Part shown: positions 1 to 64,000 of the stretch, piece by piece
How positions within the stretch are numbered: the stretch's first letter is position 1
Layout of the letters: each line of letters opens with the position of its first letter
Origin: an uncultured Flavobacteriaceae bacterium
Lineage (GTDB): Bacteria > Bacteroidota > Bacteroidia > Flavobacteriales > Flavobacteriaceae
DNA length: 64,000 nt
Assembly: GCA_943787295.1 (NCBI GenBank)
Contig: CALSLW010000001.1
Location: forward strand, 248,001 to 312,000
Reading direction: 5' to 3'
The notes under the pieces: model-generated
Database searches by the model: none
Told to the model about the DNA's origin: nothing
What the model saw: only the letters and a program-made list of their open reading frames with translations
Position numbers and translations under genes: made by a program

Positions 1-1
1 T

Positions 2-172
2 GGTGCTGGAAAAAAATTTTTAATTAATAAAATTAAAGTACTAAATCACAAATGGGTAATTGCAGATTTTTCTGATGGAACAGATTGGGGGGAAATTCTA
101 ATCGAATACCAAATAAGAGGAGGGGAGATCAAATTGAATGTCTTAGATCAACTGCTGTATTACAATGATTAA
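2..172 (+). CDS. C-terminal end of unknown protein (partial)
   Basis: An open frame enters from the left edge and ends at TAA 170-172, giving about 56 residues. The segment contains a W-V-I-A-D-F-S-D-G stretch followed by W-G-E-I-L-I-E-Y, which resembles the end of a small conserved flavobacterial protein of unknown function. I cannot assign a function. Its stop overlaps the stop of the convergent esterase gene by four bases (TTAA), which supports both ends. The start lies outside the window. Confidence 0.6.
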   Translation, partial: GAGKKFLINKIKVLNHKWVIADFSDGTDWGEILIEYQIRGGEIKLNVLDQLLYYND

Positions 173-819
173 GTATTCGTTTTTAACCAAGCGAGGAGAT
201 CAGCAAAATTCTCTGGATTAATGCCGTGTCCAGCGGGGTATTCCTTATACTCCACTTTTAAGTCTTTTTTTTCGACTAATGCAATGCCTTTTCTCGCCCA
301 GTCAACTGGAAGGGTGGGGTCTTCAGTACCGTGACTGCTAAAGATACGCAGTTGGTCTAATCCTTCTTTGGCGTAGCCAAAAATATTTTCGTTCACATAA
401 CCGCTTAAGGCAATGATTTTATCGATGCGTTCTGGGTGGCTTAAGCCCACAGCCCAACTCAAGATGGCGCCTTGACTAAAGCCTAATAAGGATACTTTTT
501 GACCTTCGAGTTTAAATTGCTCGAGATGATAATCAATGTTGTAGAGGATGATTTCTTGTGCTCTCTTAGCTTCAGCATCATCGCTCCATTTATCTTGTTG
601 CTCATTAAAGTGAATGGAATACCACGCATATCCTCCAAAACCAAGCGTTAAAGGGGCGCGAAGCGAGATGATTAAATATTCTTCTGGAAGGTAATTCGCA
701 AAAGAATAAAGGTCTTCTTCGTGACTTCCATAGCCGTGTAAAAGGAAAAGTATAGGGGTCTTTCCTCCTTCTTTTAATGGTCGCCTAATGCGATAATCTA
801 GCACTTGATTGATTTCCAT
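169..819 (-). CDS. Phospholipase/carboxylesterase family alpha/beta hydrolase
   Basis: This 216-residue protein hydrolyses carboxylic esters; the exact substrate is not predictable. It has the fold signature HGYGS (about 28-32, oxyanion region), the nucleophile elbow GFSQGA with Ser115, a likely acid Asp167 in GTEDPTLP, and His198 in AGHG, so the catalytic triad is complete. There is no signal peptide, which implies a cytoplasmic enzyme. It lies two bases downstream of the dihydroorotase-like gene and is probably cotranscribed with it. The length fits the lysophospholipase/carboxylesterase (Abhydrolase_2) family. Confidence 0.85.
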   Translation of the reverse strand: MEINQVLDYRIRRPLKEGGKTPILFLLHGYGSHEEDLYSFANYLPEEYLIISLRAPLTLGFGGYAWYSIHFNEQQDKWSDDAEAKRAQEIILYNIDYHLEQFKLEGQKVSLLGFSQGAILSWAVGLSHPERIDKIIALSGYVNENIFGYAKEGLDQLRIFSSHGTEDPTLPVDWARKGIALVEKKDLKVEYKEYPAGHGINPENFADLLAWLKTNT

Positions 820-821
820 GC

Positions 822-2072
822 TTATTTTAATGCGATTTTATTTCCGCTAATGCTACCGTAAACTTTTCCCTGAGTACTGTGTCCTAAAAAGGCACAATTT
901 TGGGTTGAAGAAAGGAGATCCTCTTTGGTGAATTTCCCTGCACCATTAGGGGTAAAGAGACTAAGGTTTGCGACTTGACCTTCTTCGATTTTAGTGCTTG
1001 ATAAACCAAAAGTGGTTCTTCCTTTTGTCAAGAACTGAATCACTTTTTGGGTAGGGAAGAAGGTGTTAAGCACACCAAAGGCAGCTTCTAAGCCAACTGT
1101 TCCGCTGGTCGCATGTTCAAATTCTACATGCTTTAATTCTTTATTTAAAGGTTGATGGTGAGAACTAATCATATCGATAGTCCCATCGAGTAAACCTTCT
1201 TTAAGCGCCTCTCTATCTTTTTCTGTACGAAGTGGAGGAGAGAGTTTAAATCGAGTTTCAAAACCAAAGAGGGCATCGTCTGTATAGCAAAGATTTGCTA
1301 AGGCAACACTACAGCTCACCTTCAGCCCCTTTTTCTTTGCTGCACGGATAAGTTCCACGCCTTCTGCAGTTGAAACAAAAGGAATGTGAAGTTTTCCACC
1401 GGCATAGGCTAGAATATGTAAATCTCGGTTGATTTGCAGGGTTTCATTAAGGCTAGGGATTCCAGCTAAACCTAGCTGGGTGCTGCTATTTCCTTCGTGT
1501 GCAACACCGTTTCCACCGATGCGATTATCCTGAGGGCTAGAGATGATCAGTGCATTAAATCGCTGGGCATAAAGCAAGGCGGTTTTGAGTAATTCTGGGT
1601 TCTCAATAGGCTTTAAAAAGTCGCCAAAAGCAACAGCGCCATTGTTTTGTAAATCGTATAATTCTGTCATTAACTTCCCAGCCTGGCCTTTTGTAAGAGC
1701 GGCTATTGGATGCATCTCTGTGGGGTGGTCAGAACGATAGTTTTTTAATTGTATCACTGCCGATTGACTATCGATGGTGGGTTGTGTTTCAGGCTCTAAG
1801 GCGATATCAGTAAAGCCACTTAAGGCCGCTGTTCGCAAACCATTTTCAAGGGTTTCGCGTTCTTCATAGCCTGGTTCACCAAAGCAGACACTTGAATCAA
1901 ACCAACCCATAGAGAGGTGAAGATTGTCTTTTTTAACGGTAACATCGGCTGCTTCTTCTAGGGCGGCTCCTATTTTTGTAATCGTACCACCTGAAATAAA
2001 AACATCAACTTCTTGTAAATGGAAAGCACCTTTAGGGTCTATAATGGTGGCTTTTTTGAGAAGAATTTTCAT
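822..2072 (-). CDS. Dihydroorotase-like amidohydrolase without metal ligands
   Basis: This is a 416-residue member of the dihydroorotase/allantoinase branch of the amidohydrolases, usually annotated as PyrC. The start at 2072 is chosen because the protein then begins M-K-I-L-L-K-K and because a -7 promoter box lies at 2101-2108, inside any longer reading. The usual metal motif D-x-H-x-H-x-R-x-P-G is here D59-S-S-V-C-F-G-E-P-G68, so both His and the Arg are missing. The later second His of H-I-x-H is Phe (LHIPFVST), and the catalytic Asp in the T-D-H-A-P region is replaced (ISSHHQP). Zinc-dependent catalysis as in active PyrC therefore looks unlikely. It may be a non-catalytic partner of aspartate carbamoyltransferase, like the PyrC-prime subunits known elsewhere; that role is inference. 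Confidence 0.8.
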   Translation of the reverse strand: MKILLKKATIIDPKGAFHLQEVDVFISGGTITKIGAALEEAADVTVKKDNLHLSMGWFDSSVCFGEPGYEERETLENGLRTAALSGFTDIALEPETQPTIDSQSAVIQLKNYRSDHPTEMHPIAALTKGQAGKLMTELYDLQNNGAVAFGDFLKPIENPELLKTALLYAQRFNALIISSPQDNRIGGNGVAHEGNSSTQLGLAGIPSLNETLQINRDLHILAYAGGKLHIPFVSTAEGVELIRAAKKKGLKVSCSVALANLCYTDDALFGFETRFKLSPPLRTEKDREALKEGLLDGTIDMISSHHQPLNKELKHVEFEHATSGTVGLEAAFGVLNTFFPTQKVIQFLTKGRTTFGLSSTKIEEGQVANLSLFTPNGAGKFTKEDLLSSTQNCAFLGHSTQGKVYGSISGNKIALK

Positions 2073-2100
2073 GTAACGCTTTCGCTTTCCTTTGTTGGGA

Positions 2101-2108
2101 CAAAAATA
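2101..2108 (-). promoter_or_regulatory. -7 promoter box for dihydroorotase-like gene
   Basis: The minus strand reads TATTTTTG, an exact match to the Bacteroidota -7 consensus TAnnTTTG, 28 bases before the chosen ATG at 2072. I see no good -33 TTTG at the right distance, so this is a one-element match. It argues against the longer reading that would start at 2111. Confidence 0.55.
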
Positions 2109-2149
2109 CAAAAACTTCTCCTTTCTTGAACGGGGAATCTTTCAATGGC

Positions 2150-2914
2150 TTAAAATTTTTCAAAAACCCCTAGCCCAAAGAGGGCATAATCGAACTTTAC
2201 CGGATCCTCAGGATCCATCTTACGCAAGGCGGTATCTAGTTCTAACAAAGCTTTGCCGTCGTTTTGCTTGCGTTTTAATAATCTCAATTTCCTGGCAACA
2301 TTCCCAGAATGTACATCTAAAGGGCAAGACAATTGACGGGGGTGTATGGATGGCCAAAGGCCAAAGTCTACTCCGTTTTTATTCGAACGTACCATCCAGC
2401 GCAAGTACATATTGAGTCGCTTTGCCGCAGAACCCTTTAAAGGATCTGAAACATGCTTTTGCGTGCGTTGTTGATGGGGGAGGGAGAAAAACACTTTTTT
2501 GAAATGGTGAATTGCCACTTGTAAGCTCTTTGGCGTAGCCTGACTACTAAAAAGCTGTTCTAAGCCTTGATGCTCTTGATAAACGTGGCGCAATGCTTTG
2601 ATAAAATAGCGCAAGTCTTCGGCATTAAAAGTGCGGTGGACAAAACCTTCAAAACGGGCGAGATCGATTTCTTTGTGGTTGATGACAAAGTCATAAGGCG
2701 CTTGATCCATCAATTGCATCATCTTTTGGGCATTGTTGATGATGCTTTTTCGATTGCCCCATGCGATGGTTGCGGCTAAAAAACCACTGATTTCAATATC
2801 TTCTTTTAGAGAAAATTGATGCGGGATTTGAATGGGGTCGACCTCAATAAAATCAAAAGATTCGTATTGCTGGGCTTTTTCTTCAAGAAAGGTCTTGATT
2901 TCTGTTAGCTTCAT
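2150..2914 (-). CDS. TIGR02757 family protein (DUF2400)
   Basis: This 254-residue protein matches the conserved TIGR02757/DUF2400 family. Recognisable segments are the N-terminal D-P-I-Q-I-P-H region, the I-A-W-G-N-R-K segment, a central DPLKGSAAKRLNMYLRWMVR motif and the DVHSGNVARKL segment near residues 200-210. The family has the look of a helix-hairpin-helix glycosylase-like fold and its biochemical role is not established. It overlaps the upstream LolD-like gene by four bases (ATGA), so the two are probably translationally coupled. The domain is of usual length and appears intact. Confidence 0.85.
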   Translation of the reverse strand: MKLTEIKTFLEEKAQQYESFDFIEVDPIQIPHQFSLKEDIEISGFLAATIAWGNRKSIINNAQKMMQLMDQAPYDFVINHKEIDLARFEGFVHRTFNAEDLRYFIKALRHVYQEHQGLEQLFSSQATPKSLQVAIHHFKKVFFSLPHQQRTQKHVSDPLKGSAAKRLNMYLRWMVRSNKNGVDFGLWPSIHPRQLSCPLDVHSGNVARKLRLLKRKQNDGKALLELDTALRKMDPEDPVKFDYALFGLGVFEKF

Positions 2915-3582
2915 GCTACAATTGCTCCGTCGACAAGGTGAATGGTACGATCCGCCATATTAGCCAAGGTTTTGTTGTGGGTAACGATCACAAAAGTTTG
3001 CTTTAATTCATCCCTTAAATCAAAGAACAATTGATGCAAAGCATCGGCATTTTTAGAATCGAGATTTCCGCTGGGCTCATCTGCAAAGATAATGGCGGGA
3101 TCGTTCATCAGGGCTCTTGCAACGGCAATGCGCTGTTGTTCTCCACCAGAAAGGGTGTTGGGTTTGTGATCGATGCGATGATCCACTCCTAATCGTTGTA
3201 ACAAGCCCATGGCTTTGTCCTTGACTGCAGCTTTTTTCTTGCCTTGAATAAGGGCCGGCATCATCACATTTTCTAAGGCCGTAAATTCATCGAGCAACTC
3301 GTGAAATTGAAAGACGAAACCCAAGGATTCATTGCGAAAACGCGCTAAATCTCTATCCTTTAATCCTAGAATCTCTGATTGATCAATCATTAAAGTTGTT
3401 GTAGGAGTCTTGTCTGGGCTAGAAAGAGTGCCTAAAATCTGTAACAAGGTCGTTTTACCCGCCCCAGAAGGACCTGTTATTGCAACAACTTCTCCTTTTT
3501 GTATGCTTAAATCTACGCCCTTTAAGACGGTTAAATCTCCATAACTTTTGCGAAGTTGCTTAGCAGTGATAATGTCATTCAT
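2911..3582 (-). CDS. lolD: ABC transporter ATP-binding protein, LolD/MacB type
   Basis: This 223-residue ATPase carries a complete nucleotide-binding domain: Walker A GPSGAGKT (37-44), a Q-loop region FQFHELLDEF, the signature LSGGEQQR, Walker B IIFADEPSGNLD and the switch His in VTHN. The FHELLDEF stretch and overall length fit the LolCDE/MacB/FtsE group that extracts lipoproteins or drives mechanotransmission, and it is usually annotated lolD in flavobacteria. No cognate permease is adjacent, so the partner must be encoded elsewhere. It is the first gene of a two-gene unit with the TIGR02757 gene and is divergent from msrA. Confidence 0.85.
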   Translation of the reverse strand: MNDIITAKQLRKSYGDLTVLKGVDLSIQKGEVVAITGPSGAGKTTLLQILGTLSSPDKTPTTTLMIDQSEILGLKDRDLARFRNESLGFVFQFHELLDEFTALENVMMPALIQGKKKAAVKDKAMGLLQRLGVDHRIDHKPNTLSGGEQQRIAVARALMNDPAIIFADEPSGNLDSKNADALHQLFFDLRDELKQTFVIVTHNKTLANMADRTIHLVDGAIVA

Positions 3583-3733
3583 AGAGCTGCAAATTACAGA
3601 TTTTTAAAAGAATGTCTTTTCGATTAGAGGCTTTTTTCGTTTATCTTTTAATGGATTATTACCGTATAAATGAAGTTTTTATTCAACAAGACTTCATTTT
3701 GTTTAATTATATACGTATATTGGTTAGACATAA

Positions 3734-4267
3734 ATGAAAAAAGAAAAGTTGGCATATTTTGCTGGAGGATGTTTTTGGTGTAGCGAAGCAGTCTTTCAAA
3801 ACCTACGTGGTGTAGACCGGATTATCTCTGGCTATATGGGGGGATTTATCAAGAATCCTGCTTATAGAGAAATCTGTACTGGGCGAACTGGTCATGCCGA
3901 AGGGATCCAATTAACTTATGACGAAAATGTGCTTTCCTACAAAGACCTATTGTATGTCTTTTTTGCCACCCATGACCCCACTACTTTAAACCGTCAGGGT
4001 AATGATGTTGGGACCCAATATCGCTCTGCTATCTTTTATGTGGACGATCTTCAAGAGGCTATCGCCAAAGAAGTTATCGCTGAATTACAGCAAACAACTT
4101 TTGAAGCGCCCATCGTCACCCAATTATTGCCTGAGCATCCTTTTTATACCGCAGAAGAAGAACATCAAAACTATTATAACCAACATACTGAACAATTGTA
4201 TTGCAGTTATGTGATTAGCCCTAAAGTGGCTAAACTAAAAGAAAAATTCAACCATTTATTACATTAA
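3734..4267 (+). CDS. msrA: Peptide-methionine (S)-S-oxide reductase MsrA
   Basis: MsrA reduces the S-epimer of methionine sulfoxide in proteins. The 177-residue protein has the active-site motif GGCFWC at residues 11-16, with Cys13 as the expected nucleophile and an additional Cys16. Further typical segments are SGYMGG, Y-R-E-I-C-T-G-R-T-G-H-A-E, FFATHDPTTLNRQGNDVGTQYRSAIF and AEEEHQNYY. A Cys near the C-terminus (LYCSY) could serve as resolving cysteine. There is no signal peptide, so it acts in the cytoplasm. folE follows three bases after the stop, suggesting a bicistronic unit. Confidence 0.95.
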   Translation: MKKEKLAYFAGGCFWCSEAVFQNLRGVDRIISGYMGGFIKNPAYREICTGRTGHAEGIQLTYDENVLSYKDLLYVFFATHDPTTLNRQGNDVGTQYRSAIFYVDDLQEAIAKEVIAELQQTTFEAPIVTQLLPEHPFYTAEEEHQNYYNQHTEQLYCSYVISPKVAKLKEKFNHLLH

Positions 4268-4270
4268 ATT

Positions 4271-4867
4271 ATGATGAACGACAGTTTTAATATCGACACT
4301 TTACCCATCACAGAAGAAATCAAAGGACACTTTTCTGAAGTGATCAACTTATTGGGAGAAGACACCAGCCGTGAAGGTTTGGTCAAAACTCCAGAACGCG
4401 CTTCTAAAGCCATGAAATTTTTAACAGAAGGCTATGAAATGGATCCACAGCAGATCTTGCAAAGCGCCATGTTTAAAGAAAACTATAACGAGATGGTGAT
4501 CGTAAAAGACATCGAGCTATACTCTCTTTGTGAGCACCATATGTTACCTTTCTTTGGGAAAGCGCATATCGCTTATATACCCAATGGACATATTGTTGGC
4601 TTGAGCAAACTCCCAAGGGTAGTCGACGTGTTTGCTCGTCGTTTACAAGTGCAAGAGCGTCTAACAGAACAAATTTTAGATTGCATCAACGACACCTTAC
4701 AACCAGAAGGGGTTGCCGTAGTGATCGAAGCGTCGCATATGTGTATGATGATGCGCGGAGTGCAAAAGCAAAACTCTACCACGACTACATCTGGCTTCCG
4801 CGGTACTTTTAAAGAAACAGATACCCGCAACGAGTTCTTAAAACTCATTACGTCAAAATTATCTTAA
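4271..4867 (+). CDS. folE: GTP cyclohydrolase I
   Basis: FolE converts GTP to 7,8-dihydroneopterin triphosphate, the first step of folate synthesis. The 198-residue sequence shows the family blocks [14 protein letters not shown], the zinc ligand region [12 protein letters not shown] (Cys87, His90) and the third ligand Cys158 in [10 protein letters not shown], with the following QNSTTTT segment that precedes the C-terminal active-site part. All ligands are present, so this is the zinc-dependent type IA enzyme. Two adjacent ATG codons make the start ambiguous by one residue. Its stop interlocks by four bases with the convergent DUF6787 gene. Confidence 0.96.
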
Positions 4868-5196
4868 GGTTCTGGAAAGAATCTTTTAAATCCCATTCGG
4901 CGCAAGATTTTCTTTTCAAATTCCCAGAAAAAGGAAAACTGAAAAAATAGTGCGCCGAAGAGGACTAATAAAACTTGGTAAATAGGGAAGATCACTAGTA
5001 TCCTTAGAATCCAATAAAGAACCATTCCTAAAGGAATATCTGTAAAGACTTCTGGCTGTAAACCGATCAACGCAAGGAAAGGTTTCCCTACTTTAACAGA
5101 ACTAGATCCAGTAATCCCAAAGACAATAAAGACAATCCACAACTGTCTATTAGACTGGATGTTCCATTTTTTTTTTAAGCGATGGAAATAGGCCAT
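4864..5196 (-). CDS. Small membrane protein, DUF6787-like
   Basis: This 110-residue protein has a basic N-terminus (about 1-18), two to three hydrophobic segments (about 20-45, 56-75 and 75-92) and a conserved tail F-F-W-E-F-E-K-K followed by R-R-M-G-F. It resembles a Bacteroidota-restricted membrane family that I recall as DUF6787; the number should be checked. Function is unknown. It is the last gene of the serC-serA unit: its ATG shares one base with the serA stop. It ends in a four-base interlocking stop with folE. Confidence 0.7.
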
Positions 5197-6146
5197 TAAG
5201 CGAGGATGGCGCTAATTTGCTCGGCTAATTCAACTCCAATGCGGTCTTGTGCTTCCCCTGTCGCTGCACCAATATGCGGGGTTAAAGAAACTTTAGGGTG
5301 CATCAATACTTTGATGGCTGGTTTAGGCTCGTCTTCAAAAGTGTCTAGTCCAGCGAAAGCTAATTTTCCGCTATCTAAGGCATTTAAAAGGGCAACCTCG
5401 TCAATTACACCACCACGTGCAGCATTTACGATAACAGCACCGTCTTTCATTTGGTTAAATTGTGCTTCTCCAATCACGTATTCCTTTTGTGCTGGAACGT
5501 GTAGGGTAACATAATCTGCCTCAGCTAAAACACTTTCCATGGATTGTGTTTTTACTTCAACATCAATACTTTGACCATTGAATAGAGCAACCTTTACTGT
5601 TGCGCTGTCCATAAACTTATCTGCAGCGATAACATTCATGCCGATCCCTAAACCGATTTTTGCCGCTTCTTGTCCTATACGACCAAAACCAATGATACCT
5701 AATGTTTTTCCGCGTAACTCAACGCCTTTGGCGTAAGCCTTCTTTAAACCTTTAAAGTTGCTTTCACCTTCTAAGGGCATATTGCGATTGCTGTCGTGTA
5801 AAAAACGAACTCCACCGTATAAGTGAGCGAAGACTAATTCTGCTACAGAAGCCGAAGAAGCAGCAGGGGTATTGATCACGTGTAAGCCTTTTTCACGGGC
5901 ATAGTCTACATCGATATTATCCATTCCTACACCACCACGACCGATGATTTTTAGGTTAGGACAGGCGTCGATTAAATCTTTACGAGCTGTTGTTGCACTG
6001 CGGACCAATAAGGCCACAATATCGTTATCGTTGATGTAAGCGACTAATTGCTCTTGCGCAACATTAGTTGTGATTACATTAAATCCGTTAGCAGTTAAAG
6101 CGTCAACTCCACTTTGAGAGATGCCGTCGTTAGCGAGTATATTCAT
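5196..6146 (-). CDS. serA: D-3-phosphoglycerate dehydrogenase
   Basis: SerA oxidises 3-phosphoglycerate to 3-phosphohydroxypyruvate, the committed step of serine synthesis. The 316-residue protein has the NAD-binding segment LGIIGFGRIGQEAA, the catalytic Arg in NAARGGVIDE, a Glu in the D-T-F-E-D-E-P block and the catalytic His in LTPHIGAATGEAQ. There is no C-terminal ACT domain, so serine feedback through ACT is not expected; this is the short form. The gene shares one base with serC upstream and one base with the DUF6787 gene downstream, so the three form an operon. Confidence 0.93.
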   Translation of the reverse strand: MNILANDGISQSGVDALTANGFNVITTNVAQEQLVAYINDNDIVALLVRSATTARKDLIDACPNLKIIGRGGVGMDNIDVDYAREKGLHVINTPAASSASVAELVFAHLYGGVRFLHDSNRNMPLEGESNFKGLKKAYAKGVELRGKTLGIIGFGRIGQEAAKIGLGIGMNVIAADKFMDSATVKVALFNGQSIDVEVKTQSMESVLAEADYVTLHVPAQKEYVIGEAQFNQMKDGAVIVNAARGGVIDEVALLNALDSGKLAFAGLDTFEDEPKPAIKVLMHPKVSLTPHIGAATGEAQDRIGVELAEQISAILA

Positions 6147-7210
6147 TATAGCGTTTTTTCAAATTGTTGCATTACGTCCACCAATTGCTGGGCGCTTTCT
6201 AGGGGTAGGGCATTATAGATTGAGGCGCGATATCCACCTACAGAGCGGTGACCTTTTAGCCCGCTAATGTTGGCAGCATTCCATAGTTCGTCAAAGGCTG
6301 TGCCGTCAACTCCTTCTGCTAGGTTAAAGGTCGCGTTCATAAAGCTGCGGTCTTCTTTAGCAGCAAAACCTTCAAAGGCACTGTTGCGATCGATTTCATC
6401 ATAAATCAATTTTGCCTTGGTCTGGTTATGGGCTTGGATAGCGCTTACGCCCCCTTTTTCTTTTAGCCATTCTAGGGTTAACATAGAAGTGTACACCGCA
6501 AATACTGGCGGAGTATTAAACATACTTCCTTTATCTGCATGGGTCGCATAAGATAACATAGAAGGAACATCTTTGTTCATTTTTGCTAAGACACTGTCTT
6601 TTATGATAACTAAAGTTGTTCCGGCTGGACCCATGTTCTTTTGGGCACCTGCATAAAATAAATCAAAGGCTGAGTAATCGAACTCACGTGAAAAAATATC
6701 TGAGCTCATATCTGCGATCAACGGTACATTGGTTTTTGGTAAGTCGTGAAACTGTGTTCCGAAAATCGTATTGTTTGTGGTGATATGTAAATAGTCTAAA
6801 TCTGCAGGGATGTCTTGTCCCTTTGGGATGTAGTTGAAGTTGGCTTCTTTTGAAGAAGCGATTTCTACAACCTCACCATAGCGTTTAGCTTCTTTGATGG
6901 CTTTGTCAGACCAAGCTCCAGTATTGATATAACCGGCTTTTGACTGCATCAAGTTCGCTGCTGCCATTAAGAATTGCATGCTGGCTCCACCTTGTAAAAA
7001 CAATGCTTGGTAACCTTTATTGGTCAGCCCCGTTAATTCTAATGCAAGGGCTTGTGCCTTGTCCATGATGGCCACAAATTCTTTGCTTCTGTGGGAAATT
7101 TCTATTAAAGATAAACCGATTCCGTCTAGCTCTTGTACTGCTGCTGCAGCCTTTTCCATTACGGGAGCAGGGAGGATAGAGGGGCCTGCGCTAAAATTGT
7201 GTTTCTTCAT
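6146..7210 (-). CDS. serC: Phosphoserine aminotransferase
   Basis: SerC transaminates phosphohydroxypyruvate with glutamate to phosphoserine. The 354-residue protein begins with the family hallmark KHNFSAGPSILP, continues with EISHRSKEF, the phosphate-binding FLQGGASMQF, and the PLP lysine in FYAGAQKNMGPAGTT. The C-terminal GLKGHRSVGGYRASIYNA block is typical and complete. It is the first gene of the serC-serA-DUF6787 operon. The 5-prime flank on the minus strand contains GATATTTG, one mismatch from the -7 consensus, close to the ATG. Confidence 0.96.
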   Translation of the reverse strand: MKKHNFSAGPSILPAPVMEKAAAAVQELDGIGLSLIEISHRSKEFVAIMDKAQALALELTGLTNKGYQALFLQGGASMQFLMAAANLMQSKAGYINTGAWSDKAIKEAKRYGEVVEIASSKEANFNYIPKGQDIPADLDYLHITTNNTIFGTQFHDLPKTNVPLIADMSSDIFSREFDYSAFDLFYAGAQKNMGPAGTTLVIIKDSVLAKMNKDVPSMLSYATHADKGSMFNTPPVFAVYTSMLTLEWLKEKGGVSAIQAHNQTKAKLIYDEIDRNSAFEGFAAKEDRSFMNATFNLAEGVDGTAFDELWNAANISGLKGHRSVGGYRASIYNALPLESAQQLVDVMQQFEKTL

Positions 7211-7299
7211 GGCTTAATTTTAAGATGCAAATATCATCATATCCCAAGAAACATCATAAGCGAATAAGGTTTTTTTACCCTAGTTTTTTAACAATTTAC

Positions 7300-8328
7300 T
7301 TACAATCCTAACAAAAAGGAAATTGGGTCCACGCCATCGGCATAATCCCATAGTCCAGGTTGCTGGGATTTCCCTAGGGGAACGGCTTGTTCAATGGGTA
7401 AATGAGTACTGATACACTGGATTTCTTCCGCCTTTTCGCGCAGCTCTTTTTCGAGTTCAGTTTGATCCTTGTAATAACTGTAATGCAAGCTGGCCACTGG
7501 TGATCCAAAGGAGTCGTGCTCGCGAAGCAACATAAAGCCATTGTCAAGTAAATCAAACTCACTCATTAAGTATACCGCTTTGTTGTAGTCGTAATTGTTC
7601 GCATATTTTGCCGAATCCATTAAATCGGCATGGGGATATAAGGCCCCAAAGATGTTATTGAGGTCATAACCTTTTGGCACATACACCTTTGCAATGCTGC
7701 GACAGCCCAGACCATAGTACTGGACGATATCTTGCGCTAATCCTGCTAGTTCTTCTTTGGATTCCTCTCCGCTTAATACCGAAATTCCATTGCGGTTTTT
7801 GCGAATAATATGGGGGACTTGTGCAAAGTAATGCTCAAAATAGCGGGCTGCATTATTGCTTCCTGTGGCGATTACCGCATCAAAATTTTCTAGTCGATCT
7901 TCTGTAAAATGCAATCGATCCTTAAAAGCCGGAGAGAACCCTTGCAACTGCTCATAGATAAAAGGGATTAAAAGAGGATCAGTCGAAGAGAGTTTGACGG
8001 TCGCATTATGCCCACATAACAAGACACATAAGACATCATGAAAGCCTACTAAGGGAATGTTCCCCGCGAGGATAAGCCCGATGTTTTTTGGCGCAGTCGC
8101 GCCAAAGGAATATCGCTTAGCCCAAGCTTGTAATGCTTCCGCTTGAAGGACCTCTCCCCAAGCATGCAGGGCTTTTAAGCAATTTTCTTCGGTAAACCAA
8201 CCGTTGTTTTGTTGGGCCTTTCGAAGACAGTCAAAGAGGGAAGAATATTCCTTTACGTTGATGTCAATTTCCCGCAAATACTGTCCTAATTTTTCAAATC
8301 CTTCAATATGTTGTTCTATGGTCGTCAT
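7300..8328 (-). CDS. Acyl-CoA reductase, LuxC family
   Basis: The 342-residue protein belongs to the LuxC acyl-CoA reductase family, aldehyde-dehydrogenase-fold proteins that reduce activated fatty acids to aldehydes with NAD(P)H. Visible blocks are KNIGLILAGNIPLVGFHD, KLSSTDPLLIPF, ATGSNNAARYFEHYF and YYGLGCRSIAKVYVP, the last holding the likely catalytic Cys. It is shorter than luminous LuxC and no luxABDE genes are nearby, so bioluminescence is not implied. It lies divergent from a ferredoxin and downstream of no obvious partner; serC and serA are the next genes on the same strand. The physiological substrate is unknown. Confidence 0.82.
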   Translation of the reverse strand: MTTIEQHIEGFEKLGQYLREIDINVKEYSSLFDCLRKAQQNNGWFTEENCLKALHAWGEVLQAEALQAWAKRYSFGATAPKNIGLILAGNIPLVGFHDVLCVLLCGHNATVKLSSTDPLLIPFIYEQLQGFSPAFKDRLHFTEDRLENFDAVIATGSNNAARYFEHYFAQVPHIIRKNRNGISVLSGEESKEELAGLAQDIVQYYGLGCRSIAKVYVPKGYDLNNIFGALYPHADLMDSAKYANNYDYNKAVYLMSEFDLLDNGFMLLREHDSFGSPVASLHYSYYKDQTELEKELREKAEEIQCISTHLPIEQAVPLGKSQQPGLWDYADGVDPISFLLGL

Positions 8329-8331
8329 TTA

Positions 8332-8363
8332 TTTGTCTAGGCGTGATTTATGCAGTATTTTTG
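8332..8363 (+). promoter_or_regulatory. Promoter of ferredoxin gene
   Basis: TTTG at 8332-8335, a 20-base gap and TATTTTTG at 8356-8363 form a full match to the Bacteroidota -33/-7 promoter. It lies 25 bases before the ATG at 8389, which supports that start over an upstream in-frame ATG at 8350 that falls inside the promoter. The -33 element is only four bases from the divergent acyl-CoA reductase start. Confidence 0.8.
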
Positions 8364-8388
8364 CGCAAATGTAAATAAAGAAATTGCT

Positions 8389-8742
8389 ATGGCCATCATC
8401 ATAACAGACGAATGTATCAATTGCGGAGCATGTGAACCAGAATGTCCTAATACGGCGATTTATGAGGGCGCAGACGATTGGCGTTACAGTGATGGGACTT
8501 CTCTAAAAGGAGAGCTCGTTTTACCTAATGGGAAAGCAGTCGCTGCAGATGAAACCCAAGAGCCCATTTCTGACGAATTTTACTATATCGTTCCAGACAA
8601 ATGTACCGAATGTAAAGGCTTCCACGATGAGCCTCAATGTGCGGCGGTTTGTCCCGTGGACTGTTGTGTTCCAGACGAAGACCATGTTGAAACCGAAGAG
8701 GTCTTGCTAGGAAAGCAACGTTTTATGCATCCAGAAGAATAA
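8389..8742 (+). CDS. 2[4Fe-4S] ferredoxin, Alvin type
   Basis: A 117-residue electron carrier with two cluster motifs: Cys9, Cys12, Cys15, Cys19-Pro, and Cys72, Cys75, then an eight-residue insertion, Cys84 and Cys88-Pro. The insertion between the second and third cysteines of the second motif is typical of Allochromatium-type ferredoxins. The segment between motifs is long and acidic, and the C-terminal tail continues beyond the clusters. The start at 8389 gives M-A-I-I-I-T-D-E-C and fits the promoter at 8332-8363. It is divergent from the acyl-CoA reductase and six bases upstream of ychF. Confidence 0.93.
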
Positions 8743-8748
8743 TACTAT

Positions 8749-9843
8749 ATGAAAGCAGGAATTGTAGGATTACCTAATGTGGGTAAATCCACCCTATTTA
8801 ATTGTTTGTCTAACGCCAAAGCTCAAAGTGCCAACTTCCCGTTTTGTACCATCGAACCTAATGTAGGGGTGGTCAACGTGCCAGACGAACGCCTTACCAC
8901 TCTTGCCGAGCTGGTCAACCCAGAAAAAACCATTCCCGCAACGGTAGAAATCGTTGATATCGCTGGCTTGGTCAAAGGCGCCAGTAAAGGGGAGGGGCTA
9001 GGCAATCAATTCTTAGCCAATATCCGTGAGACCGATGCCATCATCCATGTATTGCGTTGTTTTGACAACGACAATATTGTGCATGTCGAAGGTTCTGTCG
9101 ATCCTATTCGTGATAAAGAAATAATCGATATTGAACTGCAGTTAAAAGACTTAGAAACGGTTGAAAAGCGTTTGGAAAAAGTCAATCGTGCTGCGCGTAC
9201 CGGAGATAAAGATGCCCAAAAGCTTCAAGCCATCCTCAATAGCATTAAAGAAGGTTTAGAGCAAGCCCAGAATGTACGCCAACTCGACTTTTCTGAAAAA
9301 GACCGAGAAGAAGTGATTCACGGTTTGCAGCTGCTCACCGACAAGCCGGTCTTATATGTCTGTAATGTTTCTGAAGCAGATGCCGCTGGTGGAAATCCAC
9401 TGGTAGAAAAAGTAGAGGCCATCGCCACCGCAGAAAATGCAGAAGTCTTGACCCTGGCTGTTTCCATCGAAGCAGATATCAACGAACTGGACACCTTTGA
9501 TGAACGCCAAGTCTTTTTAGAAGACCTGGGACTCACTGAACCAGGTGCCGCAAAGTTGATTCGTAAAGCCTATGCCTTGCTTAAACAGCAAACTTATTTT
9601 ACCGCTGGGGAGAAAGAAGTGCGTGCCTGGACTTTTCCTGTGGGAGCAACTGGACCACAAGCTGCCGGAGTCATCCACACCGATTTTGAAAAAGGGTTTA
9701 TTCGTGCAGAGGTCATCTCTTTTGCCGACTATATCAACTTTAAAACCGAAGCCAAAGTCAAAGAAGCTGGGAAAATGCGTATTGAAGGAAAAGAATATAT
9801 CGTACAAGATGGCGATGTGATGCATTTCCGTTTTAACGTATAA
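8749..9843 (+). CDS. ychF: Redox-regulated ATPase YchF
   Basis: YchF is an Obg-related P-loop NTPase that binds ribosomes and prefers ATP over GTP. The 364-residue protein has G1 GLPNVGKST (7-15), the G3 D-I-A-G-L-V-K-G segment and, in place of the GTP-specifying N-K-x-D, the N-V-S-E segment that goes with ATP preference. The C-terminal TGS domain ends in the typical [16 protein letters not shown]. It follows the ferredoxin by six bases and is probably cotranscribed with it. The length is normal. Confidence 0.96.
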
Positions 9844-9935
9844 ACCTTTGATGCATAGTATGTAGGATTGCTTTTGCTTTTGGTATAAGTCCACTTTCTA
9901 TTTTTTTGTATTTTCATGATACCAAATCTTTTATC

Positions 9936-10424
9936 ATGACCTACACCATTATTGCCCTAGTGACCCTAACGTGGTTCCTACTCTGGGCCTACAAACACGA
10001 GGGTGTTCCAGAATCCATCTCCAGTTTATTTTATCGCGCTAAAACCCAGTGGACCTATACCATGGTCATCTCTGGAATAGGGGTATTGATGACCCTAGTG
10101 GAACCAAAAACGATGATTCACTATACAGGGATTAGCCTAATCTTAGGCACTGCCGCCCCAGATTACCGCAATACCAACACTCTCTCAAAATACTTTCACT
10201 TTGGCCTTACATTTATTACCGCCTTTTTAGCTTGGTTGAGTGTGGGCGGGATCTACCTCGCCTTTGCTGGTGCTGCGATGATCTTGGTCGCATTCTTTTC
10301 TCGTAACCGTATCCACGGCCTGACCTATTTTGTCGAACTGATCCTCTTTTATATCACTCTGATCAGTTTGTTGTATGTTGAACCGCTGAAGACGCAGGCT
10401 TTTTTAGATCTAATTGGTGGGTGA
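9936..10424 (+). CDS. Multi-pass membrane protein of unknown function
   Basis: A 162-residue protein with five or more hydrophobic segments (about 3-18, 42-58, 65-75, 88-118 and 126-155). The N-terminal part contains HEGVPESISSLFYRAKTQW, and a His occurs in the middle (YFHFGL). I recall short Bacteroidota membrane proteins with a G-x-P-x-S-I-S motif, some phage-borne, but no function is known to me. The ATG at 9936 is chosen over 9906 because it starts directly at a hydrophobic helix. It sits between ychF and the hicAB pair, with no visible link to either. Confidence 0.65.
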   Translation: MTYTIIALVTLTWFLLWAYKHEGVPESISSLFYRAKTQWTYTMVISGIGVLMTLVEPKTMIHYTGISLILGTAAPDYRNTNTLSKYFHFGLTFITAFLAWLSVGGIYLAFAGAAMILVAFFSRNRIHGLTYFVELILFYITLISLLYVEPLKTQAFLDLIGG

Positions 10425-10497
10425 TGATGATTTTGTTCTTTTTATCTCAATTATTAATTAGCCCAATGGCGAATTTTATATCACTTAATAATTATAA

Positions 10498-10532
10498 CTA
10501 TTTTGTTATATATCTATTTTGTTATATTTTTG
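10498..10532 (+). promoter_or_regulatory. hicAB promoter overlapped by a direct repeat (putative operator)
   Basis: The 14-mer CTATTTTGTTATAT occurs at 10498-10511 and again at 10514-10527, a 16-base period. The first copy supplies a -33 TTTG (10502-10505) and, after 19 bases, an exact -7 box TATTTTTG lies at 10525-10532, partly within the second copy. HicB proteins with DNA-binding tails usually repress their own operon, so these repeats are good operator candidates. The -7 box ends four bases before the GTG start, predicting an essentially leaderless mRNA. Confidence 0.65.
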
Positions 10533-10536
10533 AAAG

Positions 10537-10719
10537 GTGAGATCGAGTGCGTTAATCGAGATATTACAAAAAGAGGGGTGGCAGTTGGTACGCACCAAAG
10601 GAAGCCACCACCACTTTAAGCATCCAACAAGAAAGGGGATCGTTACAGTTCCCCATCCTAAAAAGGATATTCCAAAAGGGACGGTGGGAAGCATCTTGAG
10701 GCAGGCAGGGTCAAAGTAG
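10537..10719 (+). CDS. hicA: HicA-type toxin (mRNA interferase)
   Basis: HicA toxins are small double-stranded-RNA-binding-fold RNases that cut mRNA. The 60-residue protein, read from a GTG start, has the family pattern S-S-x-L-I-x-I-L-x-K-x-G-W-x-L-V-R, then G-S-H-H-H-F (22-27) with the catalytic His, and V-P-H-P...I-P-K-G-T-V-x-S-I-L-R. All expected residues are present, so the toxin looks intact. No ATG alternative exists. hicB follows after 49 bases. The promoter just upstream carries a direct repeat. Confidence 0.9.
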   Translation: MRSSALIEILQKEGWQLVRTKGSHHHFKHPTRKGIVTVPHPKKDIPKGTVGSILRQAGSK

Positions 10720-10768
10720 CCCACGCCACATTAATCTACTTGACACACCTAATTAAAAAGATAGAAAG

Positions 10769-11167
10769 ATGAAAGTAACAGTCGAAAAACACAAAGACGG
10801 CACCTATTGGGGAACCATTACAGAAGTCCAAGGTGTAGTTGCCTCCTATGGCAACACCCTGGCCGAATTAAAAGAAAATATCCAACAGGCCTATACCGAC
10901 CATTATGAATTGGCCTTAGAGCTTGAGGATGACTATGTGAAGGAACTAAACCCCGCGCCCACTTTCACCTATTTGCTTAATTTAAAAAACATATTCCACT
11001 TGTTGCCCGAGGTGAAGGTGTCGAACATTGCCAAAAAAGCCAATATGAACCCCTCGCTACTGCGCCAATACAAGATGGGAAAAGTAGAAGCCTCAGAAGA
11101 ACAAGCAAAGAAGGTGCTTAATGCGATGCACCAATTGGGGAAAGAATTGTTATCTGTTTCTTTTTAA
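10769..11167 (+). CDS. hicB: HicB-type antitoxin with helix-turn-helix tail
   Basis: The 132-residue protein begins with the degraded RNase-H-like HicB fold (V-E-K-H-K-D-G-T-Y-W-G-T-I-T-E-V-Q-G-V, about 4-22; then L-A-E-L-K-E-N-I-Q-Q-A, 31-41), which binds and neutralises HicA. The C-terminal part (about 80-130) has a helix-turn-helix pattern (V-S-N-I-A-K-K-A-N-M-N-P-S-L-L-R-Q-Y-K) that should bind the operon promoter. It is encoded directly after hicA in the usual toxin-first order and is followed by a strong hairpin. Confidence 0.88.
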   Translation: MKVTVEKHKDGTYWGTITEVQGVVASYGNTLAELKENIQQAYTDHYELALELEDDYVKELNPAPTFTYLLNLKNIFHLLPEVKVSNIAKKANMNPSLLRQYKMGKVEASEEQAKKVLNAMHQLGKELLSVSF

Positions 11168-11219
11168 ACAGTACGCAACTTAGCCAAAAGCCGCAAGAGA
11201 GGGTTTTTAACAGCCATTT

Positions 11220-11258
11220 GCTTTTGTTATTTTGGTTCGACCTCCAAAATACAAAAGC
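11220..11258. terminator. Hairpin between hicB and the DoxX-like gene
   Basis: Arms 11220-11235 (GCTTTTGTTATTTTGG) and 11244-11258 (CCAAAATACAAAAGC) pair over 15 bases with one bulge around an eight-base loop. It separates two convergent genes and ends two bases from the DoxX-like stop codon. There is no long T tract, so intrinsic termination is an inference from position and stability. Confidence 0.55.
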
Positions 11259-11260
11259 GC

Positions 11261-11611
11261 TTAGACATACAAATAGGCCCAATAGATCAATGCAAGCTGC
11301 ATGGGTAAACGTATCGCCCAAAAGAGCAGGGCGGGCTGTTGGTATTTCTTGCTGTAATAATTGATCTGTACGATATTTGCGGGATAGATGGCCACTAGAA
11401 AAACCATTAAGAAAGCAGCTGTCATAGAACGGGTAGGGGCATACAACAAGCCGATGGCAATCAGAATTTCTAGTACCCCAGAAAAGAGGGCGATAAAGCG
11501 ACGATAGACCAACACTTTAGGCACTGCATATTCAAAAAAGCGGGTATGGGTAAAGTGGGTAATGCCAGCAAAACCATAGATGCCGGCCATAATATAGAGA
11601 TCGATATTCAT
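11261..11611 (-). CDS. DoxX-like small membrane protein
   Basis: A 116-residue protein with four predicted membrane helices (about 5-18, 38-58, 64-80 and 95-113). The first helix holds Y-G-F-A-G-I-T-H-F, and the second A-L-F-S-G-V-L-E-I-L-I-A-I-G-L-L, the pattern of DoxX/DoxD-like quinone-linked or unknown-function membrane proteins. Function cannot be predicted further. Its start shares one base with the miaA stop, so it is the last gene of the yggS to miaA operon. Confidence 0.72.
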   Translation of the reverse strand: MNIDLYIMAGIYGFAGITHFTHTRFFEYAVPKVLVYRRFIALFSGVLEILIAIGLLYAPTRSMTAAFLMVFLVAIYPANIVQINYYSKKYQQPALLFWAIRLPMQLALIYWAYLYV

Positions 11612-12507
11612 TAGAATAAGGTACGGATAATTTCGCTAGGATCTTCTCCGCCAGTCACACGTATGGCTGCATCTGCGCGTCTAAACCAAGTGCTTTGGCG
11701 TTTGGCATAGCGGCGGCTGTTCTTTTTAATTTCTTCGATGGCAGTGGCCTCGTCCCATTTCTCATCAAAGTGCGCAAACCATTCGCGATAGCCTACAGTT
11801 TGCAGGGCATTTAAGGTTTTTTGGGTGTATAGCCCTTTGGCTTCAGCCTTTAAACCTTGCTCCACCATAAGGTCCACTCGACGATTGATGCGATCGTATA
11901 AGGCTTCGCGCTCCCAATCGATCACAATGGTTTGAGCATTAAAAAAGTCTGGCGCAGCTTTCTTCCCTAAAAAAGAGGAATAAGGTTTCCCGCTACTCAA
12001 GCAGATTTCAAGAGCACGAATCAAGCGATGGGGGTTATTTCTATCCACTACCTGATAGTGTTTTAAATCGTGTTCTCGCAAGAGGTCCTGCAGGATTTCA
12101 ATGCCTTCTTGTTGAAAGATGGCGGTGAGTTGTGGGCGAATCGCTGGATCTACTTCTGGAAATTCATCTAGGCCATGCATCACTGCATCGGCATACAAGC
12201 CAGAACCGCCTACCATAATAACGGTTGGGTGTTGTTGAAACAGTTCTTTGAGTTTTTCTAGTACCTCCCGGCGGAAGTCCCCCACTGAATAGTCGGCTGT
12301 GATCGAACGATGCTGAATAAAGTGATGTGGCACTTCTGCGAGCTCTGCTTCGCTAGGTACGGCTGTACCAATGCACATCTCTTGATAGAATTGTCGTGAA
12401 TCGCAAGAAACGATTTCCGTGTTAAAATGTTTTGCCAAAGCGATGGCGAGATCGGTTTTGCCACTGGCAGTAGGACCAGCGACATAAAGTAGTTTAGAAG
12501 TCTTCAT
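11611..12507 (-). CDS. miaA: tRNA dimethylallyltransferase
   Basis: MiaA transfers a dimethylallyl group to A37 of tRNAs reading codons that start with U. The 298-residue protein has the P-loop GPTASGKTDLA at its N-terminus, the D-S-R-Q-F-Y motif that recognises the tRNA, VGGSGLYADAV, and N-N-P-H-R-L-I-R-A-L-E. The C-terminal R-R-Y-A-K-R-Q-S-T-W-F-R segment is present. Start 12507 is preferred because the protein then begins M-K-T-S-K-L-L-Y-V-A-G-P. It overlaps the potassium-channel gene by 14 bases and the DoxX-like gene by one. Confidence 0.95.
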   Translation of the reverse strand: MKTSKLLYVAGPTASGKTDLAIALAKHFNTEIVSCDSRQFYQEMCIGTAVPSEAELAEVPHHFIQHRSITADYSVGDFRREVLEKLKELFQQHPTVIMVGGSGLYADAVMHGLDEFPEVDPAIRPQLTAIFQQEGIEILQDLLREHDLKHYQVVDRNNPHRLIRALEICLSSGKPYSSFLGKKAAPDFFNAQTIVIDWEREALYDRINRRVDLMVEQGLKAEAKGLYTQKTLNALQTVGYREWFAHFDEKWDEATAIEEIKKNSRRYAKRQSTWFRRADAAIRVTGGEDPSEIIRTLF

Positions 12508-13321
12508 TGAGTTTGTGGCCACAGTTGTGGCAGTAAATGGCATCGTCCAAATGGGTTTCGGTTATACAATTGGGGCAAGCCTGGGTGTTAGTATCAGGGT
12601 TTTGGTATTGTTGTGTCATTTCAGAGGTGACAATTCCGGTGGGAACTGCGATAATGCCATATCCCATAATCATGATGATAGAAGCAATAAAGCGCCCTAA
12701 GGGCGTTACAGGGGCAATGTCTCCATAGCCCACGGTGGTTAAGGTTACGATGCACCAGTAGATTCCTCTAGGGATGGAGGTAAAGCCATTGACTTCGCCT
12801 TCAACCAAATACATAATGGTCCCAAAAATGATGCATAAGATGATGACCGCAAAGAGGAAAACGCCAATCTTCGCACGGCTCGCCCATAGGGCCGCTATCA
12901 AGAAGTTGGATTCCCCGATATAGCGGGAGAGTTTTAAAATCCTAAATACGCGCAGTAAGCGCAGGGCACGTAGCGCTACCAAAGAAGTCGTTCCCACAAA
13001 GAAAAACGAGATGTACATGGGCAGTATGGATAAAAGGTCAATGATCCCAAAGAAACTGCTGACATAACGCCAAGGCTTTTTCACCACCAAAAGGCGGGCG
13101 ATGTACTCTAAGCTAAACAAGGCAGTAATGCCCCATTCTAGCTGGTAGAGTAGCTCGGCATAATCTTCTCCAATCCAAGAGACACTTTCTAACATCACCA
13201 GGACCACACTAAAGAGAATCAGGAACAGCAAGACAATATCAAACAGCTTTCCCGCTGGGGTATCTGCCTCATAAATGATCTCGTGTAATCGATGTTTTAG
13301 CGAAAAGGGGGTGTTTTTCAT
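12494..13321 (-). CDS. Voltage-gated-type potassium channel with zinc-ribbon tail
   Basis: A 275-residue ion transport protein with the six-helix layout: S1 about 27-45, S2-S3 64-105, an S4-like helix with Arg118, Arg121, Arg124 and Arg127, S5 152-172, pore and S6 210-232. The selectivity filter TVGYGD lies at 196-201, so potassium selectivity is expected. After S6 a short cytosolic tail carries a zinc-ribbon pattern, Cys249-x-x-Cys252 and Cys264-x-x-Cys267. It overlaps the exonuclease gene by four bases and miaA by 14, inside a five-gene operon with no obvious functional theme. Confidence 0.9.
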   Translation of the reverse strand: MKNTPFSLKHRLHEIIYEADTPAGKLFDIVLLFLILFSVVLVMLESVSWIGEDYAELLYQLEWGITALFSLEYIARLLVVKKPWRYVSSFFGIIDLLSILPMYISFFFVGTTSLVALRALRLLRVFRILKLSRYIGESNFLIAALWASRAKIGVFLFAVIILCIIFGTIMYLVEGEVNGFTSIPRGIYWCIVTLTTVGYGDIAPVTPLGRFIASIIMIMGYGIIAVPTGIVTSEMTQQYQNPDTNTQACPNCITETHLDDAIYCHNCGHKLNEDF

Positions 13322-14691
13322 ACCGTAATTCCTTCTGCTAAGTTAATCAGTTTTTGGTAACGCTCTTTTCGCAGAAAGCTGCGAATCACCGCTTGGGTAT
13401 CACGATTGTTCTCGATGGGTAGCAAACGGGCTTCAATTTTATCGATGGTTTTGATTTGATGATTAAGCTGAAAGTAGCCATAACCTTGAAAAACGCCCTC
13501 TTTGATATAGATAAAACTCTTTTCGCTCACTTTCTTTCCCTTGTCAATAATCAACATATTTTCATGGGGATACAACAAACTATCAGCCACAGCTTGCACC
13601 CGTTCATTGTAAGCCTCACATTTTTCTTCGGATAAACAAGCGCCTTTGCATTTTCCAATTCCATGGCGAAAGCAGGCGGTTTGTCGTCGTTCAAAAGAGG
13701 TTTGCTGGGCGCAGAGTTCAAATTCTTCTAGCCAAAAACGCAACCGCCCTTCGGCTTCTTTTTTATTTTTAAAGACGTCTAAATAGTCTTCTTCTTGGCG
13801 CACTTGCTCAATGACTAATTGATGATAGGGGGTAGAGCGGTCTAAACGAATCCCCATGGCAAAATGGCGAAACTTTAAAGCATGATTTAACCGTGGTTGG
13901 TTTTTTTTGATTTCATGCTGCTCTTTTAACAAGGCTAAACATTCGTTCCCGCACAACTCATAAGTAACAGAATGTAGGGCTTTTTGAATCTTTTCTGCCT
14001 TGCGTGCCTTTCCCGTTAGATGTGTTAAAACGCGTTTTTTAATGTTTTTACTCTTTCCGATATAGATGATTTTCCCCTCTTTGTTGTGGATGTAATACAC
14101 TCCCGTTTCTGTGGGCAAATCTTTGATAATATTTAAGTATTTATTGGGAACTTTCTTTTGGTTGAGCGTCTTTACATGTGCCGAAATGATTTCCTTTTCA
14201 CTGTCTTTTTCTAGCAGAACCTTAAAAAGTTCAACCGTAGCCATGGCATCGCCATGTGCGCGGTGTACATCAGAAATAGGAATACCTAATGAGCGTACCA
14301 ATTTTCCTAATTTATAAGAAGAAACATCGGGGATAAGTTTTTGGGCTAAATCTACCGTACACAAGGATTGACGTTCAAAGTCAAAGCCCAAACGTTTGAA
14401 TTCTGTTCGAATTATGCGGTAGTCAAACTCTGCATTATGAGCGACTAAAACGGCGTCTTCAGTAATCTCGACAATGCGTTTTGCGACCTCATAAAATTTA
14501 GGGGCATTGACCAGCATTTTACTATTTATACCCGTAAGGCGCTGTACAAAGGGTTGGATTTCTTTTAAAGGGTTGACTAAGCTAGAGAACTGATCTACAA
14601 TGGTGTTCCCGTCAAAGCGGTAGATGGCAATTTCTGTAATGCCTTCTTCATTGAACTTTCCTCCTGTGGTTTCTACATCGACAATTGCGTA
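13318..14691 (-). CDS. DnaQ-like 3'-5' exonuclease fused to GIY-YIG nuclease
   Basis: This 457-residue protein joins two nuclease domains. Residues 1-165 are a DEDDh exonuclease: D6-V-E-T-T with Asp6 and Glu8, H-N-A-E-F-D, and H-R-A-H-G-D-A. Residues about 195-275 are a GIY-YIG domain (T-G-V-Y-Y-I-H ... I-I-Y-I-G-K-S-K-N-I-K-K-R), as in the N-terminal half of UvrC or Cho. The rest has a cluster of cysteines (C-F-R-H-G-I-G-K-C-K-G-A-C) of unknown use. UvrC's UvrB-binding and RNase-H parts are not visible. A role in DNA repair is likely. Start 14691 is chosen because M-Y-A-I-V-D-V-E begins the exonuclease fold. Confidence 0.88.
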   Translation of the reverse strand, partial: YAIVDVETTGGKFNEEGITEIAIYRFDGNTIVDQFSSLVNPLKEIQPFVQRLTGINSKMLVNAPKFYEVAKRIVEITEDAVLVAHNAEFDYRIIRTEFKRLGFDFERQSLCTVDLAQKLIPDVSSYKLGKLVRSLGIPISDVHRAHGDAMATVELFKVLLEKDSEKEIISAHVKTLNQKKVPNKYLNIIKDLPTETGVYYIHNKEGKIIYIGKSKNIKKRVLTHLTGKARKAEKIQKALHSVTYELCGNECLALLKEQHEIKKNQPRLNHALKFRHFAMGIRLDRSTPYHQLVIEQVRQEEDYLDVFKNKKEAEGRLRFWLEEFELCAQQTSFERRQTACFRHGIGKCKGACLSEEKCEAYNERVQAVADSLLYPHENMLIIDKGKKVSEKSFIYIKEGVFQGYGYFQLNHQIKTIDKIEARLLPIENNRDTQAVIRSFLRKERYQKLINLAEGITV

Positions 14692-14695
14692 CATG

Positions 14696-15352
14696 CTAGT
14701 AGTTTCGTTCCCCAAAGATTTTGCTGCCCACACGAATCATGGTACTCCCTTCTTCTATGGCGATAGGATAATCTCCACTCATCCCCATTGAAAGGATTGA
14801 AAAGTCTTGTAGTTGGTTAGCGGTTTGGTCAAAGTGTTGTTTTAGAGAAGCAAATTCTGCACGAATTTGATCTTGGTCAGAAGTAAAGGTCGCCATACCC
14901 ATTAAACCGACCAATCGAACATTAGGGTAAGCCTCCGCTAGCGTATTGTCGATGATCTGTGCTAATTCGCTGGCGTCTAAGCCAAATTTAGTTTCCTCTT
15001 GGGCGATATGCATTTGCAAAAGACAGTCAATCACTCGTTCGTTTTTAGCCGCCTGTTTGTTGATTTCTTTCAGCAATTTTTCGCGATCAACGCCATGAAT
15101 CAAACTCACATAAGGCGCCATGTATTTGACTTTATTGCTTTGCACATGCCCGATCATATGCCATTCGATGTCTTTGGGTAAAGCCTCGAATTTATGGGTC
15201 ATTTCTTGGATTTTGTTTTCGCCAAAAATGCGTTGTCCCGCATTATAAGCCGCTTGTAAATCCTCTTCGGGTTTTGTTTTAGAAACCGCGACTAAGTTAA
15301 CCTCTTGCGGAATAGTCGATAAGACTTGGTGCAAATTTTCCTTAATGCTCAT
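14696..15352 (-). CDS. yggS: YggS family PLP homeostasis protein
   Basis: YggS/PROSC proteins bind pyridoxal phosphate as a fold-type III barrel and help balance B6 vitamers; no catalytic reaction is established. The 218-residue protein has the PLP lysine in L-V-A-V-S-K-T-K-P, followed by F-G-E-N-K-I-Q-E-M, W-H-M-I-G-H-V-Q-S-N-K and the C-terminal S-M-G-M-S-G-D-Y-P-I-A-I-E-E-G-S-T-M-I-R-V-G. It heads the leftward operon that ends with the DoxX-like gene. Its promoter box lies only four bases before the ATG. Confidence 0.93.
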   Translation of the reverse strand: MSIKENLHQVLSTIPQEVNLVAVSKTKPEEDLQAAYNAGQRIFGENKIQEMTHKFEALPKDIEWHMIGHVQSNKVKYMAPYVSLIHGVDREKLLKEINKQAAKNERVIDCLLQMHIAQEETKFGLDASELAQIIDNTLAEAYPNVRLVGLMGMATFTSDQDQIRAEFASLKQHFDQTANQLQDFSILSMGMSGDYPIAIEEGSTMIRVGSKIFGERNY

Positions 15353-15356
15353 AGTG

Positions 15357-15364
15357 CAAAGATA
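15357..15364 (-). promoter_or_regulatory. -7 promoter box for yggS operon
   Basis: The minus strand reads TATCTTTG, an exact TAnnTTTG match, ending four bases before the yggS ATG. Transcription would begin at or next to the start codon, so the mRNA should be leaderless or nearly so. No clear -33 TTTG is visible. Confidence 0.6.
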
Positions 15365-15396
15365 AGGCGACCATCAGACTTCTCCATTGCTGAACT

Positions 15397-16461
15397 TTAT
15401 TTTATTTGGCCTTCGTCCAAAGAAGTAAAGCATAAACCTGTGGGGAGCTTAGGCAAGATATAGGTGCTTTTAGGTGGAAGAATTTTTTGGGCTTTCGCCA
15501 AAGCGATGATTTTATCCAGTGATAGCGGTTTATAATCGACAATAGCAGGGTACGCTTTGGCCTTTTTATGGCCTAATGTTCCAGAGGGATAATAATCGAT
15601 GAATGATTTTAAATCGATCTTTTGTTGGGCACTAATGCCCAAAAGTTTTTCTACAATATAATTACACTCGGTCAATGCTTTTGTCGCCTTACTATAAATA
15701 TGGTTGTCTTTGATCTTGATTTCAATGGTCGCTGCTGCTTTGTCACAAATGCTTTCTGAGGAAATATTTTGTAGGAGTTGATCTGCTAATTGCTGATCTT
15801 TAATGGCCCAAGTAAAGGCGTGATTTTGCACTTGATCTTTCGCCACCAAAAAGGAAAATAGCAGGGGTGTGTTTCCATTTATTCTCCCTGTGTTTAAAGT
15901 GCTGGCATAACGATGATGCCCATCGGCCAAATGGAACTTCTGCTCTTGCTTACAAAAGTGGGATAAGCTAAAGGCTTCTTGTTTATTCAAAACCCACAGT
16001 TGGTGTAGTTCTGTATCTAAATGGTAATTGAAATCTGCTTTTCGGGCTTTGATTTGTTTTCCTAATGCCGCTGCAGCGTAGTTGTTTTCATGCATTAAAA
16101 GCACGGGTTCTGCTTGAAAGCCAACGTCGTTTAAATAGTCTGAAAACAATTCTACCCGTTGTTCTAACACCGCTTCGTGGGTGGTGATATCTTGAGCTTC
16201 GGTTGTGGTTAATACTCCGGTTAACACACCTTCAAAAGACCCCTGAAGATTTTTAATGCGATACCAAAAATGACCTTTGGAAGGACTCTGGTAAGCATCA
16301 TTTTTAATCAAGGCCTTGATCCCCGCTTGGATGGCTTGGTGATTTTCTGCCTTCGCAATGATGTCTACAAAGGTTTTTGGCCCTTGAATGCTTTTTGCCT
16401 TAGATTGCTCTAGTTGGCTAAGCGAAGGACAATATAGGGTTAGCGAATGTATTCGGGGCAT
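15397..16461 (-). CDS. DUF1015 family protein
   Basis: A 354-residue member of the DUF1015 family (COG4198), widespread and often found beside serine biosynthesis genes. Visible family segments are K-G-H-F-W-Y-R-I near residue 63, H-E-A-V-L-E-Q-R-V with D-Y-L-N-D-V-G, the A-D-G-H-H-R-Y-A-S block near 185 and Y-Y-P-S-G-T-L-G-H-K. The family resembles kinases or phosphatases acting on small substrates, but I know of no firm activity. It starts 21 bases after the Gfo/Idh/MocA gene ends on the same strand and is probably cotranscribed with it. Confidence 0.85.
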   Translation of the reverse strand: MPRIHSLTLYCPSLSQLEQSKAKSIQGPKTFVDIIAKAENHQAIQAGIKALIKNDAYQSPSKGHFWYRIKNLQGSFEGVLTGVLTTTEAQDITTHEAVLEQRVELFSDYLNDVGFQAEPVLLMHENNYAAAALGKQIKARKADFNYHLDTELHQLWVLNKQEAFSLSHFCKQEQKFHLADGHHRYASTLNTGRINGNTPLLFSFLVAKDQVQNHAFTWAIKDQQLADQLLQNISSESICDKAAATIEIKIKDNHIYSKATKALTECNYIVEKLLGISAQQKIDLKSFIDYYPSGTLGHKKAKAYPAIVDYKPLSLDKIIALAKAQKILPPKSTYILPKLPTGLCFTSLDEGQIK

Positions 16462-16482
16462 ACTCCATGATTTAAAAGATGA

Positions 16483-17451
16483 TTAAAAGCATTCAATGAT
16501 TTGATATGCGACCCTTAAAGCTTCTGTAGCATGTGCCAAAGGAACAATGGGGGTGGTGTCATTTTCAATGGCATCGGCAAAGGTTTCCAATTCTTCTAAG
16601 ATAGCGTTAGAAGGCTGGATCTCTGGTGGATCAAAATAGATTTCTTTTTTGACCCCCTCGGCATTTTGCAAGACCAACGCAAATTCGTCGGTGTCTTCAT
16701 TGGCTTCTTTCATTTTGACTACTTCGACTTGTTTGGTAAAGAAATCAACCGAGATATAGGCTTCTTTCTGGAAAAAGCGCAGTTTACGCATGTTCTTTAA
16801 AGAAATACGACTGGCGGTAAGATTCGCGACCGCGCCGTTTTCAAATTCAATTCGCGCATTAGAGATGTCTGGAGTTTCACTCACCACCGCAACGCCAGAG
16901 GCGGAGATACTTTTAACGGGAGAGTTGATCACGCTTAGAATAATGTCAATATCGTGAATCATTAAATCTAAAATCACCGAGACATCTGTCCCACGAGGGT
17001 TAAACTCTGCTAAGCGATGGGATTCGACAAACATGGGTGAACCCAGATTGTCTTTCACTGCTTTAAAGGCAGGATTAAATCGCTCGACATGTCCCACTTG
17101 GCCTTTTACGCCTTTGGCATCTGCAAGGGAAACTAGTTCTTCAGCTTCAGCAATGGTGTGGGTAATGGGTTTTTCAATAAAGATATGTTTCCCTGCTTCA
17201 ATACAAGCTTTGGCCACGGCGTGGTGATATAGGGTAGGGGTGACAATATCGATGACATCACAAGCGGCTATTAAAGCTTCTTGACTTTCAAAATAAGTAT
17301 ATCCAGCACTTTCGGCTAGCGCTTTACTCGCTTCCACATCGGGATCATAAAAGCCCACCAGGGTGTAGCGCTCTGATTCGTTAAGCAAGCGTAAGTGAAT
17401 TTTTCCTAAGTGTCCAGCGCCTAAAACGCCAGCGGTTAAAGTCTTTTTCAA
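16483..17451 (-). CDS. Gfo/Idh/MocA family oxidoreductase
   Basis: The protein, about 322 residues from a TTG start at 17451, has an N-terminal Rossmann domain with G-V-L-G-A-G-H-L-G-K-I-H, D-V-I-D-I-V-T-P-T and the catalytic region F-I-E-K-P-I-T-H, then an alpha/beta domain with D-L-M-I-H-D-I-D. These fit the NAD(P)-dependent sugar-type dehydrogenase family; the substrate is unknown. A GTG at 17481 is an alternative start, but a near-consensus -7 box (TACCTTTA, 17471-17478, minus strand) would lie inside that reading, which favours the TTG. Confidence 0.85.
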   Translation of the reverse strand: MKKTLTAGVLGAGHLGKIHLRLLNESERYTLVGFYDPDVEASKALAESAGYTYFESQEALIAACDVIDIVTPTLYHHAVAKACIEAGKHIFIEKPITHTIAEAEELVSLADAKGVKGQVGHVERFNPAFKAVKDNLGSPMFVESHRLAEFNPRGTDVSVILDLMIHDIDIILSVINSPVKSISASGVAVVSETPDISNARIEFENGAVANLTASRISLKNMRKLRFFQKEAYISVDFFTKQVEVVKMKEANEDTDEFALVLQNAEGVKKEIYFDPPEIQPSNAILEELETFADAIENDTTPIVPLAHATEALRVAYQIIECF

Positions 17452-17532
17452 TGCAGTAGATTTTATCCGATAAAGGTACACTTTTCACTAGAATTTTTTA
17501 AAAAGAATGCTTTTTCTCGTAGGATTAAAGTG

Positions 17533-17540
17533 TATTTTTG
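17533..17540 (+). promoter_or_regulatory. -7 promoter box for pcm
   Basis: TATTTTTG matches TAnnTTTG exactly and ends five bases before the pcm ATG at 17546. A T-rich stretch (17511-17515) sits at about the -33 distance but is not a clean TTTG. A leaderless pcm transcript is predicted. Confidence 0.55.
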
Positions 17541-17545
17541 ATCCC

Positions 17546-18196
17546 ATGCAATTACCCATTGATTCCCCTAAACACCAAGGTCAGCGCATGCAACTTGTTG
17601 CATTGCTCAAGGAGAAAGGTATCGCCCATCCACAGGTGATCGCTGCCTTAGAAATGGTGCCACGACACTGGTTTATGGATCCGGGTTTAGCCTCGCATGC
17701 CTATAAGAACAAGGCCTATCCCATCGCGGCAGAACAAACCATTTCCCATCCTTATACGGTGGCTTTTCAGTCAGAATTAATTGATGTAAAAGCAGGAGAT
17801 AAGGTCCTTGAAATCGGGACTGGATCTGGTTATCAAACCGCCATTTTAAAAGCGATGCAGCTGGAAATTTACACTATTGAACGACAGCGAGAGTTATTTA
17901 AAAAGACTCAGCGTTTGTTTGATCAAATAGGGCTTCGCCCAAAGCAAGTATTGCTAGGCGATGGCTATTTAGGCTTGCCTAAAGACGGACCATTTGATGC
18001 GATTATCGTTACCGCCGGAGCGCCTTATTTACCTAAAGCCTTATTGTCTCAGCTAAAAATAGGCGGTAGACTGGTCATTCCCATTGGAGAAGATCCGCAA
18101 ATCATGCACCGCTATACCCGCACAGGGGACAAGCATTTTGACAAAGAGACTTTTGGAGAGTTTCGTTTTGTTCCCTTGTTAAAGGATAAGAATTAG
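17546..18196 (+). CDS. pcm: Protein-L-isoaspartate O-methyltransferase
   Basis: Pcm methylates L-isoaspartyl residues with S-adenosylmethionine to start repair of aged proteins. The 216-residue protein has V-P-R-H-W-F-M, E-Q-T-I-S-H-P-Y-T-V-A-F-Q, the SAM-binding V-L-E-I-G-T-G-S-G-Y-Q-T, and F-D-A-I-I-V-T-A-G-A-P-Y-L-P. The start at 17546 follows from the promoter box just upstream and gives the usual short N-terminus. The gene is divergent from the Gfo/Idh/MocA gene and its stop interlocks by four bases with the convergent DUF2141 gene. Confidence 0.94.
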   Translation: MQLPIDSPKHQGQRMQLVALLKEKGIAHPQVIAALEMVPRHWFMDPGLASHAYKNKAYPIAAEQTISHPYTVAFQSELIDVKAGDKVLEIGTGSGYQTAILKAMQLEIYTIERQRELFKKTQRLFDQIGLRPKQVLLGDGYLGLPKDGPFDAIIVTAGAPYLPKALLSQLKIGGRLVIPIGEDPQIMHRYTRTGDKHFDKETFGEFRFVPLLKDKN

Positions 18197-18613
18197 AAGC
18201 GCAGTCGAACTAGTGTATCCTTGACAAATGCAATGCTTGAATCTTTAAAGTTTGGTGGTCCATATAGGTTTTTAATTCCACTAGTGGCATATGCTTCTTT
18301 TGGGTGTCCATTTTCTGAGAAATCCATGCGATAATTCCCATTTGCGTCGTGCAAAAGCATGATGGCGTAAATACCTTTTGGTAATTCTGAAAACTGGAAC
18401 TGCATTTCACCTTGAGTAGCGACTTTCTCTTTACTCGCAACGGTTTCACTTGACATAAAGTTTTCTTTACTGTGGATTGAAAGCAGTATTTTACCTTGAT
18501 TACTCGTGACATTTTCAATAAGCACAGTAAGGGTTTGCGTTGGTTTTTTTTTGACCAAAAATAGGCGTAACAATGACTAAGATTAACAGGATAAAGATTT
18601 GGATAGGTTTCAT
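18193..18613 (-). pseudogene. DUF2141 secreted protein, frameshifted in an A9 run
   Basis: From ATG 18613 the first 20 codons encode a clear signal peptide (M-K-P-I-Q-I-F-I-L-L-I-L-V-I-V-T-P-I-F-G). The frame then meets nine A residues (T run 18544-18552 on the plus strand) and stops 13 codons later. Removing one A restores an open frame of about 139 residues with the DUF2141 pattern: V-L-I-E-N-V, H-D-A-N-G-N-Y-R-M-D-F, G-H-P-K-E-A-Y-A-T-S and Y-G-P-P-N-F. It is the third gene of a leftward unit with a winged-helix regulator and a membrane protein. It could be a true mutation, a phase-variable or slippage-corrected gene, or a sequencing error. Confidence 0.85.
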
Positions 18614-18625
18614 TAATAGGTAGGC

Positions 18626-18913
18626 TTAAAGGGTTTTAGTGTAAGATTTTAGGGCATCAAAATAGATTTTAAAAGCTTGTTGACCCTCTTTGGTAATATT
18701 GAGTTGGGTAAGAGGATAGTTGTCTTTAAAACTTTTGTGAATGCTTATATATTTGGCTTGTTCCAGTTTTTTTAATTGTATGCTTAAGTTACCAGAGGTA
18801 GCGTTTGTAACCCCTTTCAATTCTTTAAAACTAACTTTTTGTTTCGCGATTAAATAGGCAATAACGGCAAGGCGAAGTTCGTTGTGAAGTAAGGGATCTA
18901 ACTTCTTAAACAT
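18626..18913 (-). CDS. Winged-helix transcriptional regulator (HTH_34/MarR-like)
   Basis: A 95-residue single-domain protein with a winged-helix pattern: a dimerisation-type start D-P-L-L-H-N-E-L-R-L-A-V-I, V-S-F-K-E-L-K-G-V-T as helix 2, T-S-G-N-L-S-I-Q-L-K-K-L-E as recognition helix, and a wing around K-Y-I-S-I-H-K-S-F. It fits small regulators of the PF13601 type, which lack an effector domain. It overlaps the upstream membrane-protein gene by eight bases, and the pair probably forms a regulator/membrane module. Its target is likely its own operon, by inference. Confidence 0.83.
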   Translation of the reverse strand: MFKKLDPLLHNELRLAVIAYLIAKQKVSFKELKGVTNATSGNLSIQLKKLEQAKYISIHKSFKDNYPLTQLNITKEGQQAFKIYFDALKSYTKTL

Positions 18914-19490
18914 ACTCTTTTTTATGTTTAAAGTGCAGTATAATTCCTGGGATAAGAAAGCCTAAGATGGCTAAAACACCCATCAATAAAGGATGATTGA
19001 TCAAAGGAGTGAAAAAGGCGATATAGCCCCCTATATTAAACATCAAGCCGCAATAAAGCAAGAGTTTACTCCTGATAAAACTCGCTGCAACCCCCGTCGC
19101 AATCCCAATGAGGATTAATATAATGGGAACTAGACTAGTCTGTAAATAAGTAGAAAAGAAAAAGCCCATTAGCATAATGTTGAGTCCAGTAAATAACCAT
19201 AAACGTGAGGAGATGACGCTAAGGTGGTTTTTGCCTTGACTTTTGCGTTCTTTATTTAGGTAATACCACATCATATATACCATGCCTAATGGCATTAAGA
19301 AATAAGGGTACCAACTGATTTTGGCGAAGCCATTGTACAATAAATAGGTTTGGCTAAAAGATGCGAGCGGAACAATGCAACCCCATAGTATAAAGGCAAA
19401 ACCATTTTCTTCAAATCGAATTCTGGCTTTATGAATCATTTCTTCAATGAGTTCAATACTTCTTTCTGGACTTAAGCTAGATTTTTTCAT
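18906..19490 (-). CDS. Multi-pass membrane protein paired with a winged-helix regulator
   Basis: A 194-residue protein with a soluble N-terminus (about 1-32, charged, S-L-S-P-E-R-S-I-E-L-I-E-E-M-I) and six hydrophobic segments (about 34-55, 62-78, 98-113, 116-135, 140-160 and 165-187). It belongs to a Bacteroidota type of small membrane protein commonly encoded with the HTH_34 regulator. Function is unknown; a sensor or resistance role is possible but not shown. It is the first gene of the three-gene unit and precedes the overlapping regulator. Confidence 0.7.
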   Translation of the reverse strand: MKKSSLSPERSIELIEEMIHKARIRFEENGFAFILWGCIVPLASFSQTYLLYNGFAKISWYPYFLMPLGMVYMMWYYLNKERKSQGKNHLSVISSRLWLFTGLNIMLMGFFFSTYLQTSLVPIILILIGIATGVAASFIRSKLLLYCGLMFNIGGYIAFFTPLINHPLLMGVLAILGFLIPGIILHFKHKKEYV

Positions 19491-19552
19491 AGTAGGTGAT
19501 TTATTCTATAAATATAAAGTAGTTTATTTTATAAACCAAATAAATAAAAAAA

Positions 19553-20014
19553 TTATTTCCTGAAATCCTTCTTTACGCGAGCAAGGTCTCTTTTGTTTTC
19601 TCGGTCTTTGATGGTTTCGCGTTTGTCATAAAGTTTTTTCCCTTTGGCTAGAGCGATGACTAATTTGGCGTAGCCTTTATCAGTTATAAACACGCGCAGA
19701 GGGACAATGGTTAAGCCCACATTCTTGACTTCTTTCTCTAATTTACGTAGTTCTCGCTTGTTCATCAAGAGTTTGCGTTCTGCTTTAGGGCGGTGGTTGT
19801 AGTGGGTGCCCCATGCGTACTCCTGTATGTTCATGTTGATCACAAACAATTCTCCACGCTCATTAAATTCACAGAAACTATCGGTAATGGTAGCTTTTCC
19901 CAAGCGGATGGATTTGATTTCCGTTCCAGTTAAGACAAGTCCCGCCGTATATTGCTCGATGAGCTCATATTCGAAGCGAGCGCGTTTGTTTTGTATGTTG
20001 ATCTTTTTTTGCAC
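19553..20014 (-). CDS. smpB: SsrA-binding protein SmpB
   Basis: SmpB binds tmRNA and delivers it to stalled ribosomes for trans-translation. The 153-residue protein has [36 protein letters not shown] and the basic tail [13 protein letters not shown]. The GTG at 20014 is chosen because it yields the family start M-Q-K-K-I-N-I and because a TTG at 20023 would sit within the -7 promoter box at 20021-20028. No tmRNA gene is in the window. Confidence 0.95.
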
Positions 20015-20020
20015 AGCGAA

Positions 20021-20028
20021 CAAAGGTA
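20021..20028 (-). promoter_or_regulatory. -7 promoter box for smpB
   Basis: The minus strand reads TACCTTTG, an exact TAnnTTTG match, six bases before the GTG start at 20014. This implies a leaderless or nearly leaderless smpB mRNA. No convincing -33 element is seen. Confidence 0.55.
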
Positions 20029-20097
20029 CTTTATTTTATGTTTTTGCGGTAGTCTGTTAAAATGAATCTAAAGATCTTTCATTTTTTTTGAAAGCTG

Positions 20098-20105
20098 TAT
20101 TTTTG
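20098..20105 (+). promoter_or_regulatory. -7 promoter box for DUF6428-like gene
   Basis: TATTTTTG ends 14 bases before the ATG at 20120 and matches TAnnTTTG exactly. The -33 position has no clean TTTG. Confidence 0.5.
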
Positions 20106-20119
20106 TAAAAAAGAAGCTT

Positions 20120-20572
20120 ATGTTACTCTCCCAATTTTTATTTGCCTTAAACCAAGTAGAGGAATTTCGTTTTCAAACCCCCGACGGAAATTTTGTTCCC
20201 CCTCACTTTCACATTACGGAAGTGGGGATGGTAAAGAAACACTTTATTGATTGCGGTGGAACAGAACGCAAAGAAACTAAAGTGAATTTCCAATTGTGGA
20301 GCTCAGACGATGTGTATCACCGCCTCCAACCGCAAAAGGTGATTGACATTATTCGTTTGTCTCAACAAAAAATTGGCATTAGTGACGAAGAAATCGAAGT
20401 AGAGTACCAAGGGGAGACCATTGGGAAATACGACCTTGATTTTGACGGGACAAATTTTGTCTTGCTTTCTAAAGCTACCGATTGCCTTGCTAAAGACAAC
20501 TGTGGGATTCCAACAGAAAGCACTAAGATACAAGCCCAAGGCAACTGTGCCCCGGGTTCTGGTTGTTGTTAA
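20120..20572 (+). CDS. DUF6428-like conserved protein
   Basis: A 150-residue soluble protein containing F-R-F-Q-T-P-D-G-N-F-V-P-P-H-F-H-I-T-E-V-G, a His-rich segment that looks suited to metal or ligand binding, and F-I-D-C-G-G-T. I recall this as the DUF6428 family, which elsewhere often accompanies arsenic-resistance genes in Bacteroidota. Here no arsR or arsC is adjacent. The C-terminus is unusual: C-L-A-K-D-N-C-G near residue 125 and a final N-C-A-P-G-S-G-C-C, giving a cysteine-rich tail that could bind metal. Function is unknown. Confidence 0.7.
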   Translation: MLLSQFLFALNQVEEFRFQTPDGNFVPPHFHITEVGMVKKHFIDCGGTERKETKVNFQLWSSDDVYHRLQPQKVIDIIRLSQQKIGISDEEIEVEYQGETIGKYDLDFDGTNFVLLSKATDCLAKDNCGIPTESTKIQAQGNCAPGSGCC

Positions 20573-20634
20573 TTTCCTTTTAATAAATCCTTTTTCTTAT
20601 TGATTATTTGCATGGTGAATCCTAGGGATTTAAC

Positions 20635-20642
20635 TACTTTTG
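20635..20642 (+). promoter_or_regulatory. -7 promoter box for glyA
   Basis: TACTTTTG matches TAnnTTTG exactly, 11 bases before the ATG at 20654. A TTTG at 20607-20610 is 24 bases upstream, somewhat beyond the usual 19-21. Confidence 0.5.
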
Positions 20643-20653
20643 TGCTTTAATTT

Positions 20654-21934
20654 ATGACCATGCAGAAAGACACCGCAATTTTTGATTTAATCCAAGAAGA
20701 AGAAAACCGCCAACTCAATGGGATTGAGTTGATTGCCTCAGAAAATTTCACTTCTCCCGCAGTGATGGAAGCCACCGGCTCTGTCCTGACCAACAAATAC
20801 GCCGAGGGTTACCCAGGAAAGCGTTATTATGGCGGCTGTGAAGTAGTCGATAAAGTAGAGCAATTAGCCATTGATCGTGCTAAAGAATTATTTGGCGCAG
20901 CCTATGCAAACGTGCAACCTCACTCAGGTTCACAAGCTAATACCGCTGTTTTTCACGCATTTATTAAGCCTGGAGATAAGATCCTAGGCTTTGATTTATC
21001 CCATGGAGGTCACTTGACACACGGCTCTCCTGTTAACTTCTCTGGGCGTTTATACGAAGCTCATTTCTATGGCGTGCAAGAAGAAACAGGTTGTTTAGAT
21101 TATGACAATATTCGCGCTATCGCAAAAGAAGTGCAGCCTAAAATGATCATCGCAGGAGCTTCGGCTTACTCACGTGATATTGACTTTGCGAAGTTTCGTG
21201 AAATCGCAGACGAAGTAGGAGCTTTCTTACTCGCCGATATTTCTCACCCTTCTGGTTTAATTGCGACAGGCTTATTGAGCAATCCTATCCCGCATTGTCA
21301 TGTGGTTACCACCACAACCCATAAAACCTTACGCGGACCCCGTGGAGGCCTTATTTTAATGGGCGAAGACTTTGATAATCCTTTTGGAATCACCTTAAAA
21401 AATGGTACGGTTCGTAAAATGTCACACTTATTAGACATGGCCGTTTTCCCAGGAAACCAAGGAGGACCCTTAGAACACGTTATTGCTGCTAAGGCAGTCG
21501 CTTTTGGCGAATGTTTAGCGCCATCGTATAAAACCTATATGCAACAAGTTCAGAAGAATGCACAGGCCATGGCCAAAGCTTTTGTTGCACGTGACTACCA
21601 CTTGATTTCTGGTGGAACAGACAACCACCTGATGTTGATCGATTTACGCAACAAGAATATCACCGGAAAAGACGCTGAACTAGCGCTTGTAAAAGCTGAA
21701 ATCACCGCTAACAAGAACATGGTTCCTTTTGACGACAAGTCGCCATTTGTAACCTCTGGAATTCGTGTTGGAACAGCTGCGATTACCACCCGTGGGTTAA
21801 AAGAAAGCGAGATGGAAACCATCGTGGATTTAATCGATCGTGTAATCAATAACTATCAAGACGAAACCGTTTTAGCAGAAGTAGCCAAAGAAGTCCATGC
21901 ATTAATGACTGGTCGCGCTTTGTTCAACTACTAA
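20654..21934 (+). CDS. glyA: Serine hydroxymethyltransferase
   Basis: GlyA interconverts serine and glycine while loading tetrahydrofolate with a one-carbon unit. The 426-residue protein has [10 protein letters not shown], the [13 protein letters not shown] loop, S-G-S-Q-A-N, and the PLP lysine in [16 protein letters not shown]. The length and C-terminus are normal. ATG 20654 and ATG 20660 both begin plausible products. Together with serA, serC and folE in this window it covers serine and one-carbon supply. A hairpin terminator follows. Confidence 0.97.
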
Positions 21935-21953
21935 ATCACAGTTTATTTTAATT

Positions 21954-22016
21954 AAAGAGGATGTTCTTTTGACGCGAAGCAGTTGCTGTTAGCCAAAGAG
22001 TATCCTCTTTCTTTTT
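21954..22016 (+). terminator. Intrinsic terminator after glyA
   Basis: AAAGAGGAT (21954-21962) pairs with ATCCTCTTT (22002-22010), with further partial pairing inside the long loop, followed by CTTTTT. It lies 20 bases after the glyA stop. Confidence 0.7.
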
Positions 22017-22040
22017 GCATAATATTGAATCACTACTCTC

Positions 22041-22271
22041 ATGAAAATTCTTGGAATCGAAAAAACTACGTTAACCACAAAGACGAAATAAGTACTTATA
22101 AAAGCGGAAAGCAAATCATCTTCTCTAAGCCTGAATCTAGTCTAGTATTCAACAACGAAGATGTGGCGTTTCGATCGATAACCTAGAACCCCCGTCGGCG
22201 GGACTGGACAAATCTTTAAAGGCGATCACTTACAAGCTGCGATTGAAGGAGAGTTACTTTTGGGTTTTTAA
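22041..22271 (+). pseudogene. FAA-hydrolase family pseudogene (frameshift plus internal deletion)
   Basis: ATG at 22041 encodes M-K-I-L-G-I; a one-base deletion then moves the frame to K-N-Y-V-N-H-K-D-E and I-I-F-S-K-P-E-S-S-L-V-F, the N-terminal blocks of fumarylacetoacetate hydrolase family proteins (compare G-R-N-Y-x-x-H and x-F-x-K-P). About 48 residues in, the sequence jumps in another frame to R-T-P-V-G-G-T-G-Q-I-F-K-G-D-H-L ... I-E-G-E, which matches the family's C-terminal G-T-P-x-G-V-G-x-I-x-x-G-D block, ending at TAA 22269. Roughly the central two thirds, including the metal-binding Glu-x-Glu region, are gone. It is a dead remnant downstream of glyA. Confidence 0.8.
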
Positions 22272-22287
22272 GATGGTGTAAGGAATA

Positions 22288-22421
22288 CGGACATTTCGAC
22301 TTCGCTCAATGACCGTTTTGGGACATTGATCTTGGGTAAATCCCCTTTTTGACCTGCACGAAATCGGCGTGAAGAAAAGGGGAGTGATCTCCGTTAAAAA
22401 ACAAAAGCTGTTTGAGCGCAG
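22288..22421. repeat. Dispersed intergenic repeat, copy 1 (modules A and B)
   Basis: Module A is CATTTCGACTTCGCTCAATG plus flank through the GGGACATTGATC segment; module B starts at ATCCCC, includes GAAATCGGCGT and AAAAGGGGAGTGATCTCCG, and ends in TTTGAGCGCAG. CCCCTTTT and AAAAGGGG can pair as a stem. Module A recurs at 24146 and module B at 23778 and 24200. Module A resembles a REP-like repeat I recall from flavobacterial intergenic regions. Confidence 0.75.
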
Positions 22422-22443
22422 ATCAATGCAAAGATGATTTAAT

Positions 22444-22905
22444 CTAATGCTCAAAATCATCTCTATAAATACTTAGCGTGTTGATTTCTTTAAAGGGAAA
22501 AACAGCATTTTCACTATAAGGGAAATCAGGAGAAACCATATCCTTTTCCTGCGTATATCGACGAATGTCATAAATCCACTTTTGATCGACTCTTTTTAAT
22601 TTTATGGTATCATTGAGAGAGATTATTTCAAGTGAATCTTAGGTATACAGTGCTCTGGAACTGCCAAAATATAATTCTATATCTTGGAATAGTTTTTCAT
22701 TAGGTGATAATTGAACAGTGTTTTTCCTCTCCTCTAAAAAGTAGCTGACTGTTAAAGACTCCCCAGTTTTGTTGTGATAGATGTATAGGATAGGGTAGTT
22801 GCCGTCTACTATGGTTTTACCACAATTAATTGTAATAATATTACTGAGTATTCCAATAAATAAAAGACTATAGGTTCTCAATAAGTATTTATTGATTTTA
22901 ATCAA
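22444..22905 (-). pseudogene. Small secreted/lipoprotein gene interrupted by in-frame TAA
   Basis: Reading from a TTG at 22905, 88 codons run to TAA at 22639-22641. The same frame continues open for another 64 codons to TAG at 22444-22446 with protein-like composition (L-N-D-T-I-K-L-K-R-V-D-Q-K-W-I-Y-D-I-R-R and later F-P-F-K-E-I-N-T-L-S-I-Y). This suggests one gene of about 152 codons broken by a nonsense change. The N-terminus has a hydrophobic segment (about 8-26) ending T-I-N-C-G-K, a poor lipobox. I do not recognise the family. It overlaps the end of the upstream barrel-like gene by eight bases. The 88-residue product could still be made. Confidence 0.65.
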
Positions 22906-23623
22906 TTTTCTTTTTTAATAAATTCCCTAGTTGATACTTCAACTCAAAATAGGGGAGGATATAATTGGCCCCTTGGTAAAATGGATTTTCTCCCCCAGAA
23001 AAATAGATACCTCCCATAACACTAAAACGATTTTTTTGATATCCCAATCCCATTTTGTATGAAATTTCCATTAAATCAACATTAGTTTCATCGATGCGTT
23101 CTACACCATTATTGAAAATAGAGACGGGGTTTTTAGTGATATTTGGAGCATTATGTAGAACGGAAACTCCAACTTGAAAAAAGAATTCATGTTTTTTCAA
23201 TCTAAAATGATGTTTAGCAAAGAAATGATAATCCATTAATAAGCCGTAGGTATCACTTATTGCAGCTTTTGATTCAAGCCCTCCCGGTATTGCATCACGG
23301 GATGCTTGAAGAATATGATCATAGCGTAAACTGTGAGAAAACCCGATGGATAAGTCATGAGTAATAAAATAATCTAAGCTATAGTTAAAGGCAGTTCCAC
23401 GGTTTAAGTCTCCAATGTCGATCCCTCTGGTAATACGATAAGTATCTCTATTCGGATTTTCAATGAGACCTGTTCTATATTCTGTCCCAACAGAAAAATA
23501 AAGTTGCCCCTGTCGTGAGACGGGATGGTTTTCTTTTTTTAAAGTCTCACTAGTGTCTTGCGCAAAAAGCAATTGAGGAGAAAGCCACAAACAGCCAAAG
23601 GCAATTAAAAGTAGATTTTTCAT
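22898..23623 (-). CDS. Putative outer-membrane beta-barrel protein
   Basis: A 241-residue protein with a signal peptide (M-K-N-L-L-L-I-A-F-G ... L-L-F-A-Q, cleavage after about residue 22). The mature part alternates aromatic and polar residues in short strands (L-Y-F-S-V-G-T-E-Y, F-N-Y-S-L-D-Y-F, L-S-I-G-F-S-H-S-L-R-Y, Y-G-L-L-M-D-Y-H-F, F-F-F-Q-V-G-V-S-V) and ends near Y-F-E-L-K-Y-Q-L-G. This looks like an eight- to ten-strand barrel of the OmpW/porin-like type, with no specific function. The start at 23623 is set by the signal peptide. It lies in the repeat-rich stretch after glyA. Confidence 0.68.
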   Translation of the reverse strand: MKNLLLIAFGCLWLSPQLLFAQDTSETLKKENHPVSRQGQLYFSVGTEYRTGLIENPNRDTYRITRGIDIGDLNRGTAFNYSLDYFITHDLSIGFSHSLRYDHILQASRDAIPGGLESKAAISDTYGLLMDYHFFAKHHFRLKKHEFFFQVGVSVLHNAPNITKNPVSIFNNGVERIDETNVDLMEISYKMGLGYQKNRFSVMGGIYFSGGENPFYQGANYILPYFELKYQLGNLLKKKID

Positions 23624-23777
23624 TTTGATTTGGGTTTTGAGTTTGTTGAAAAATAGTGTCAAGGCAAACACTAATTATGCTAAACTATTAATAATGTGAT
23701 TTTTAAAGTAAGGGTTTATTGACTTTATGATTTTTTTATCATTAGGAAATTAATGAGTTTGGGATGTAGCTCGGTGC

Positions 23778-23860
23778 GATCCCCCTTTGACTTTCACGAA
23801 ATCGGCGTTTAGAAAAGGGGAGTGATCTCCGTGAAGAAGCAAAATCTGTTTGAGCGCAGC
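23778..23860. repeat. Dispersed intergenic repeat, copy 2 (module B)
   Basis: This copy has ATCCCCCTTTGAC, GAAATCGGCGT, AAAAGGGGAGTGATCTCCG and TTTGAGCGCAG in the same order as 22350-22421, with small differences. Module A is absent. The CCCC and GGGG parts can form a stem. Confidence 0.75.
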
Positions 23861-23880
23861 GAGTTTTTTTTGCTTTAGGA

Positions 23881-24140
23881 GAGCGCTTCACTTTTTAGCC
23901 TATTTTGTGTTGTCATGATTTTTTGGTTCGTTTTGTATCATTACAAAATGAACAATAAGAAACTTCTTCATTTTCTTTGCTTGACTAAAGAAAACGAAGC
24001 AAAAGAAAAGTCCCTTTTTCAAATGTATTTTTTGAAAGTAAACTTTCAAAAACCAGTTAAAAGCATCTAAATCGTCTCCAAGGATTCAACGATTTTTAAC
24101 GGCACTTCTAACTTATACTATGAAAAAGAAAGGGGACTGT
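23881..24140. other. Non-coding stretch, possible repeat remnant with hairpin
   Basis: No credible gene is seen between the barrel-like gene and the thioesterase. The stretch around 23922-24020 (GGTTCGTTTTGTATCA, then CTTCATTTTCTTTGC and AAAGAAAACGAAGCAAAAG) resembles recurrent flavobacterial intergenic sequence as I recall it. A perfect 11-bp inverted repeat, TTTTTGAAAGT (24029-24039) and ACTTTCAAAAA (24042-24052), follows with a two-base loop. Its role is unknown. Confidence 0.4.
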
Positions 24141-24145
24141 AGTTC

Positions 24146-24230
24146 ACGGGCATTTCGACTTCGCTCAATGACCGTTTTGGGACACTGATCCTGAAGACAA
24201 TCCCCCTTTGACCTGCATGAAATCGGCGTT
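24146..24230. repeat. Dispersed intergenic repeat, copy 3 (module A and part of B)
   Basis: CATTTCGACTTCGCTCAATG and the following ACCGTTTTGGGACA segment match copy 1 closely, then TCCCCCTTTGACCTGCATGA and AATCGGCGTT match the start of module B. The element ends there, 43 bases before the thioesterase stop codon. Confidence 0.75.
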
Positions 24231-24272
24231 ATGAATAGAATAGAGTCCTTTTATCAATTTTAAGGAAAGTAT

Positions 24273-24662
24273 TTAAGCAAAAATCGCATGTACCTCTTCT
24301 GGAATACGCAGGAGCTTTTGCGATGTAGGATCGAGGTAGCACCATTGGGTGCTGCATTGTGCAACAAGGGTATTCGAATCTTCTAGAAAGAAACGCACCC
24401 GGCGTTCACTTAGAAAACCTTCGGTGAGTTCTACGTGGGTGATCACCCTTAGACGATCGCCCAGTTTCGCTTGGCGTTTGTATTCGATATGGTGGGAGCG
24501 TACTACCCAGAGGCCAAATTCCGTTGGGTTATCTCGAATTAAATGCTGCCAGTGTGCTCCGGCAATGTCTTGGACCCATTGCAGGTATTGCACATTATTG
24601 ACATGTTGCAGCTCATCGAGGTGACTTTCCTCCACAAGAATGGATTGTTCAAATGTATTCAT
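24273..24662 (-). CDS. Hotdog-fold acyl-CoA thioesterase (4HBT family)
   Basis: A 129-residue protein of the YbgC/4-hydroxybenzoyl-CoA thioesterase type. The N-terminal E-E-S-H-L-D-E-L-Q-H-V-N-N-V-Q-Y-L block (about 12-27) holds the conserved Asp and H-V-N-N of the active-site helix. The middle has L-W-V-V-R-S-H-H-I-E-Y and the end C-S-T-Q-W-C-Y. The natural acyl-CoA is unknown. It begins one base after the glutaminyl cyclase stop on the same strand, so the two are coupled. Confidence 0.87.
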   Translation of the reverse strand: MNTFEQSILVEESHLDELQHVNNVQYLQWVQDIAGAHWQHLIRDNPTEFGLWVVRSHHIEYKRQAKLGDRLRVITHVELTEGFLSERRVRFFLEDSNTLVAQCSTQWCYLDPTSQKLLRIPEEVHAIFA

Positions 24663-25682
24663 CTATTTCTTTTGGAGGGTGACTTCAAAGATTTTGCTCC
24701 AGTTTTTACCCGTGACAAAAAAAGTTTCTCGCTGGGGATGATAAGCAACCCCATTTAAAACATTTAAATTGGGAATTTGATCTACTTTTTCTTTAAGACC
24801 AGTAAAGTCAATTACCCCCTCAATCGCTCCAGTATTGGGATCGATGATTAAACCAACCTCTTTTTGAAATTGATAGGTGTTGGCATAAATCTTTCCGTTG
24901 ACCCATTCTAATTCGTTGATGTTTTTGACGATGGTTTTATGCGAAGTTACTTCGATATAGTCGAGCTCTTTTCCAGTCGCGGGGTCGAGGCGCCAGATTT
25001 TGGCAGTGCCATCTGACTTATAGAGAAACTCCCCATCGTTGCACAAACCCCAACCTTCTTTGCTTTGGTCATAGCTAAAAGAGCTTTCTAGTTTCATAGT
25101 TGATTTATCATAAACAAAAGCCGTATTTTCTTGCCAAGTGAGCTGGTAAATCTTATCGTTTAATAGGGTGAGGCCCTCGCCAAAGTAACTCTTGTCCAAA
25201 GGCTTGTTTACACTGGGCGTTCCGCTTTTATAGTCGACTTTTCGCAGGGAGGATTTCCCTTTAAGTCCAGTACTTTCATATAGATCTTCGCCGTCGAACT
25301 CCAGACCTTGAGTATAGGCGTTAGAATCGTGGGGATATTCGTTGACAATGGTATAGGTCCACAGTTCTGGTGGACTGCTTTTTAACAGGCGTACAGAACG
25401 CTCTTTTGCCTTGACTTCTTTTCCTTCGAGTTGCGCGCTAGCCGTCAATAGATGATCGCCTAATTTCTCTTCTGTAAAGACATAGGGAAGGGTCATGGGG
25501 GCATCGTCTAAGAAGTATTGTACTTGGGTTAGGGCCAGGGATTTTTTGTGTCTTAGGTCAACGGTTAAAGTGTCTCCAGCGACATAGGTATTGGCATTGG
25601 GTTTTAGGGTAATTTTTGGCGTAGCCTCATCACCACAGGCTTTGAGAAAGACTAAGCTTAAAAGAAGGGACATCCATTTCAT
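24663..25682 (-). CDS. Glutaminyl-peptide cyclotransferase, lipoprotein
   Basis: This enzyme type converts N-terminal Gln of exported proteins to pyroglutamate. The 339-residue protein has a lipoprotein signal (M-K-W-M-S-L-L-L-S-L-V-F-L-K-A-C, Cys16), an Ig-like N-terminal part (about 20-105) and a five-bladed propeller of the plant-type family (PF05096): P-H-D-S-N-A-Y-T-Q-G-L-E, S-T-G-L-K-G-K-S-S-L-R, F-G-E-G-L-T-L-L, Y-Q-L-T-W-Q, L-E-W-V-N-G-K-I-Y-A-N and L-N-G-V-A-Y-H-P. Attachment to the inner membrane facing the periplasm is expected. Confidence 0.88.
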   Translation of the reverse strand: MKWMSLLLSLVFLKACGDEATPKITLKPNANTYVAGDTLTVDLRHKKSLALTQVQYFLDDAPMTLPYVFTEEKLGDHLLTASAQLEGKEVKAKERSVRLLKSSPPELWTYTIVNEYPHDSNAYTQGLEFDGEDLYESTGLKGKSSLRKVDYKSGTPSVNKPLDKSYFGEGLTLLNDKIYQLTWQENTAFVYDKSTMKLESSFSYDQSKEGWGLCNDGEFLYKSDGTAKIWRLDPATGKELDYIEVTSHKTIVKNINELEWVNGKIYANTYQFQKEVGLIIDPNTGAIEGVIDFTGLKEKVDQIPNLNVLNGVAYHPQRETFFVTGKNWSKIFEVTLQKK

Positions 25683-25731
25683 GGGCTTAAATTTTATTTA
25701 AAAATAGGCTAAAAAATCGAATTGAAAATGA

Positions 25732-25762
25732 TTGCCTAGGAAAAGCAGGGGTTGTATATTTG
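25732..25762 (+). promoter_or_regulatory. Promoter of the SRP RNA gene
   Basis: TTG at 25732-25734, a 20-base gap and TATATTTG at 25755-25762 match the Bacteroidota promoter. The RNA would start about five bases later, at the base of its predicted terminal stem. Confidence 0.75.
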
Positions 25763-25766
25763 CGCT

Positions 25767-25864
25767 GGGGTAAGTCCTATACAACCAGCTCCTATTGAAC
25801 TCCCCCAGGGCGGGAACGCAGCAAGGGTAGATGGTCGTAGCGGTGTGATATAGATCGCTTACCC
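25767..25864 (+). ncRNA. ffs: Small signal recognition particle RNA (4.5S type)
   Basis: SRP RNA pairs with Ffh to target membrane proteins. The conserved apical domain is seen as CCCCCAGGGCGGGAACGCAG (25802-25821), followed by CAAGGGTAG. The ends close as GGGTAAG (25768-25774) with CTTACCC (25858-25864). The length of about 98 bases is usual for the small form lacking an Alu domain. It has its own promoter and a following T tract. Exact ends are estimated from the stem. Confidence 0.92.
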
Positions 25865-25872
25865 TTTTTTTT
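25858..25872 (+). terminator. T tract after SRP RNA stem
   Basis: The last arm of the SRP RNA stem (CTTACCC) is directly followed by eight T, the layout of an intrinsic terminator. The next gene starts four bases later at 25876, so readthrough would be needed if that gene has no other promoter. Confidence 0.6.
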
Positions 25873-25875
25873 ATT

Positions 25876-26679
25876 ATGCAACAAACAGTTTTGGTTACCG
25901 GCGCATCTTCAGGCTTGGGAAAATCCATTGCCACCCACTTGCACACCCTGGGTCATACTGTTTACGGCACTAGCCGAAATCCACAAAATTATTCTGATTT
26001 ACCTTTTACGTTATTGGCTTTAGATGTCAATGATCAAGGGAGTATCGATTTGTTTTTTGCAGAATTGCAAAGTAAGACCTCGCAAGTAGATGTATTGGTT
26101 AACAATGCCGGAGTAGGCATTACCGGGGCAGTAGAAGAAGTTAATCTAACGGCGCTAAGAGCCCATTTTGACACTAACTTTTTTGGGCCTTTGGCCGTGA
26201 TACAACAAATCTTGCCCTTAATGCGAAAAACCAAAGGAGGTAAAATCATCAATATCACTTCTATTGGCGCGTCTATGGGCTTGCCCTTTCGCGGGGGCTA
26301 TTCTGCTTCCAAAGGCGCTTTACAGATTATTTCTGAAGCCTTGCGGATGGAAGTCGCACAGTTTGGGATTGAGGTTTGTACGCTTGCTCCTGGGGATTAT
26401 GCGACGGATATCGCTTCGCGACGTTATTATGAGCCCAATAAAAAAGGTTCTCCCTATGAAAAGCTATACCAAGAAAGTTTAGCGACCATGGACGAACATG
26501 TTGACGATGGTAATAATCCTATCGAAATTGCCCAAGCTGTCGCACAGTTGATCAAAAAGAACAATTGGCAACCGCATTATGCTGTGGGGCCTTTTATGCA
26601 AAAGCTTTCGTTGACCTTAAAGCGCTTGCTCCCACAAAAAGTATTTGAACGCTTACTCAAGAACCATTATAATTTGTAA
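25876..26679 (+). CDS. Short-chain dehydrogenase/reductase
   Basis: A 267-residue NAD(P)-dependent oxidoreductase with the Rossmann motif T-G-A-S-S-G-L-G (about 8-15), N-N-A-G-V-G, catalytic Ser in I-T-S-I-G-A, and Tyr and Lys in Y-S-A-S-K-G-A. The Arg in T-S-R-N after beta-2 suggests NADP preference. It is a classical SDR; the substrate is unknown. Its ATG lies directly after the SRP RNA terminator, with no separate promoter visible, so expression may depend on readthrough. The aldolase gene follows 18 bases later. Confidence 0.9.
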   Translation: MQQTVLVTGASSGLGKSIATHLHTLGHTVYGTSRNPQNYSDLPFTLLALDVNDQGSIDLFFAELQSKTSQVDVLVNNAGVGITGAVEEVNLTALRAHFDTNFFGPLAVIQQILPLMRKTKGGKIINITSIGASMGLPFRGGYSASKGALQIISEALRMEVAQFGIEVCTLAPGDYATDIASRRYYEPNKKGSPYEKLYQESLATMDEHVDDGNNPIEIAQAVAQLIKKNNWQPHYAVGPFMQKLSLTLKRLLPQKVFERLLKNHYNL

Positions 26680-26697
26680 TTTTAAAAAAACACCATC

Positions 26698-27351
26698 ATG
26701 AAATTCTTTATCGATACTGCTAATCTTGACCAAATCAAAGAAGCCGAAGCCCTAGGGGTATTAGACGGCGTAACAACTAATCCATCTTTGATGGCAAAAG
26801 AAGGTATCACTGGCCAAGAAAACATCTTAAAGCACTATGTGGCTATTTGCGAGGCAGTAGAAGGAGATGTATCTGCAGAAGTTATTTCAACTGATTTTGA
26901 AGGAATGATCAAAGAAGGAGAGGCCCTTGCCGCTTTACACCCACAAATCGTAGTAAAAGTTCCTATGATTGAGGAAGGGGTTAAAGCCTTAAAATATTTT
27001 TCAAATCAAGGGATTAAGACCAACTGTACCTTAGTCTTTTCTGCCGGGCAAGCCTTATTAGCGGCAAAAGCGGGTGCAACTTATGTTTCTCCCTTTATCG
27101 GTCGATTAGACGATATCTCTACCGATGGTTTAAACCTGATCGAAGAAATCCGTGAGATTTATGACAATTATGACTTTTCTACACAAATCTTAGCGGCTTC
27201 TGTACGTCATACCATGCATGTAATTGACTGTGCAAAAATTGGCGCAGATGTGATGACGGGACCATTGAGCTCGATTAAAGGTTTATTAAAACACCCTTTA
27301 ACCGATATCGGTCTTGCAAAATTCTTAGAAGATTACAAAAAAGGAAACTAA
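26698..27351 (+). CDS. Transaldolase/fructose-6-phosphate aldolase family
   Basis: The 217-residue protein belongs to the short TalC/FSA class I aldolases, (beta/alpha)8 barrels that form a Schiff base. It starts [10 protein letters not shown], has G-V-T-T-N-P-S-L-M, the lysine in [24 protein letters not shown] and A-A-S-V-R-H. Sequence alone does not separate transaldolase from FSA activity; flavobacterial members are usually called transaldolase. The stop interlocks by four bases with the convergent tag gene. Confidence 0.92.
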
Positions 27352-27902
27352 GGTTCCAGCCATTTGGGCTGTGATTGTAGGATTTTAGCATACAAGGGGC
27401 ATTCGGGAACGTGTGCTCCTTTTAAATAGCCTATTCCCATCAAGAATTCTTTGGTGATTTCTTTGCCAGTAAACTTGAATTTCTTTTTGAAGCATTTCAC
27501 CCAATCTTCTTCTTTTTGAGGGTGTTGCGCAGCTATCCAATTGTTAAAAGAACCATACTCTTTTTGTAAAATTTGAATTTGCTGTGCATTGTAAATAGCG
27601 GCTTCAATCTTTTTTCTCATCCGAATAATTCCAGGGTTTTGAAGCAGTCTTTCTATGTCTGTTTCAGTGAAGTTAGCGACTTGTTCAATGTCAAAATTAG
27701 CATAGGCGGCTTTGATGCTTTCACTTTTATTTAAAACAGTATCCCAAGACAGCCCCGCTTGATTAATTTCCATTAAAAGACGCCCAAAGAGAGCCTTGTC
27801 TTCTGTTTCGGCGAAGCCGTAAAAATTATCGTGATAGTCTTTGTGCCGGGAGTTGAATTTCCCTGCAGCGATGGCAGCGCAATAAGAATCAAATTGTGCC
27901 AT
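27348..27902 (-). CDS. tag: DNA-3-methyladenine glycosylase I
   Basis: Tag removes 3-methyladenine from alkylated DNA. The 184-residue protein shows the family layout: C-A-A-I near the N-terminus and Y-H-D-N-F-Y-G, then [27 protein letters not shown], and the late H-V-P-E-C-P that supplies zinc ligands. The standard first W-C of E. coli Tag is not kept exactly, so activity is probable, not certain. It begins one base after the preceding lipoprotein gene ends. Confidence 0.85.
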
Positions 27903-29285
27903 TTAATTTTGGAACTCTTGTAAAAGATCGGGGAAGTTAGTGGCAGAAAAATTCGTAAAGCCGTCGAGAATGATTCCGTTTTCATCTAAGATAATCCCCT
28001 TGTTTAAAAGGGTAATCACCCATTCATTGCTCACTTGCTCAAAGTTGACCAGGGCCAATTGATCCACAGGATCAATCTTCATGATCTCTTGATAATTGCG
28101 GACCAAATTATTGTAAGGTTGTATACAAATGCCAATAAAACGATAGTTAGGGAATTGTTTTTTGTAGCGCATGACCCGTTCGTGGGTACGTTTAAAATGA
28201 TTCATTTGGGTCTGCGACCAAAAGTAAAGTATGGTGGGTTGTCCAGCAAACGCATCATCACTGTTTGTGATTTCTCCCTTGTAATTCTCTAATTGTGCGA
28301 CGGGTAGTCTTCGACCGGGTTCCATTTGGATTAATGCTCGGTGTAAACCTAGTATTTCCGTCAAATAAAGGGGAGAGTTATTTAAGCGCATATAGTACTT
28401 TAAGAAGTTTTCGTGATACGCGTGATTGCGAAAGTTGAGCAACTCTTCATAGGCCACGGTTCTAGCTAAAATATTGCGTAAAGTGATATGGTTAATACGT
28501 TGATCGATTAACTCTAAGCGTTTGATGTTGAATTCTGTATTACCTTTTTGCTGGAAAAAGTTCATTCCCTCTTCTAGGGCTTCTTGACTTAAATAACTCA
28601 TCAAATAGGTGATGTACGGCTCAAAAAAGATCAGGTCATTTTCTCCGTAGACTAGGAACTGTCTAAAATCAAAAAAACTACTGTCGTTTTTAACGGTGGA
28701 TTTTCCGCGAATTAGGGCATAGCGTTCTAGGCGATTCGCATAAGGATATACATAGGCGGCTTGGGTTATTTTTTGTGCAAGTGGTGACAATGGGTTTTGG
28801 GTTTTAAAGACATCCCATTTATCTCTTTTCTCTTGGATTAAAGAATCAATGATATGACTAAACTCTTGACTGTCTGAGGCGTATTTTGAAGATAGAAAGC
28901 CTACTTCGTCTTCTAGGTCGAGATAAATGTCCATTAGGAAGTTGTTTTTGGCGGAGCCTAAACCGCTAAATACAAGAGAAGCATTGAAATCTGACATGTT
29001 TGCACGGGACCAAATAGAGTCCCCTGCCTCAATCAAAACCATCTGATTTTCGGGTAAATGTTCCATTTTAAAGAGCCCAAAATTGATGGAGTCGTACTGT
29101 TTTGCAAAGCGATTGTTTTCGTCTAAGGCAAGAGAATCAATACGTTGATCGTATTTATAGAGTGCAATATATTCCGAAGAAGGGTTAATAATTTGCCCCC
29201 CAAAGAAAGCCGATGTTGGGGGTTCGACACTTTGGTTACAACTAAGTAACAGGCATAATCCCAGGAATAGAAAACGTTTTGCCAT
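27903..29285 (-). CDS. Lipoprotein with C-terminal thioredoxin-like fold, no CxxC
   Basis: A 460-residue lipoprotein (signal M-A-K-R-F-L-F-L-G-L-C-L-L-L-S-C, Cys16) with a long helical middle (about 100-320) and a C-terminal thioredoxin-like domain (about 335-460). At the active-site position T-I-L-Y-F-W-S-Q-T-Q-M the W-C-x-x-C of TlpA is replaced by W-S-Q-T-Q, so disulfide exchange is not expected. Related flavobacterial proteins are common and uncharacterised. The start at 29285 follows from the signal. It lies directly upstream of tag. Confidence 0.75.
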   Translation of the reverse strand: MAKRFLFLGLCLLLSCNQSVEPPTSAFFGGQIINPSSEYIALYKYDQRIDSLALDENNRFAKQYDSINFGLFKMEHLPENQMVLIEAGDSIWSRANMSDFNASLVFSGLGSAKNNFLMDIYLDLEDEVGFLSSKYASDSQEFSHIIDSLIQEKRDKWDVFKTQNPLSPLAQKITQAAYVYPYANRLERYALIRGKSTVKNDSSFFDFRQFLVYGENDLIFFEPYITYLMSYLSQEALEEGMNFFQQKGNTEFNIKRLELIDQRINHITLRNILARTVAYEELLNFRNHAYHENFLKYYMRLNNSPLYLTEILGLHRALIQMEPGRRLPVAQLENYKGEITNSDDAFAGQPTILYFWSQTQMNHFKRTHERVMRYKKQFPNYRFIGICIQPYNNLVRNYQEIMKIDPVDQLALVNFEQVSNEWVITLLNKGIILDENGIILDGFTNFSATNFPDLLQEFQN

Positions 29286-29347
29286 GGTTGCGACTTTGGT
29301 ACACACGCTAAGTTAAAAAAAAGTGTGGAAAGCGGTTTTGATTTATG

Positions 29348-29355
29348 TATTTTTG
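29348..29355 (+). promoter_or_regulatory. -7 promoter box for ABC-F gene
   Basis: TATTTTTG matches TAnnTTTG exactly, 19 bases before the ATG at 29375. The -33 element is not clear. Confidence 0.5.
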
Positions 29356-29371
29356 CGGAAATAAAAAATAA

Positions 29372-30997
<1,626 letters not shown>

Positions 30998-31041
30998 ACA
31001 AAAGATTGTTGGTCTTGGTATAGCTTTTGCACGCCTTGCGT

Positions 31042-31581
31042 ATGCGATTAATAGGCCTTTTCCTTCTCGTTTTGTGTTGCAGTCGTTGTATACCCTACAA
31101 AATCGCACCTTATGTAAAGACGTATAGGGTAATGAAAACAAAGCGCTTTGTCAAGCAATTACCTTTGCATTATGGTTTTGTATTCAAAGATCCAAAAGAT
31201 GCGAATGAATTCTATCAATTTATCAATGTAAAACTTTCTGGTTATAGAGAATGGAAAGACGCTAACCTACCTTTTCAAATAGAGGAAACTAATTTCAACC
31301 TTTCCTTTTATGAGGTGGAAAAAACCACCAAAACACTCAATTTATTGCCCATCTTAATCGATGAAAGGCTAAAAGAAAAGGGCTATGATCCCTTATTATC
31401 AGAACATCACAATAGCCGAAGAGGACAATGGTATTTAGTTCTTACAGTTAGTGATGATGCTTTATTAGATAGGCTTTCGCCAAAGCATCCCCGTTACAAT
31501 GCGCTTGTCAATTACTTAGAAGATTTGCGAAAAGAGTATTTAAACACCAATAATTATATCGACCAATTCTTTCAAAAATAA
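31042..31581 (+). CDS. Conserved flavobacterial lipoprotein of unknown function
   Basis: A 179-residue protein with a hydrophobic N-terminus containing C-C-S-R-C (about 13-17), consistent with a lipoprotein signal in which the later Cys is modified. The mature part starts I-P-Y-K-I-A-P and continues with K-R-F-V-K-Q-L-P and a mixed charged region. I recall similar lipoproteins across Flavobacteriaceae without a known function. The ATG at 31042 is chosen over an upstream TTG. It lies between the ABC-F gene and a hydrolase on the same strand. Confidence 0.7.
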   Translation: MRLIGLFLLVLCCSRCIPYKIAPYVKTYRVMKTKRFVKQLPLHYGFVFKDPKDANEFYQFINVKLSGYREWKDANLPFQIEETNFNLSFYEVEKTTKTLNLLPILIDERLKEKGYDPLLSEHHNSRRGQWYLVLTVSDDALLDRLSPKHPRYNALVNYLEDLRKEYLNTNNYIDQFFQK

Positions 31582-31607
31582 ACCCTATTTTTAAAGAAAA
31601 ACAGCCA

Positions 31608-32480
31608 ATGACCTTAGCCGAATGGAAGGCCGGTGGAGATTATCACCACTATAACGAATACCAAATTTTTGTTCGAGAAGGCGGCAGTGGAGACACCGTC
31701 TTATTGATTCACGGTTTTCCCACTGCATCATGGGACTGGCAGCAGTTATGGCCGGCATTGACAAAACGATATCATGTGATTACCCTCGATATGCTAGGCT
31801 TTGGGTTTTCTGATAAACCCCGCAACTACCCCTACAGCATCCTCGATCAAGCCGATAGGATAGAGCAGTTGCTCGAGACTAAGAATATTTCCCAAGTTAA
31901 AATCATCTCTCACGACTATGGCGATACCGTAGCTCAAGAGTTACTCGCTCGCTACAATACCCGAAAAGAAAGGGGAGAGGTGGGACTACAAATCTCCCAT
32001 TTATGCCTGTTAAACGGCGGTTTGTTTCCAGAAACCCACCGCCCGCTATTGGTGCAAAAGGTTTTGATGAGCCCCATTGGCTCCATCGTCTCCCGCTTAT
32101 TTAACCGAAAGAAATTAGGCAAAAACTTTAAACGCATCTTTGGTCCTAAAACCCAACCTACCGAAGCAGAACTAGACGATTTCTGGACCCTCTTAGAAGG
32201 TAACGGCGGGCGCTATGTTTTTCATCTGCTAATACGTTATATGGCTGAACGGGTGCAGCATAGAACAGCTTGGGTAGGTGCATTGCAAAACACCACCGTC
32301 CCCTTATGCCTAATCAACGGCACCGCAGATCCCATCTCTGGCCAGCATATGGCCGACCGCTACAAAGTCCTAATTCCCATGCCTCAGGTGGTCGAACTCC
32401 ACGGGATTGGACATTTCCCCCTGATTGAAACGCCAAAGGCAGTGTTAAAGCATTTTTTAGCGTTTGTGGGAGAAGAGTAG
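31608..32480 (+). CDS. Alpha/beta hydrolase, MEST-like
   Basis: A 290-residue hydrolase with L-I-H-G-F-P-T-A-S-W-D-W (about 34-45), a nucleophile-region motif S-H-D-Y-G-D-T-V-A-Q-E-L-L and the block L-F-P-E-T-H-R-P-L-L-V-Q-K, both closely like vertebrate MEST/PEG1 and its bacterial relatives. The nucleophile would be the Asp of H-D-Y-G, as in epoxide hydrolases and haloalkane dehalogenases. Late Asp (G-T-A-D-P) and His (G-H-F-P) complete the set. No signal peptide. Substrate unknown. Confidence 0.85.
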   Translation: MTLAEWKAGGDYHHYNEYQIFVREGGSGDTVLLIHGFPTASWDWQQLWPALTKRYHVITLDMLGFGFSDKPRNYPYSILDQADRIEQLLETKNISQVKIISHDYGDTVAQELLARYNTRKERGEVGLQISHLCLLNGGLFPETHRPLLVQKVLMSPIGSIVSRLFNRKKLGKNFKRIFGPKTQPTEAELDDFWTLLEGNGGRYVFHLLIRYMAERVQHRTAWVGALQNTTVPLCLINGTADPISGQHMADRYKVLIPMPQVVELHGIGHFPLIETPKAVLKHFLAFVGEE

Positions 32481-32618
32481 CTGGCGCGCGTCTATGACGC
32501 GTGACCCGTCTTCGTGATCATTAGAATAGGCTTTGCTCTTGTGTTTTTATAAGTAGATTTTATAGAGATTATAAGATGCGATTTTTTAAATTAAGCACGC
32601 GTTACAGACGCGCGCTAG
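32481..32618. repeat. MITE-like element, copy 1
   Basis: A 138-bp element with imperfect 23-bp terminal inverted repeats: left CTGGCGCGCGTCTATGACG, right (reversed) CTAGCGCGCGTCTGTAACG, three mismatches over 23 bases. The interior has no gene. It begins directly after the stop codon of the hydrolase. A second copy lies at 33536-33672 in the same orientation. No target duplication is obvious. Confidence 0.8.
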
Positions 32619-32625
32619 AGGGTAT

Positions 32626-33486
32626 TTATTCATGAATTATTTCTCTAAGTTCTACCGTTTTCCAGTCTGGTGTATAGTCAATAAAACCTTTAAACATAGC
32701 GATATGACTTGATCCCGCTAAAATCATAATCCTTTTATCTCCTTTTTCAACTGCTTTTTGAATAATAGAATACATATAAAGGTTTCTCCTATACCATTCA
32801 GAAGCTAAGTAAGCTCCTACAAAATTTCCTTCCTCCCCACCTTGATTAGCAAGATTGACGTACCAGTTAATGTCTTCTTTTCTATGCTTAGGATTGTTAT
32901 AATGGTAAAAAATTTCAGACAAAGGTTTATCAGAGGCAAACAGTTTGTTTTCTGTATTTTCCAACCTAGCTAATTCAATACTATCCTTTGCAATTAAATC
33001 AAACTGCTTTGCTTTCTCCATTTGTTGTATTAAACTATCATACCGAAAGCTTGTTCGATAATCCATTGCATATATTTTTTTGTGATTTAACTTTTTTGCG
33101 ATTCTAAATGCCAATTGAGTGATTTCATTCCTTTTTTCTTTGCTATAATCCTTCGTTGAAAAAGAGGTATAAGTTGAATCGAGTTTGTTTTGTAAGTAGT
33201 AAGGGTATTCTACAAAGATTTTATCAGGATGATAGGTTTTAATCTTCTCTGCGATGATTTCAAGTTCACTTTGTTCCTTTTTATTTAAAATATCACGGTA
33301 GTTAACAATGAGTATATCTCCGTTATTCACTGGATTAAAATTTGCAAAGTGGAAGGTTCCAAAGAGTAATACTTCCAGTGGTTTACTTTCTGATTGATGG
33401 TGTTCTACACTGATTTGCTCAGTTCTTTTTCCGCTACAACTTATAAGCATTGTTAATATCAAAATTCTGATTATAAGTTTTTGCAT
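32626..33486 (-). CDS. DUF5694-like lipoprotein
   Basis: A 286-residue protein with a lipoprotein signal (M-Q-K-L-I-I-R-I-L-I-L-T-M-L-I-S-C, Cys17). The mature part begins with L-E-V-L-L-F-G-T-F-H-F, has D-K-I-F-V-E-Y-P, I-Y-A-M-D-Y-R and ends R-I-M-I-L-A-G-S-S-H-I-A-M-F-K-G-F. This pattern matches the DUF5694 group, distantly related to TraB/GumN (ChaN-like) proteins, with conserved G-x-x-H and G-S-x-H. Function is unknown. The gene is more AT-rich by eye than its neighbours and is bracketed by two MITE-like copies, suggesting late acquisition. Confidence 0.78.
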   Translation of the reverse strand: MQKLIIRILILTMLISCSGKRTEQISVEHHQSESKPLEVLLFGTFHFANFNPVNNGDILIVNYRDILNKKEQSELEIIAEKIKTYHPDKIFVEYPYYLQNKLDSTYTSFSTKDYSKEKRNEITQLAFRIAKKLNHKKIYAMDYRTSFRYDSLIQQMEKAKQFDLIAKDSIELARLENTENKLFASDKPLSEIFYHYNNPKHRKEDINWYVNLANQGGEEGNFVGAYLASEWYRRNLYMYSIIQKAVEKGDKRIMILAGSSHIAMFKGFIDYTPDWKTVELREIIHE

Positions 33487-33535
33487 GTTGTATGGTTTAT
33501 TGAACAATGATATTTAAATGTGACAAAATCACCAG

Positions 33536-33672
33536 CTGGCGCGCTTCTGTGATGCGTGACCCATCTTCGTGATCATTAGAATAGGCTTTGCTTTTGTATT
33601 TCATAAGAAGATTTTATTGAAATTATAGGATGCCATTTTTTTAAATAGACACTTATCACAGACGCGCGCTAG
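33536..33672. repeat. MITE-like element, copy 2
   Basis: A 137-bp element similar to 32481-32618 along its full length (shared GATCATTAGAATAGGCTTTG near one third). Ends are CTGGCGCGCTTCTGTGATG and, reversed, CTAGCGCGCGTCTGTGATA. The same orientation as copy 1 makes the pair a direct repeat around the DUF5694 gene. Confidence 0.8.
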
Positions 33673-33713
33673 AATGGTTTCTCCCTTTTCTATGCTTGTA
33701 TTGTAGGTTTTTT

Positions 33714-35309
33714 TTAGGTAAAGATAAAATAAGTACTTACAACGATTAAAATCACAATAGCCCCCATCACTTTTACATGTTTCCACGGAGTGATATCGAC
33801 CTGTTCTGTATAGGCTTGTTCATAAGCTACTTCCCGTGGCATAAGCTTTCCAATCAACAACATTATCCCCACATTAAAGAGGAATAAAATCGCCATCACG
33901 TGTAAGAAATGTGGATAAGTCCCGCCGTTTTCAATCACATAATCCTTTAAGAAAAACTGACTAATCGAATACAATATCACCCCAGATCCCATGGCGACTT
34001 TAGCCGCTAGTGCAGGAACGTATTTCGTTAAATAACCTACCAGAATAATCGTTAAAATTGGAATACTATAACAGCCGTTGATTTCTTGCAGGTACCCAAA
34101 GAGCCCTTCAGGAGCGTTAGCGATAGTGGGGGCAATAAACATAGACAAGAGGGCTAGGATAATCCCAAAGGTTTTCCCGGCTTTCACCACTTGGCGTTCA
34201 TCGGCGTCTTTCTTGATGTATTGTTTGTAGATATCTAGCCCAAAAAGGGTTACGGAACTGTTTAAAGCGGAGTTAAACGAGCTTAATATTGCCCCAAAGA
34301 GTACTGCGGCAAAAAAGCCTAATAAGACAGGAGGCAAGACCTTATTGACCAATAGTCCATAGGACTGATCCGCTTGACTGGCGTCTAGCGTTCCGCCAAA
34401 AATATAAAAGGCAATGATCCCTGGAAGTACAACGATGAGTGGCCCTAGAATTTTGACAAAGGCGGCTAGGATCAAACCTTTTTGTCCTTCGACTAGGTTT
34501 TTAGCGGCCAGCGCCCGTTGAATAATAGCTTGATTCGTTCCCCAATAGAAGAGTTGAACCAGCATCATCCCGGTAAAGAGAGTGCTAAAAGGTATGGCAG
34601 AATCATTGTCTCCCATGGCCTTAAACTTAGCGGGGTCGTGGTTGTAAATGGTTTCTATTCCTACCCAGAGACTTCCGTCTCCCACATAGGTCAACCCAAA
34701 GACGGGAATCATCAAGCCTCCAATCAACAGCCCAATTGCGTTCATGGTATCAGATACTGCCACGGCTTTTAAACCGCCAAAGATGGCATAAATCGACCCG
34801 ATCAAGCCTATCGACCATACCGTAACAATCAAGGTGCTGCTTTGGTCCATATTAAAGACCGTTGTTAGATCAAACATTCCAATCAGGGCCACCGCCCCAG
34901 AATAGAGAACAATGGGCAATAAAACTACCACATAGCCACTTAAAAAGAGCCCAGAGGTAATGGATTTAGTCGCGGTATCATATCGACGTTCTAAAAACTG
35001 TGGGACAGTAGTTAAGCCTCCTTTTAGATAGCGGGGCAATAAGATGGTTGCAGTAACCACCATGGCGATGGCGGCAAGGGTTTCCCATGCCATGACCAGT
35101 ATCCCCTCGTTAAAAGCAGAGCCATTGAGCCCTACTAATTGCTCTGTCGAAAGATTTGTAAGTAATAAAGAAGCAGCAATCACGGGAGCCGTTAGGCTTC
35201 TTCCGCCTAAAAAATAACCATCTTCTGTGTTTTCGTCTGTTTTTCTGGTCGCATAATAGGCGACTACACCAACTAATAAGGTGAAAGCAATAAAAATAAT
35301 GAATTGCAT
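33714..35309 (-). CDS. Sodium/solute symporter (SSS family)
   Basis: A 531-residue inner-membrane transporter with about 13-14 hydrophobic helices. The first helix is at 1-18; the L-G-G-R-S-L region near 33-38 and T-N-L-S-T-E-Q-L-V-G-L-N-G near 51-63 are typical of SLC5/vSGLT relatives and hold the sodium-site region. G-G-L-K-A-V-A-V-S-D-T and F-G-A-I-L-S-S-F-N-S-A-L-N-S are further SSS hallmarks. The G-L-N-G and W-G-T-N-Q segments resemble sugar-type members. Substrate cannot be fixed from sequence, and no catabolic genes are adjacent. Confidence 0.9.
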   Translation of the reverse strand: MQFIIFIAFTLLVGVVAYYATRKTDENTEDGYFLGGRSLTAPVIAASLLLTNLSTEQLVGLNGSAFNEGILVMAWETLAAIAMVVTATILLPRYLKGGLTTVPQFLERRYDTATKSITSGLFLSGYVVVLLPIVLYSGAVALIGMFDLTTVFNMDQSSTLIVTVWSIGLIGSIYAIFGGLKAVAVSDTMNAIGLLIGGLMIPVFGLTYVGDGSLWVGIETIYNHDPAKFKAMGDNDSAIPFSTLFTGMMLVQLFYWGTNQAIIQRALAAKNLVEGQKGLILAAFVKILGPLIVVLPGIIAFYIFGGTLDASQADQSYGLLVNKVLPPVLLGFFAAVLFGAILSSFNSALNSSVTLFGLDIYKQYIKKDADERQVVKAGKTFGIILALLSMFIAPTIANAPEGLFGYLQEINGCYSIPILTIILVGYLTKYVPALAAKVAMGSGVILYSISQFFLKDYVIENGGTYPHFLHVMAILFLFNVGIMLLIGKLMPREVAYEQAYTEQVDITPWKHVKVMGAIVILIVVSTYFIFT

Positions 35310-35457
35310 AATTTTGGTTTAGTTCAATTTCTTCTAAATGTAAGCATACAATTTTAAAGTAAAATAGCTCACAATAAAATAAAGCCAATAAAAGTGTAAA
35401 TAGGAGAGGTATGGCGTTCCGCCAAAGGGACTAAATAAGTAGTAATTTAAACACGAA

Positions 35458-35682
35458 TTAAGCAGAGAGCTGCTCTAGAACAGCCTTGGCTTTGTCGTAT
35501 TCATCTTGATGCACAAAAACGCGTTGCATTAAAGGAGCTGTTTGGCCAAAGCCTGCTAAACGAGCAGATTCTGCTTCGTCTTTCACTACAGGGGTAATAT
35601 TTTCTTCTGCAAGGGCATTGCGCAAAGCAAGTACATCAATTGAAGAACCAGAAAATAAATGAAGGTAAGAGGGCAAGGACAT
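35458..35682 (-). CDS. DUF2007 domain protein
   Basis: A 74-residue protein of the DUF2007 type (putative signal transducing protein): the ferredoxin-like pattern F-S-G-S-S-I-D-V-L-A-L-R-N-A-L near 10-24, V-V-K-D-E-A-E-S-A-R, and Q-R-V-F-V-H-Q-D-E-Y-D-K-A. The fold may bind a metal or protein partner, but no activity is known. It begins two bases after the end of the upstream membrane-protein gene, so the two are coupled. Below it, 35310-35457 holds no gene; a small TGGCG/CGCCA hairpin lies near 35412-35424. Confidence 0.82.
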   Translation of the reverse strand: MSLPSYLHLFSGSSIDVLALRNALAEENITPVVKDEAESARLAGFGQTAPLMQRVFVHQDEYDKAKAVLEQLSA

Positions 35683-35684
35683 GG

Positions 35685-36374
35685 TTAAGATTTGTTGTAT
35701 TTACTGTTCCAGATGGCAGGGTTAAAATTCTTTCCTAAGGCAAAACCATAGAATAGTACGATGGAGGCAATGGCTTTAAACATAAAGAAATAAACCATCC
35801 AATAGGTAGACCAAGAAGTCGTCTTGCTAAAAATTGCCATAGGTGTCAATGAAGTAGCAATCCAACTTAAACCGAGAATTAGCACCATGAGATTCCAAAT
35901 GTTTTTAAACGGCCACATAAGCGCTTTGCGAAAAGGGTGTAAGTCGTCTCCCCACTGATGAATCAAATAAAAGTAATCATTCCCAATTGGAACAAATAAC
36001 AAGGGATCATCGGTGTTTTTAAGACGGAATAATTTTGATGGAGCCATGATTTTAAAACCAGCAAGCTTAGTGTTGTGCTGTACTTCCAATGCAGCAATTT
36101 TATCAAAAGCTTCCTGGGGTAAATCATTCTTAAAATACTTTAAATCTAAAAAGCGCAAACGATAGTCAATGCAAGTAGATTTAATCGTATCAAGGTGATA
36201 AATGTTTTTGGTTTCAAACGCCTCTAAATCAAACGAATTAATAGTGTTGGGACGAGCAATAAATGTGTTTACTGCGTTTATCATCGCAGTGTCAGTTGTC
36301 CTTGCCAACTGTAATTTCTCGGCAATGTTGGTTGGGGTAAATAACTTCATCTTCATATTCTTTCGCATTGTCAT
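35685..36374 (-). CDS. Conserved membrane protein of unknown function
   Basis: A 229-residue protein with a soluble N-terminal part (about 1-150) that contains Y-R-L-R-F-L-D-L-K-Y-F, K-I-M-A-P-S-K-L-F-R-L and P-L-L-F-V-P-I-G-N-D-Y-F-Y-L-I-H-Q-W-G-D-D-L, then two membrane helices (about 159-180 and 187-212). I recall similar flavobacterial proteins beside DUF2007 genes. No function is known. ATG codons at 36374 and 36368 are both possible. It is upstream of DUF2007 and downstream of pheT on the same strand. Confidence 0.68.
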   Translation of the reverse strand: MTMRKNMKMKLFTPTNIAEKLQLARTTDTAMINAVNTFIARPNTINSFDLEAFETKNIYHLDTIKSTCIDYRLRFLDLKYFKNDLPQEAFDKIAALEVQHNTKLAGFKIMAPSKLFRLKNTDDPLLFVPIGNDYFYLIHQWGDDLHPFRKALMWPFKNIWNLMVLILGLSWIATSLTPMAIFSKTTSWSTYWMVYFFMFKAIASIVLFYGFALGKNFNPAIWNSKYNKS

Positions 36375-36436
36375 AGTAAAATTAAGGAAAATCCCCCAAA
36401 TTTCACTGTTTTAACCCTATTATTAGACTATTAGCA

Positions 36437-38860
36437 TTATCTCAATGTGGCGCCAAACTCTTTTTCAAAGCTACTTTTGAGTTTTTGCATCACTTTGTCA
36501 ATATACTTGTCAGTGAGGGTTTTATGGGGATCAGCAAACAAAAAGCTCAAGCCATAAGACTTTTTACCAGCAGGAAGATTCTTCCCTTCATAGACATCAA
36601 ATAGATTGATTTCTGTTAAAATCTTTCTTTCAACTTTTTGTGCCACTTCTTTTAATGCGTCAAAACTCACCCCTTCATCGACCAATAAGGCAAAATCTCT
36701 TCTAGAAGACGGGAATTTTGGAATTGCTTCCACAATCAGGTCTTTTTTAAAGGCCAATTGGTATAACACATCAAAATCAAACTCAGCATAAACCACTTCT
36801 TCATCAATAGAGAATTCTTTTAAGAGGCTAGGAGAGACGCTACCCATTTGAACGACGGCTTTTTTTCGGGAAGAAATGCACAGTCCATAATGGAAAATAT
36901 CTCTATCACTAGCTTCTTCTGTCAAAACATCTAAACCTAAGCTTTCTAAAATGGCATAAACACTTCCTTTTAAACGATAGATGTCGTTCGCAGCGGTATC
37001 GGTATTCCAAGCTTCTTTATGCGCTTTTCCACACAGGGCTAGGGCGATTTTCTTATCTTCTTGATACCCCTCTTCTAATTGACTATATACCTTCCCGAAT
37101 TCATAGATCTTTAAATCTCTACGCTGTCTGTTTTGATTGTACGCAATCACTTCTAAAGAAGAGAAAAGAAGGGAGGAACGCATTTGCGAAAGCTCTTGCC
37201 CTAGGGGATTCAAGAGATTTACTTTTGCGATTTCATCTAATTGCTTTGAAAAAGCAGCGTATTTTGGGGAAGTGATTGAGTTATTCATGACTTCTTGAAA
37301 GCCTAAACCCACTAGTTTTTTAGCAATATTTTGCTCTAATATATGCGGAGTTTTCAGATTGAATTCTGGGTAGAAGGTTTTCATACTATTGACACTCTCA
37401 ATATTGTTATACCCATAAATACGCAAGATTTCTTCGATTACATCTGCTGTTCTTGTAACATCAACACGATAGCGCGGGATGTTCATTGAAAAGCCTTCTT
37501 CGGTAACATTGATGACCTCAATTTCAAGTGCATTAAGAATATTGATCAACTCGTTCTTTGGGATTTCTTGCCCTAAAACCTTGCTAATTTTTTCATATTG
37601 AATAAAAAGCGAAACCTTTTCTTCTAGCGGCTGCTTAACGGTAACGATATCACTAGTGATTTCTCCGCCAGCTAATTCTTTTATTAATAAGGCAGCGCGT
37701 TTGAGAGCAAATTCACCAATTTCTGGATCGATTCCTCTTTCATAACGGAAAGAAGCATCGGTGTTTAAACCATGTCTTTTTGCGGTTTTACGCACGCTTA
37801 CTGCATCAAAATAAGCGCATTCTAAAAAGATGCGTTTGGTGTCTTTGGTCACACCTGAATCTAAGCCACCAAATACGCCTGCGATACACATAGGTTTCTC
37901 TTCATCGCAAATCATTAAATCTTCTTCGTGTAATTTGCGTTCTACTCCGTCAAGGGTCGTAAAGGGTGTATCCTTTGCTAAGGTCTTGACTAAAACTTTT
38001 CCTTTGATTTTATCTGCGTCAAAGGCGTGTAAAGGTTGCCCTAATTCATGTAAGATATAATTCGTTACATCGACAATATTGTTAATGGGACTTAAACCTA
38101 TGGATTTGAGGCGGTTTTGTAACCAGCTAGGCGATTCTTTTACCGTTAATCCCGAAAGGGTAAGTCCGCTGTAGTTAGGAGCCATTTTAGGCGCTTCTAC
38201 AATAACATCGATGGGGAGAGAGGTGTTGTCTACTTTAAAGGCATTGGTGTTGGGAAAATTCCAGCTGTAGGAAATATTTCTTTGAATACAACCCGCTTTT
38301 AAATCCCTAGCAACGCCCATATGACTCATCGCGTCTGAACGGTTTGGGGTAAGACCAATTTCTATGGTTTGATCTTTTTCGATCGGGAAGATACTTGCGC
38401 AGGGAGTACCTGGTACAAGTTTTTCATCAAGCACCATAATCCCGTCATGACTTTGCCCTAGACCTAATTCATCTTCGGCACAAATCATTCCATGACTAGC
38501 TTCTCCTCTTATTTTTCCTTTTTTGATGGTCCAGGCTTCTCCCTCTGGAGTATATAATTCTGTTCCTATGGTGGCCACAGGGACTTTTTGTCCCGCAGCA
38601 ACATTAGGTGCGCCACAAATAATTTGTAAAGGTTCTTCTTGGCCTATATTGACTGTGGTTACCCTTAAACGATCTGCATTAGGGTGTTGTTCGCAGGTCA
38701 ATACTTCTCCTACAAAAACACCAGCTAAACTTCCTGGGATGGATTCAAACAAACTATTGCCTTCTACCTCAAGACCTAGATCGGTCAATAAGTCTAGTTG
38801 CTCCTCAAGGGGTAAATCTGCTTGAATGAACTGTTGCATCCAGTTATAGGAAATCTTCAT
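36437..38860 (-). CDS. pheT: Phenylalanyl-tRNA synthetase beta subunit
   Basis: PheT is the larger subunit of the (alpha beta)2 enzyme that charges tRNA-Phe; pheS is not in the window. The 807-residue protein has the N-terminal M-K-I-S-Y-N-W, a tRNA-binding OB domain (about 43-150, with H-P-N-A-D-R-L-R-V), the B3/B4 editing domain (about 215-385), the B5 domain with Y-R-V-D-V-T-R-T-A-D-V-I-E-E-I, and the C-terminal FDX-ACB anticodon-binding domain starting at P-K-F-P-S-S-R-R-D. All are complete. An exact -7 box lies 17 bases upstream. Confidence 0.96.
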   Translation of the reverse strand: MKISYNWMQQFIQADLPLEEQLDLLTDLGLEVEGNSLFESIPGSLAGVFVGEVLTCEQHPNADRLRVTTVNIGQEEPLQIICGAPNVAAGQKVPVATIGTELYTPEGEAWTIKKGKIRGEASHGMICAEDELGLGQSHDGIMVLDEKLVPGTPCASIFPIEKDQTIEIGLTPNRSDAMSHMGVARDLKAGCIQRNISYSWNFPNTNAFKVDNTSLPIDVIVEAPKMAPNYSGLTLSGLTVKESPSWLQNRLKSIGLSPINNIVDVTNYILHELGQPLHAFDADKIKGKVLVKTLAKDTPFTTLDGVERKLHEEDLMICDEEKPMCIAGVFGGLDSGVTKDTKRIFLECAYFDAVSVRKTAKRHGLNTDASFRYERGIDPEIGEFALKRAALLIKELAGGEITSDIVTVKQPLEEKVSLFIQYEKISKVLGQEIPKNELINILNALEIEVINVTEEGFSMNIPRYRVDVTRTADVIEEILRIYGYNNIESVNSMKTFYPEFNLKTPHILEQNIAKKLVGLGFQEVMNNSITSPKYAAFSKQLDEIAKVNLLNPLGQELSQMRSSLLFSSLEVIAYNQNRQRRDLKIYEFGKVYSQLEEGYQEDKKIALALCGKAHKEAWNTDTAANDIYRLKGSVYAILESLGLDVLTEEASDRDIFHYGLCISSRKKAVVQMGSVSPSLLKEFSIDEEVVYAEFDFDVLYQLAFKKDLIVEAIPKFPSSRRDFALLVDEGVSFDALKEVAQKVERKILTEINLFDVYEGKNLPAGKKSYGLSFLFADPHKTLTDKYIDKVMQKLKSSFEKEFGATLR

Positions 38861-38877
38861 AAATAAAAATTTAGTTA

Positions 38878-38885
38878 CAAATATA
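38878..38885 (-). promoter_or_regulatory. -7 promoter box for pheT
   Basis: The minus strand reads TATATTTG, an exact TAnnTTTG match, 17 bases before the pheT ATG. No TTTG at the normal -33 spacing was seen. Confidence 0.5.
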
Positions 38886-38911
38886 AGTAACCAAAAGGCA
38901 AAATGACAGCC

Positions 38912-41011
38912 CTAGCTAATGTAATTCCAGATGTTTTTGTGCGCGCTGATCTTGGCATAAGTTTGTCGCACTCTTTGGTGTTTTTCTTCAGCGAATTCTG
39001 GATCGCTTTCCACTATTTCCCTGGCATAAAAGCGCGCGGTTTTTAGGATCTCTTGATCCTTTAATAAGTCGGCTATTTTGAGTTGTAGCACCCCACTTTG
39101 CTGAGTCCCCATCAAGTTTCCGGGGCCTCTAAGACGCAAGTCAACTTCGGCAATTTCAAAGCCATCATTGGTTTGTACCATGGTTTGTAAGCGGGTTTGG
39201 GCTTCTTGTGAACGCTTTTTACTCGACATTAAAATACAATAACTTTGATCTGCACCGCGCCCCACTCGACCGCGTAATTGATGTAATTGAGATAAGCCAA
39301 AGCGCTCTGCGCTCTCGATAATCATCACCGAGGCATTGGGGACATTGACCCCCACTTCAATCACTGTTGTGGCGACCATGATTTGGGTTTTCCCCTCGAC
39401 AAAACGCTGCATTTCATAATCTTTATCTGCCGCTTTCATTTGCCCATGGACAATGCTAATACGATAGTCAGGTAATGGGAAAGAACGGGCCAAACTTTCG
39501 TAGCCATCCATCAAGTCTTTATAATCCATTTTTTCAGACTCTTGAATTAAAGGATAAACCACATAGATTTGACGCCCTTTTGCGATTTCATCTTGGATAA
39601 AACGAAAGACATTGAGGCGGTTAGCATCTGTTCTTAAAACGGTTTTAATTTCTTTTCTCCCGGGAGGGAGTTCGTCAATCACAGAAATGTCTAAATCTCC
39701 ATAAACACTCATGGCAAGGGTTCTAGGAATAGGAGTGGCGGTCATGACTAAAACATGTGGGGGGAGGTCATTTTTGTGCCATAGTTTCGCTCTTTGTGCT
39801 ACGCCAAAGCGATGCTGTTCATCAATAATGGCTAAGCCTAAGTTTTTAAATTGCACCTTATCTTCAATGAGGGCATGGGTCCCGATTAAGAAGTCGATGC
39901 TCCCTTCGGCTAATGCCTCATAAATATTTTTGCGTTCTGCCCCTTTGATCGAGCCAGTAAGTAGAGCTACTTTTAAAGACATTTTTCCAAGGGCTTCTTT
40001 GATTGATTGATAGTGCTGGATGGCGAGAATTTCAGTTGGGGCCATTAAGCAGCTTTGAAAAGCGTTGTCTTTTGCAATTAGCATACTCAACAATGCGACG
40101 ATGGTTTTCCCAGAGCCAACATCACCTTGTAGTAGGCGATTCATTTGCTTTCCCGTTCCCATATCTTGGCGTATTTCTTTGATTACCCGTTGTTGCGCTG
40201 AGGTCAACTGAAAAGGGAGATGCGTTTTAAAATAGGTGTTAAAAGTTTCGCCTACCTGATAAAAGATATAGCCTTTTATTTTTTGTTTTTGCAAGCGATT
40301 CTTTTGAATCAATTGCAGTTGGATATAAAATAATTCCTCAAACTTTAGTCTGCGCTGTGCTTGGGTTAATGCCGCTGTATTACTCGGAAAATGGGCATTG
40401 ATAATGGCTTCTTTTCGGGAAATTAGTTTGAGTTCTGCCAACATATAATCGGGGAGATTCTCTTTGAATTGGTTTCCAATTAATCCAAAAAGATTGATCA
40501 TCATTTGCTTCATTATGCGCTGGGTAACTCCTTTATTGATCAACTTTTCTGTCGAAGGATACACTGGGTGGAGGGCGCCTATATTGCTGGTTTCATATTC
40601 TGTTTCCAAGGTCAATTCTGGGTGAGGCATATTGGCCTTACTTCCATACCATGAAAGTCGCCCAAAGGCCACATAAGGCGTATTGAGTTTTAACTGCTCT
40701 TGTATCCATTTATGTCCGCGAAACCAAACCAACTCCATCTGGGAACTCCCATCAGAAAATACTGCGACCAAACGTTTCCCTCGCTTTTGCGGCACTGTTT
40801 TAATCTGGATAATTTCTCCTTTTATTTGAACTTCCGCATTGTTTTGTGGAAGCTGATTTACTGCATAAAAGCGCGACCGATCAATATAGCGATTAGGAAA
40901 AAAGTGCAACAAATCTTGATAGGTACGAATCCCCAATTCTTCCCTCAATAAAGCAGCGCGATTAGGGCCGATGCCTTTTAAATATTCGATAGAAGTTTGT
41001 AATGGATCCAT
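38912..41011 (-). CDS. recG: ATP-dependent DNA helicase RecG
   Basis: RecG remodels stalled replication forks and branched DNA. The 699-residue protein has an N-terminal wedge OB domain (about 50-150), then helicase motifs: I G-D-V-G-S-G-K-T, Ia M-A-P-T-E-I-L-A, II D-E-Q-H-R-F-G-V, III M-T-A-T-P-I-P-R-T-L-A, V T-T-V-I-E-V-G-V-N-V-P and VI Q-L-R-G-R-V-G-R-G. The R-F-G-V-x-Q-R and C-terminal G-P-G-x-x-x-G-T-x-Q-S-G blocks are specific for RecG. Length is normal. It lies upstream of pheT on the same strand with a 51-base gap. Confidence 0.97.
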   Translation of the reverse strand: MDPLQTSIEYLKGIGPNRAALLREELGIRTYQDLLHFFPNRYIDRSRFYAVNQLPQNNAEVQIKGEIIQIKTVPQKRGKRLVAVFSDGSSQMELVWFRGHKWIQEQLKLNTPYVAFGRLSWYGSKANMPHPELTLETEYETSNIGALHPVYPSTEKLINKGVTQRIMKQMMINLFGLIGNQFKENLPDYMLAELKLISRKEAIINAHFPSNTAALTQAQRRLKFEELFYIQLQLIQKNRLQKQKIKGYIFYQVGETFNTYFKTHLPFQLTSAQQRVIKEIRQDMGTGKQMNRLLQGDVGSGKTIVALLSMLIAKDNAFQSCLMAPTEILAIQHYQSIKEALGKMSLKVALLTGSIKGAERKNIYEALAEGSIDFLIGTHALIEDKVQFKNLGLAIIDEQHRFGVAQRAKLWHKNDLPPHVLVMTATPIPRTLAMSVYGDLDISVIDELPPGRKEIKTVLRTDANRLNVFRFIQDEIAKGRQIYVVYPLIQESEKMDYKDLMDGYESLARSFPLPDYRISIVHGQMKAADKDYEMQRFVEGKTQIMVATTVIEVGVNVPNASVMIIESAERFGLSQLHQLRGRVGRGADQSYCILMSSKKRSQEAQTRLQTMVQTNDGFEIAEVDLRLRGPGNLMGTQQSGVLQLKIADLLKDQEILKTARFYAREIVESDPEFAEEKHQRVRQTYAKISAHKNIWNYIS

Positions 41012-41100
41012 AAAAGGGACAAAAATTCTCTTTTGCGCTAAATTCGACTTTTTATTTCTATAAAATTCGAGTAACTTTCCTTTAAATCCAAGTTGAACGA

Positions 41101-41985
41101 ATGAAAAAAGCCCTAGTGATTTCTGGAGGGGGATGTAAAGGTGCCTTTGCTGGCGGTTTTGCCCAGTATTTGATCGAAGAAGCGGGACAGCACTATGAGT
41201 TGTTTATGGGAACTTCTACCGGAAGCCTTTTAGTTTCCCATCTGGCGGCTAATGAAATTAACGCCATCAAGTACGCCTTTACCCATGTGACCCAAGAGAG
41301 CATTTTCTCCAATAGTCCATTTATCATGAAACGGAAGGGAAAGATCGCTAAAATAAAAATCAATCACTTTAATGTGATCAAGAACTTTTTTCGTGGAAGA
41401 AAGACCTTTGGAGAAAGTAAAAACCTTAGGAAGCTGCTTGCGAATAGTATTTCTCCTGAAATCTTTAATCAGATTAAATCCAGTAACAAAGAAGTGGTGG
41501 TCTGTGTATCAAATTTCACTTTGAACGAAATTGAATACAAGGCTTTGTCCGATTGTACTTATGAAAACTTTTTAGATTGGATATGGATCTCTTGCAACTA
41601 TCTGCCTTTTATGAGTTTGGTGATTAAGAACCGCCATGAATACGCCGACGGGGGCTTTGGTTGTATTATCGCAATAGAAGAAGCCATTCAACGAGGAGCG
41701 ACAGAGATTGATGCGATTATGCTCAACACAGAAGTGCAACAACTCAATCGTATGCGCTCTAGAAATGCCTTTGACCTTGTGTTTTCAACCCTTGATTTTA
41801 TGGGGGATCAAATTGTGAATGACAATATTAAAGTAGGCCATTTAATGGCCAAAGAAAAAGGTGTAAAGCTTAGAGTGTTTTACACCCCAAAAGTGCTTAC
41901 CACCAATTCCCTTGTCTTTAATCGTGACGAAATGGAGAAGTGGTGGCAAGAAGGTTGGGAACACGCCCAACAAAGTTTATTGTAA
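41101..41985 (+). CDS. Patatin-like phospholipase
   Basis: A 294-residue lipid acyl hydrolase with the patatin dyad. The oxyanion loop G-G-G-C-K-G-A-F-A-G-G spans about 9-19, the nucleophile Ser39 lies in G-T-S-T-G (37-41), and the catalytic Asp is in the A-D-G-G block near residue 182. No signal peptide is seen, so the protein is probably cytosolic or peripheral. Bacterial relatives hydrolyse phospholipids or other esters; the substrate here is unknown. Its end overlaps the convergent M20 gene by nine bases. It is divergent from recG. Confidence 0.88.
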   Translation: MKKALVISGGGCKGAFAGGFAQYLIEEAGQHYELFMGTSTGSLLVSHLAANEINAIKYAFTHVTQESIFSNSPFIMKRKGKIAKIKINHFNVIKNFFRGRKTFGESKNLRKLLANSISPEIFNQIKSSNKEVVVCVSNFTLNEIEYKALSDCTYENFLDWIWISCNYLPFMSLVIKNRHEYADGGFGCIIAIEEAIQRGATEIDAIMLNTEVQQLNRMRSRNAFDLVFSTLDFMGDQIVNDNIKVGHLMAKEKGVKLRVFYTPKVLTTNSLVFNRDEMEKWWQEGWEHAQQSLL

Positions 41986-43239
41986 AAAGTCTAGGCTCAA
42001 TTGTACCATGGCTTTTACGCCATGAATTAGTCCGCTGTCATCGACTTCAAATTCTGGGGTGTGATGAGAAGGAGCCTCTTCTGGCTTATTTCCAGCTTTT
42101 AATCCACCTAAGAAGAAATAAAAGCCCGGCACTTTTTCTTGGAATGCAGAAAAATCTTCTGCTCCTGTAACTGCTCGCATGGTTTGAACATTATCTTTTC
42201 CTAAGGCTTTTTCAAGACTTTTTACTGCCAGTTGCGTCAAGGCAGGATCGTTATAAGTTAATGCTGCAGATTCTTTAATACTTACTTCTGCAGTACCTCC
42301 ATAGGCTGCTGCAATTTGGGGTACCATTTCATTCATGCGTTTAATGATGGTTTGTTTCATGTCATCATCTAGGGTGCGAATGGTCCCAATCATTTGTGCG
42401 CTTTCTGGGATAATATTAAAGCGAATGCCTGAATGAATCGAACCAACTGAGATCACAGCACCCTCTTTAGTCAATTCTGAGTTACGGCTAATAATCGATT
42501 GAAGTCCGTCGATAATCTGTGCACTGATTAAAATTGGATCAACACTCATCCATGGTGCAGAACCGTGGGCTTGCTTTCCTTTGACATCAATCACAAAGCG
42601 TTGTGCAGCGGCCATGATTCCTTTGGTTTTATAGCGCACAACACCTACAGGAGTTGCTGAGTTTATATGCAATCCATAGATGGCATCTACTTTTGGGTTC
42701 TCTAACACCCCTTCTTCTACCATTAAGCGCGCACCTCCTTTTTCTCCTGGTGGTGGGCCTTCTTCTGCAGGTTGAAAGATAAATTTTACGCTTCCAGCAA
42801 AGTCATTATTCTTCGAAAGGTATTGGGCAACACCCATCAATATCGCGACGTGTGTATCGTGTCCACAGGCATGCATAACCCCAGTTTCTTGTCCACCAAA
42901 TTTTCCAACAACATTTGATTTATAGGGAAGATCATTGTCTTCTTTTACGGGTAAACCATCCATATCTGCCCTGAGGGCTAATACTTTTCCTGGTCGTTTT
43001 CCCTTTAAGAGACCAATGACTCCGGTATGCGCCACTCCAGTTTGTACTTCTATGCCTAGAGCACGCAAATGATTCGCCACCTTTTCAGCAGTTTTAAATT
43101 CTCGATTAGAGAGTTCTGGATTTTGATGGATTTCGTGTCTCCATTGAATCACTTTTTGGGCTAATTCTCCAGAAATGTCTTGTGCCATAGAACTAAAACT
43201 AAGGCACAGTAGTAGGGGGATGAATAAATGATTTCTCAT
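41977..43239 (-). CDS. M20 family amidohydrolase, exported
   Basis: A 420-residue metallohydrolase of the M20D amidohydrolase/aminoacylase type. It has a signal peptide (M-R-N-H-L-F-I-P ... S-S-M-A-Q, cleavage near residue 19). Metal ligands are seen in A-D-M-D-G-L-P, the H-A-C-G-H-D-T-H block, the P-A-E-E-G-P region, the G-L-H-I-N segment and the late H-H-T-P-E-F. The natural substrate may be an N-acyl amino acid, peptide or indole-type conjugate; it cannot be narrowed. It should act in the periplasm. Confidence 0.9.
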   Translation of the reverse strand: MRNHLFIPLLLCLSFSSMAQDISGELAQKVIQWRHEIHQNPELSNREFKTAEKVANHLRALGIEVQTGVAHTGVIGLLKGKRPGKVLALRADMDGLPVKEDNDLPYKSNVVGKFGGQETGVMHACGHDTHVAILMGVAQYLSKNNDFAGSVKFIFQPAEEGPPPGEKGGARLMVEEGVLENPKVDAIYGLHINSATPVGVVRYKTKGIMAAAQRFVIDVKGKQAHGSAPWMSVDPILISAQIIDGLQSIISRNSELTKEGAVISVGSIHSGIRFNIIPESAQMIGTIRTLDDDMKQTIIKRMNEMVPQIAAAYGGTAEVSIKESAALTYNDPALTQLAVKSLEKALGKDNVQTMRAVTGAEDFSAFQEKVPGFYFFLGGLKAGNKPEEAPSHHTPEFEVDDSGLIHGVKAMVQLSLDFLQ

Positions 43240-43335
43240 ATTAAGATTTTGCTAAAGTTGTGAAGATACAATGTTTATAATTAAGCGGTAAAAATGCTAA
43301 AAAAATTTATTAATTCCCCTACTTTTAGAGTGCAT

Positions 43336-45672
43336 ATGAAAGATCAATTAACCGCCAATTTAAACGCTTTAAACGATGCCCAGCGTGCCCCAACATTACA
43401 CAAAGATGGACCGCTAATCGTTATTGCAGGTGCAGGTTCTGGAAAGACCCGTGTTTTAAACTATCGCATTGCTTACTTGATGTCGCAGGGGGTAGATTCT
43501 TTTTCAATTTTAGCCCTTACTTTTACCAATAAGGCTGCCCGGGAAATGAAAGGAAGAATCGCACAACTGGTAGGAGAAAGTGAAGCAAAAAATTTATGGA
43601 TGGGTACTTTTCACTCCATCTTTGCTCGTATTCTTCGCGCTGAAGCAGACAAGTTAGGATATCCTTCTAATTTCACCATTTATGACACCCAAGATAGTGA
43701 TCGCTTATTGAGTTCAATTATCAAAGAAATGGGACTGAATAAGGATCAATACAAAACCAAGCAAATTAGAAGTCGCATCTCTTCCTTTAAAAATAGTTTG
43801 ATTACGGTTAGAGCCTACTATAATGATCCTGACCTACAGGAAGCAGATGCCATGGCTCATCGCCCTAAAATGGGCGAAATTTATGCCGAATATGTCGACC
43901 GCTGTTTTAAGGCAGGTGCCATGGATTTTGACGATTTATTGTTGAGGACAAACGAACTTCTCAATCGTTTCCCAGATGTACTAGCCAAATATCAAGACCG
44001 TTTTCGTTATATCCTTGTTGATGAGTATCAAGATACAAACCACTCTCAATACCTAATCGTTCGAGCTCTTTCTGATAAGTTCCAAAACATTTGTGTGGTA
44101 GGAGACGATGCACAAAGTATTTATGCCTTCCGCGGAGCGAATATTAATAACATTCTCAATTTCCAAAAGGATTATGACAATGTCGCTATGTACCGCCTAG
44201 AACAAAATTATCGTTCCACTCAAAATATTGTTAATGCCGCTAATTCAATCATTAACCACAACCAAACTAAGCTGGACAAAAAGGTGTGGACGGCAAATGA
44301 TACTGGCGCAAAAATTAAAGTGCAACGTTGCCCTACAGATGCCGATGAAGGCCGTCATGTGGCGGGGAGCATTTATGACTTCAACCTTAGAGAACAATTA
44401 AATTACAGCGAATTTGCCATCTTATATCGTACCAATGCACAGTCTCGTGCTATGGAAGACGCCTTGCGTAAACGCAATATCCCTTATCGCATTTATGGGG
44501 GCTTATCTTTCTATCAGCGCAAAGAGATTAAAGATGTATTGGCCTATTTAAGGGTGCTGGTCAACCCAAAGGATGAAGAGAGTTTAAAGCGGGTGATTAA
44601 TTATCCTGCTAGAGGAATAGGACAAACCACCGTGGATAAATTAGTCGTGGGGGCAAAGCAACACAGCTTGTCTATTTTTGAAGTATCAGAACATGCCTTA
44701 GAATTGAAAATTGGGGTCAATGCTGGAACAGCACAGAAGCTATCGGATTTTGTTACCCTAATAAAAAGCTTGCAAGTCTTTAATGAAAATGCCAATGCCT
44801 TTGAGGTAGCAGACGAAGTAACTAAAAGAACTCGAATCGTTGTTGATCTAAAAAAAGATGGTACTCCAGAAGGCATCAGTAAGATTGAAAACATCGAAGA
44901 ACTCCTAAACGGGATCAAAGATTTCACAGAAGGGCAAGAAGAACTTGCAGACGCCACCGGAGCCTTAACAGAGTTTCTCGAGGATGTTGCTTTGGCCACT
45001 GATTTTGACAATGAAAATGCCAACGATGACACTCCGCGAGTTGCATTAATGACCATTCATCTGGCAAAAGGATTAGAATTCCCCTATGTCTATATTGTGG
45101 GAATGGAAGAAGATCTTTTCCCTTCTGCGATGAATTTAGATTCGCGCAGTGGATTAGAAGAAGAACGACGTTTGTTTTATGTCGCATTGACCCGGGCAGA
45201 AAAACGCGCTTTTTTATCTTATACACAATCGCGTTATCGCTGGGGAAAATTGAATGATGCGGAACCTAGCCGCTTTATAGAGGAAATTGATGAGCAGTTT
45301 CTCGACTATCAAATTCCGACGTCTAATTATGAATATAAGCCGCTTGTCAACACATCAATTTTTGGGGACCATAAGCCCACAAAAGCAGCGTCACAAGTAC
45401 CCAAGTCATGGGATGGTAAACCAAATACAACCCCCAATCCTACACAGCTTAAAAAGCTAAAAAAACTACAAGACACTAAGGTCGAAACAAGCCCAAAAGA
45501 AGAATTAATTGAATTGCCTTCTGGGACTAAAGTTGAGCATCAGCGTTTTGGAAAAGGAGTTGTGATACAAGTCGAAGGAAAAGGAAATGATAAAAAAGCC
45601 ACCATTAAATTTTCTGGAGTAGGAGAGAAGAAGCTTTTACTTCGCTTTGCCAAACTCAAAATACTCTCATGA
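43336..45672 (+). CDS. UvrD/PcrA-type superfamily 1 DNA helicase
   Basis: A 778-residue 3'-5' helicase with N-D-A-Q-R (Q motif), motif I A-G-A-G-S-G-K-T-R, Ia T-F-T-N-K-A-A-R-E-M, II V-D-E-Y-Q-D-T-N, III V-V-G-D-D-A-Q-S-I-Y-A-F-R-G-A, IV Q-N-Y-R-S-T, V T-I-H-L-A-K-G-L-E-F and VI V-A-L-T-R-A. A basic C-terminal tail with a Tudor-like E-H-Q-R-F-G-K-G-V-V segment is typical of PcrA. Start 43336 is favoured because it gives the usual short N-terminus; ATG 43294 adds 14 residues. yrdC-like overlaps its end by four bases. Confidence 0.94.
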   Translation: MKDQLTANLNALNDAQRAPTLHKDGPLIVIAGAGSGKTRVLNYRIAYLMSQGVDSFSILALTFTNKAAREMKGRIAQLVGESEAKNLWMGTFHSIFARILRAEADKLGYPSNFTIYDTQDSDRLLSSIIKEMGLNKDQYKTKQIRSRISSFKNSLITVRAYYNDPDLQEADAMAHRPKMGEIYAEYVDRCFKAGAMDFDDLLLRTNELLNRFPDVLAKYQDRFRYILVDEYQDTNHSQYLIVRALSDKFQNICVVGDDAQSIYAFRGANINNILNFQKDYDNVAMYRLEQNYRSTQNIVNAANSIINHNQTKLDKKVWTANDTGAKIKVQRCPTDADEGRHVAGSIYDFNLREQLNYSEFAILYRTNAQSRAMEDALRKRNIPYRIYGGLSFYQRKEIKDVLAYLRVLVNPKDEESLKRVINYPARGIGQTTVDKLVVGAKQHSLSIFEVSEHALELKIGVNAGTAQKLSDFVTLIKSLQVFNENANAFEVADEVTKRTRIVVDLKKDGTPEGISKIENIEELLNGIKDFTEGQEELADATGALTEFLEDVALATDFDNENANDDTPRVALMTIHLAKGLEFPYVYIVGMEEDLFPSAMNLDSRSGLEEERRLFYVALTRAEKRAFLSYTQSRYRWGKLNDAEPSRFIEEIDEQFLDYQIPTSNYEYKPLVNTSIFGDHKPTKAASQVPKSWDGKPNTTPNPTQLKKLKKLQDTKVETSPKEELIELPSGTKVEHQRFGKGVVIQVEGKGNDKKATIKFSGVGEKKLLLRFAKLKILS

Positions 45673-46292
45673 AAACACAGCTCTATACCCTTTTTTCCTC
45701 TTCGCCTAACGAAAGAGATTTAGCCCGAATTGCTGTAGCTTTAAAGAAGGGAGCTTTAGTGATTTATCCTACTGATACGGTCTATGCCATAGGCTGCCTT
45801 AGTGATAATCCCGTCGCCCTAGAAAAGTTAGCGCGACTTAAGGATATTAAACTTGAAAAAGCTCCACTGAGTTTTCTTTTTAAGAACATTAGTGAGCTAT
45901 CTAATTATGTAAAGCCTTTTGACGCAACGGTATTTAGGCTGTTAAAAAGTACACTTCCTGGTCCTTTTGCTTTTGTTATGGAGGCAATAAATAAATTGCC
46001 AAAGCCCTTTCAAAAACGTAAAACCATAGGCGTGAGAATTTCTGATCATCCAGTTTTAAAGGCACTTTTAACACATTTAGACGCACCCTTACTAACATCT
46101 TCTCTTCACGATAAAGATGCGATTAAGGTATACACTTCAAATCCAGATGAGATCTTATCTGCCTGGGATGGGAAGGTTGACATCTTGATTGATGCAGGCG
46201 CTTGTGGGAACATCCCTTCTAGTGTAGTTGATTTGACCACAAATCCGTTTACAATCATCAGGGAAGGGAAGGGAGAGATTGATTTTATCTAA
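45669..46292 (+). CDS. Sua5/YciO/YrdC family protein
   Basis: A 207-residue single-domain protein of the family that makes threonylcarbamoyl-AMP for tRNA t6A37, or its YciO relatives. Seen are A-L-V-I-Y-P-T-D-T-V-Y-A-I-G-C (about 30-44), the K-x-P-x-S-F-L-F segment, L-P-G-P-F-A-F-V-M-E, I-G-V-R-I-S-D-H-P and S-S-V-V-D-L-T. The K-R-x-x-x-K-P of YrdC is altered (K-L-E-K-A-P-L-S), which leans towards YciO. It overlaps the helicase gene by four bases (ATGA). A strong terminator follows. Confidence 0.87.
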   Translation: MKTQLYTLFSSSPNERDLARIAVALKKGALVIYPTDTVYAIGCLSDNPVALEKLARLKDIKLEKAPLSFLFKNISELSNYVKPFDATVFRLLKSTLPGPFAFVMEAINKLPKPFQKRKTIGVRISDHPVLKALLTHLDAPLLTSSLHDKDAIKVYTSNPDEILSAWDGKVDILIDAGACGNIPSSVVDLTTNPFTIIREGKGEIDFI

Positions 46293-46295
46293 AAA

Positions 46296-46322
46296 AAAAC
46301 GCTTCCCAGAGGGAAGCGTTTT
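46296..46322. terminator. Bidirectional intrinsic terminator
   Basis: Perfect 12-base arms AAAACGCTTCCC (46296-46307) and GGGAAGCGTTTT (46311-46322) around a three-base loop, with an A run before and T after, so it can work on both strands. It separates the YrdC/YciO-like gene from the convergent OmpA gene. Confidence 0.92.
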
Positions 46323-46342
46323 AAAATATTTTTGAGCTTAAT

Positions 46343-47203
46343 TTAGTTGCTTGCAGCTTGCTCCATACCCTTATTAATCAAATCATAGAATTGATCTAGT
46401 TTAGGTAACACAACGATGCGTGTTCTTCTGTTTTTTGCTCTTCCAGCAGATGAGTCATTGTCAGCAACAGGAATGTATTCCCCGCGTCCAGCAGCAGTCA
46501 TGCGCTCTGGAGCTACACCAAAGTCGTTTTGTAAAATACGAACAATTGCTGTTGCTCTTCTAACCGACAAGTCCCAATTGTCTTGAGTACCTTCAACTTT
46601 AATTGGCACATTGTCTGTGTGACCTTCTACCATAAATTCAAGTTCTGGTTTATCGTTGATTACTTTTGCCACTTTTCCTAAGACATCTTTCGCTGCTTTA
46701 TTTACAGAGAAACTTCCGCTTCTAAATAATAATTTGTCAGAGATTGATACATAAACCACTCCTTTTTCTACATTGATTTCAATGTCTTCGTCAGCGATAT
46801 TTCCTAACACACCTTTAAGACTAGTCACTAAGGCAAGGGTAACTGAATCTTTTCTCGTTACAGCATCGCGTAAATTTGTGATTCTACTGTCTTTTTCTTT
46901 TAAGCTTTCTAAAGATTTTTCAAGGTTTTCTGCTCCTTTTTGAGAAAGGGTTGTCAAGTTACCAAGGTTGCTGATTAGGTCTTGATTATTAGCCTTTAAA
47001 AAGCTAATTTGTTCTTCAAGTGCAGCAACATTAGCTAAAGCACTGGCTTTTTCTTCATCACAAGTGTTGAGTTTTACTGTTGCAGAATTTAATAAATCAT
47101 TGGTGCTTTTTTGAAGGGCTTCTAATTCGCTATACTTCTTAGAAGATACACAAGAAACTAAAAAAGTGCCACATAGGGCAAGTAGAAATGCTGTTTTTTT
47201 CAT
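46343..47203 (-). CDS. OmpA family lipoprotein
   Basis: A 286-residue outer-membrane lipoprotein with signal M-K-K-T-A-F-L-L-A-L-C-G-T-F-L-V-S-C (Cys18). Residues about 25-125 form a coiled coil rich in Leu, Glu and Asn. The C-terminal OmpA domain (about 160-275) has V-Y-V-S-I-S-D-K-L-L-F, M-V-E-G-H-T-D-N-V-P and the peptidoglycan-binding G-R-G-E-Y-I-P-V-A-D-N ... R-R-T-R-I-V-V. It probably tethers the outer membrane to the cell wall. A terminator lies just past its end. Confidence 0.93.
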   Translation of the reverse strand: MKKTAFLLALCGTFLVSCVSSKKYSELEALQKSTNDLLNSATVKLNTCDEEKASALANVAALEEQISFLKANNQDLISNLGNLTTLSQKGAENLEKSLESLKEKDSRITNLRDAVTRKDSVTLALVTSLKGVLGNIADEDIEINVEKGVVYVSISDKLLFRSGSFSVNKAAKDVLGKVAKVINDKPELEFMVEGHTDNVPIKVEGTQDNWDLSVRRATAIVRILQNDFGVAPERMTAAGRGEYIPVADNDSSAGRAKNRRTRIVVLPKLDQFYDLINKGMEQAASN

Positions 47204-47256
47204 GATATGGTGTTATGTTATAAGTATAAAATTAAAAGTTTTTTAAAACATATGCC

Positions 47257-48240
47257 CTACAAATCTGAAAATTCACCTTTTCTTAAGATAAAATACTTCC
47301 ACGGGAGGTTGTTATGACGATAATATGATTTGTTTTTTTTGTTTTGCCCCCTTTTTGATAGGGTCTTTGATAAACTAGCATAAACAGAGAAATGAGCTTT
47401 AATGACCATTAAAAAAGATAAAACCTGTCCATTTATTAAATAACGAACAGCGGCAAAACCATCTAAGATCAATCGCCCAAAAATCACGCTAAAGAGCTTT
47501 TGCTTTGGGACATTCTTTAAAAGCATCCACAAAGAATTTCTATGATTGTAAAAGGTTTTCTGTGGAGAAGGTTTTAAGGATGCTGCGCCCAAATGGAATA
47601 CTTGAGCAGTTGTTATACATTTTGTTATATGCCCATTGTTAAATGCTCTCCAGCAAAGATCAATCTCTTCTTGATGCATGAAAAAGTCTTCATCAAAGCC
47701 CTCTAGTTCTTCCCAGACAGTGCGACGAATAAACATACACGCTCCAGTCGCCCAGAAGCAATCTGCCGTTTTGTATTGCCCTTTGTTTTCTTCTAGAGAG
47801 TCAAAGATTCTACCGCGACAATACGGGAAGCCATAACGGTCGATAAATCCACCTGCTGCGCCTGCATACTCAAAATAATTCGGGTGTTTGTGTTGCAATA
47901 TCAAAGGTTGTGCAATAGATAATTCTTGCGCTTTAAAGGCTTCTTGAAAAGGTGTTAGCCAGTTTTCGCTAACGGCAACGTCGTTGTTTAATAAGCAATA
48001 AAGGTCTGCGTCTATTGATTTAAGTCCTAGATTATACCCTTTGGCGAAGCCATAATTAGCCTCTAAAACAACTTGATTGATTTGTGGGTAATGCTGGCTT
48101 AAAAACGCACATGAATCATCTGTAGAGGCATTGTCAATTACATAAAAGTCTGCATTAGGAGTGTTTTCTATCAAGGATGGAAGAAATTGTTCCATTAACG
48201 AACGCCCGTTCCAGTTTAAAATGACAATTGCTATTTTCAT
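47257..48240 (-). CDS. Glycosyltransferase family 2
   Basis: A 327-residue GT-A fold enzyme: M-K-I-A-I-V-I-L-N-W-N-G-R-S-L (1-15), V-I-D-N-A-S-T-D-D-S, the D-x-D-like L-L-N-N-D-V-A-V block, G-A-C-M-F-I-R-R and D-E-D-F-F-M-H-Q-E-E-I-D-L-C-W-R. It resembles rhamnosyl/WbbL-type transferases that build surface polysaccharide or glycoprotein sugars; donor and acceptor are unknown. The start at 48240 is fixed by the fold and overlaps the upstream nuclease-like gene by four bases. Confidence 0.92.
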   Translation of the reverse strand: MKIAIVILNWNGRSLMEQFLPSLIENTPNADFYVIDNASTDDSCAFLSQHYPQINQVVLEANYGFAKGYNLGLKSIDADLYCLLNNDVAVSENWLTPFQEAFKAQELSIAQPLILQHKHPNYFEYAGAAGGFIDRYGFPYCRGRIFDSLEENKGQYKTADCFWATGACMFIRRTVWEELEGFDEDFFMHQEEIDLCWRAFNNGHITKCITTAQVFHLGAASLKPSPQKTFYNHRNSLWMLLKNVPKQKLFSVIFGRLILDGFAAVRYLINGQVLSFLMVIKAHFSVYASLSKTLSKRGQNKKNKSYYRHNNLPWKYFILRKGEFSDL

Positions 48241-48689
48241 TGTTGTGGGGTATAGGTGGGAAGGTCTTTTAGAAAATGATAGGTCTGTGCTTGATAATCC
48301 ATTTGACAATAGACGTGGGTTAGTCCGTTTGTTACCATCAAATATTGACTGTCTACACTAAGGTTATATCGTGCAATTTGATCAAAAACATCTTGATTTA
48401 TAGGAATATTTGGAGCTTTGCATTCTACAAGCAAAGTAACTTTTCCTTGTGGGGTAAAGACGATAATGTCGTAGCGTTTTTCGCGATCGTACACCTTAAT
48501 TTTTTTTTCAACATTGAGTAAGCTAATGGGATATTTTTTTTCTTGAAGTATGAATTGAACGCAATGCTGTCTTACCCATTCTTCTGGCGTAATCAAAATA
48601 TCTTTTTTGCGAACAACATCAAATATGTATCGCTTATTTTCTCTATTTTTGAGGGTAAAGGGATAATGCTTAAAATTGAGTTGTTCCAT
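48237..48689 (-). CDS. Stand-alone HsdR-N-like PD-(D/E)XK protein
   Basis: A 150-residue protein matching the N-terminal domain of type I restriction R subunits. A nuclease core is seen: R-Y-D-I-I-V-F with the Asp, then L-L-V-E-C-K-A-P with the E-x-K, about 20 residues later. No helicase, specificity or methylase gene is nearby, so this is not a restriction system. The same gene is commonly found beside holA and a GT2 gene in flavobacteria as I recall. The start at 48689 gives M-E-Q-L-N-F-K. It is divergent from holA with only 26 bases between. Confidence 0.85.
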   Translation of the reverse strand: MEQLNFKHYPFTLKNRENKRYIFDVVRKKDILITPEEWVRQHCVQFILQEKKYPISLLNVEKKIKVYDREKRYDIIVFTPQGKVTLLVECKAPNIPINQDVFDQIARYNLSVDSQYLMVTNGLTHVYCQMDYQAQTYHFLKDLPTYTPQQ

Positions 48690-48715
48690 ACTGCAAATGT
48701 GACAAAATTTTCTCA

Positions 48716-49717
48716 TTGAAAGAAACACAACAGATACTCTCTTCGATTGCACAGAAAAAGTTTGCTCCTATTTATTTATTGATGGGAACAGAACCTTTCT
48801 TTATAGATGAAATTTCAGCTGCATTAGAAAAAAGTGTAGTCGATGAAAGTGCAAGGGATTTTGATTTAAGTGTTTTCTATGGCAAAGAAACCTCTATCGA
48901 CCAAATAATAGAGTCTGCAAAGCGTTTTCCGATGCTGGGGCAGCAACAATTGATCTTAGTCAAAGAAGCGCAATACCTAGACAAAACCTTTGATCAATTA
49001 GCTACTTATTGTGCAGCACCCCAGCCACAAACAGTTTTAGTTTTATGTTATAAGCACAAAAAGGTGGATAAGCGTAAAAAAGTGCTTAAAAACATAGCTG
49101 CCAACGGCATTGTTCTAGAAACAAAACCCTTGTATGAAAATCAAATTGGTCCATGGATAGAAAAGAGGGGGCAAGAGTACGGTTTTCAATTTCATCCACA
49201 AGCACTGGCGATGTTAGTCGCTTTTTTAGGCAGCAATCTAGGAAAGGTAGACAAAGAGTTGGAAAAACTAACGCATAATCTTCCTAGTGGGACAACTGTA
49301 ACCCCAGAGCACATTGAAGCTTTTATAGGCTATAGTAAGGATTTTAATAGTTTTGAATTGCAAAAAGCTTTAGGGATGCGAAAGCTTGAACTATCTTTCC
49401 GTATTGTTAAACACATGGCTGGAAATCCATCACAACACCCTTTGCCATTGACCATAGGTGTGCTGTTTAATTTCTTTCAAAAGTTATTTATGTATCACGG
49501 TTTAAATTCGACTGCAGAAGCTCCTAATGTGCTAGGGGTTTCTCCATTTTTCGTGAAGGAATATCAAGCAGCGGCTCAAAAATACAATATGCGACAAGCT
49601 GGTAAAGTTTTAAACGTACTTAAAACCTATGATTTGAAAAGCAAAGGTCTAGGAGCACATAATATGCCGATGGAAGAGTTGATGAAAGAAATGATTTTGA
49701 AAATAGTTTCCGTCTAG
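48716..49717 (+). CDS. holA: DNA polymerase III delta subunit
   Basis: HolA is the clamp-opening subunit of the polymerase III clamp loader. The 333-residue protein starts at TTG 48716 with K-E-T-Q-Q-I-L-S-S-I, then A-P-I-Y-L-L-M-G-T-E-P-F-F-I-D-E-I-S (about 17-34), a hallmark of bacterial delta, followed by F-P-M-L-G-Q-Q-Q-L-I-L-V-K-E and a C-terminal collar domain. No in-frame ATG is available upstream. Its stop interlocks by four bases (CTAG) with the convergent E1 gene. Confidence 0.92.
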   Translation: MKETQQILSSIAQKKFAPIYLLMGTEPFFIDEISAALEKSVVDESARDFDLSVFYGKETSIDQIIESAKRFPMLGQQQLILVKEAQYLDKTFDQLATYCAAPQPQTVLVLCYKHKKVDKRKKVLKNIAANGIVLETKPLYENQIGPWIEKRGQEYGFQFHPQALAMLVAFLGSNLGKVDKELEKLTHNLPSGTTVTPEHIEAFIGYSKDFNSFELQKALGMRKLELSFRIVKHMAGNPSQHPLPLTIGVLFNFFQKLFMYHGLNSTAEAPNVLGVSPFFVKEYQAAAQKYNMRQAGKVLNVLKTYDLKSKGLGAHNMPMEELMKEMILKIVSV

Positions 49718-52119
49718 GGAAAATTACTAGGATTTGATTCCTGCATAATACGGTACACTTTTTCGACTATATCATCTAAGGAAGGTTTAGAGAAATAGTC
49801 TCCGTCGCTTCCATAAGCAGGTCGGTGTGCTTGAGCACTTAAGGTTTGCGGCGCACTATCTAGTAATGGGAAGATGTTTTGCTCGTCTAGTAATTGCTGT
49901 AAAATAAAACCAGTAGCTCCACCTGGGACATCTTCGTCAATGATCAATAAACGATTTGTTTTTGCCACACTTTCTCTAATTTCATGAGTTGTATCAAAGG
50001 GGAGTAGCGATTGTACATCAATGACTTCTGCGTCAATATCGTATTGTAAGAGTTCTTTTGCGGCTTCTTCTACTAATCTAAGGGTTGAGCCATATGAAAC
50101 AAGTGTAATGTCCTCTCCAGCTTTAAGACATTCTATTTTTCCAACCGGTACACGATAGGAGCCTAAGTTGGTAGGAAGATTTTCTTTTAAGCGATATCCG
50201 TTCAAGGATTCAACGACTATGGCAGGTTCATCTCCTTCGAGTAAGGTGTTGTAGAATCCCGCAGCTTGAGTCATGTTTCTGGGAACCAAAAGATTTACTC
50301 CTCTAAGCAAATGGATTAATCCGCCCATAGGGGAACCGCTATGCCATATCCCTTCTAAGCGATGTCCACGGGTACGAATAATAAGTGGGACTGCCTGCTG
50401 TCCAACCGTTCTATAGAGATAAGACGCAAGGTCATCACTCAAAGTATGTAAACAATATAGAACATAATCCAGGTATTGAATCTCTGCAATAGGGCGTAAG
50501 CCTCTTAATGCCATCCCAATACCTTGTCCAATAATAGTGGCTTCTCTAATCCCAGTGTCAAAGACGCGAGTTTCTCCAAATTGTGCTTGTAAACCTTCGG
50601 CGCCTTGATTGACATCTCCGATTTTTCCTACATCTTCGCCAAAAAGAAGAACATTTTGGCGCGCTTCAAAGAGCGCCTTAAAATTGTCTCTAATGATAAT
50701 TCGAGCGTCCACCATTTGCACTTCATTTGCATATTGTGGGGGGATGGAGGTGATGTTTTTTAATTGATATTTTGATTCGCTGTAAAGATGGGAATGCATC
50801 TTAGGATTTAAGCTAGAAGTTAAATCGTCAATCCACTGTGTAAGTTTATCTTTAAGCGGGGTATTGTGTTTAGCGGTAGTACGTAAAGCCTTACGGGCTG
50901 CATGAAGTAGGTCTTTATAGGTGGGCTCTGATTTTTGTGCTAATTTTGTACTGACCATTTGCAGCGCAGGATCATTTGCCGCTTGTTTTTGCAAAAGTGG
51001 TAAAAGAGAGAGTAAGCTCTTTCTAGTTTCTAAAATGGGCATTTGATAGGTTTTCCAAGCTTCTCTTTTTGCGATTTTGACTTCTTCTTTACAAGCTTTT
51101 TCAATGCTGTTAAGCTCTTCTACAGTCGCAATGTTTTTTTCCAGAATCCATTCCCGCATTTTTTTATTACAATCAAAATCATTTTCCCATTCGAGACGTT
51201 CTTTTGATTTATAACGTTTATGTGATCCAGAGCTTGAATGTCCTAAGGGTTGGGTAAGTTCGTCTACATGAATCAATACAGGGATATGCTCTTCTCTAGC
51301 GAGATCTTCAGCTTTTTGATACGCACTCACTAGGGCAGGGTAGTCCCAGCCATTGACGCGAATTATTTCAACCCCTTTTTGTGTTTTTGTTCTTTGTAAA
51401 CCTGCTAGGGCATCTGAAATGCTACCTTTAGTGGTTTGATCTTCATTTGCAACAGAAATACCGTATCCATCGTCCCAAACACTCATTACTAAGGGGATTT
51501 GAAGGACACCAGCGGCATTCATGGCTTCTAAAAATAAGCCCTCACTGGTAGAGGCGTTTCCTATGGTCCCCCAGGCAATCTCGTTCCCATTATTAGAAAA
51601 ATTACGCCCTTCTGGAATTCCTAAAGCACGATATACTTTTGAGGCTTGCGCCAAACCTATCGAACGAGGAATCTGTCCTGCAGTAGGAGAGATATCAGAA
51701 CTGTGGTTGTACTGTTGGGTTAAGTCTAACCAGTTTCCTTCTTTATCGTGACTAGGGGTGACAAAGTGGGCACCCATTTGTCTTCCTCCTGACATGGGTT
51801 CTTCTTTTAAATCTGGATGAGCATATAGAGCAGCAAAAAGTTGTTGCGGGCTCAATAAATCATGAGCCATTAAAATGGTTTGATCTCGATAATACCCAGA
51901 TCTGAAGTCTCCTTTCTTAAAAAAGCGACTTAGAACAAGTTGAGGAAGTTCTTTTCCATCCCCAAAAATCCCAAACTTTGCCTTTCCTGTTAAAACTTCT
52001 TTCCTACCGAGAAGACTGCATTCTCTGCTCAGAACAATTATTTTATAGTCTGAGAGCAATTGCTCTTTAAAAGAATCAAAAGAGAGAGAGGGAAGCGCAA
52101 TATCGTTAGTCTTGGGCAT
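49714..52119 (-). CDS. Fused alpha/beta 2-oxoacid dehydrogenase E1
   Basis: An 801-residue fusion of E1 alpha (about 1-420) and E1 beta (about 470-800), likely the branched-chain or pyruvate-type dehydrogenase common in Bacteroidota. The alpha half has D-L-L-S-P-Q-Q-L-F-A-A-L and a thiamine-diphosphate region I-G-N-A-S-T-S-E-G with V-W-D-D-G-Y-G-I-S, where the textbook G-D-G and N-N-G-Y are altered. The beta half has L-F-G-E-D-V-G, F-D-T-G-I-R-E-A-T-I-I-G and Y-G-S-D-G-D-Y-F-S-K-P. The ATG at 52119 is preferred over a TTG at 52140. E2 and E3 genes are not here. Confidence 0.88.
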   Translation of the reverse strand: MPKTNDIALPSLSFDSFKEQLLSDYKIIVLSRECSLLGRKEVLTGKAKFGIFGDGKELPQLVLSRFFKKGDFRSGYYRDQTILMAHDLLSPQQLFAALYAHPDLKEEPMSGGRQMGAHFVTPSHDKEGNWLDLTQQYNHSSDISPTAGQIPRSIGLAQASKVYRALGIPEGRNFSNNGNEIAWGTIGNASTSEGLFLEAMNAAGVLQIPLVMSVWDDGYGISVANEDQTTKGSISDALAGLQRTKTQKGVEIIRVNGWDYPALVSAYQKAEDLAREEHIPVLIHVDELTQPLGHSSSGSHKRYKSKERLEWENDFDCNKKMREWILEKNIATVEELNSIEKACKEEVKIAKREAWKTYQMPILETRKSLLSLLPLLQKQAANDPALQMVSTKLAQKSEPTYKDLLHAARKALRTTAKHNTPLKDKLTQWIDDLTSSLNPKMHSHLYSESKYQLKNITSIPPQYANEVQMVDARIIIRDNFKALFEARQNVLLFGEDVGKIGDVNQGAEGLQAQFGETRVFDTGIREATIIGQGIGMALRGLRPIAEIQYLDYVLYCLHTLSDDLASYLYRTVGQQAVPLIIRTRGHRLEGIWHSGSPMGGLIHLLRGVNLLVPRNMTQAAGFYNTLLEGDEPAIVVESLNGYRLKENLPTNLGSYRVPVGKIECLKAGEDITLVSYGSTLRLVEEAAKELLQYDIDAEVIDVQSLLPFDTTHEIRESVAKTNRLLIIDEDVPGGATGFILQQLLDEQNIFPLLDSAPQTLSAQAHRPAYGSDGDYFSKPSLDDIVEKVYRIMQESNPSNFP

Positions 52120-52191
52120 AGTAATTTTTGCGTTGTGCAAATTTACAAAAATTAAGACAAATTTTAGGAAATTACCGTAGTCAATAAAAGT

Positions 52192-55014
52192 CTAAAACCA
52201 TTTACGGGAAAATAGTTGCGTTAAAGTTTTAGGATCAAATGTAATTACGTAACGAATTTTTTGTTGATAATCAGGACCTTGCATTTGTAAACCGTCTGAA
52301 TTGTAAATAGGGAAATATACTTCTAAAAAGTCTGGCACTAAATTTAAACGCAACCCTGTGTCAAATAGTAGGCGTGAAGGCTGTTTTTTTTGATTGATAT
52401 AACCCACGTCTCCATAGGCTTCTAACCATTTCCAAAGACCAATACTTGTATTGAGTGTAAGTAAAAAGTCATCTGAATAGGGGCTGTCAAATTTTGATTT
52501 TAACCCACCTTCAGCTGGGATAAATTGTTGACTGTAGATTCCTGTAGTCTCAGATCTTCCGATATAGTTGTATTGAAATAAATAATCAGTAGGTCGATCT
52601 AAAGCATAGTCAAAGTAAGTTGTTGTTAAGTTATTACGCCATAAGAACTTTCCGGCGAATAGCCGCAAAGATATTTGTCGACCGCTGCGCATAAGGTGAC
52701 GGTATTCAGTTGTAAGATTGAATTTTCCAAATTGATCACTTGCTTCAAAGCCTGCGTTAAGGGTGAAAAAATCTAATGCGCCTTTATTGGAAAAAATATA
52801 ATTTAAACCTGTGATACTGTAGTTAGGGTTTTCGATAGTATTTTTATTCTCTTCTCTATCAACATATTGCCAAAAAAGGCGAAAGAGCTGCTTTTTATTG
52901 TCTCTGAGGTTGCGATTCCTTTTGAAGATATTGATTGATGTGAATAAACTGCTGTATCTAAGACCGCTATCATAATGAAAACTCGAACCGGCTAGATTGA
53001 TTTTTTTTAAGAAATAATCACTTTCGCTATTAAAAAGAGAATAAGCCGTTGCAAATGTTCCAACAAATGTTTTCTCATTGATTGAATAAAATGGTTCGAG
53101 GGTTAAAATGAACGGCTTTGTCTTGATGGTTTTATTGTTGAGTCTTACACCTAGGGATAAACCATCATAGGCATTAAAATCAACTCTAGGATTATATAAC
53201 ACCTGATTGTATTGTGGATTTTCAAGGTCTTTTACAAAGGTAAACCGCAAGGGTTTAAACCCTAAAGCATTTAGCCTTTTCCAATTATTTCGGGGGTTAA
53301 ATTCGGGTAATTTTGTTTTTGGATTAATCACTAAATAGTCTGCATCTTCTTGAGAAAGACTTAGGGATTGTCCAATTTGACTTGCCTTAAATTTATAGGT
53401 CTTGATAAGGCTATCGTTTTTTACTAATCCTACAGTAAAAGGGGGACGCATATCGCTTTTTTCTTCTATGCTAAAGTTGATTGTTTTGTCTTGAATATCA
53501 ATGCTACCAAATCTTAAGTCTATTGTTTTTTTATTGTTTGCATAGTTTTTTAAGAAAGGAGTATCTTCTGGATTGAAAAAGCTAAAAAAGAATTCTTGCA
53601 AGTCTTTTCCACTGTATTGCTTTGTTTTAACCTCTTTGATAAAATCTACAACTGCTTTGTCACTAAATTCAGTAACATAGTTGATGAGTAAGCCCATTTG
53701 ACTGGGAGAACCAATTTGTTCGTTGAATTTGATTAATTGATCTTTAGGTGTAACTAGGGCTTGTTGAAGATTTCTCCTTAGAACGAATTCGTGATATTCA
53801 ACAAAAGTGTCTTCAAAGTTTAAATCTTTAAAACGGTATTTTTTAAGCAGGAATTTTGCAATTGGCTGCCGCAAGACTAAGCCCAATAATTTTTTATCAG
53901 GATAATTTTCAATCACATAACGCATCATTAGATAGGTGTGCAAGCCACCTAACAACCAATAATCTTCTCGAGGATGCAAAGGGAGAAGCTCGTTTAAATA
54001 GTGATATAAATAGGTGTTTAAGGCTTTAATTTCAAATTCAAATTGTGGAGGAAAAGGCTTTAAAAAGCTAGGGACTAATGTCAAGCCATAAAAGGGGCGC
54101 TTATCGTATTTCTGTTGGGAAAGTAAAATGCGTTTGTGTGGATAAACCCCTAGGCTATTGTTCAAAAAAGTATTGACTTTACTAAGGCTATATCTACTTT
54201 CGGTTTTACTTAAATCGTTGCTGTCTAGATTTGAATACACTTCTTTTCCATCAAAGCTGAAAGCATTGTATGTTCCTTCCCTCCCGATTTGAAACAAAAG
54301 TTGCTTTTTGTTTTTATTCTGAAAAAAATGGGTGGCAAAACCTGATGAATATTCTGTTTTAAGCAGAACTAAATTGGATTGTATTTTCAGTTCTTTCGGG
54401 AGGGAAAATTTGATGTTGTAATTTCCTCTTTTATTGGGATTATCTTCTAAGTCTAGATGACTAATGGGTGCCCAACCATCTTGATTTTGCCAGGCAATGG
54501 TCAAAAAGATATTCTCGAGGAAATATTGTTCTTTGGCTATGATTCCATAGCCTGTAAACTTTGCATCGGGTAATTTTAGACTGTAATTTATTTTAATTGT
54601 TCGTTGTTCCCCTTTGGTGATTTCTTTCGGTAAAACAACTTTAACCATATCTATTTGATCTTCGGCTCTTTCCCAGCTCTGGACTTCTCCGTCTATCCAT
54701 ATTTCTTCTATAATGGTGGCGCCTCGTTTCGACTTTCCAGAAAGATAGAAACTGCGGTTGTATTCTTCTACTAAACGTTTTGCCAATGGACTTTCTGTCG
54801 AACTATAGGCGTGATTCCAATCGTTTAGATAAATGGCATTAGTAGCGAAGTCATTTTGATGTTTATAAGTGATTTCTTGTACTACTTTTAATTCACTCTC
54901 AGCTGCGTCGAGTTTCGCCTCAATCAAATAAATAGGCGCATCTTGTGCTAATGCTGGTGACATAAAGTACAGAAGGATAGCAACAAACGAAATTAACCTA
55001 TGATTTATCAACAT
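52192..55014 (-). CDS. M1-peptidase-like protein without zinc site, C-terminal barrel
   Basis: A 940-residue exported protein (signal M-L-I-N-H-R ... A-L-A-Q, cleavage near 24). Residues about 25-470 resemble gluzincin/M1 aminopeptidases. The H-E-x-x-H position reads L-Y-H-Y-L (336-340) and the W-L-N-E-G that gives the third ligand reads W-L-L-G-G (353-357), so zinc catalysis is not expected. Residues about 600-940 form short aromatic strands ending K-W-F, an outer-membrane barrel pattern. It follows the LOG gene directly in a leftward operon headed by uvrA. Function is unknown. Confidence 0.72.
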   Translation of the reverse strand: MLINHRLISFVAILLYFMSPALAQDAPIYLIEAKLDAAESELKVVQEITYKHQNDFATNAIYLNDWNHAYSSTESPLAKRLVEEYNRSFYLSGKSKRGATIIEEIWIDGEVQSWERAEDQIDMVKVVLPKEITKGEQRTIKINYSLKLPDAKFTGYGIIAKEQYFLENIFLTIAWQNQDGWAPISHLDLEDNPNKRGNYNIKFSLPKELKIQSNLVLLKTEYSSGFATHFFQNKNKKQLLFQIGREGTYNAFSFDGKEVYSNLDSNDLSKTESRYSLSKVNTFLNNSLGVYPHKRILLSQQKYDKRPFYGLTLVPSFLKPFPPQFEFEIKALNTYLYHYLNELLPLHPREDYWLLGGLHTYLMMRYVIENYPDKKLLGLVLRQPIAKFLLKKYRFKDLNFEDTFVEYHEFVLRRNLQQALVTPKDQLIKFNEQIGSPSQMGLLINYVTEFSDKAVVDFIKEVKTKQYSGKDLQEFFFSFFNPEDTPFLKNYANNKKTIDLRFGSIDIQDKTINFSIEEKSDMRPPFTVGLVKNDSLIKTYKFKASQIGQSLSLSQEDADYLVINPKTKLPEFNPRNNWKRLNALGFKPLRFTFVKDLENPQYNQVLYNPRVDFNAYDGLSLGVRLNNKTIKTKPFILTLEPFYSINEKTFVGTFATAYSLFNSESDYFLKKINLAGSSFHYDSGLRYSSLFTSINIFKRNRNLRDNKKQLFRLFWQYVDREENKNTIENPNYSITGLNYIFSNKGALDFFTLNAGFEASDQFGKFNLTTEYRHLMRSGRQISLRLFAGKFLWRNNLTTTYFDYALDRPTDYLFQYNYIGRSETTGIYSQQFIPAEGGLKSKFDSPYSDDFLLTLNTSIGLWKWLEAYGDVGYINQKKQPSRLLFDTGLRLNLVPDFLEVYFPIYNSDGLQMQGPDYQQKIRYVITFDPKTLTQLFSRKWF

Positions 55015-55689
55015 TTACCCTTCATTTTCTTCGTTGTTATAATACTCCCCCAAAAGTTCTAGAACTTGTTCTTTGGTGTCAACTAATTGGATTAGGTTTA
55101 AGTTTTCTTCGTTGATCATGCCTTGGGCAAGAAGGGTGTTTTTTAGCCAATCTATCAATCCCTTCCAAAAATCAGTTTTAACTAAAATGATAGGGATTTT
55201 CTTGATTTTATAAGTTTGCACTAGGGTGATTGCTTCGAATAATTCATCTAAGGTGCCTACACCACCCGGTAAAACGATAAAGGCTTTTGAAAACTTCACA
55301 AACATCACTTTTCGTACAAAAAAGTATTCAAAATTTAGATTGTGTTCTTTGTCGATATAAGCATTGGAGTTTTGCTCAAAAGGCAAGTCAATGTTAAGCC
55401 CTACAGAAATTCCCTGAGCTAATTGTGCTCCTTTATTTCCAGCTTCCATTATTCCAGGTCCTCCACCTGTAATGATGCCAAAGCCTCTTTCTGCAATCGA
55501 CTGTGCGATTTCTACGCCTAGGGTGTAATAGGGGGAGTCAGGTTTTGTTCTGGCAGAACCAAAAATTGACACGCAAGGTCCAACTGCATCTAGTTGCTCA
55601 TAGCCATTAACTAATTCTCCCATGATCTTAAAAACTGACCAGGCGTCTTTTCTCTTTGGAGTGTCGTTACTATTTGCGGTTGTTTTCAT
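55015..55689 (-). CDS. LOG family protein (TIGR00730)
   Basis: A 224-residue Rossmann-fold protein of the lysine-decarboxylase-like/LOG group, nucleoside 5'-monophosphate phosphoribohydrolases related to plant cytokinin activators. It has I-F-G-S-A-R-T near 44-50, G-I-I-T-G-G-G-P-G-I-M-E-A-G-N-K-G, and the signature P-G-G-V-G-T-L-D-E-L-F-E, which carries the catalytic Glu. Its start overlaps uvrA's end by 20 bases, and the next gene begins right after its stop. Whether it acts on AMP or on another nucleotide is not known. Confidence 0.9.
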   Translation of the reverse strand: MKTTANSNDTPKRKDAWSVFKIMGELVNGYEQLDAVGPCVSIFGSARTKPDSPYYTLGVEIAQSIAERGFGIITGGGPGIMEAGNKGAQLAQGISVGLNIDLPFEQNSNAYIDKEHNLNFEYFFVRKVMFVKFSKAFIVLPGGVGTLDELFEAITLVQTYKIKKIPIILVKTDFWKGLIDWLKNTLLAQGMINEENLNLIQLVDTKEQVLELLGEYYNNEENEG

Positions 55690-58522
55690 AAGCGATAAAT
55701 TCTTTTTTCAGATAATGTGCTGTATGACTATTTTTGTTTTCTAAAATAGCTTCTGGGATCCCCTGTGCTACTATGCAACCTCCGCCTTTTCCGCCCTCTG
55801 GGCCAATATCTACAATATAATCGACTTGTTTAATTACATCGAGATTATGTTCAATAATTAATACCGTATTTCCCTTATCTGTAAGGTGATTCAAGACCTC
55901 TAATAGCACACGAATATCTTCAAAATGTAAACCAGTTGTGGGTTCGTCTAAGATATAAAGAGTATTTCCAGTGTCTCTTTTAGACAGCTCTGTCGCTAAT
56001 TTTATGCGTTGTGCTTCTCCCCCAGAAAGAGTAGTAGAAGATTGTCCCAGTGTGATATACCCCAGACCCACATCTTGAAGGGTTTTTAATTTGCGATAGA
56101 TCTTTGGGATAGGTTCAAAAAATTCACAGGCCTGGTTAATCGTCATTTGTAAAACATCTGAAATGGATTTCCCCTTGAACCTAATTTCTAAGGTTTCTCG
56201 ATTGAAACGTTTCCCATTACAGGATTCACACTCGACATAAACATCTGGCAAGAAGTTCATTTCGATTACTTTTAGTCCACCCCCCATACAAGTTTCACAT
56301 CGACCACCAGTTACATTAAAACTAAAGCGACCGGGTTTATACCCTCTTATTTGAGCTTCTGGAGTTTGGGTAAATAGGTTGCGTATTTCACTAAAAACAC
56401 CTGTATATGTAGCAGGGTTAGAACGTGGAGTTCGCCCAATAGGACTTTGGTTTACATCAACGACCTTATCAAGGTTTTCTAAACCCTTTATTGTGCTGTA
56501 TTCTAAAGGTTTTTTTACACCATTGTAGTAATGAGCATTGAGAATAGGGTAGAGGGTTTCATTGATAAGTGTAGATTTTCCACTTCCTGAAACTCCAGTA
56601 ACCCCAATCATTAGTCCCAAAGGGATCTCTAAATCAACGTTTTTTAAATTATTTCCCTTGCAGCCCTTAAGTGATAGTTTTTTACCATTGCCTTTTCTCC
56701 TTTCCGTCGGGATAACAATGCTTTTCTTGCCTGTTAAATAATCCGCTGTGAGGGATTGATCACTAAGGATCTCCTCTGGGCTTCCTTTGGATATAATTTC
56801 ACCCCCATTTTTTCCAGCATGTGGACCAAGGTCAATGACATAATCCGCACGTTCGATCATGTCCTTGTCGTGTTCAACAACTACAACAGAGTTTCCTATA
56901 TCGCGTAACGCAGTAAGCGAATTAATTAAACGCTCATTATCCCTTTGATGCAAACCTATACTGGGTTCATCGAGAATATATAATACACCAACTAATTGAG
57001 AACCAATTTGTGTCGCTAAACGAATGCGTTGTGCTTCTCCACCCGAAAGGGATTTAGAAGAACGATTTAGAGCGAGGTAACTCAAGCCAACATTTAATAA
57101 GAATTCTGTTCTCGCTTTAATCTCTTTGATGATTTCTTCTCCTATTTTTATTTCGTTTACCGAGAGTTTTTCAGGGAGAACCAATATCCAATCATATAAA
57201 TCTTTCAAGTCCATTTGCGCTAAATCTGCAATGGATTTCTCATCAATTTTAAAATTGAGCGCTTCCTCGTTTAAGCGATTTCCTTTGCAGCTTCTACAAC
57301 TTTCTTGATCCATATATTCTGCAGCCCAACGTTTAATATTCATCGAATCTGCTTGCTGATACTGATTAAAAATAAAGTTCTCTATCCCTTCGTAGTCAAT
57401 TTTGTATTTACGGGTAACCCCTAAACTTTTAGAAGCGACAGAGAAAGTATCACTACCCCCTCTTAAAATGATATTAAGCGCTTCAACAGGAATATCTTCA
57501 ATGGGATCTGCGAGAGAGAAGTTATATCGTTTTGCAATTGTTTCCATTTGCTTATACCCCCAAGAACTCTTTTTGTTTCCAAGCGGTTTGATCCCCCCAG
57601 CCGCTATTGACAGCGAACGATCTGGAATTATTTTATTGGTATTAATCACATGTTGATCACCTAAACCTCTGCAGCTAGGACACATCCCTTTTGGGGAGTT
57701 AAAGGAAAACGAATTAGGCTCTGGATTGGGGTAGGATACCCCAGAACTAGGGCACATTAAATTCCGACTAAAATAGCGTGGTTCTTGAGTTTCAGTATTT
57801 AACACCATCAAAGTATCATTGCCTTGATACATGGCGGCAATCATGGATTCTCTCAATCGCTTGATACTGTTTTCATTATCATTAATGGTCATGCGATCGA
57901 CCACTAATTCAATGTCATGTGTTTTATAGCGATCAACCTTCATTCCTCTAGAAAGTTCAACTACAACACCGTCTACCCTAACTTTTACAAAGCCTTGGCG
58001 GGCAAGATTTTCAAACAACTCGCGATAATGTCCCTTTCTAGATTTGATAATAGGGGCGAGTAGCATGACCTTTTTTTGCTTGTAGTCAGTTAAGATTAAC
58101 TCAATGATTTGATCATCGCTATAACTGACCATTTTTTCGTTTGAAATATAGCTATAAGCAGTTCCTATTCTGGCATACATCAAACGCAAGAAATCATAGA
58201 GTTCTGTAATGGTTCCCACGGTAGAACGCGGACTTTTAGATGTCGTTTTTTGCTCAATGGCAATTACTGGAGAGAGACCATCGATTTTATCTACTTCTGG
58301 TCGCTCGAGATTCCCTAGAAATTGTCTTACATAGGCCGAAAATGTTTCCATATAACGACGTTGTCCTTCAGCATAAATGGTGTCAAAGGCTAGGGAGGAC
58401 TTCCCGCTACCTGATAATCCAGTAATCACGACCAATTGATCACGTGGTATCTGGATGTCAATATTTTTTAGATTGTGTACCCTAGCACCTTGTACGTCAA
58501 TACAATTTTCCTCTATTGTCAT
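55670..58522 (-). CDS. uvrA: Excinuclease ABC subunit A
   Basis: UvrA recognises bulky DNA lesions with UvrB and starts nucleotide excision repair. The 950-residue protein has two ABC ATPase units: Walker A G-L-S-G-S-G-K-S-S-L-A-F-D-T and G-V-S-G-S-G-K-S-T-L-I, two L-S-G-G-E-A-Q-R-I signatures and D-E-P-S-I-G-L-H / D-E-P-T-T-G-L-H. Zinc fingers are seen as C-P-S-S-G ... C-P-S-C and C-E-T-C-M-G-G-G ... C-E-S-C. Length and domains are normal. It heads the uvrA-LOG-barrel operon. Confidence 0.97.
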   Translation of the reverse strand: MTIEENCIDVQGARVHNLKNIDIQIPRDQLVVITGLSGSGKSSLAFDTIYAEGQRRYMETFSAYVRQFLGNLERPEVDKIDGLSPVIAIEQKTTSKSPRSTVGTITELYDFLRLMYARIGTAYSYISNEKMVSYSDDQIIELILTDYKQKKVMLLAPIIKSRKGHYRELFENLARQGFVKVRVDGVVVELSRGMKVDRYKTHDIELVVDRMTINDNENSIKRLRESMIAAMYQGNDTLMVLNTETQEPRYFSRNLMCPSSGVSYPNPEPNSFSFNSPKGMCPSCRGLGDQHVINTNKIIPDRSLSIAAGGIKPLGNKKSSWGYKQMETIAKRYNFSLADPIEDIPVEALNIILRGGSDTFSVASKSLGVTRKYKIDYEGIENFIFNQYQQADSMNIKRWAAEYMDQESCRSCKGNRLNEEALNFKIDEKSIADLAQMDLKDLYDWILVLPEKLSVNEIKIGEEIIKEIKARTEFLLNVGLSYLALNRSSKSLSGGEAQRIRLATQIGSQLVGVLYILDEPSIGLHQRDNERLINSLTALRDIGNSVVVVEHDKDMIERADYVIDLGPHAGKNGGEIISKGSPEEILSDQSLTADYLTGKKSIVIPTERRKGNGKKLSLKGCKGNNLKNVDLEIPLGLMIGVTGVSGSGKSTLINETLYPILNAHYYNGVKKPLEYSTIKGLENLDKVVDVNQSPIGRTPRSNPATYTGVFSEIRNLFTQTPEAQIRGYKPGRFSFNVTGGRCETCMGGGLKVIEMNFLPDVYVECESCNGKRFNRETLEIRFKGKSISDVLQMTINQACEFFEPIPKIYRKLKTLQDVGLGYITLGQSSTTLSGGEAQRIKLATELSKRDTGNTLYILDEPTTGLHFEDIRVLLEVLNHLTDKGNTVLIIEHNLDVIKQVDYIVDIGPEGGKGGGCIVAQGIPEAILENKNSHTAHYLKKEFIAYENNRK

Positions 58523-58546
58523 TATATTTTTTTCCTTTTTTAGACC

Positions 58547-60211
58547 TTAGAAAGTAGCTGCTGCGTCATCACCTCTAGGGTCAGCACCAACACTCATATT
58601 TCCATTATCTATTAAAATAGCATCTACTTTACCAATAATGCGGTTGTGCTTTGTTTCTATAGTGTGTCCTTTGTCTTTTAATTTCTGAATGACATCTTCT
58701 TCAAAAGCACCAGGTTCTAATACCACTTCATCTGGCAGCCATTGATGATGAAAACGAGGGGCAGCCACCGCTTCTTGCATTCCCATCCCGTGTTCATACA
58801 CATTGAGAATAGCTTGAAAAACAGAAGTAATGATGGTTGATCCTCCTGGTGTCCCCACTACCATATACAGCTGATTGTTTTTTTCAATGATTGTGGGGGT
58901 CATTGAGCTAAGCATACGCTTTTTTGGAGCAATGCTATTTGCTTCGCTCCCGGTTAAACCAAACATATTTGGAATACCTGGTTTACTGCTAAAATCATCC
59001 ATCTCATTGTTCATAAATACTCCGATCTCATCGACATATACTTTTGAACCATAGGCTCCATTAAGCGTAGTGGTAACAGAAACTGCATTTCCTTCTTTGT
59101 CTACAATAGAGAAATGAGTGGTTTCATCACTTTCTACCACAATGATATCTCCATGAGAAACATCTTTAGATAGTGTTGCATTGTCTGCAGAATAATTTTG
59201 CATTCTTTCAGCAATATAAGAGGGATCAATTAGATGTGCTTGTGGCACAGAGACAAAGTCAGGGTCGCCTAAAAAGTGGCTTCGATCGGCATAAGAACGC
59301 CGCTCTGCTTCAATCATCAAATGCATGCTTTCGGTGCTATTATGCCCCATGTTTTTGAGGTTATAAGGAGCAACCATTTGCATCATTTGACTTAGGCAAA
59401 TTCCACCACTTGATGGAGGAGCCATAGAAATTACATTGAGATCTTTGTAGCTAAATTGAATGGGATCACGCCATTTAGGTTCGTAAACCTTTAAATCTTC
59501 AAGGCTTAAGATTCCACCCGTTGCTTGTGTTTTATTGACCATGGCTTCTGCGACCCAGCCTTCATAGAAACCTGCATTTCCTTTTGCTGCAATAGCTTTG
59601 AGGGTTCTCGCTAATGGAAGGTTCACAATGCGATCTCCTGCCTTGTGTTCTTGTGCAAAGAAAGTGTCCTCGCCATTACCTTCAATAAACAAATCGCGAT
59701 AACGTTTAAAACTTTGGGCTTGTTTTTCTGTAACGATATAGCCTTCTTCTGCTAATTTTATGGCTGGCGCCAAAAGTTGCTTGAGGGGAAGAGAGCCCAT
59801 TTTGCGATGTACTTCAAGTATTCCAGCGACTGCGCCTGGGATCCCCACGGCTAAGCCTCCTACAGTACTCAGTTTAGGAATCACATTGCCTTTATCATCA
59901 AGAAAAAGGTCTTTGGTGGCTTTTAAGGGCGCTATCTCACGATAATCTAAGGTACCGGTTTCACCTGCTGCTGTTCGATAAACAAAGAAACCCCCACCAG
60001 TAATATTTCCTGCTACAGGATAAACGACTGTTAGTGCAAAACTAGTTGCGACCATGGCATCATAGGCGTTTCCTCCTTGCATCATTATTGTTTTTCCAGC
60101 TTCAGAAGCTTCGATACGAGCAGAAACAACAGCAGCTTGTATTTCTTGCTTCGATTCGGTATTACATTGTAAAAAAACAAGTAGGGCAAGAAAGAAGTTG
60201 ATTTTTTTCAT
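58547..60211 (-). CDS. ggt: Gamma-glutamyltransferase, lipoprotein
   Basis: Ggt is an N-terminal nucleophile hydrolase that splits gamma-glutamyl bonds, for example in glutathione. The 554-residue precursor has a short signal ending in L-V-F-L-Q-C (likely lipidated Cys16). The processing site is D-E-T-T-H-F-S-I-V-D-K-E-G-N, with the second Thr as nucleophile after self-cleavage. Further blocks are N-N-E-M-D-D-F, S-S-M-T-P-T-I and V-G-T-P-G-G-S-T-I-I. It should act in the periplasm. A 24-base gap separates it from uvrA. Confidence 0.95.
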   Translation of the reverse strand: MKKINFFLALLVFLQCNTESKQEIQAAVVSARIEASEAGKTIMMQGGNAYDAMVATSFALTVVYPVAGNITGGGFFVYRTAAGETGTLDYREIAPLKATKDLFLDDKGNVIPKLSTVGGLAVGIPGAVAGILEVHRKMGSLPLKQLLAPAIKLAEEGYIVTEKQAQSFKRYRDLFIEGNGEDTFFAQEHKAGDRIVNLPLARTLKAIAAKGNAGFYEGWVAEAMVNKTQATGGILSLEDLKVYEPKWRDPIQFSYKDLNVISMAPPSSGGICLSQMMQMVAPYNLKNMGHNSTESMHLMIEAERRSYADRSHFLGDPDFVSVPQAHLIDPSYIAERMQNYSADNATLSKDVSHGDIIVVESDETTHFSIVDKEGNAVSVTTTLNGAYGSKVYVDEIGVFMNNEMDDFSSKPGIPNMFGLTGSEANSIAPKKRMLSSMTPTIIEKNNQLYMVVGTPGGSTIITSVFQAILNVYEHGMGMQEAVAAPRFHHQWLPDEVVLEPGAFEEDVIQKLKDKGHTIETKHNRIIGKVDAILIDNGNMSVGADPRGDDAAATF

Positions 60212-60250
60212 GTGTAATTTTAAGCCTTAAATTTAAATAAAGTTCCCCAA

Positions 60251-60838
60251 CTATTCTCCCAATTCTAGCTTATTCTTACAATGTGCTTCAAGATCAGAAA
60301 AGAAGTCCTGAAATTCTGCAATTAGCTGCGTTTTATGTGTTTCAATAGTGCTTATAGCGGCCGGGAAATTAGACGGGAAAGAAGTGCGTTTACTCATGTG
60401 GAATAAAATCCGCTCTAAGCCTTTAATGGAACGGTATTCAACTAGCCAATTTTGTTCTTGCATTAATTCAAATAAACGATGCATTTTTTCTGGCAAAAGA
60501 TTCTTCTGGGTGGCTGTATGACGATAAAATTCTGCCGCATAGGAAGAAAGATCTGTTGTGTGGTAAGTCTCCCACAATTGCGCTAAAAGGTGATCATAGA
60601 CAATATCGAGGATTACCCTTGCATAATGACCGTGTTCAGGAAAAAATAATTTGCAGTGTTGTCTAAAGATGGGGTGTGCATCTGTAAAGCTATCTATACT
60701 GCGGTGAAGCTTAATCCCTTCTTTAATCCTTTGTGAATAGTGACTGTATTGATTTCCGCGAATGCTATCTGCAATAAAATTGCCAAACCTAAGGTCAGTG
60801 TCCGTTCCAGATAAATAAAGGTGGGCGAGGAAATTCAT
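60251..60838 (-). CDS. acpH: Acyl carrier protein phosphodiesterase
   Basis: AcpH removes the phosphopantetheine arm of acyl carrier protein. The 195-residue protein has the family layout: M-N-F-L-A-H-L-Y-L-S, F-G-N-F-I-A-D-S-I-R-G, I-K-L-H-R-S-I-D-S-F-T-D-A-H-P and I-L-D-I-V-Y-D-H-L-L-A, with conserved His and Asp of the HD-like metal site. The length is normal and there is no signal peptide. It is upstream of ggt on the same strand and divergent from glmM. Confidence 0.9.
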   Translation of the reverse strand: MNFLAHLYLSGTDTDLRFGNFIADSIRGNQYSHYSQRIKEGIKLHRSIDSFTDAHPIFRQHCKLFFPEHGHYARVILDIVYDHLLAQLWETYHTTDLSSYAAEFYRHTATQKNLLPEKMHRLFELMQEQNWLVEYRSIKGLERILFHMSKRTSFPSNFPAAISTIETHKTQLIAEFQDFFSDLEAHCKNKLELGE

Positions 60839-60895
60839 TTGGTAAAAATAAACTGTTTTGTTAAACCAGCCAGCTTTTTAATTCTTTACAATTTT

Positions 60896-60903
60896 TATCT
60901 TTG
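60896..60903 (+). promoter_or_regulatory. -7 promoter box for glmM
   Basis: TATCTTTG matches TAnnTTTG exactly, 14 bases before the ATG at 60918. No clear -33 was seen at standard spacing. Confidence 0.5.
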
Positions 60904-60917
60904 GTAAAATTTAACAC

Positions 60918-62306
60918 ATGACCTTAATCAAATCAATATCTGGAATCCGTGGTACTATTGGGGGGCGGCCTGAAGATAACTTAACACCCATTGATGCGGT
61001 AAAGTTTGCGGCGGCCTATGGGGCTTATATGCAAAGTCAATCCAGTGAAGATAAAATGACGATTGTAATCGGTCGTGATGCCCGTATTTCTGGAGAAATG
61101 ATCCAGAGTTTAGTTGTGCAAACGCTCGTTGGGATGGGGATTGATATTATCGATCTAGGTTTATCGACTACACCCACGGTAGAAATGGCGGTTGTTGAGA
61201 AAAATGCCGATGGAGGGATTATATTAACTGCCAGTCACAATCCCAAACAATGGAATGCCCTTAAATTGCTTGATGCCAAAGGAGAATTTCTTGACGCAGC
61301 AGCAGGAGCCAAGATTTTATCTTTAGCGGAAGCGGAAAATTTCACCTTCGCTGAAGTTGATGATTTAGGCCGGGTAGAAAAAGACAATACGGCTATTTTA
61401 GCACATATACAGGCCGTTTTAGCCCACCCACTAATTGATTTAGCAGCGATTAAAGCTGCAAATTTTTCTGCTGTGGTTGACGGAGTAAATTCTACGGGTG
61501 GCATTGCACTTCCACCTTTATTAGAGGCATTAGGGGTAAAATGTTTTCCGTTGTATTGTGAACCTACGGGGCATTTCCCCCACAATCCTGAACCGCTCAA
61601 AGAACATTTAGGGGATTTAGCAGAAGAAGTCGTGCGTAAAAAAGCAGATTTAGGAATTGTTGTAGACCCAGATGTGGATCGTTTAGCCTTTATGGATGAG
61701 CAGGGAGAAATGTTCGGAGAAGAATATACTTTAGTGGCTTGTGCTGACTATGTTTTAAGTAAAAATTCTGGAAATACGGTTTCTAATCTTTCTTCAACAA
61801 GTGCTTTACGTGATATAACAGAAGCAGCTGGAGGTCAATATTTTGCTTCCGCCGTAGGCGAAGTAAATGTGGTAGCAAAAATGAAAGAAAAACAGGCTGT
61901 AATCGGGGGAGAAGGTAATGGCGGAATTATCGATCCTAATCTTCATTATGGACGCGACGCCTTGGTTGGGGTTGCCTTATTTTTATCCTTATTGGCGCAA
62001 CGCAAGTGCAGTGTTTCTGTCTTAAAAGCTTCTTATCCACAATATTATATGAGTAAGGGTAAAATTGCCCTTGATGCAAGTTTAGATGTCGATGCACTAT
62101 TGACACAAATGGAACATAATTATCAAGCTGATCAACCTTTGACCATTGACGGGCTAAAGATTGATTTTCCAGAAGGCTGGGTGCATATGCGAAAATCAAA
62201 TACCGAACCAATTATTCGGGTATATGCAGAAGCTGGGACACAGAAACAGGCAGATGCTTTGACCCAGCGTTTTTCAAGTGAATTATTAGCTATTGCGGGG
62301 CAGTAG
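60918..62306 (+). CDS. glmM: Phosphoglucosamine mutase (GlmM-like)
   Basis: GlmM converts glucosamine-6-phosphate to glucosamine-1-phosphate for peptidoglycan and lipid A. The 462-residue protein starts M-T-L-I-K-S-I-S-G-I-R-G-T-I, has the phosphoserine loop T-A-S-H-N-P-K-Q-W-N-A, the metal loop D-P-D-V-D-R, the sugar loop G-E-G-N-G-G and the phosphate loop R-K-S-N-T-E-P-I-I-R. The E-G-N-G-G fits GlmM of Bacteroidota, though a phosphomannomutase role cannot be fully excluded. Its end overlaps the convergent acyltransferase gene by 17 bases. Confidence 0.9.
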   Translation: MTLIKSISGIRGTIGGRPEDNLTPIDAVKFAAAYGAYMQSQSSEDKMTIVIGRDARISGEMIQSLVVQTLVGMGIDIIDLGLSTTPTVEMAVVEKNADGGIILTASHNPKQWNALKLLDAKGEFLDAAAGAKILSLAEAENFTFAEVDDLGRVEKDNTAILAHIQAVLAHPLIDLAAIKAANFSAVVDGVNSTGGIALPPLLEALGVKCFPLYCEPTGHFPHNPEPLKEHLGDLAEEVVRKKADLGIVVDPDVDRLAFMDEQGEMFGEEYTLVACADYVLSKNSGNTVSNLSSTSALRDITEAAGGQYFASAVGEVNVVAKMKEKQAVIGGEGNGGIIDPNLHYGRDALVGVALFLSLLAQRKCSVSVLKASYPQYYMSKGKIALDASLDVDALLTQMEHNYQADQPLTIDGLKIDFPEGWVHMRKSNTEPIIRVYAEAGTQKQADALTQRFSSELLAIAGQ

Positions 62307-63183
62307 CAGGAGCAAAATGCTTGTGCTTAAATCGATTGTGCGACCACAAGTATTGGCTAGGGTCTTTGTTGATTTGTGCTTCTAATTTGTCAGTAAACAA
62401 ATCGGTGATTTCATTTTCTTTACACTGGGATGGATCTTTGACAAGTAGCGACACCTTTGCGATATAATGCCCGCGTTTTATCCTATTTATCTCTGTATAA
62501 TAAACCGGAAAATTGAATTCTTTTGCCAGACGATCTGCTCCAGTAAAAACCGGCACAACTGTTCCCATAAAAGATCGCCAATAGTTCTTTGGTTTTAAAC
62601 GTGGAGATTGATCATTGATAAACCCATACAATCCATATTTCCCATTCTTTTCGTTAGATCGAATAAAGTCAACGGTTTTAAAGCGCGATAATAAATAAGC
62701 TTTATGCTTCTCGCGATACTTAGAAATTAAGTTGTTAAAATATTTGTTTTTCAAGGGGCTATAAACACCGTATCCTTTTCCTAACAAGTGATACCCTATG
62801 CTCAACATACCTTCCCAATTTGAATAATGACCTAATAATAAAATGGTACTTTCTCCTTTTTCTTCATGGGCATTGATCAACTCCATATTTTCAAAGACAA
62901 AACGCTTTTTAATCTCCTTTTCAGAAATAGTTAAGTTCTTAGCCATCTCCATAAAAACATCACAAAGATTTTTGTAAAAGTCTTTTTCAATTTGAAGAAG
63001 TTCGGCCTCAGAGTGATCAGGAAAGCATAGCTTAAGGTTTTTGCGAACCACTGTTAAACGAAACCTAAACACACGATATAGCAAGAATGATAAAAAGTCA
63101 GAAAGGGTGTAGAGTAGTGGATAAGGCAATAAGGAAACCCCCATCAAAATTGGGTAGGCGATGATAAAAGTGAGTAAGTTCAA
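62290..63183 (-). CDS. Lipid A/lysophospholipid acyltransferase, LpxL (HtrB) type
   Basis: This inner-membrane enzyme type adds an acyl chain to lipid A. The 297-residue protein, from TTG 63183, has an N-terminal helix (about 3-22), then R-K-N-L-K-L-C-F-P, the catalytic G-H-Y-S-N-W-E block (H-x4-D/E variant), Y-G-L-Y-G-F-I-N-D-Q-S-P-R and W-S-H-N-R-F. A TTG at 63204 would overlap the -7 box at 63202-63209, so it is rejected. It converges on glmM with a 17-base overlap and diverges from rhomboid. Confidence 0.87.
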   Translation of the reverse strand: MNLLTFIIAYPILMGVSLLPYPLLYTLSDFLSFLLYRVFRFRLTVVRKNLKLCFPDHSEAELLQIEKDFYKNLCDVFMEMAKNLTISEKEIKKRFVFENMELINAHEEKGESTILLLGHYSNWEGMLSIGYHLLGKGYGVYSPLKNKYFNNLISKYREKHKAYLLSRFKTVDFIRSNEKNGKYGLYGFINDQSPRLKPKNYWRSFMGTVVPVFTGADRLAKEFNFPVYYTEINRIKRGHYIAKVSLLVKDPSQCKENEITDLFTDKLEAQINKDPSQYLWSHNRFKHKHFAPATAPQ

Positions 63184-63201
63184 TTCGAAAATATTTTGAG
63201 A

Positions 63202-63219
63202 CAAATATAACTATATTTG
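63202..63219. promoter_or_regulatory. Back-to-back -7 boxes of divergent promoters
   Basis: CAAATATAACTATATTTG is a symmetric 18-mer made of two exact TAnnTTTG boxes facing outward with a two-base spacer. The minus box (63202-63209) serves the acyltransferase and ends 18 bases before its TTG start; the plus box (63212-63219) serves rhomboid and ends 16 bases before its ATG. The -33 region of each promoter would lie over the other's start site. Confidence 0.7.
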
Positions 63220-63235
63220 AGCTAAATAATTTGCT

Positions 63236-63889
63236 ATGGTAGGGACAGCTCCCTTTATTTTAGTTTTACTGGCGGCAATTGCATTGATTAGTTATCGAGC
63301 TATCAAAGACCCATTGTTATTTAACCGTTTAAAATTTAATGTGAGTGCAGTAGAAAATGGGGAATACTATCGTTTACTCACGGCTGGTTTTATTCATGTT
63401 GACTATAATCATTTGTTTTTTAATGGCTTTACGCTCTTTATTTTTGGTGGTAATGCACTGTATGGTTTAGGGACATTAAATTTTATACTGCTTTATTTAA
63501 TCAGTTTATTAATGGGAAATGGACTGGCGTATTACTATCATAAAAAGAACCCCTATTACACCGCTGTAGGTGCAAGTGGAGCGATAATGGGGATTGTTTA
63601 CAGTAGTATTTTAATGTTTCCGGAAATGGAGCTTGCCTTTATTTTCTTTCCAGTTCCTATGCCTGCCTATGTTTTTGGGGTGGGTTATTTAATTTACACC
63701 TTATTTGGCATTAAATCTCAAAATGATGGCATAGGGCACACAGCTCATTTTGGCGGAGCCATCGGTGGGATTATTTGCACCCTGGTTTTCGATCCATTTG
63801 TATTTGAAAAATCCTTTTACACCTTAGTTTTAATGGTAGTAATAACCTTGATTGCGGGCTATTTTCTCTTTCGACAGTCGAATCGTTAA
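63236..63889 (+). CDS. Rhomboid family intramembrane serine protease
   Basis: A 217-residue membrane protease with about six helices. Rhomboid features are the V-D-Y-N-H-L-F-F-N segment on helix 2 (about 57-65), the catalytic Ser in G-A-S-G-A-I-M-G on helix 4 (about 117-124) and the catalytic His in H-T-A-H-F-G-G-A-I-G-G on helix 6. All key residues are present. The substrate is unknown. Its stop interlocks by four bases with the partial thioredoxin-like gene at the right edge. Confidence 0.9.
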   Translation: MVGTAPFILVLLAAIALISYRAIKDPLLFNRLKFNVSAVENGEYYRLLTAGFIHVDYNHLFFNGFTLFIFGGNALYGLGTLNFILLYLISLLMGNGLAYYYHKKNPYYTAVGASGAIMGIVYSSILMFPEMELAFIFFPVPMPAYVFGVGYLIYTLFGIKSQNDGIGHTAHFGGAIGGIICTLVFDPFVFEKSFYTLVLMVVITLIAGYFLFRQSNR

Positions 63890-64000
63890 TTTTTTAGCAG
63901 CTCTTCAATCTTAGCGTCAAGTTGCGCTCCGCGTAAGTTTTTAGCTACAATTCGCCCTTCACGGTCTAAGACAAAAGCGGCGGGGATAGAACGAACACTG
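63886..64000 (-). CDS. C-terminal end of thioredoxin-like (TlpA/AhpC type) protein, partial
   Basis: The last 37 codons of a gene that enters from the right edge. The product ends I-P-A-A-F-V-L-D-R-E-G-R-I-V-A-K-N-L-R-G, the cis-Pro, beta-strand and hairpin of thioredoxin-fold peroxiredoxin/TlpA proteins, followed by a short helix. Its active-site motif lies outside the window. The stop overlaps the rhomboid stop by four bases (TTAA). Confidence 0.8.
   Translation of the reverse strand, partial: SVRSIPAAFVLDREGRIVAKNLRGAQLDAKIEELLKN

Follow-up and report, generated by a model that had tools for sequence, protein, structure and literature searches.

Two REPINs around an apparently acquired DUF5694 gene: a probable REPIN-marked insertion hotspot in a Flavobacteriaceae genome

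REPs usually number hundreds per genome; together with the RAYT transposases they have been studied mostly in Proteobacteria, and are seen as domesticated repeats without cargo. Three described systems come closest to the locus considered here. REPINs of Pseudomonas fluorescens SBW25, in the consulted part of their description, are RAYT-linked doublets of inverted REPs that enclose a less conserved spacer and form a single-stranded DNA hairpin (PMC3116915). In the Bacteroidetes, RAYT genes of TnpA-REP subclass 2.6 (Bertels RAYT group 5) are flanked, according to the sections consulted, by atypical structures that lack the GT[AG]G tag and have copies elsewhere (PMC6006769). Finally, paired MITEs flank genes or integron blocks, for example in Acinetobacter, with the transposase provided in trans, as the consulted portion of a review has it (PMC10969869).

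The locus lies within the window, the whole 64-kb stretch of DNA that was analysed, which forms part of a 2.2-Mb assembly (genome G000). An earlier note had described two elements of 138 and 137 bp in direct orientation, with inverted ends of about 23 bp, flanking a single AT-rich lipoprotein gene, and this description holds (Table 1). The elements, E1 and E2, are identical at 117 of 138 aligned columns (84.8%), their longest common exact run is 29 bp, and their ends are the limits of the homology between them. E1 has 23-bp arms that are 87% complementary; those of E2 are weaker, being unlisted as a pair in the inverted-repeat search, and pair at 21 of 23 positions in a single-strand DNA fold. 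E1 starts right after the hydrolase stop codon (0 bp), and 7 bp separate its other end from the DUF5694 stop codon, so that it occupies practically all the space separating these convergent genes. Scans for promoters and terminators gave results at chance level.

Table 1. Features of the locus, in window positions
Feature	Position	Strand	Remarks
ABC-F type ATPase gene	29375..30997	+	Conserved left border of the interval
Alpha/beta hydrolase gene	31608..32480	+	Left flank of E1; itself within the variable interval
E1, REPIN (REP doublet)	32481..32618	+	138 bp; gap between hydrolase and DUF5694 genes
Left REP of E1	32481..32503	+	0 mismatches to CTRGCGCGCGTYTRTRACGCGTG
Right REP of E1	32596..32618	-	0 mismatches to the 23-mer
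DUF5694 lipoprotein gene, apparently laterally acquired	32626..33486	-	286 aa from the likely start; PF18950
E2, second REPIN	33536..33672	+	137 bp; 5' of the DUF5694 gene, 41 bp from the symporter stop codon
Left REP of E2	33536..33558	+	2 mismatches to the 23-mer
Right REP of E2	33650..33672	-	3 mismatches to the 23-mer; decayed
Sodium:solute symporter gene	33714..35309	-	Conserved right border of the interval

Each element end is itself a short palindrome with a conserved 5' tag, the build of a REP: CTR, a 9-bp stem, and a 3-nt loop. Over 22 distinct REPs, 94.4% of cells in the stem are paired, with 36 double changes; none of 500 shuffles scored as well, and slid partners scored far lower. 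(The 22 palindromes were chosen by likeness to the 23-mer, one of them, L126, by the pairing rule; such a choice favours pairing somewhat, yet does not alone yield double changes.) The tag of E1 and E2 is CTRG, and the GT[AG]G of canonical REPs is absent; subclass 2.6, in the part of the survey consulted, does not carry that tag, which is hence no requirement here (PMC6006769). As single-strand DNA, both elements form hairpins (z about -3), each made from two inverted REPs and a spacer, as in a REPIN.

The end motif has four matches in the window at up to 3 mismatches (0, 0, 2, and 3), and none in 100 dinucleotide shuffles. High copy number, a usual but not defining trait of REPs, is lacking: G000 contains eight REP half-sites, at two loci, and two full-length elements of this spacer type, E1 and E2, about 1 kb apart. 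The other four element matches in the assembly are ends only, and lie at one locus (C1:106648-107376). When named genomes were scanned for the exact 23-mer, with one R narrowed to G, at least 80 stretches were retrieved; from the titles of the 80 listed, we take all of them to be Bacteroidota. An exact REP 23-mer also lies between ORFs in two related viral contigs of IMG/VR (L291:5719-5742; L292:662-685), with palindromes of the same build nearby.

The earlier note proposed a search for the matching transposase, and one that fits is present in a sister species of the same genus, G013. There, inverted copies of the 23-mer bracket a 203-aa ORF (L013:3709-4380), in the manner in which REPs flank a RAYT gene. 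Its protein scores 78.2 bits against NF047646 (REP_Tyr_transpos), just below the cut-off of 80, and carries the motifs SHLH and YIHYNP, read by eye. PF01797 (Y1_Tnp) misses this protein and was rejected as a RAYT probe; the G013 protein served as query instead. At E<=1e-15 it has homologs in 33 of 149 family genomes, a sample in which, of the genus, only G000 and G012 were seen. Thirty homolog loci, the best one per genome, were inspected for REPs of the same build: ten have them on both sides, eight on one side, and twelve on neither (18/30 flanked), as against a palindrome on 1 of 60 sides in the reversed-sequence control. The palindromes had to lie on the expected side and in the expected orientation, by a rule written after inspection of those loci. 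In G000, which is 89% complete, no RAYT was found with the G013 query at E<=1e-15. The PF01797 profile likewise gave no match there, a weak test with a model that also misses the G013 RAYT.

Because the same 23-mer brackets the G013 RAYT, the stems covary, and palindromes of the same build occur at RAYT loci, E1 and E2 qualify as REPINs as Bertels and Rainey defined them: non-autonomous REP doublets that form single-stranded DNA hairpins. They fit with the Bacteroidota RAYTs (Bertels group 5, or TnpA subclass 2.6 type), whose REPINs are known as a kind; E1 and E2 are further members. The label MITE given earlier does not suit them in its classical sense of a derivative of a DDE transposon: inverted ends are present, but no target-site duplication is found at E1, at E2, at the corresponding element of the close relative G010, or at the L012 elements of the second G000 locus. 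A single-gene unit between imperfect palindromes of about 140 bp also recalls an integron-like cassette with attC-type recombination sites. That can hardly be the case here: the palindromes match RAYT REPs; attC boxes are not visible by eye; and the integrase-like matches that the genus does contain all fall short of the TIGR02249 integron-integrase cut-off (0/19 genomes above it). One tyrosine recombinase of 384 aa in G018 (L084:148-1302) has strong integron-integrase similarity, yet under that cut-off. Other congeners have interrupted pieces of proteins similar to it, and the window genome has a C-terminal one at G000:C1:151030-151149.

The ORF between E1 and E2 matches DUF5694 (PF18950, E=1.2e-49). 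It is listed from a TTG at 33507; translation more likely begins with the ATG at 33486, given an LISC that we take to be a lipobox-like motif. At 0.314 (window, 0.401), its GC content is the lowest among the 57 window ORFs of 100 aa or more. None of the 18 other genus genomes (19 with its own) yielded the gene; most of them are incomplete (65-95% complete), and some of these absences may be gaps. Fixation of the gene and both repeats among relatives, an outcome that the earlier note had considered, is thus not what the genus presents. Across the family the gene is present in 53 of 249 genomes, its own included. The best relative, in another genus (G028), is 72% identical, when PheT of the same two genomes is 55% identical; in four other genera the values for DUF5694 are 51, 47, 38, and 40%, at PheT 56, 56, 55, and 56%, respectively. 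Because the gene was not found in congeners, is closer to its G028 relative than PheT would predict, and has a low GC content, it seems to be a lateral acquisition from another lineage. (Alternatively, repeated loss within the genus could account for its distribution.)

Conserved in DUF5694 members are invariant GxxH, E, and GxxH positions. Similarity to TraB/PrgY/GumN is weak, in three of five members (best E 0.0014), and the window protein falls under the curated cut-off. A PDB profile search with the protein gave one noise match, and a single-sequence structure model was too poor for use (mean pLDDT 38.8). DUF5694 is not mentioned in the literature searched.

Candidate vehicles for the gene were considered and set aside. 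DUF5694 relatives lie on 13 plasmids, all less than 60% identical, and the E1-E2 stretch itself retrieved no similar plasmid; among phages and viral contigs there are no relatives. Nor is the gene a usual fellow traveller of REPs, judging by 29 loci of its relatives, drawn from the 52 other genomes that carry one: with 1.5 kb taken on each side, there were two REP-pattern matches, both within ORFs, and one in the control. An ORF beside the closest relative (L144:417-659, G028) looks to us like a fragment of an IS110-type transposase.

The interval from the ABC-F gene to the symporter gene was recovered, wholly or partly, in 14 of 19 genus genomes (none was obtained from G003, G004, G005, G011, and G017). 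The gene at its left border is presumably of the ABC-F family, a name given from the sequence. In seven distant congeners (G001, G002, G007, G009, G012, G016, and G018), the two border genes are direct neighbours, separated by about 30-330 bp that contain no REP; the 23-mer has no match in those genomes, even with 3 mismatches allowed. In the closest relative, G010, the order is hydrolase, one REPIN, half-REP, DUF5684 gene, cyclase, symporter. Its REPIN (L016:6231-6367) occupies the orthologous place, aligns over its full length at 75.4% identity to E1, and has 4 mismatches in its right REP; DUF5694 is missing. A relative that keeps one repeat without the gene, as the earlier note suggested seeking, therefore exists.

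Other intervals are shorter or altered. G014 has hydrolase, one half-REP (3 mismatches), and symporter; G013 has ABC-F, one half-REP (3 mismatches), a shortened cyclase, and symporter. (A stricter REP detector leaves out the 3-mismatch REPs of these two genomes.) G008 has ABC-F, one REP, a 234-aa ORF, and symporter, an interval that is doubtful because its bin contains a second symporter copy on another contig (L076 and L289; 81.5% DNA identity over 1.25 kb). The contig-cut interval of G015 contains the hydrolase end, cyclase, and symporter, without a REP; that of G006 is rearranged, with a different symporter and no REP. On the contents of the interval compared across genomes, REPs and accessory genes both appear to have entered it within one part of the genus.

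Two further observations concern these relatives. Contig L072 of G014 (G014:C96) is a mosaic, in which symporter and ABC-F are 91-92% identical to those of the window, and the adjacent 229-aa protein and PheT only 60% identical to those of the window genome; either recombination or a mixed bin would produce this. Elsewhere, single REPs lie at the same place 5' of a similar membrane-protein-like gene in G006 (L073:90-116) and G013 (L077:3547-3570), where REPs can evidently persist without cargo.

The history that we consider probable, if well short of assured, is that E1 and E2 represent an old REPIN-marked insertion hotspot, to which a foreign gene and a second REPIN were added through REPIN recombination, and which is now static. 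Comparison with G010 suggests that a REPIN was probably already at the hydrolase 3' end in the common ancestor of that species and the window species. The foreign DUF5694 gene would then have been added beside the resident REPIN, along with a second copy of that REPIN. E1 and E2 agree against G010 at 24 columns; E1 agrees with G010 at 11, and E2 with G010 at 6. By these counts the E1/E2 duplication postdates the split from G010, but is itself old. (As a yardstick, 62-63% of third codon positions in the border genes are the same in G000 and G010.)

Presumably, the gene arrived on DNA that also carried a REPIN, and recombination of this DNA with the resident REPIN both inserted the gene and left two direct copies of the REPIN. 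Such donor DNA has not been seen, since the 29 loci of DUF5694 relatives are without nearby REPs, and the recombination step leaves no unique trace. The small number of REPs in G000 also tells against this history, as does the rarity of REP-bracketed ORFs in other genomes. REPIN recombination would be the most likely route of entry, followed by RAYT action or coincidence. E1 today is probably an ordinary REPIN, a hairpin at the 3' end common to two convergent transcripts. The gene could be lost through recombination of E1 with E2. Present mobility, as in the mobilisable cassette envisaged by the earlier note, is not supported: the two elements have diverged by 15%, the search of G000 for a RAYT found none, and full-length copies are not scattered through the genome. 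The arrangement is better described as old and static, and, with its bracketed acquired gene and its repeat-only relative, looks like a good case of a REPIN-marked insertion hotspot.

The other REP locus in G000 (C1:106648-108077; L012:2648-4078) lies beyond a 303-aa ORF, between two genes that we take, from their sequence, to be rplS and trmD. Its order is REP, 119-aa ORF, REPIN, 199-aa ORF, REP. Each of these two ORFs occurs in 1 of 19 genus genomes, G000 only, and G013 has a single REP and neither ORF beside trmD. That both REP loci of G000 coincide with genes not found in congeners is striking, but the sample is two loci whose genes were picked for their REPs, with no control genes.

Coincidence would mean an insertion-tolerant interval, arrival of the gene by some unrelated means, and the later landing of a REPIN copy on its other side. 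The interval does vary also without REPs (G015 and G006), and DUF5694 relatives have no REPs nearby. Random placement, however, would put the sole two full copies in 2.2 Mb within 1 kb of each other around a gene in only about 0.1% of cases. Moreover, all three genes tested were not found elsewhere in the genus, with the proviso just given on how they were picked. Coincidence thus appears unlikely, even allowing for the rarity of REP brackets around other genes. (The REP-centred stretches listed from 80 Bacteroidota contigs contain 12 bracketed ORFs, of which five, that of G013 among them, are RAYTs as judged from the N-terminus, and seven are other genes.) An automatic scan for similar REPIN pairs, which missed E2 and the G086 pair described below because of decayed ends, yielded 39 REPIN units over 1.04 Mb; wherever similar units formed a pair around a gene, that gene was a RAYT (L129).

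A younger parallel to the E1-gene-E2 arrangement is found in G086 (L124; G086:C8, 8073-10167). Two direct 155-bp REPINs, 96.8% identical and 720 bp apart from start to start, bracket a 170-aa ORF, and some 0.6 kb farther along lies a RAYT. Beyond the 170-aa ORF come a 150-aa ORF, the RAYT with its REPs, and a 138-aa ORF, all on one strand. The non-RAYT ORFs gave no matches in a Pfam search, and a reading of the array as immunity genes finds no support there.

This younger pair near a RAYT bears on a further explanation of the window locus, in which a RAYT acting in trans moves REPIN, gene, and REPIN as one single-stranded unit by way of the outer REPs. Those of E1 and E2 (plus at the left, minus at the right) are indeed oriented as around rayt genes, but the right REP of E2 has decayed by three mismatches. 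The genus does include a RAYT with matching REPs (G013), but none was found in G000. Both G000 REP loci contain genes not found in congeners, but E1 seems, from G010, to be ancestral at its site, leaving only E2 and the gene as new. No second copy of the E1-gene-E2 unit was found in the 2.2-Mb genome, the genus, or plasmids, and RAYTs are not known to move kilobase cargo. On balance, RAYT-borne transfer is no less doubtful than coincidence.

Insertion at a REPIN-marked hotspot remains the preferred reading for the window. A much broader proposal would be that Bacteroidota REPINs and RAYTs constitute a gene-cassette system, in which single genes are gained, lost, and swapped at fixed REP sites with no integron integrase involved. 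Three instances would then be the window locus, the trmD locus of G000, and the G086 array. The few REP-bracketed ORFs in the 80 stretches and the REP-poor surroundings of DUF5694 relatives argue against a general system, and the proposal is speculative and rather improbable. Its interest lies in a REP-poor genome in which both REP loci coincide with genes not found in congeners, and in a relative that shows the REPIN-only state. If REP sites do steer gene gain in Bacteroidota, a domesticated transposase family would be linked to horizontal transfer, a link that is testable by counting. Among the titles and abstract openings examined, none dealt with REPIN-bracketed cassettes in Bacteroidota.

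E1 and E2 resemble, and differ from, each of the described systems. Like the Acinetobacter MITE pairs, they are non-autonomous paired repeats around cargo, with the transposase in trans; the Acinetobacter pairs, in the consulted part of that review, are identical and have flanking direct repeats, whereas E1 and E2 are 85% identical, lack duplications, and are of RAYT type (PMC10969869). With subclass 2.6, the RAYT loci examined here share flanking structures without GT[AG]G and copies elsewhere in the genome. The SHLH and YIHYNP of the G013 protein differ from the NH[LIV]H and YIH[QN]NP of the subclass 2.6 table, and the sections of that account consulted mention no passenger genes or cargo, whereas E1 and E2 bracket a gene (PMC6006769). 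With the SBW25 REPINs, as described in the part of that study consulted, they have in common the inverted REP doublet, the spacer, the single-stranded DNA hairpin, and the link to a RAYT. E1 is the longer, at 138 bp versus 71 bp between 16-mer starts for the GI doublet, and, unlike the SBW25 REPINs, E1 and E2 carry a CTRG tag, exist in only two full copies, and bracket an apparently acquired gene (PMC3116915).
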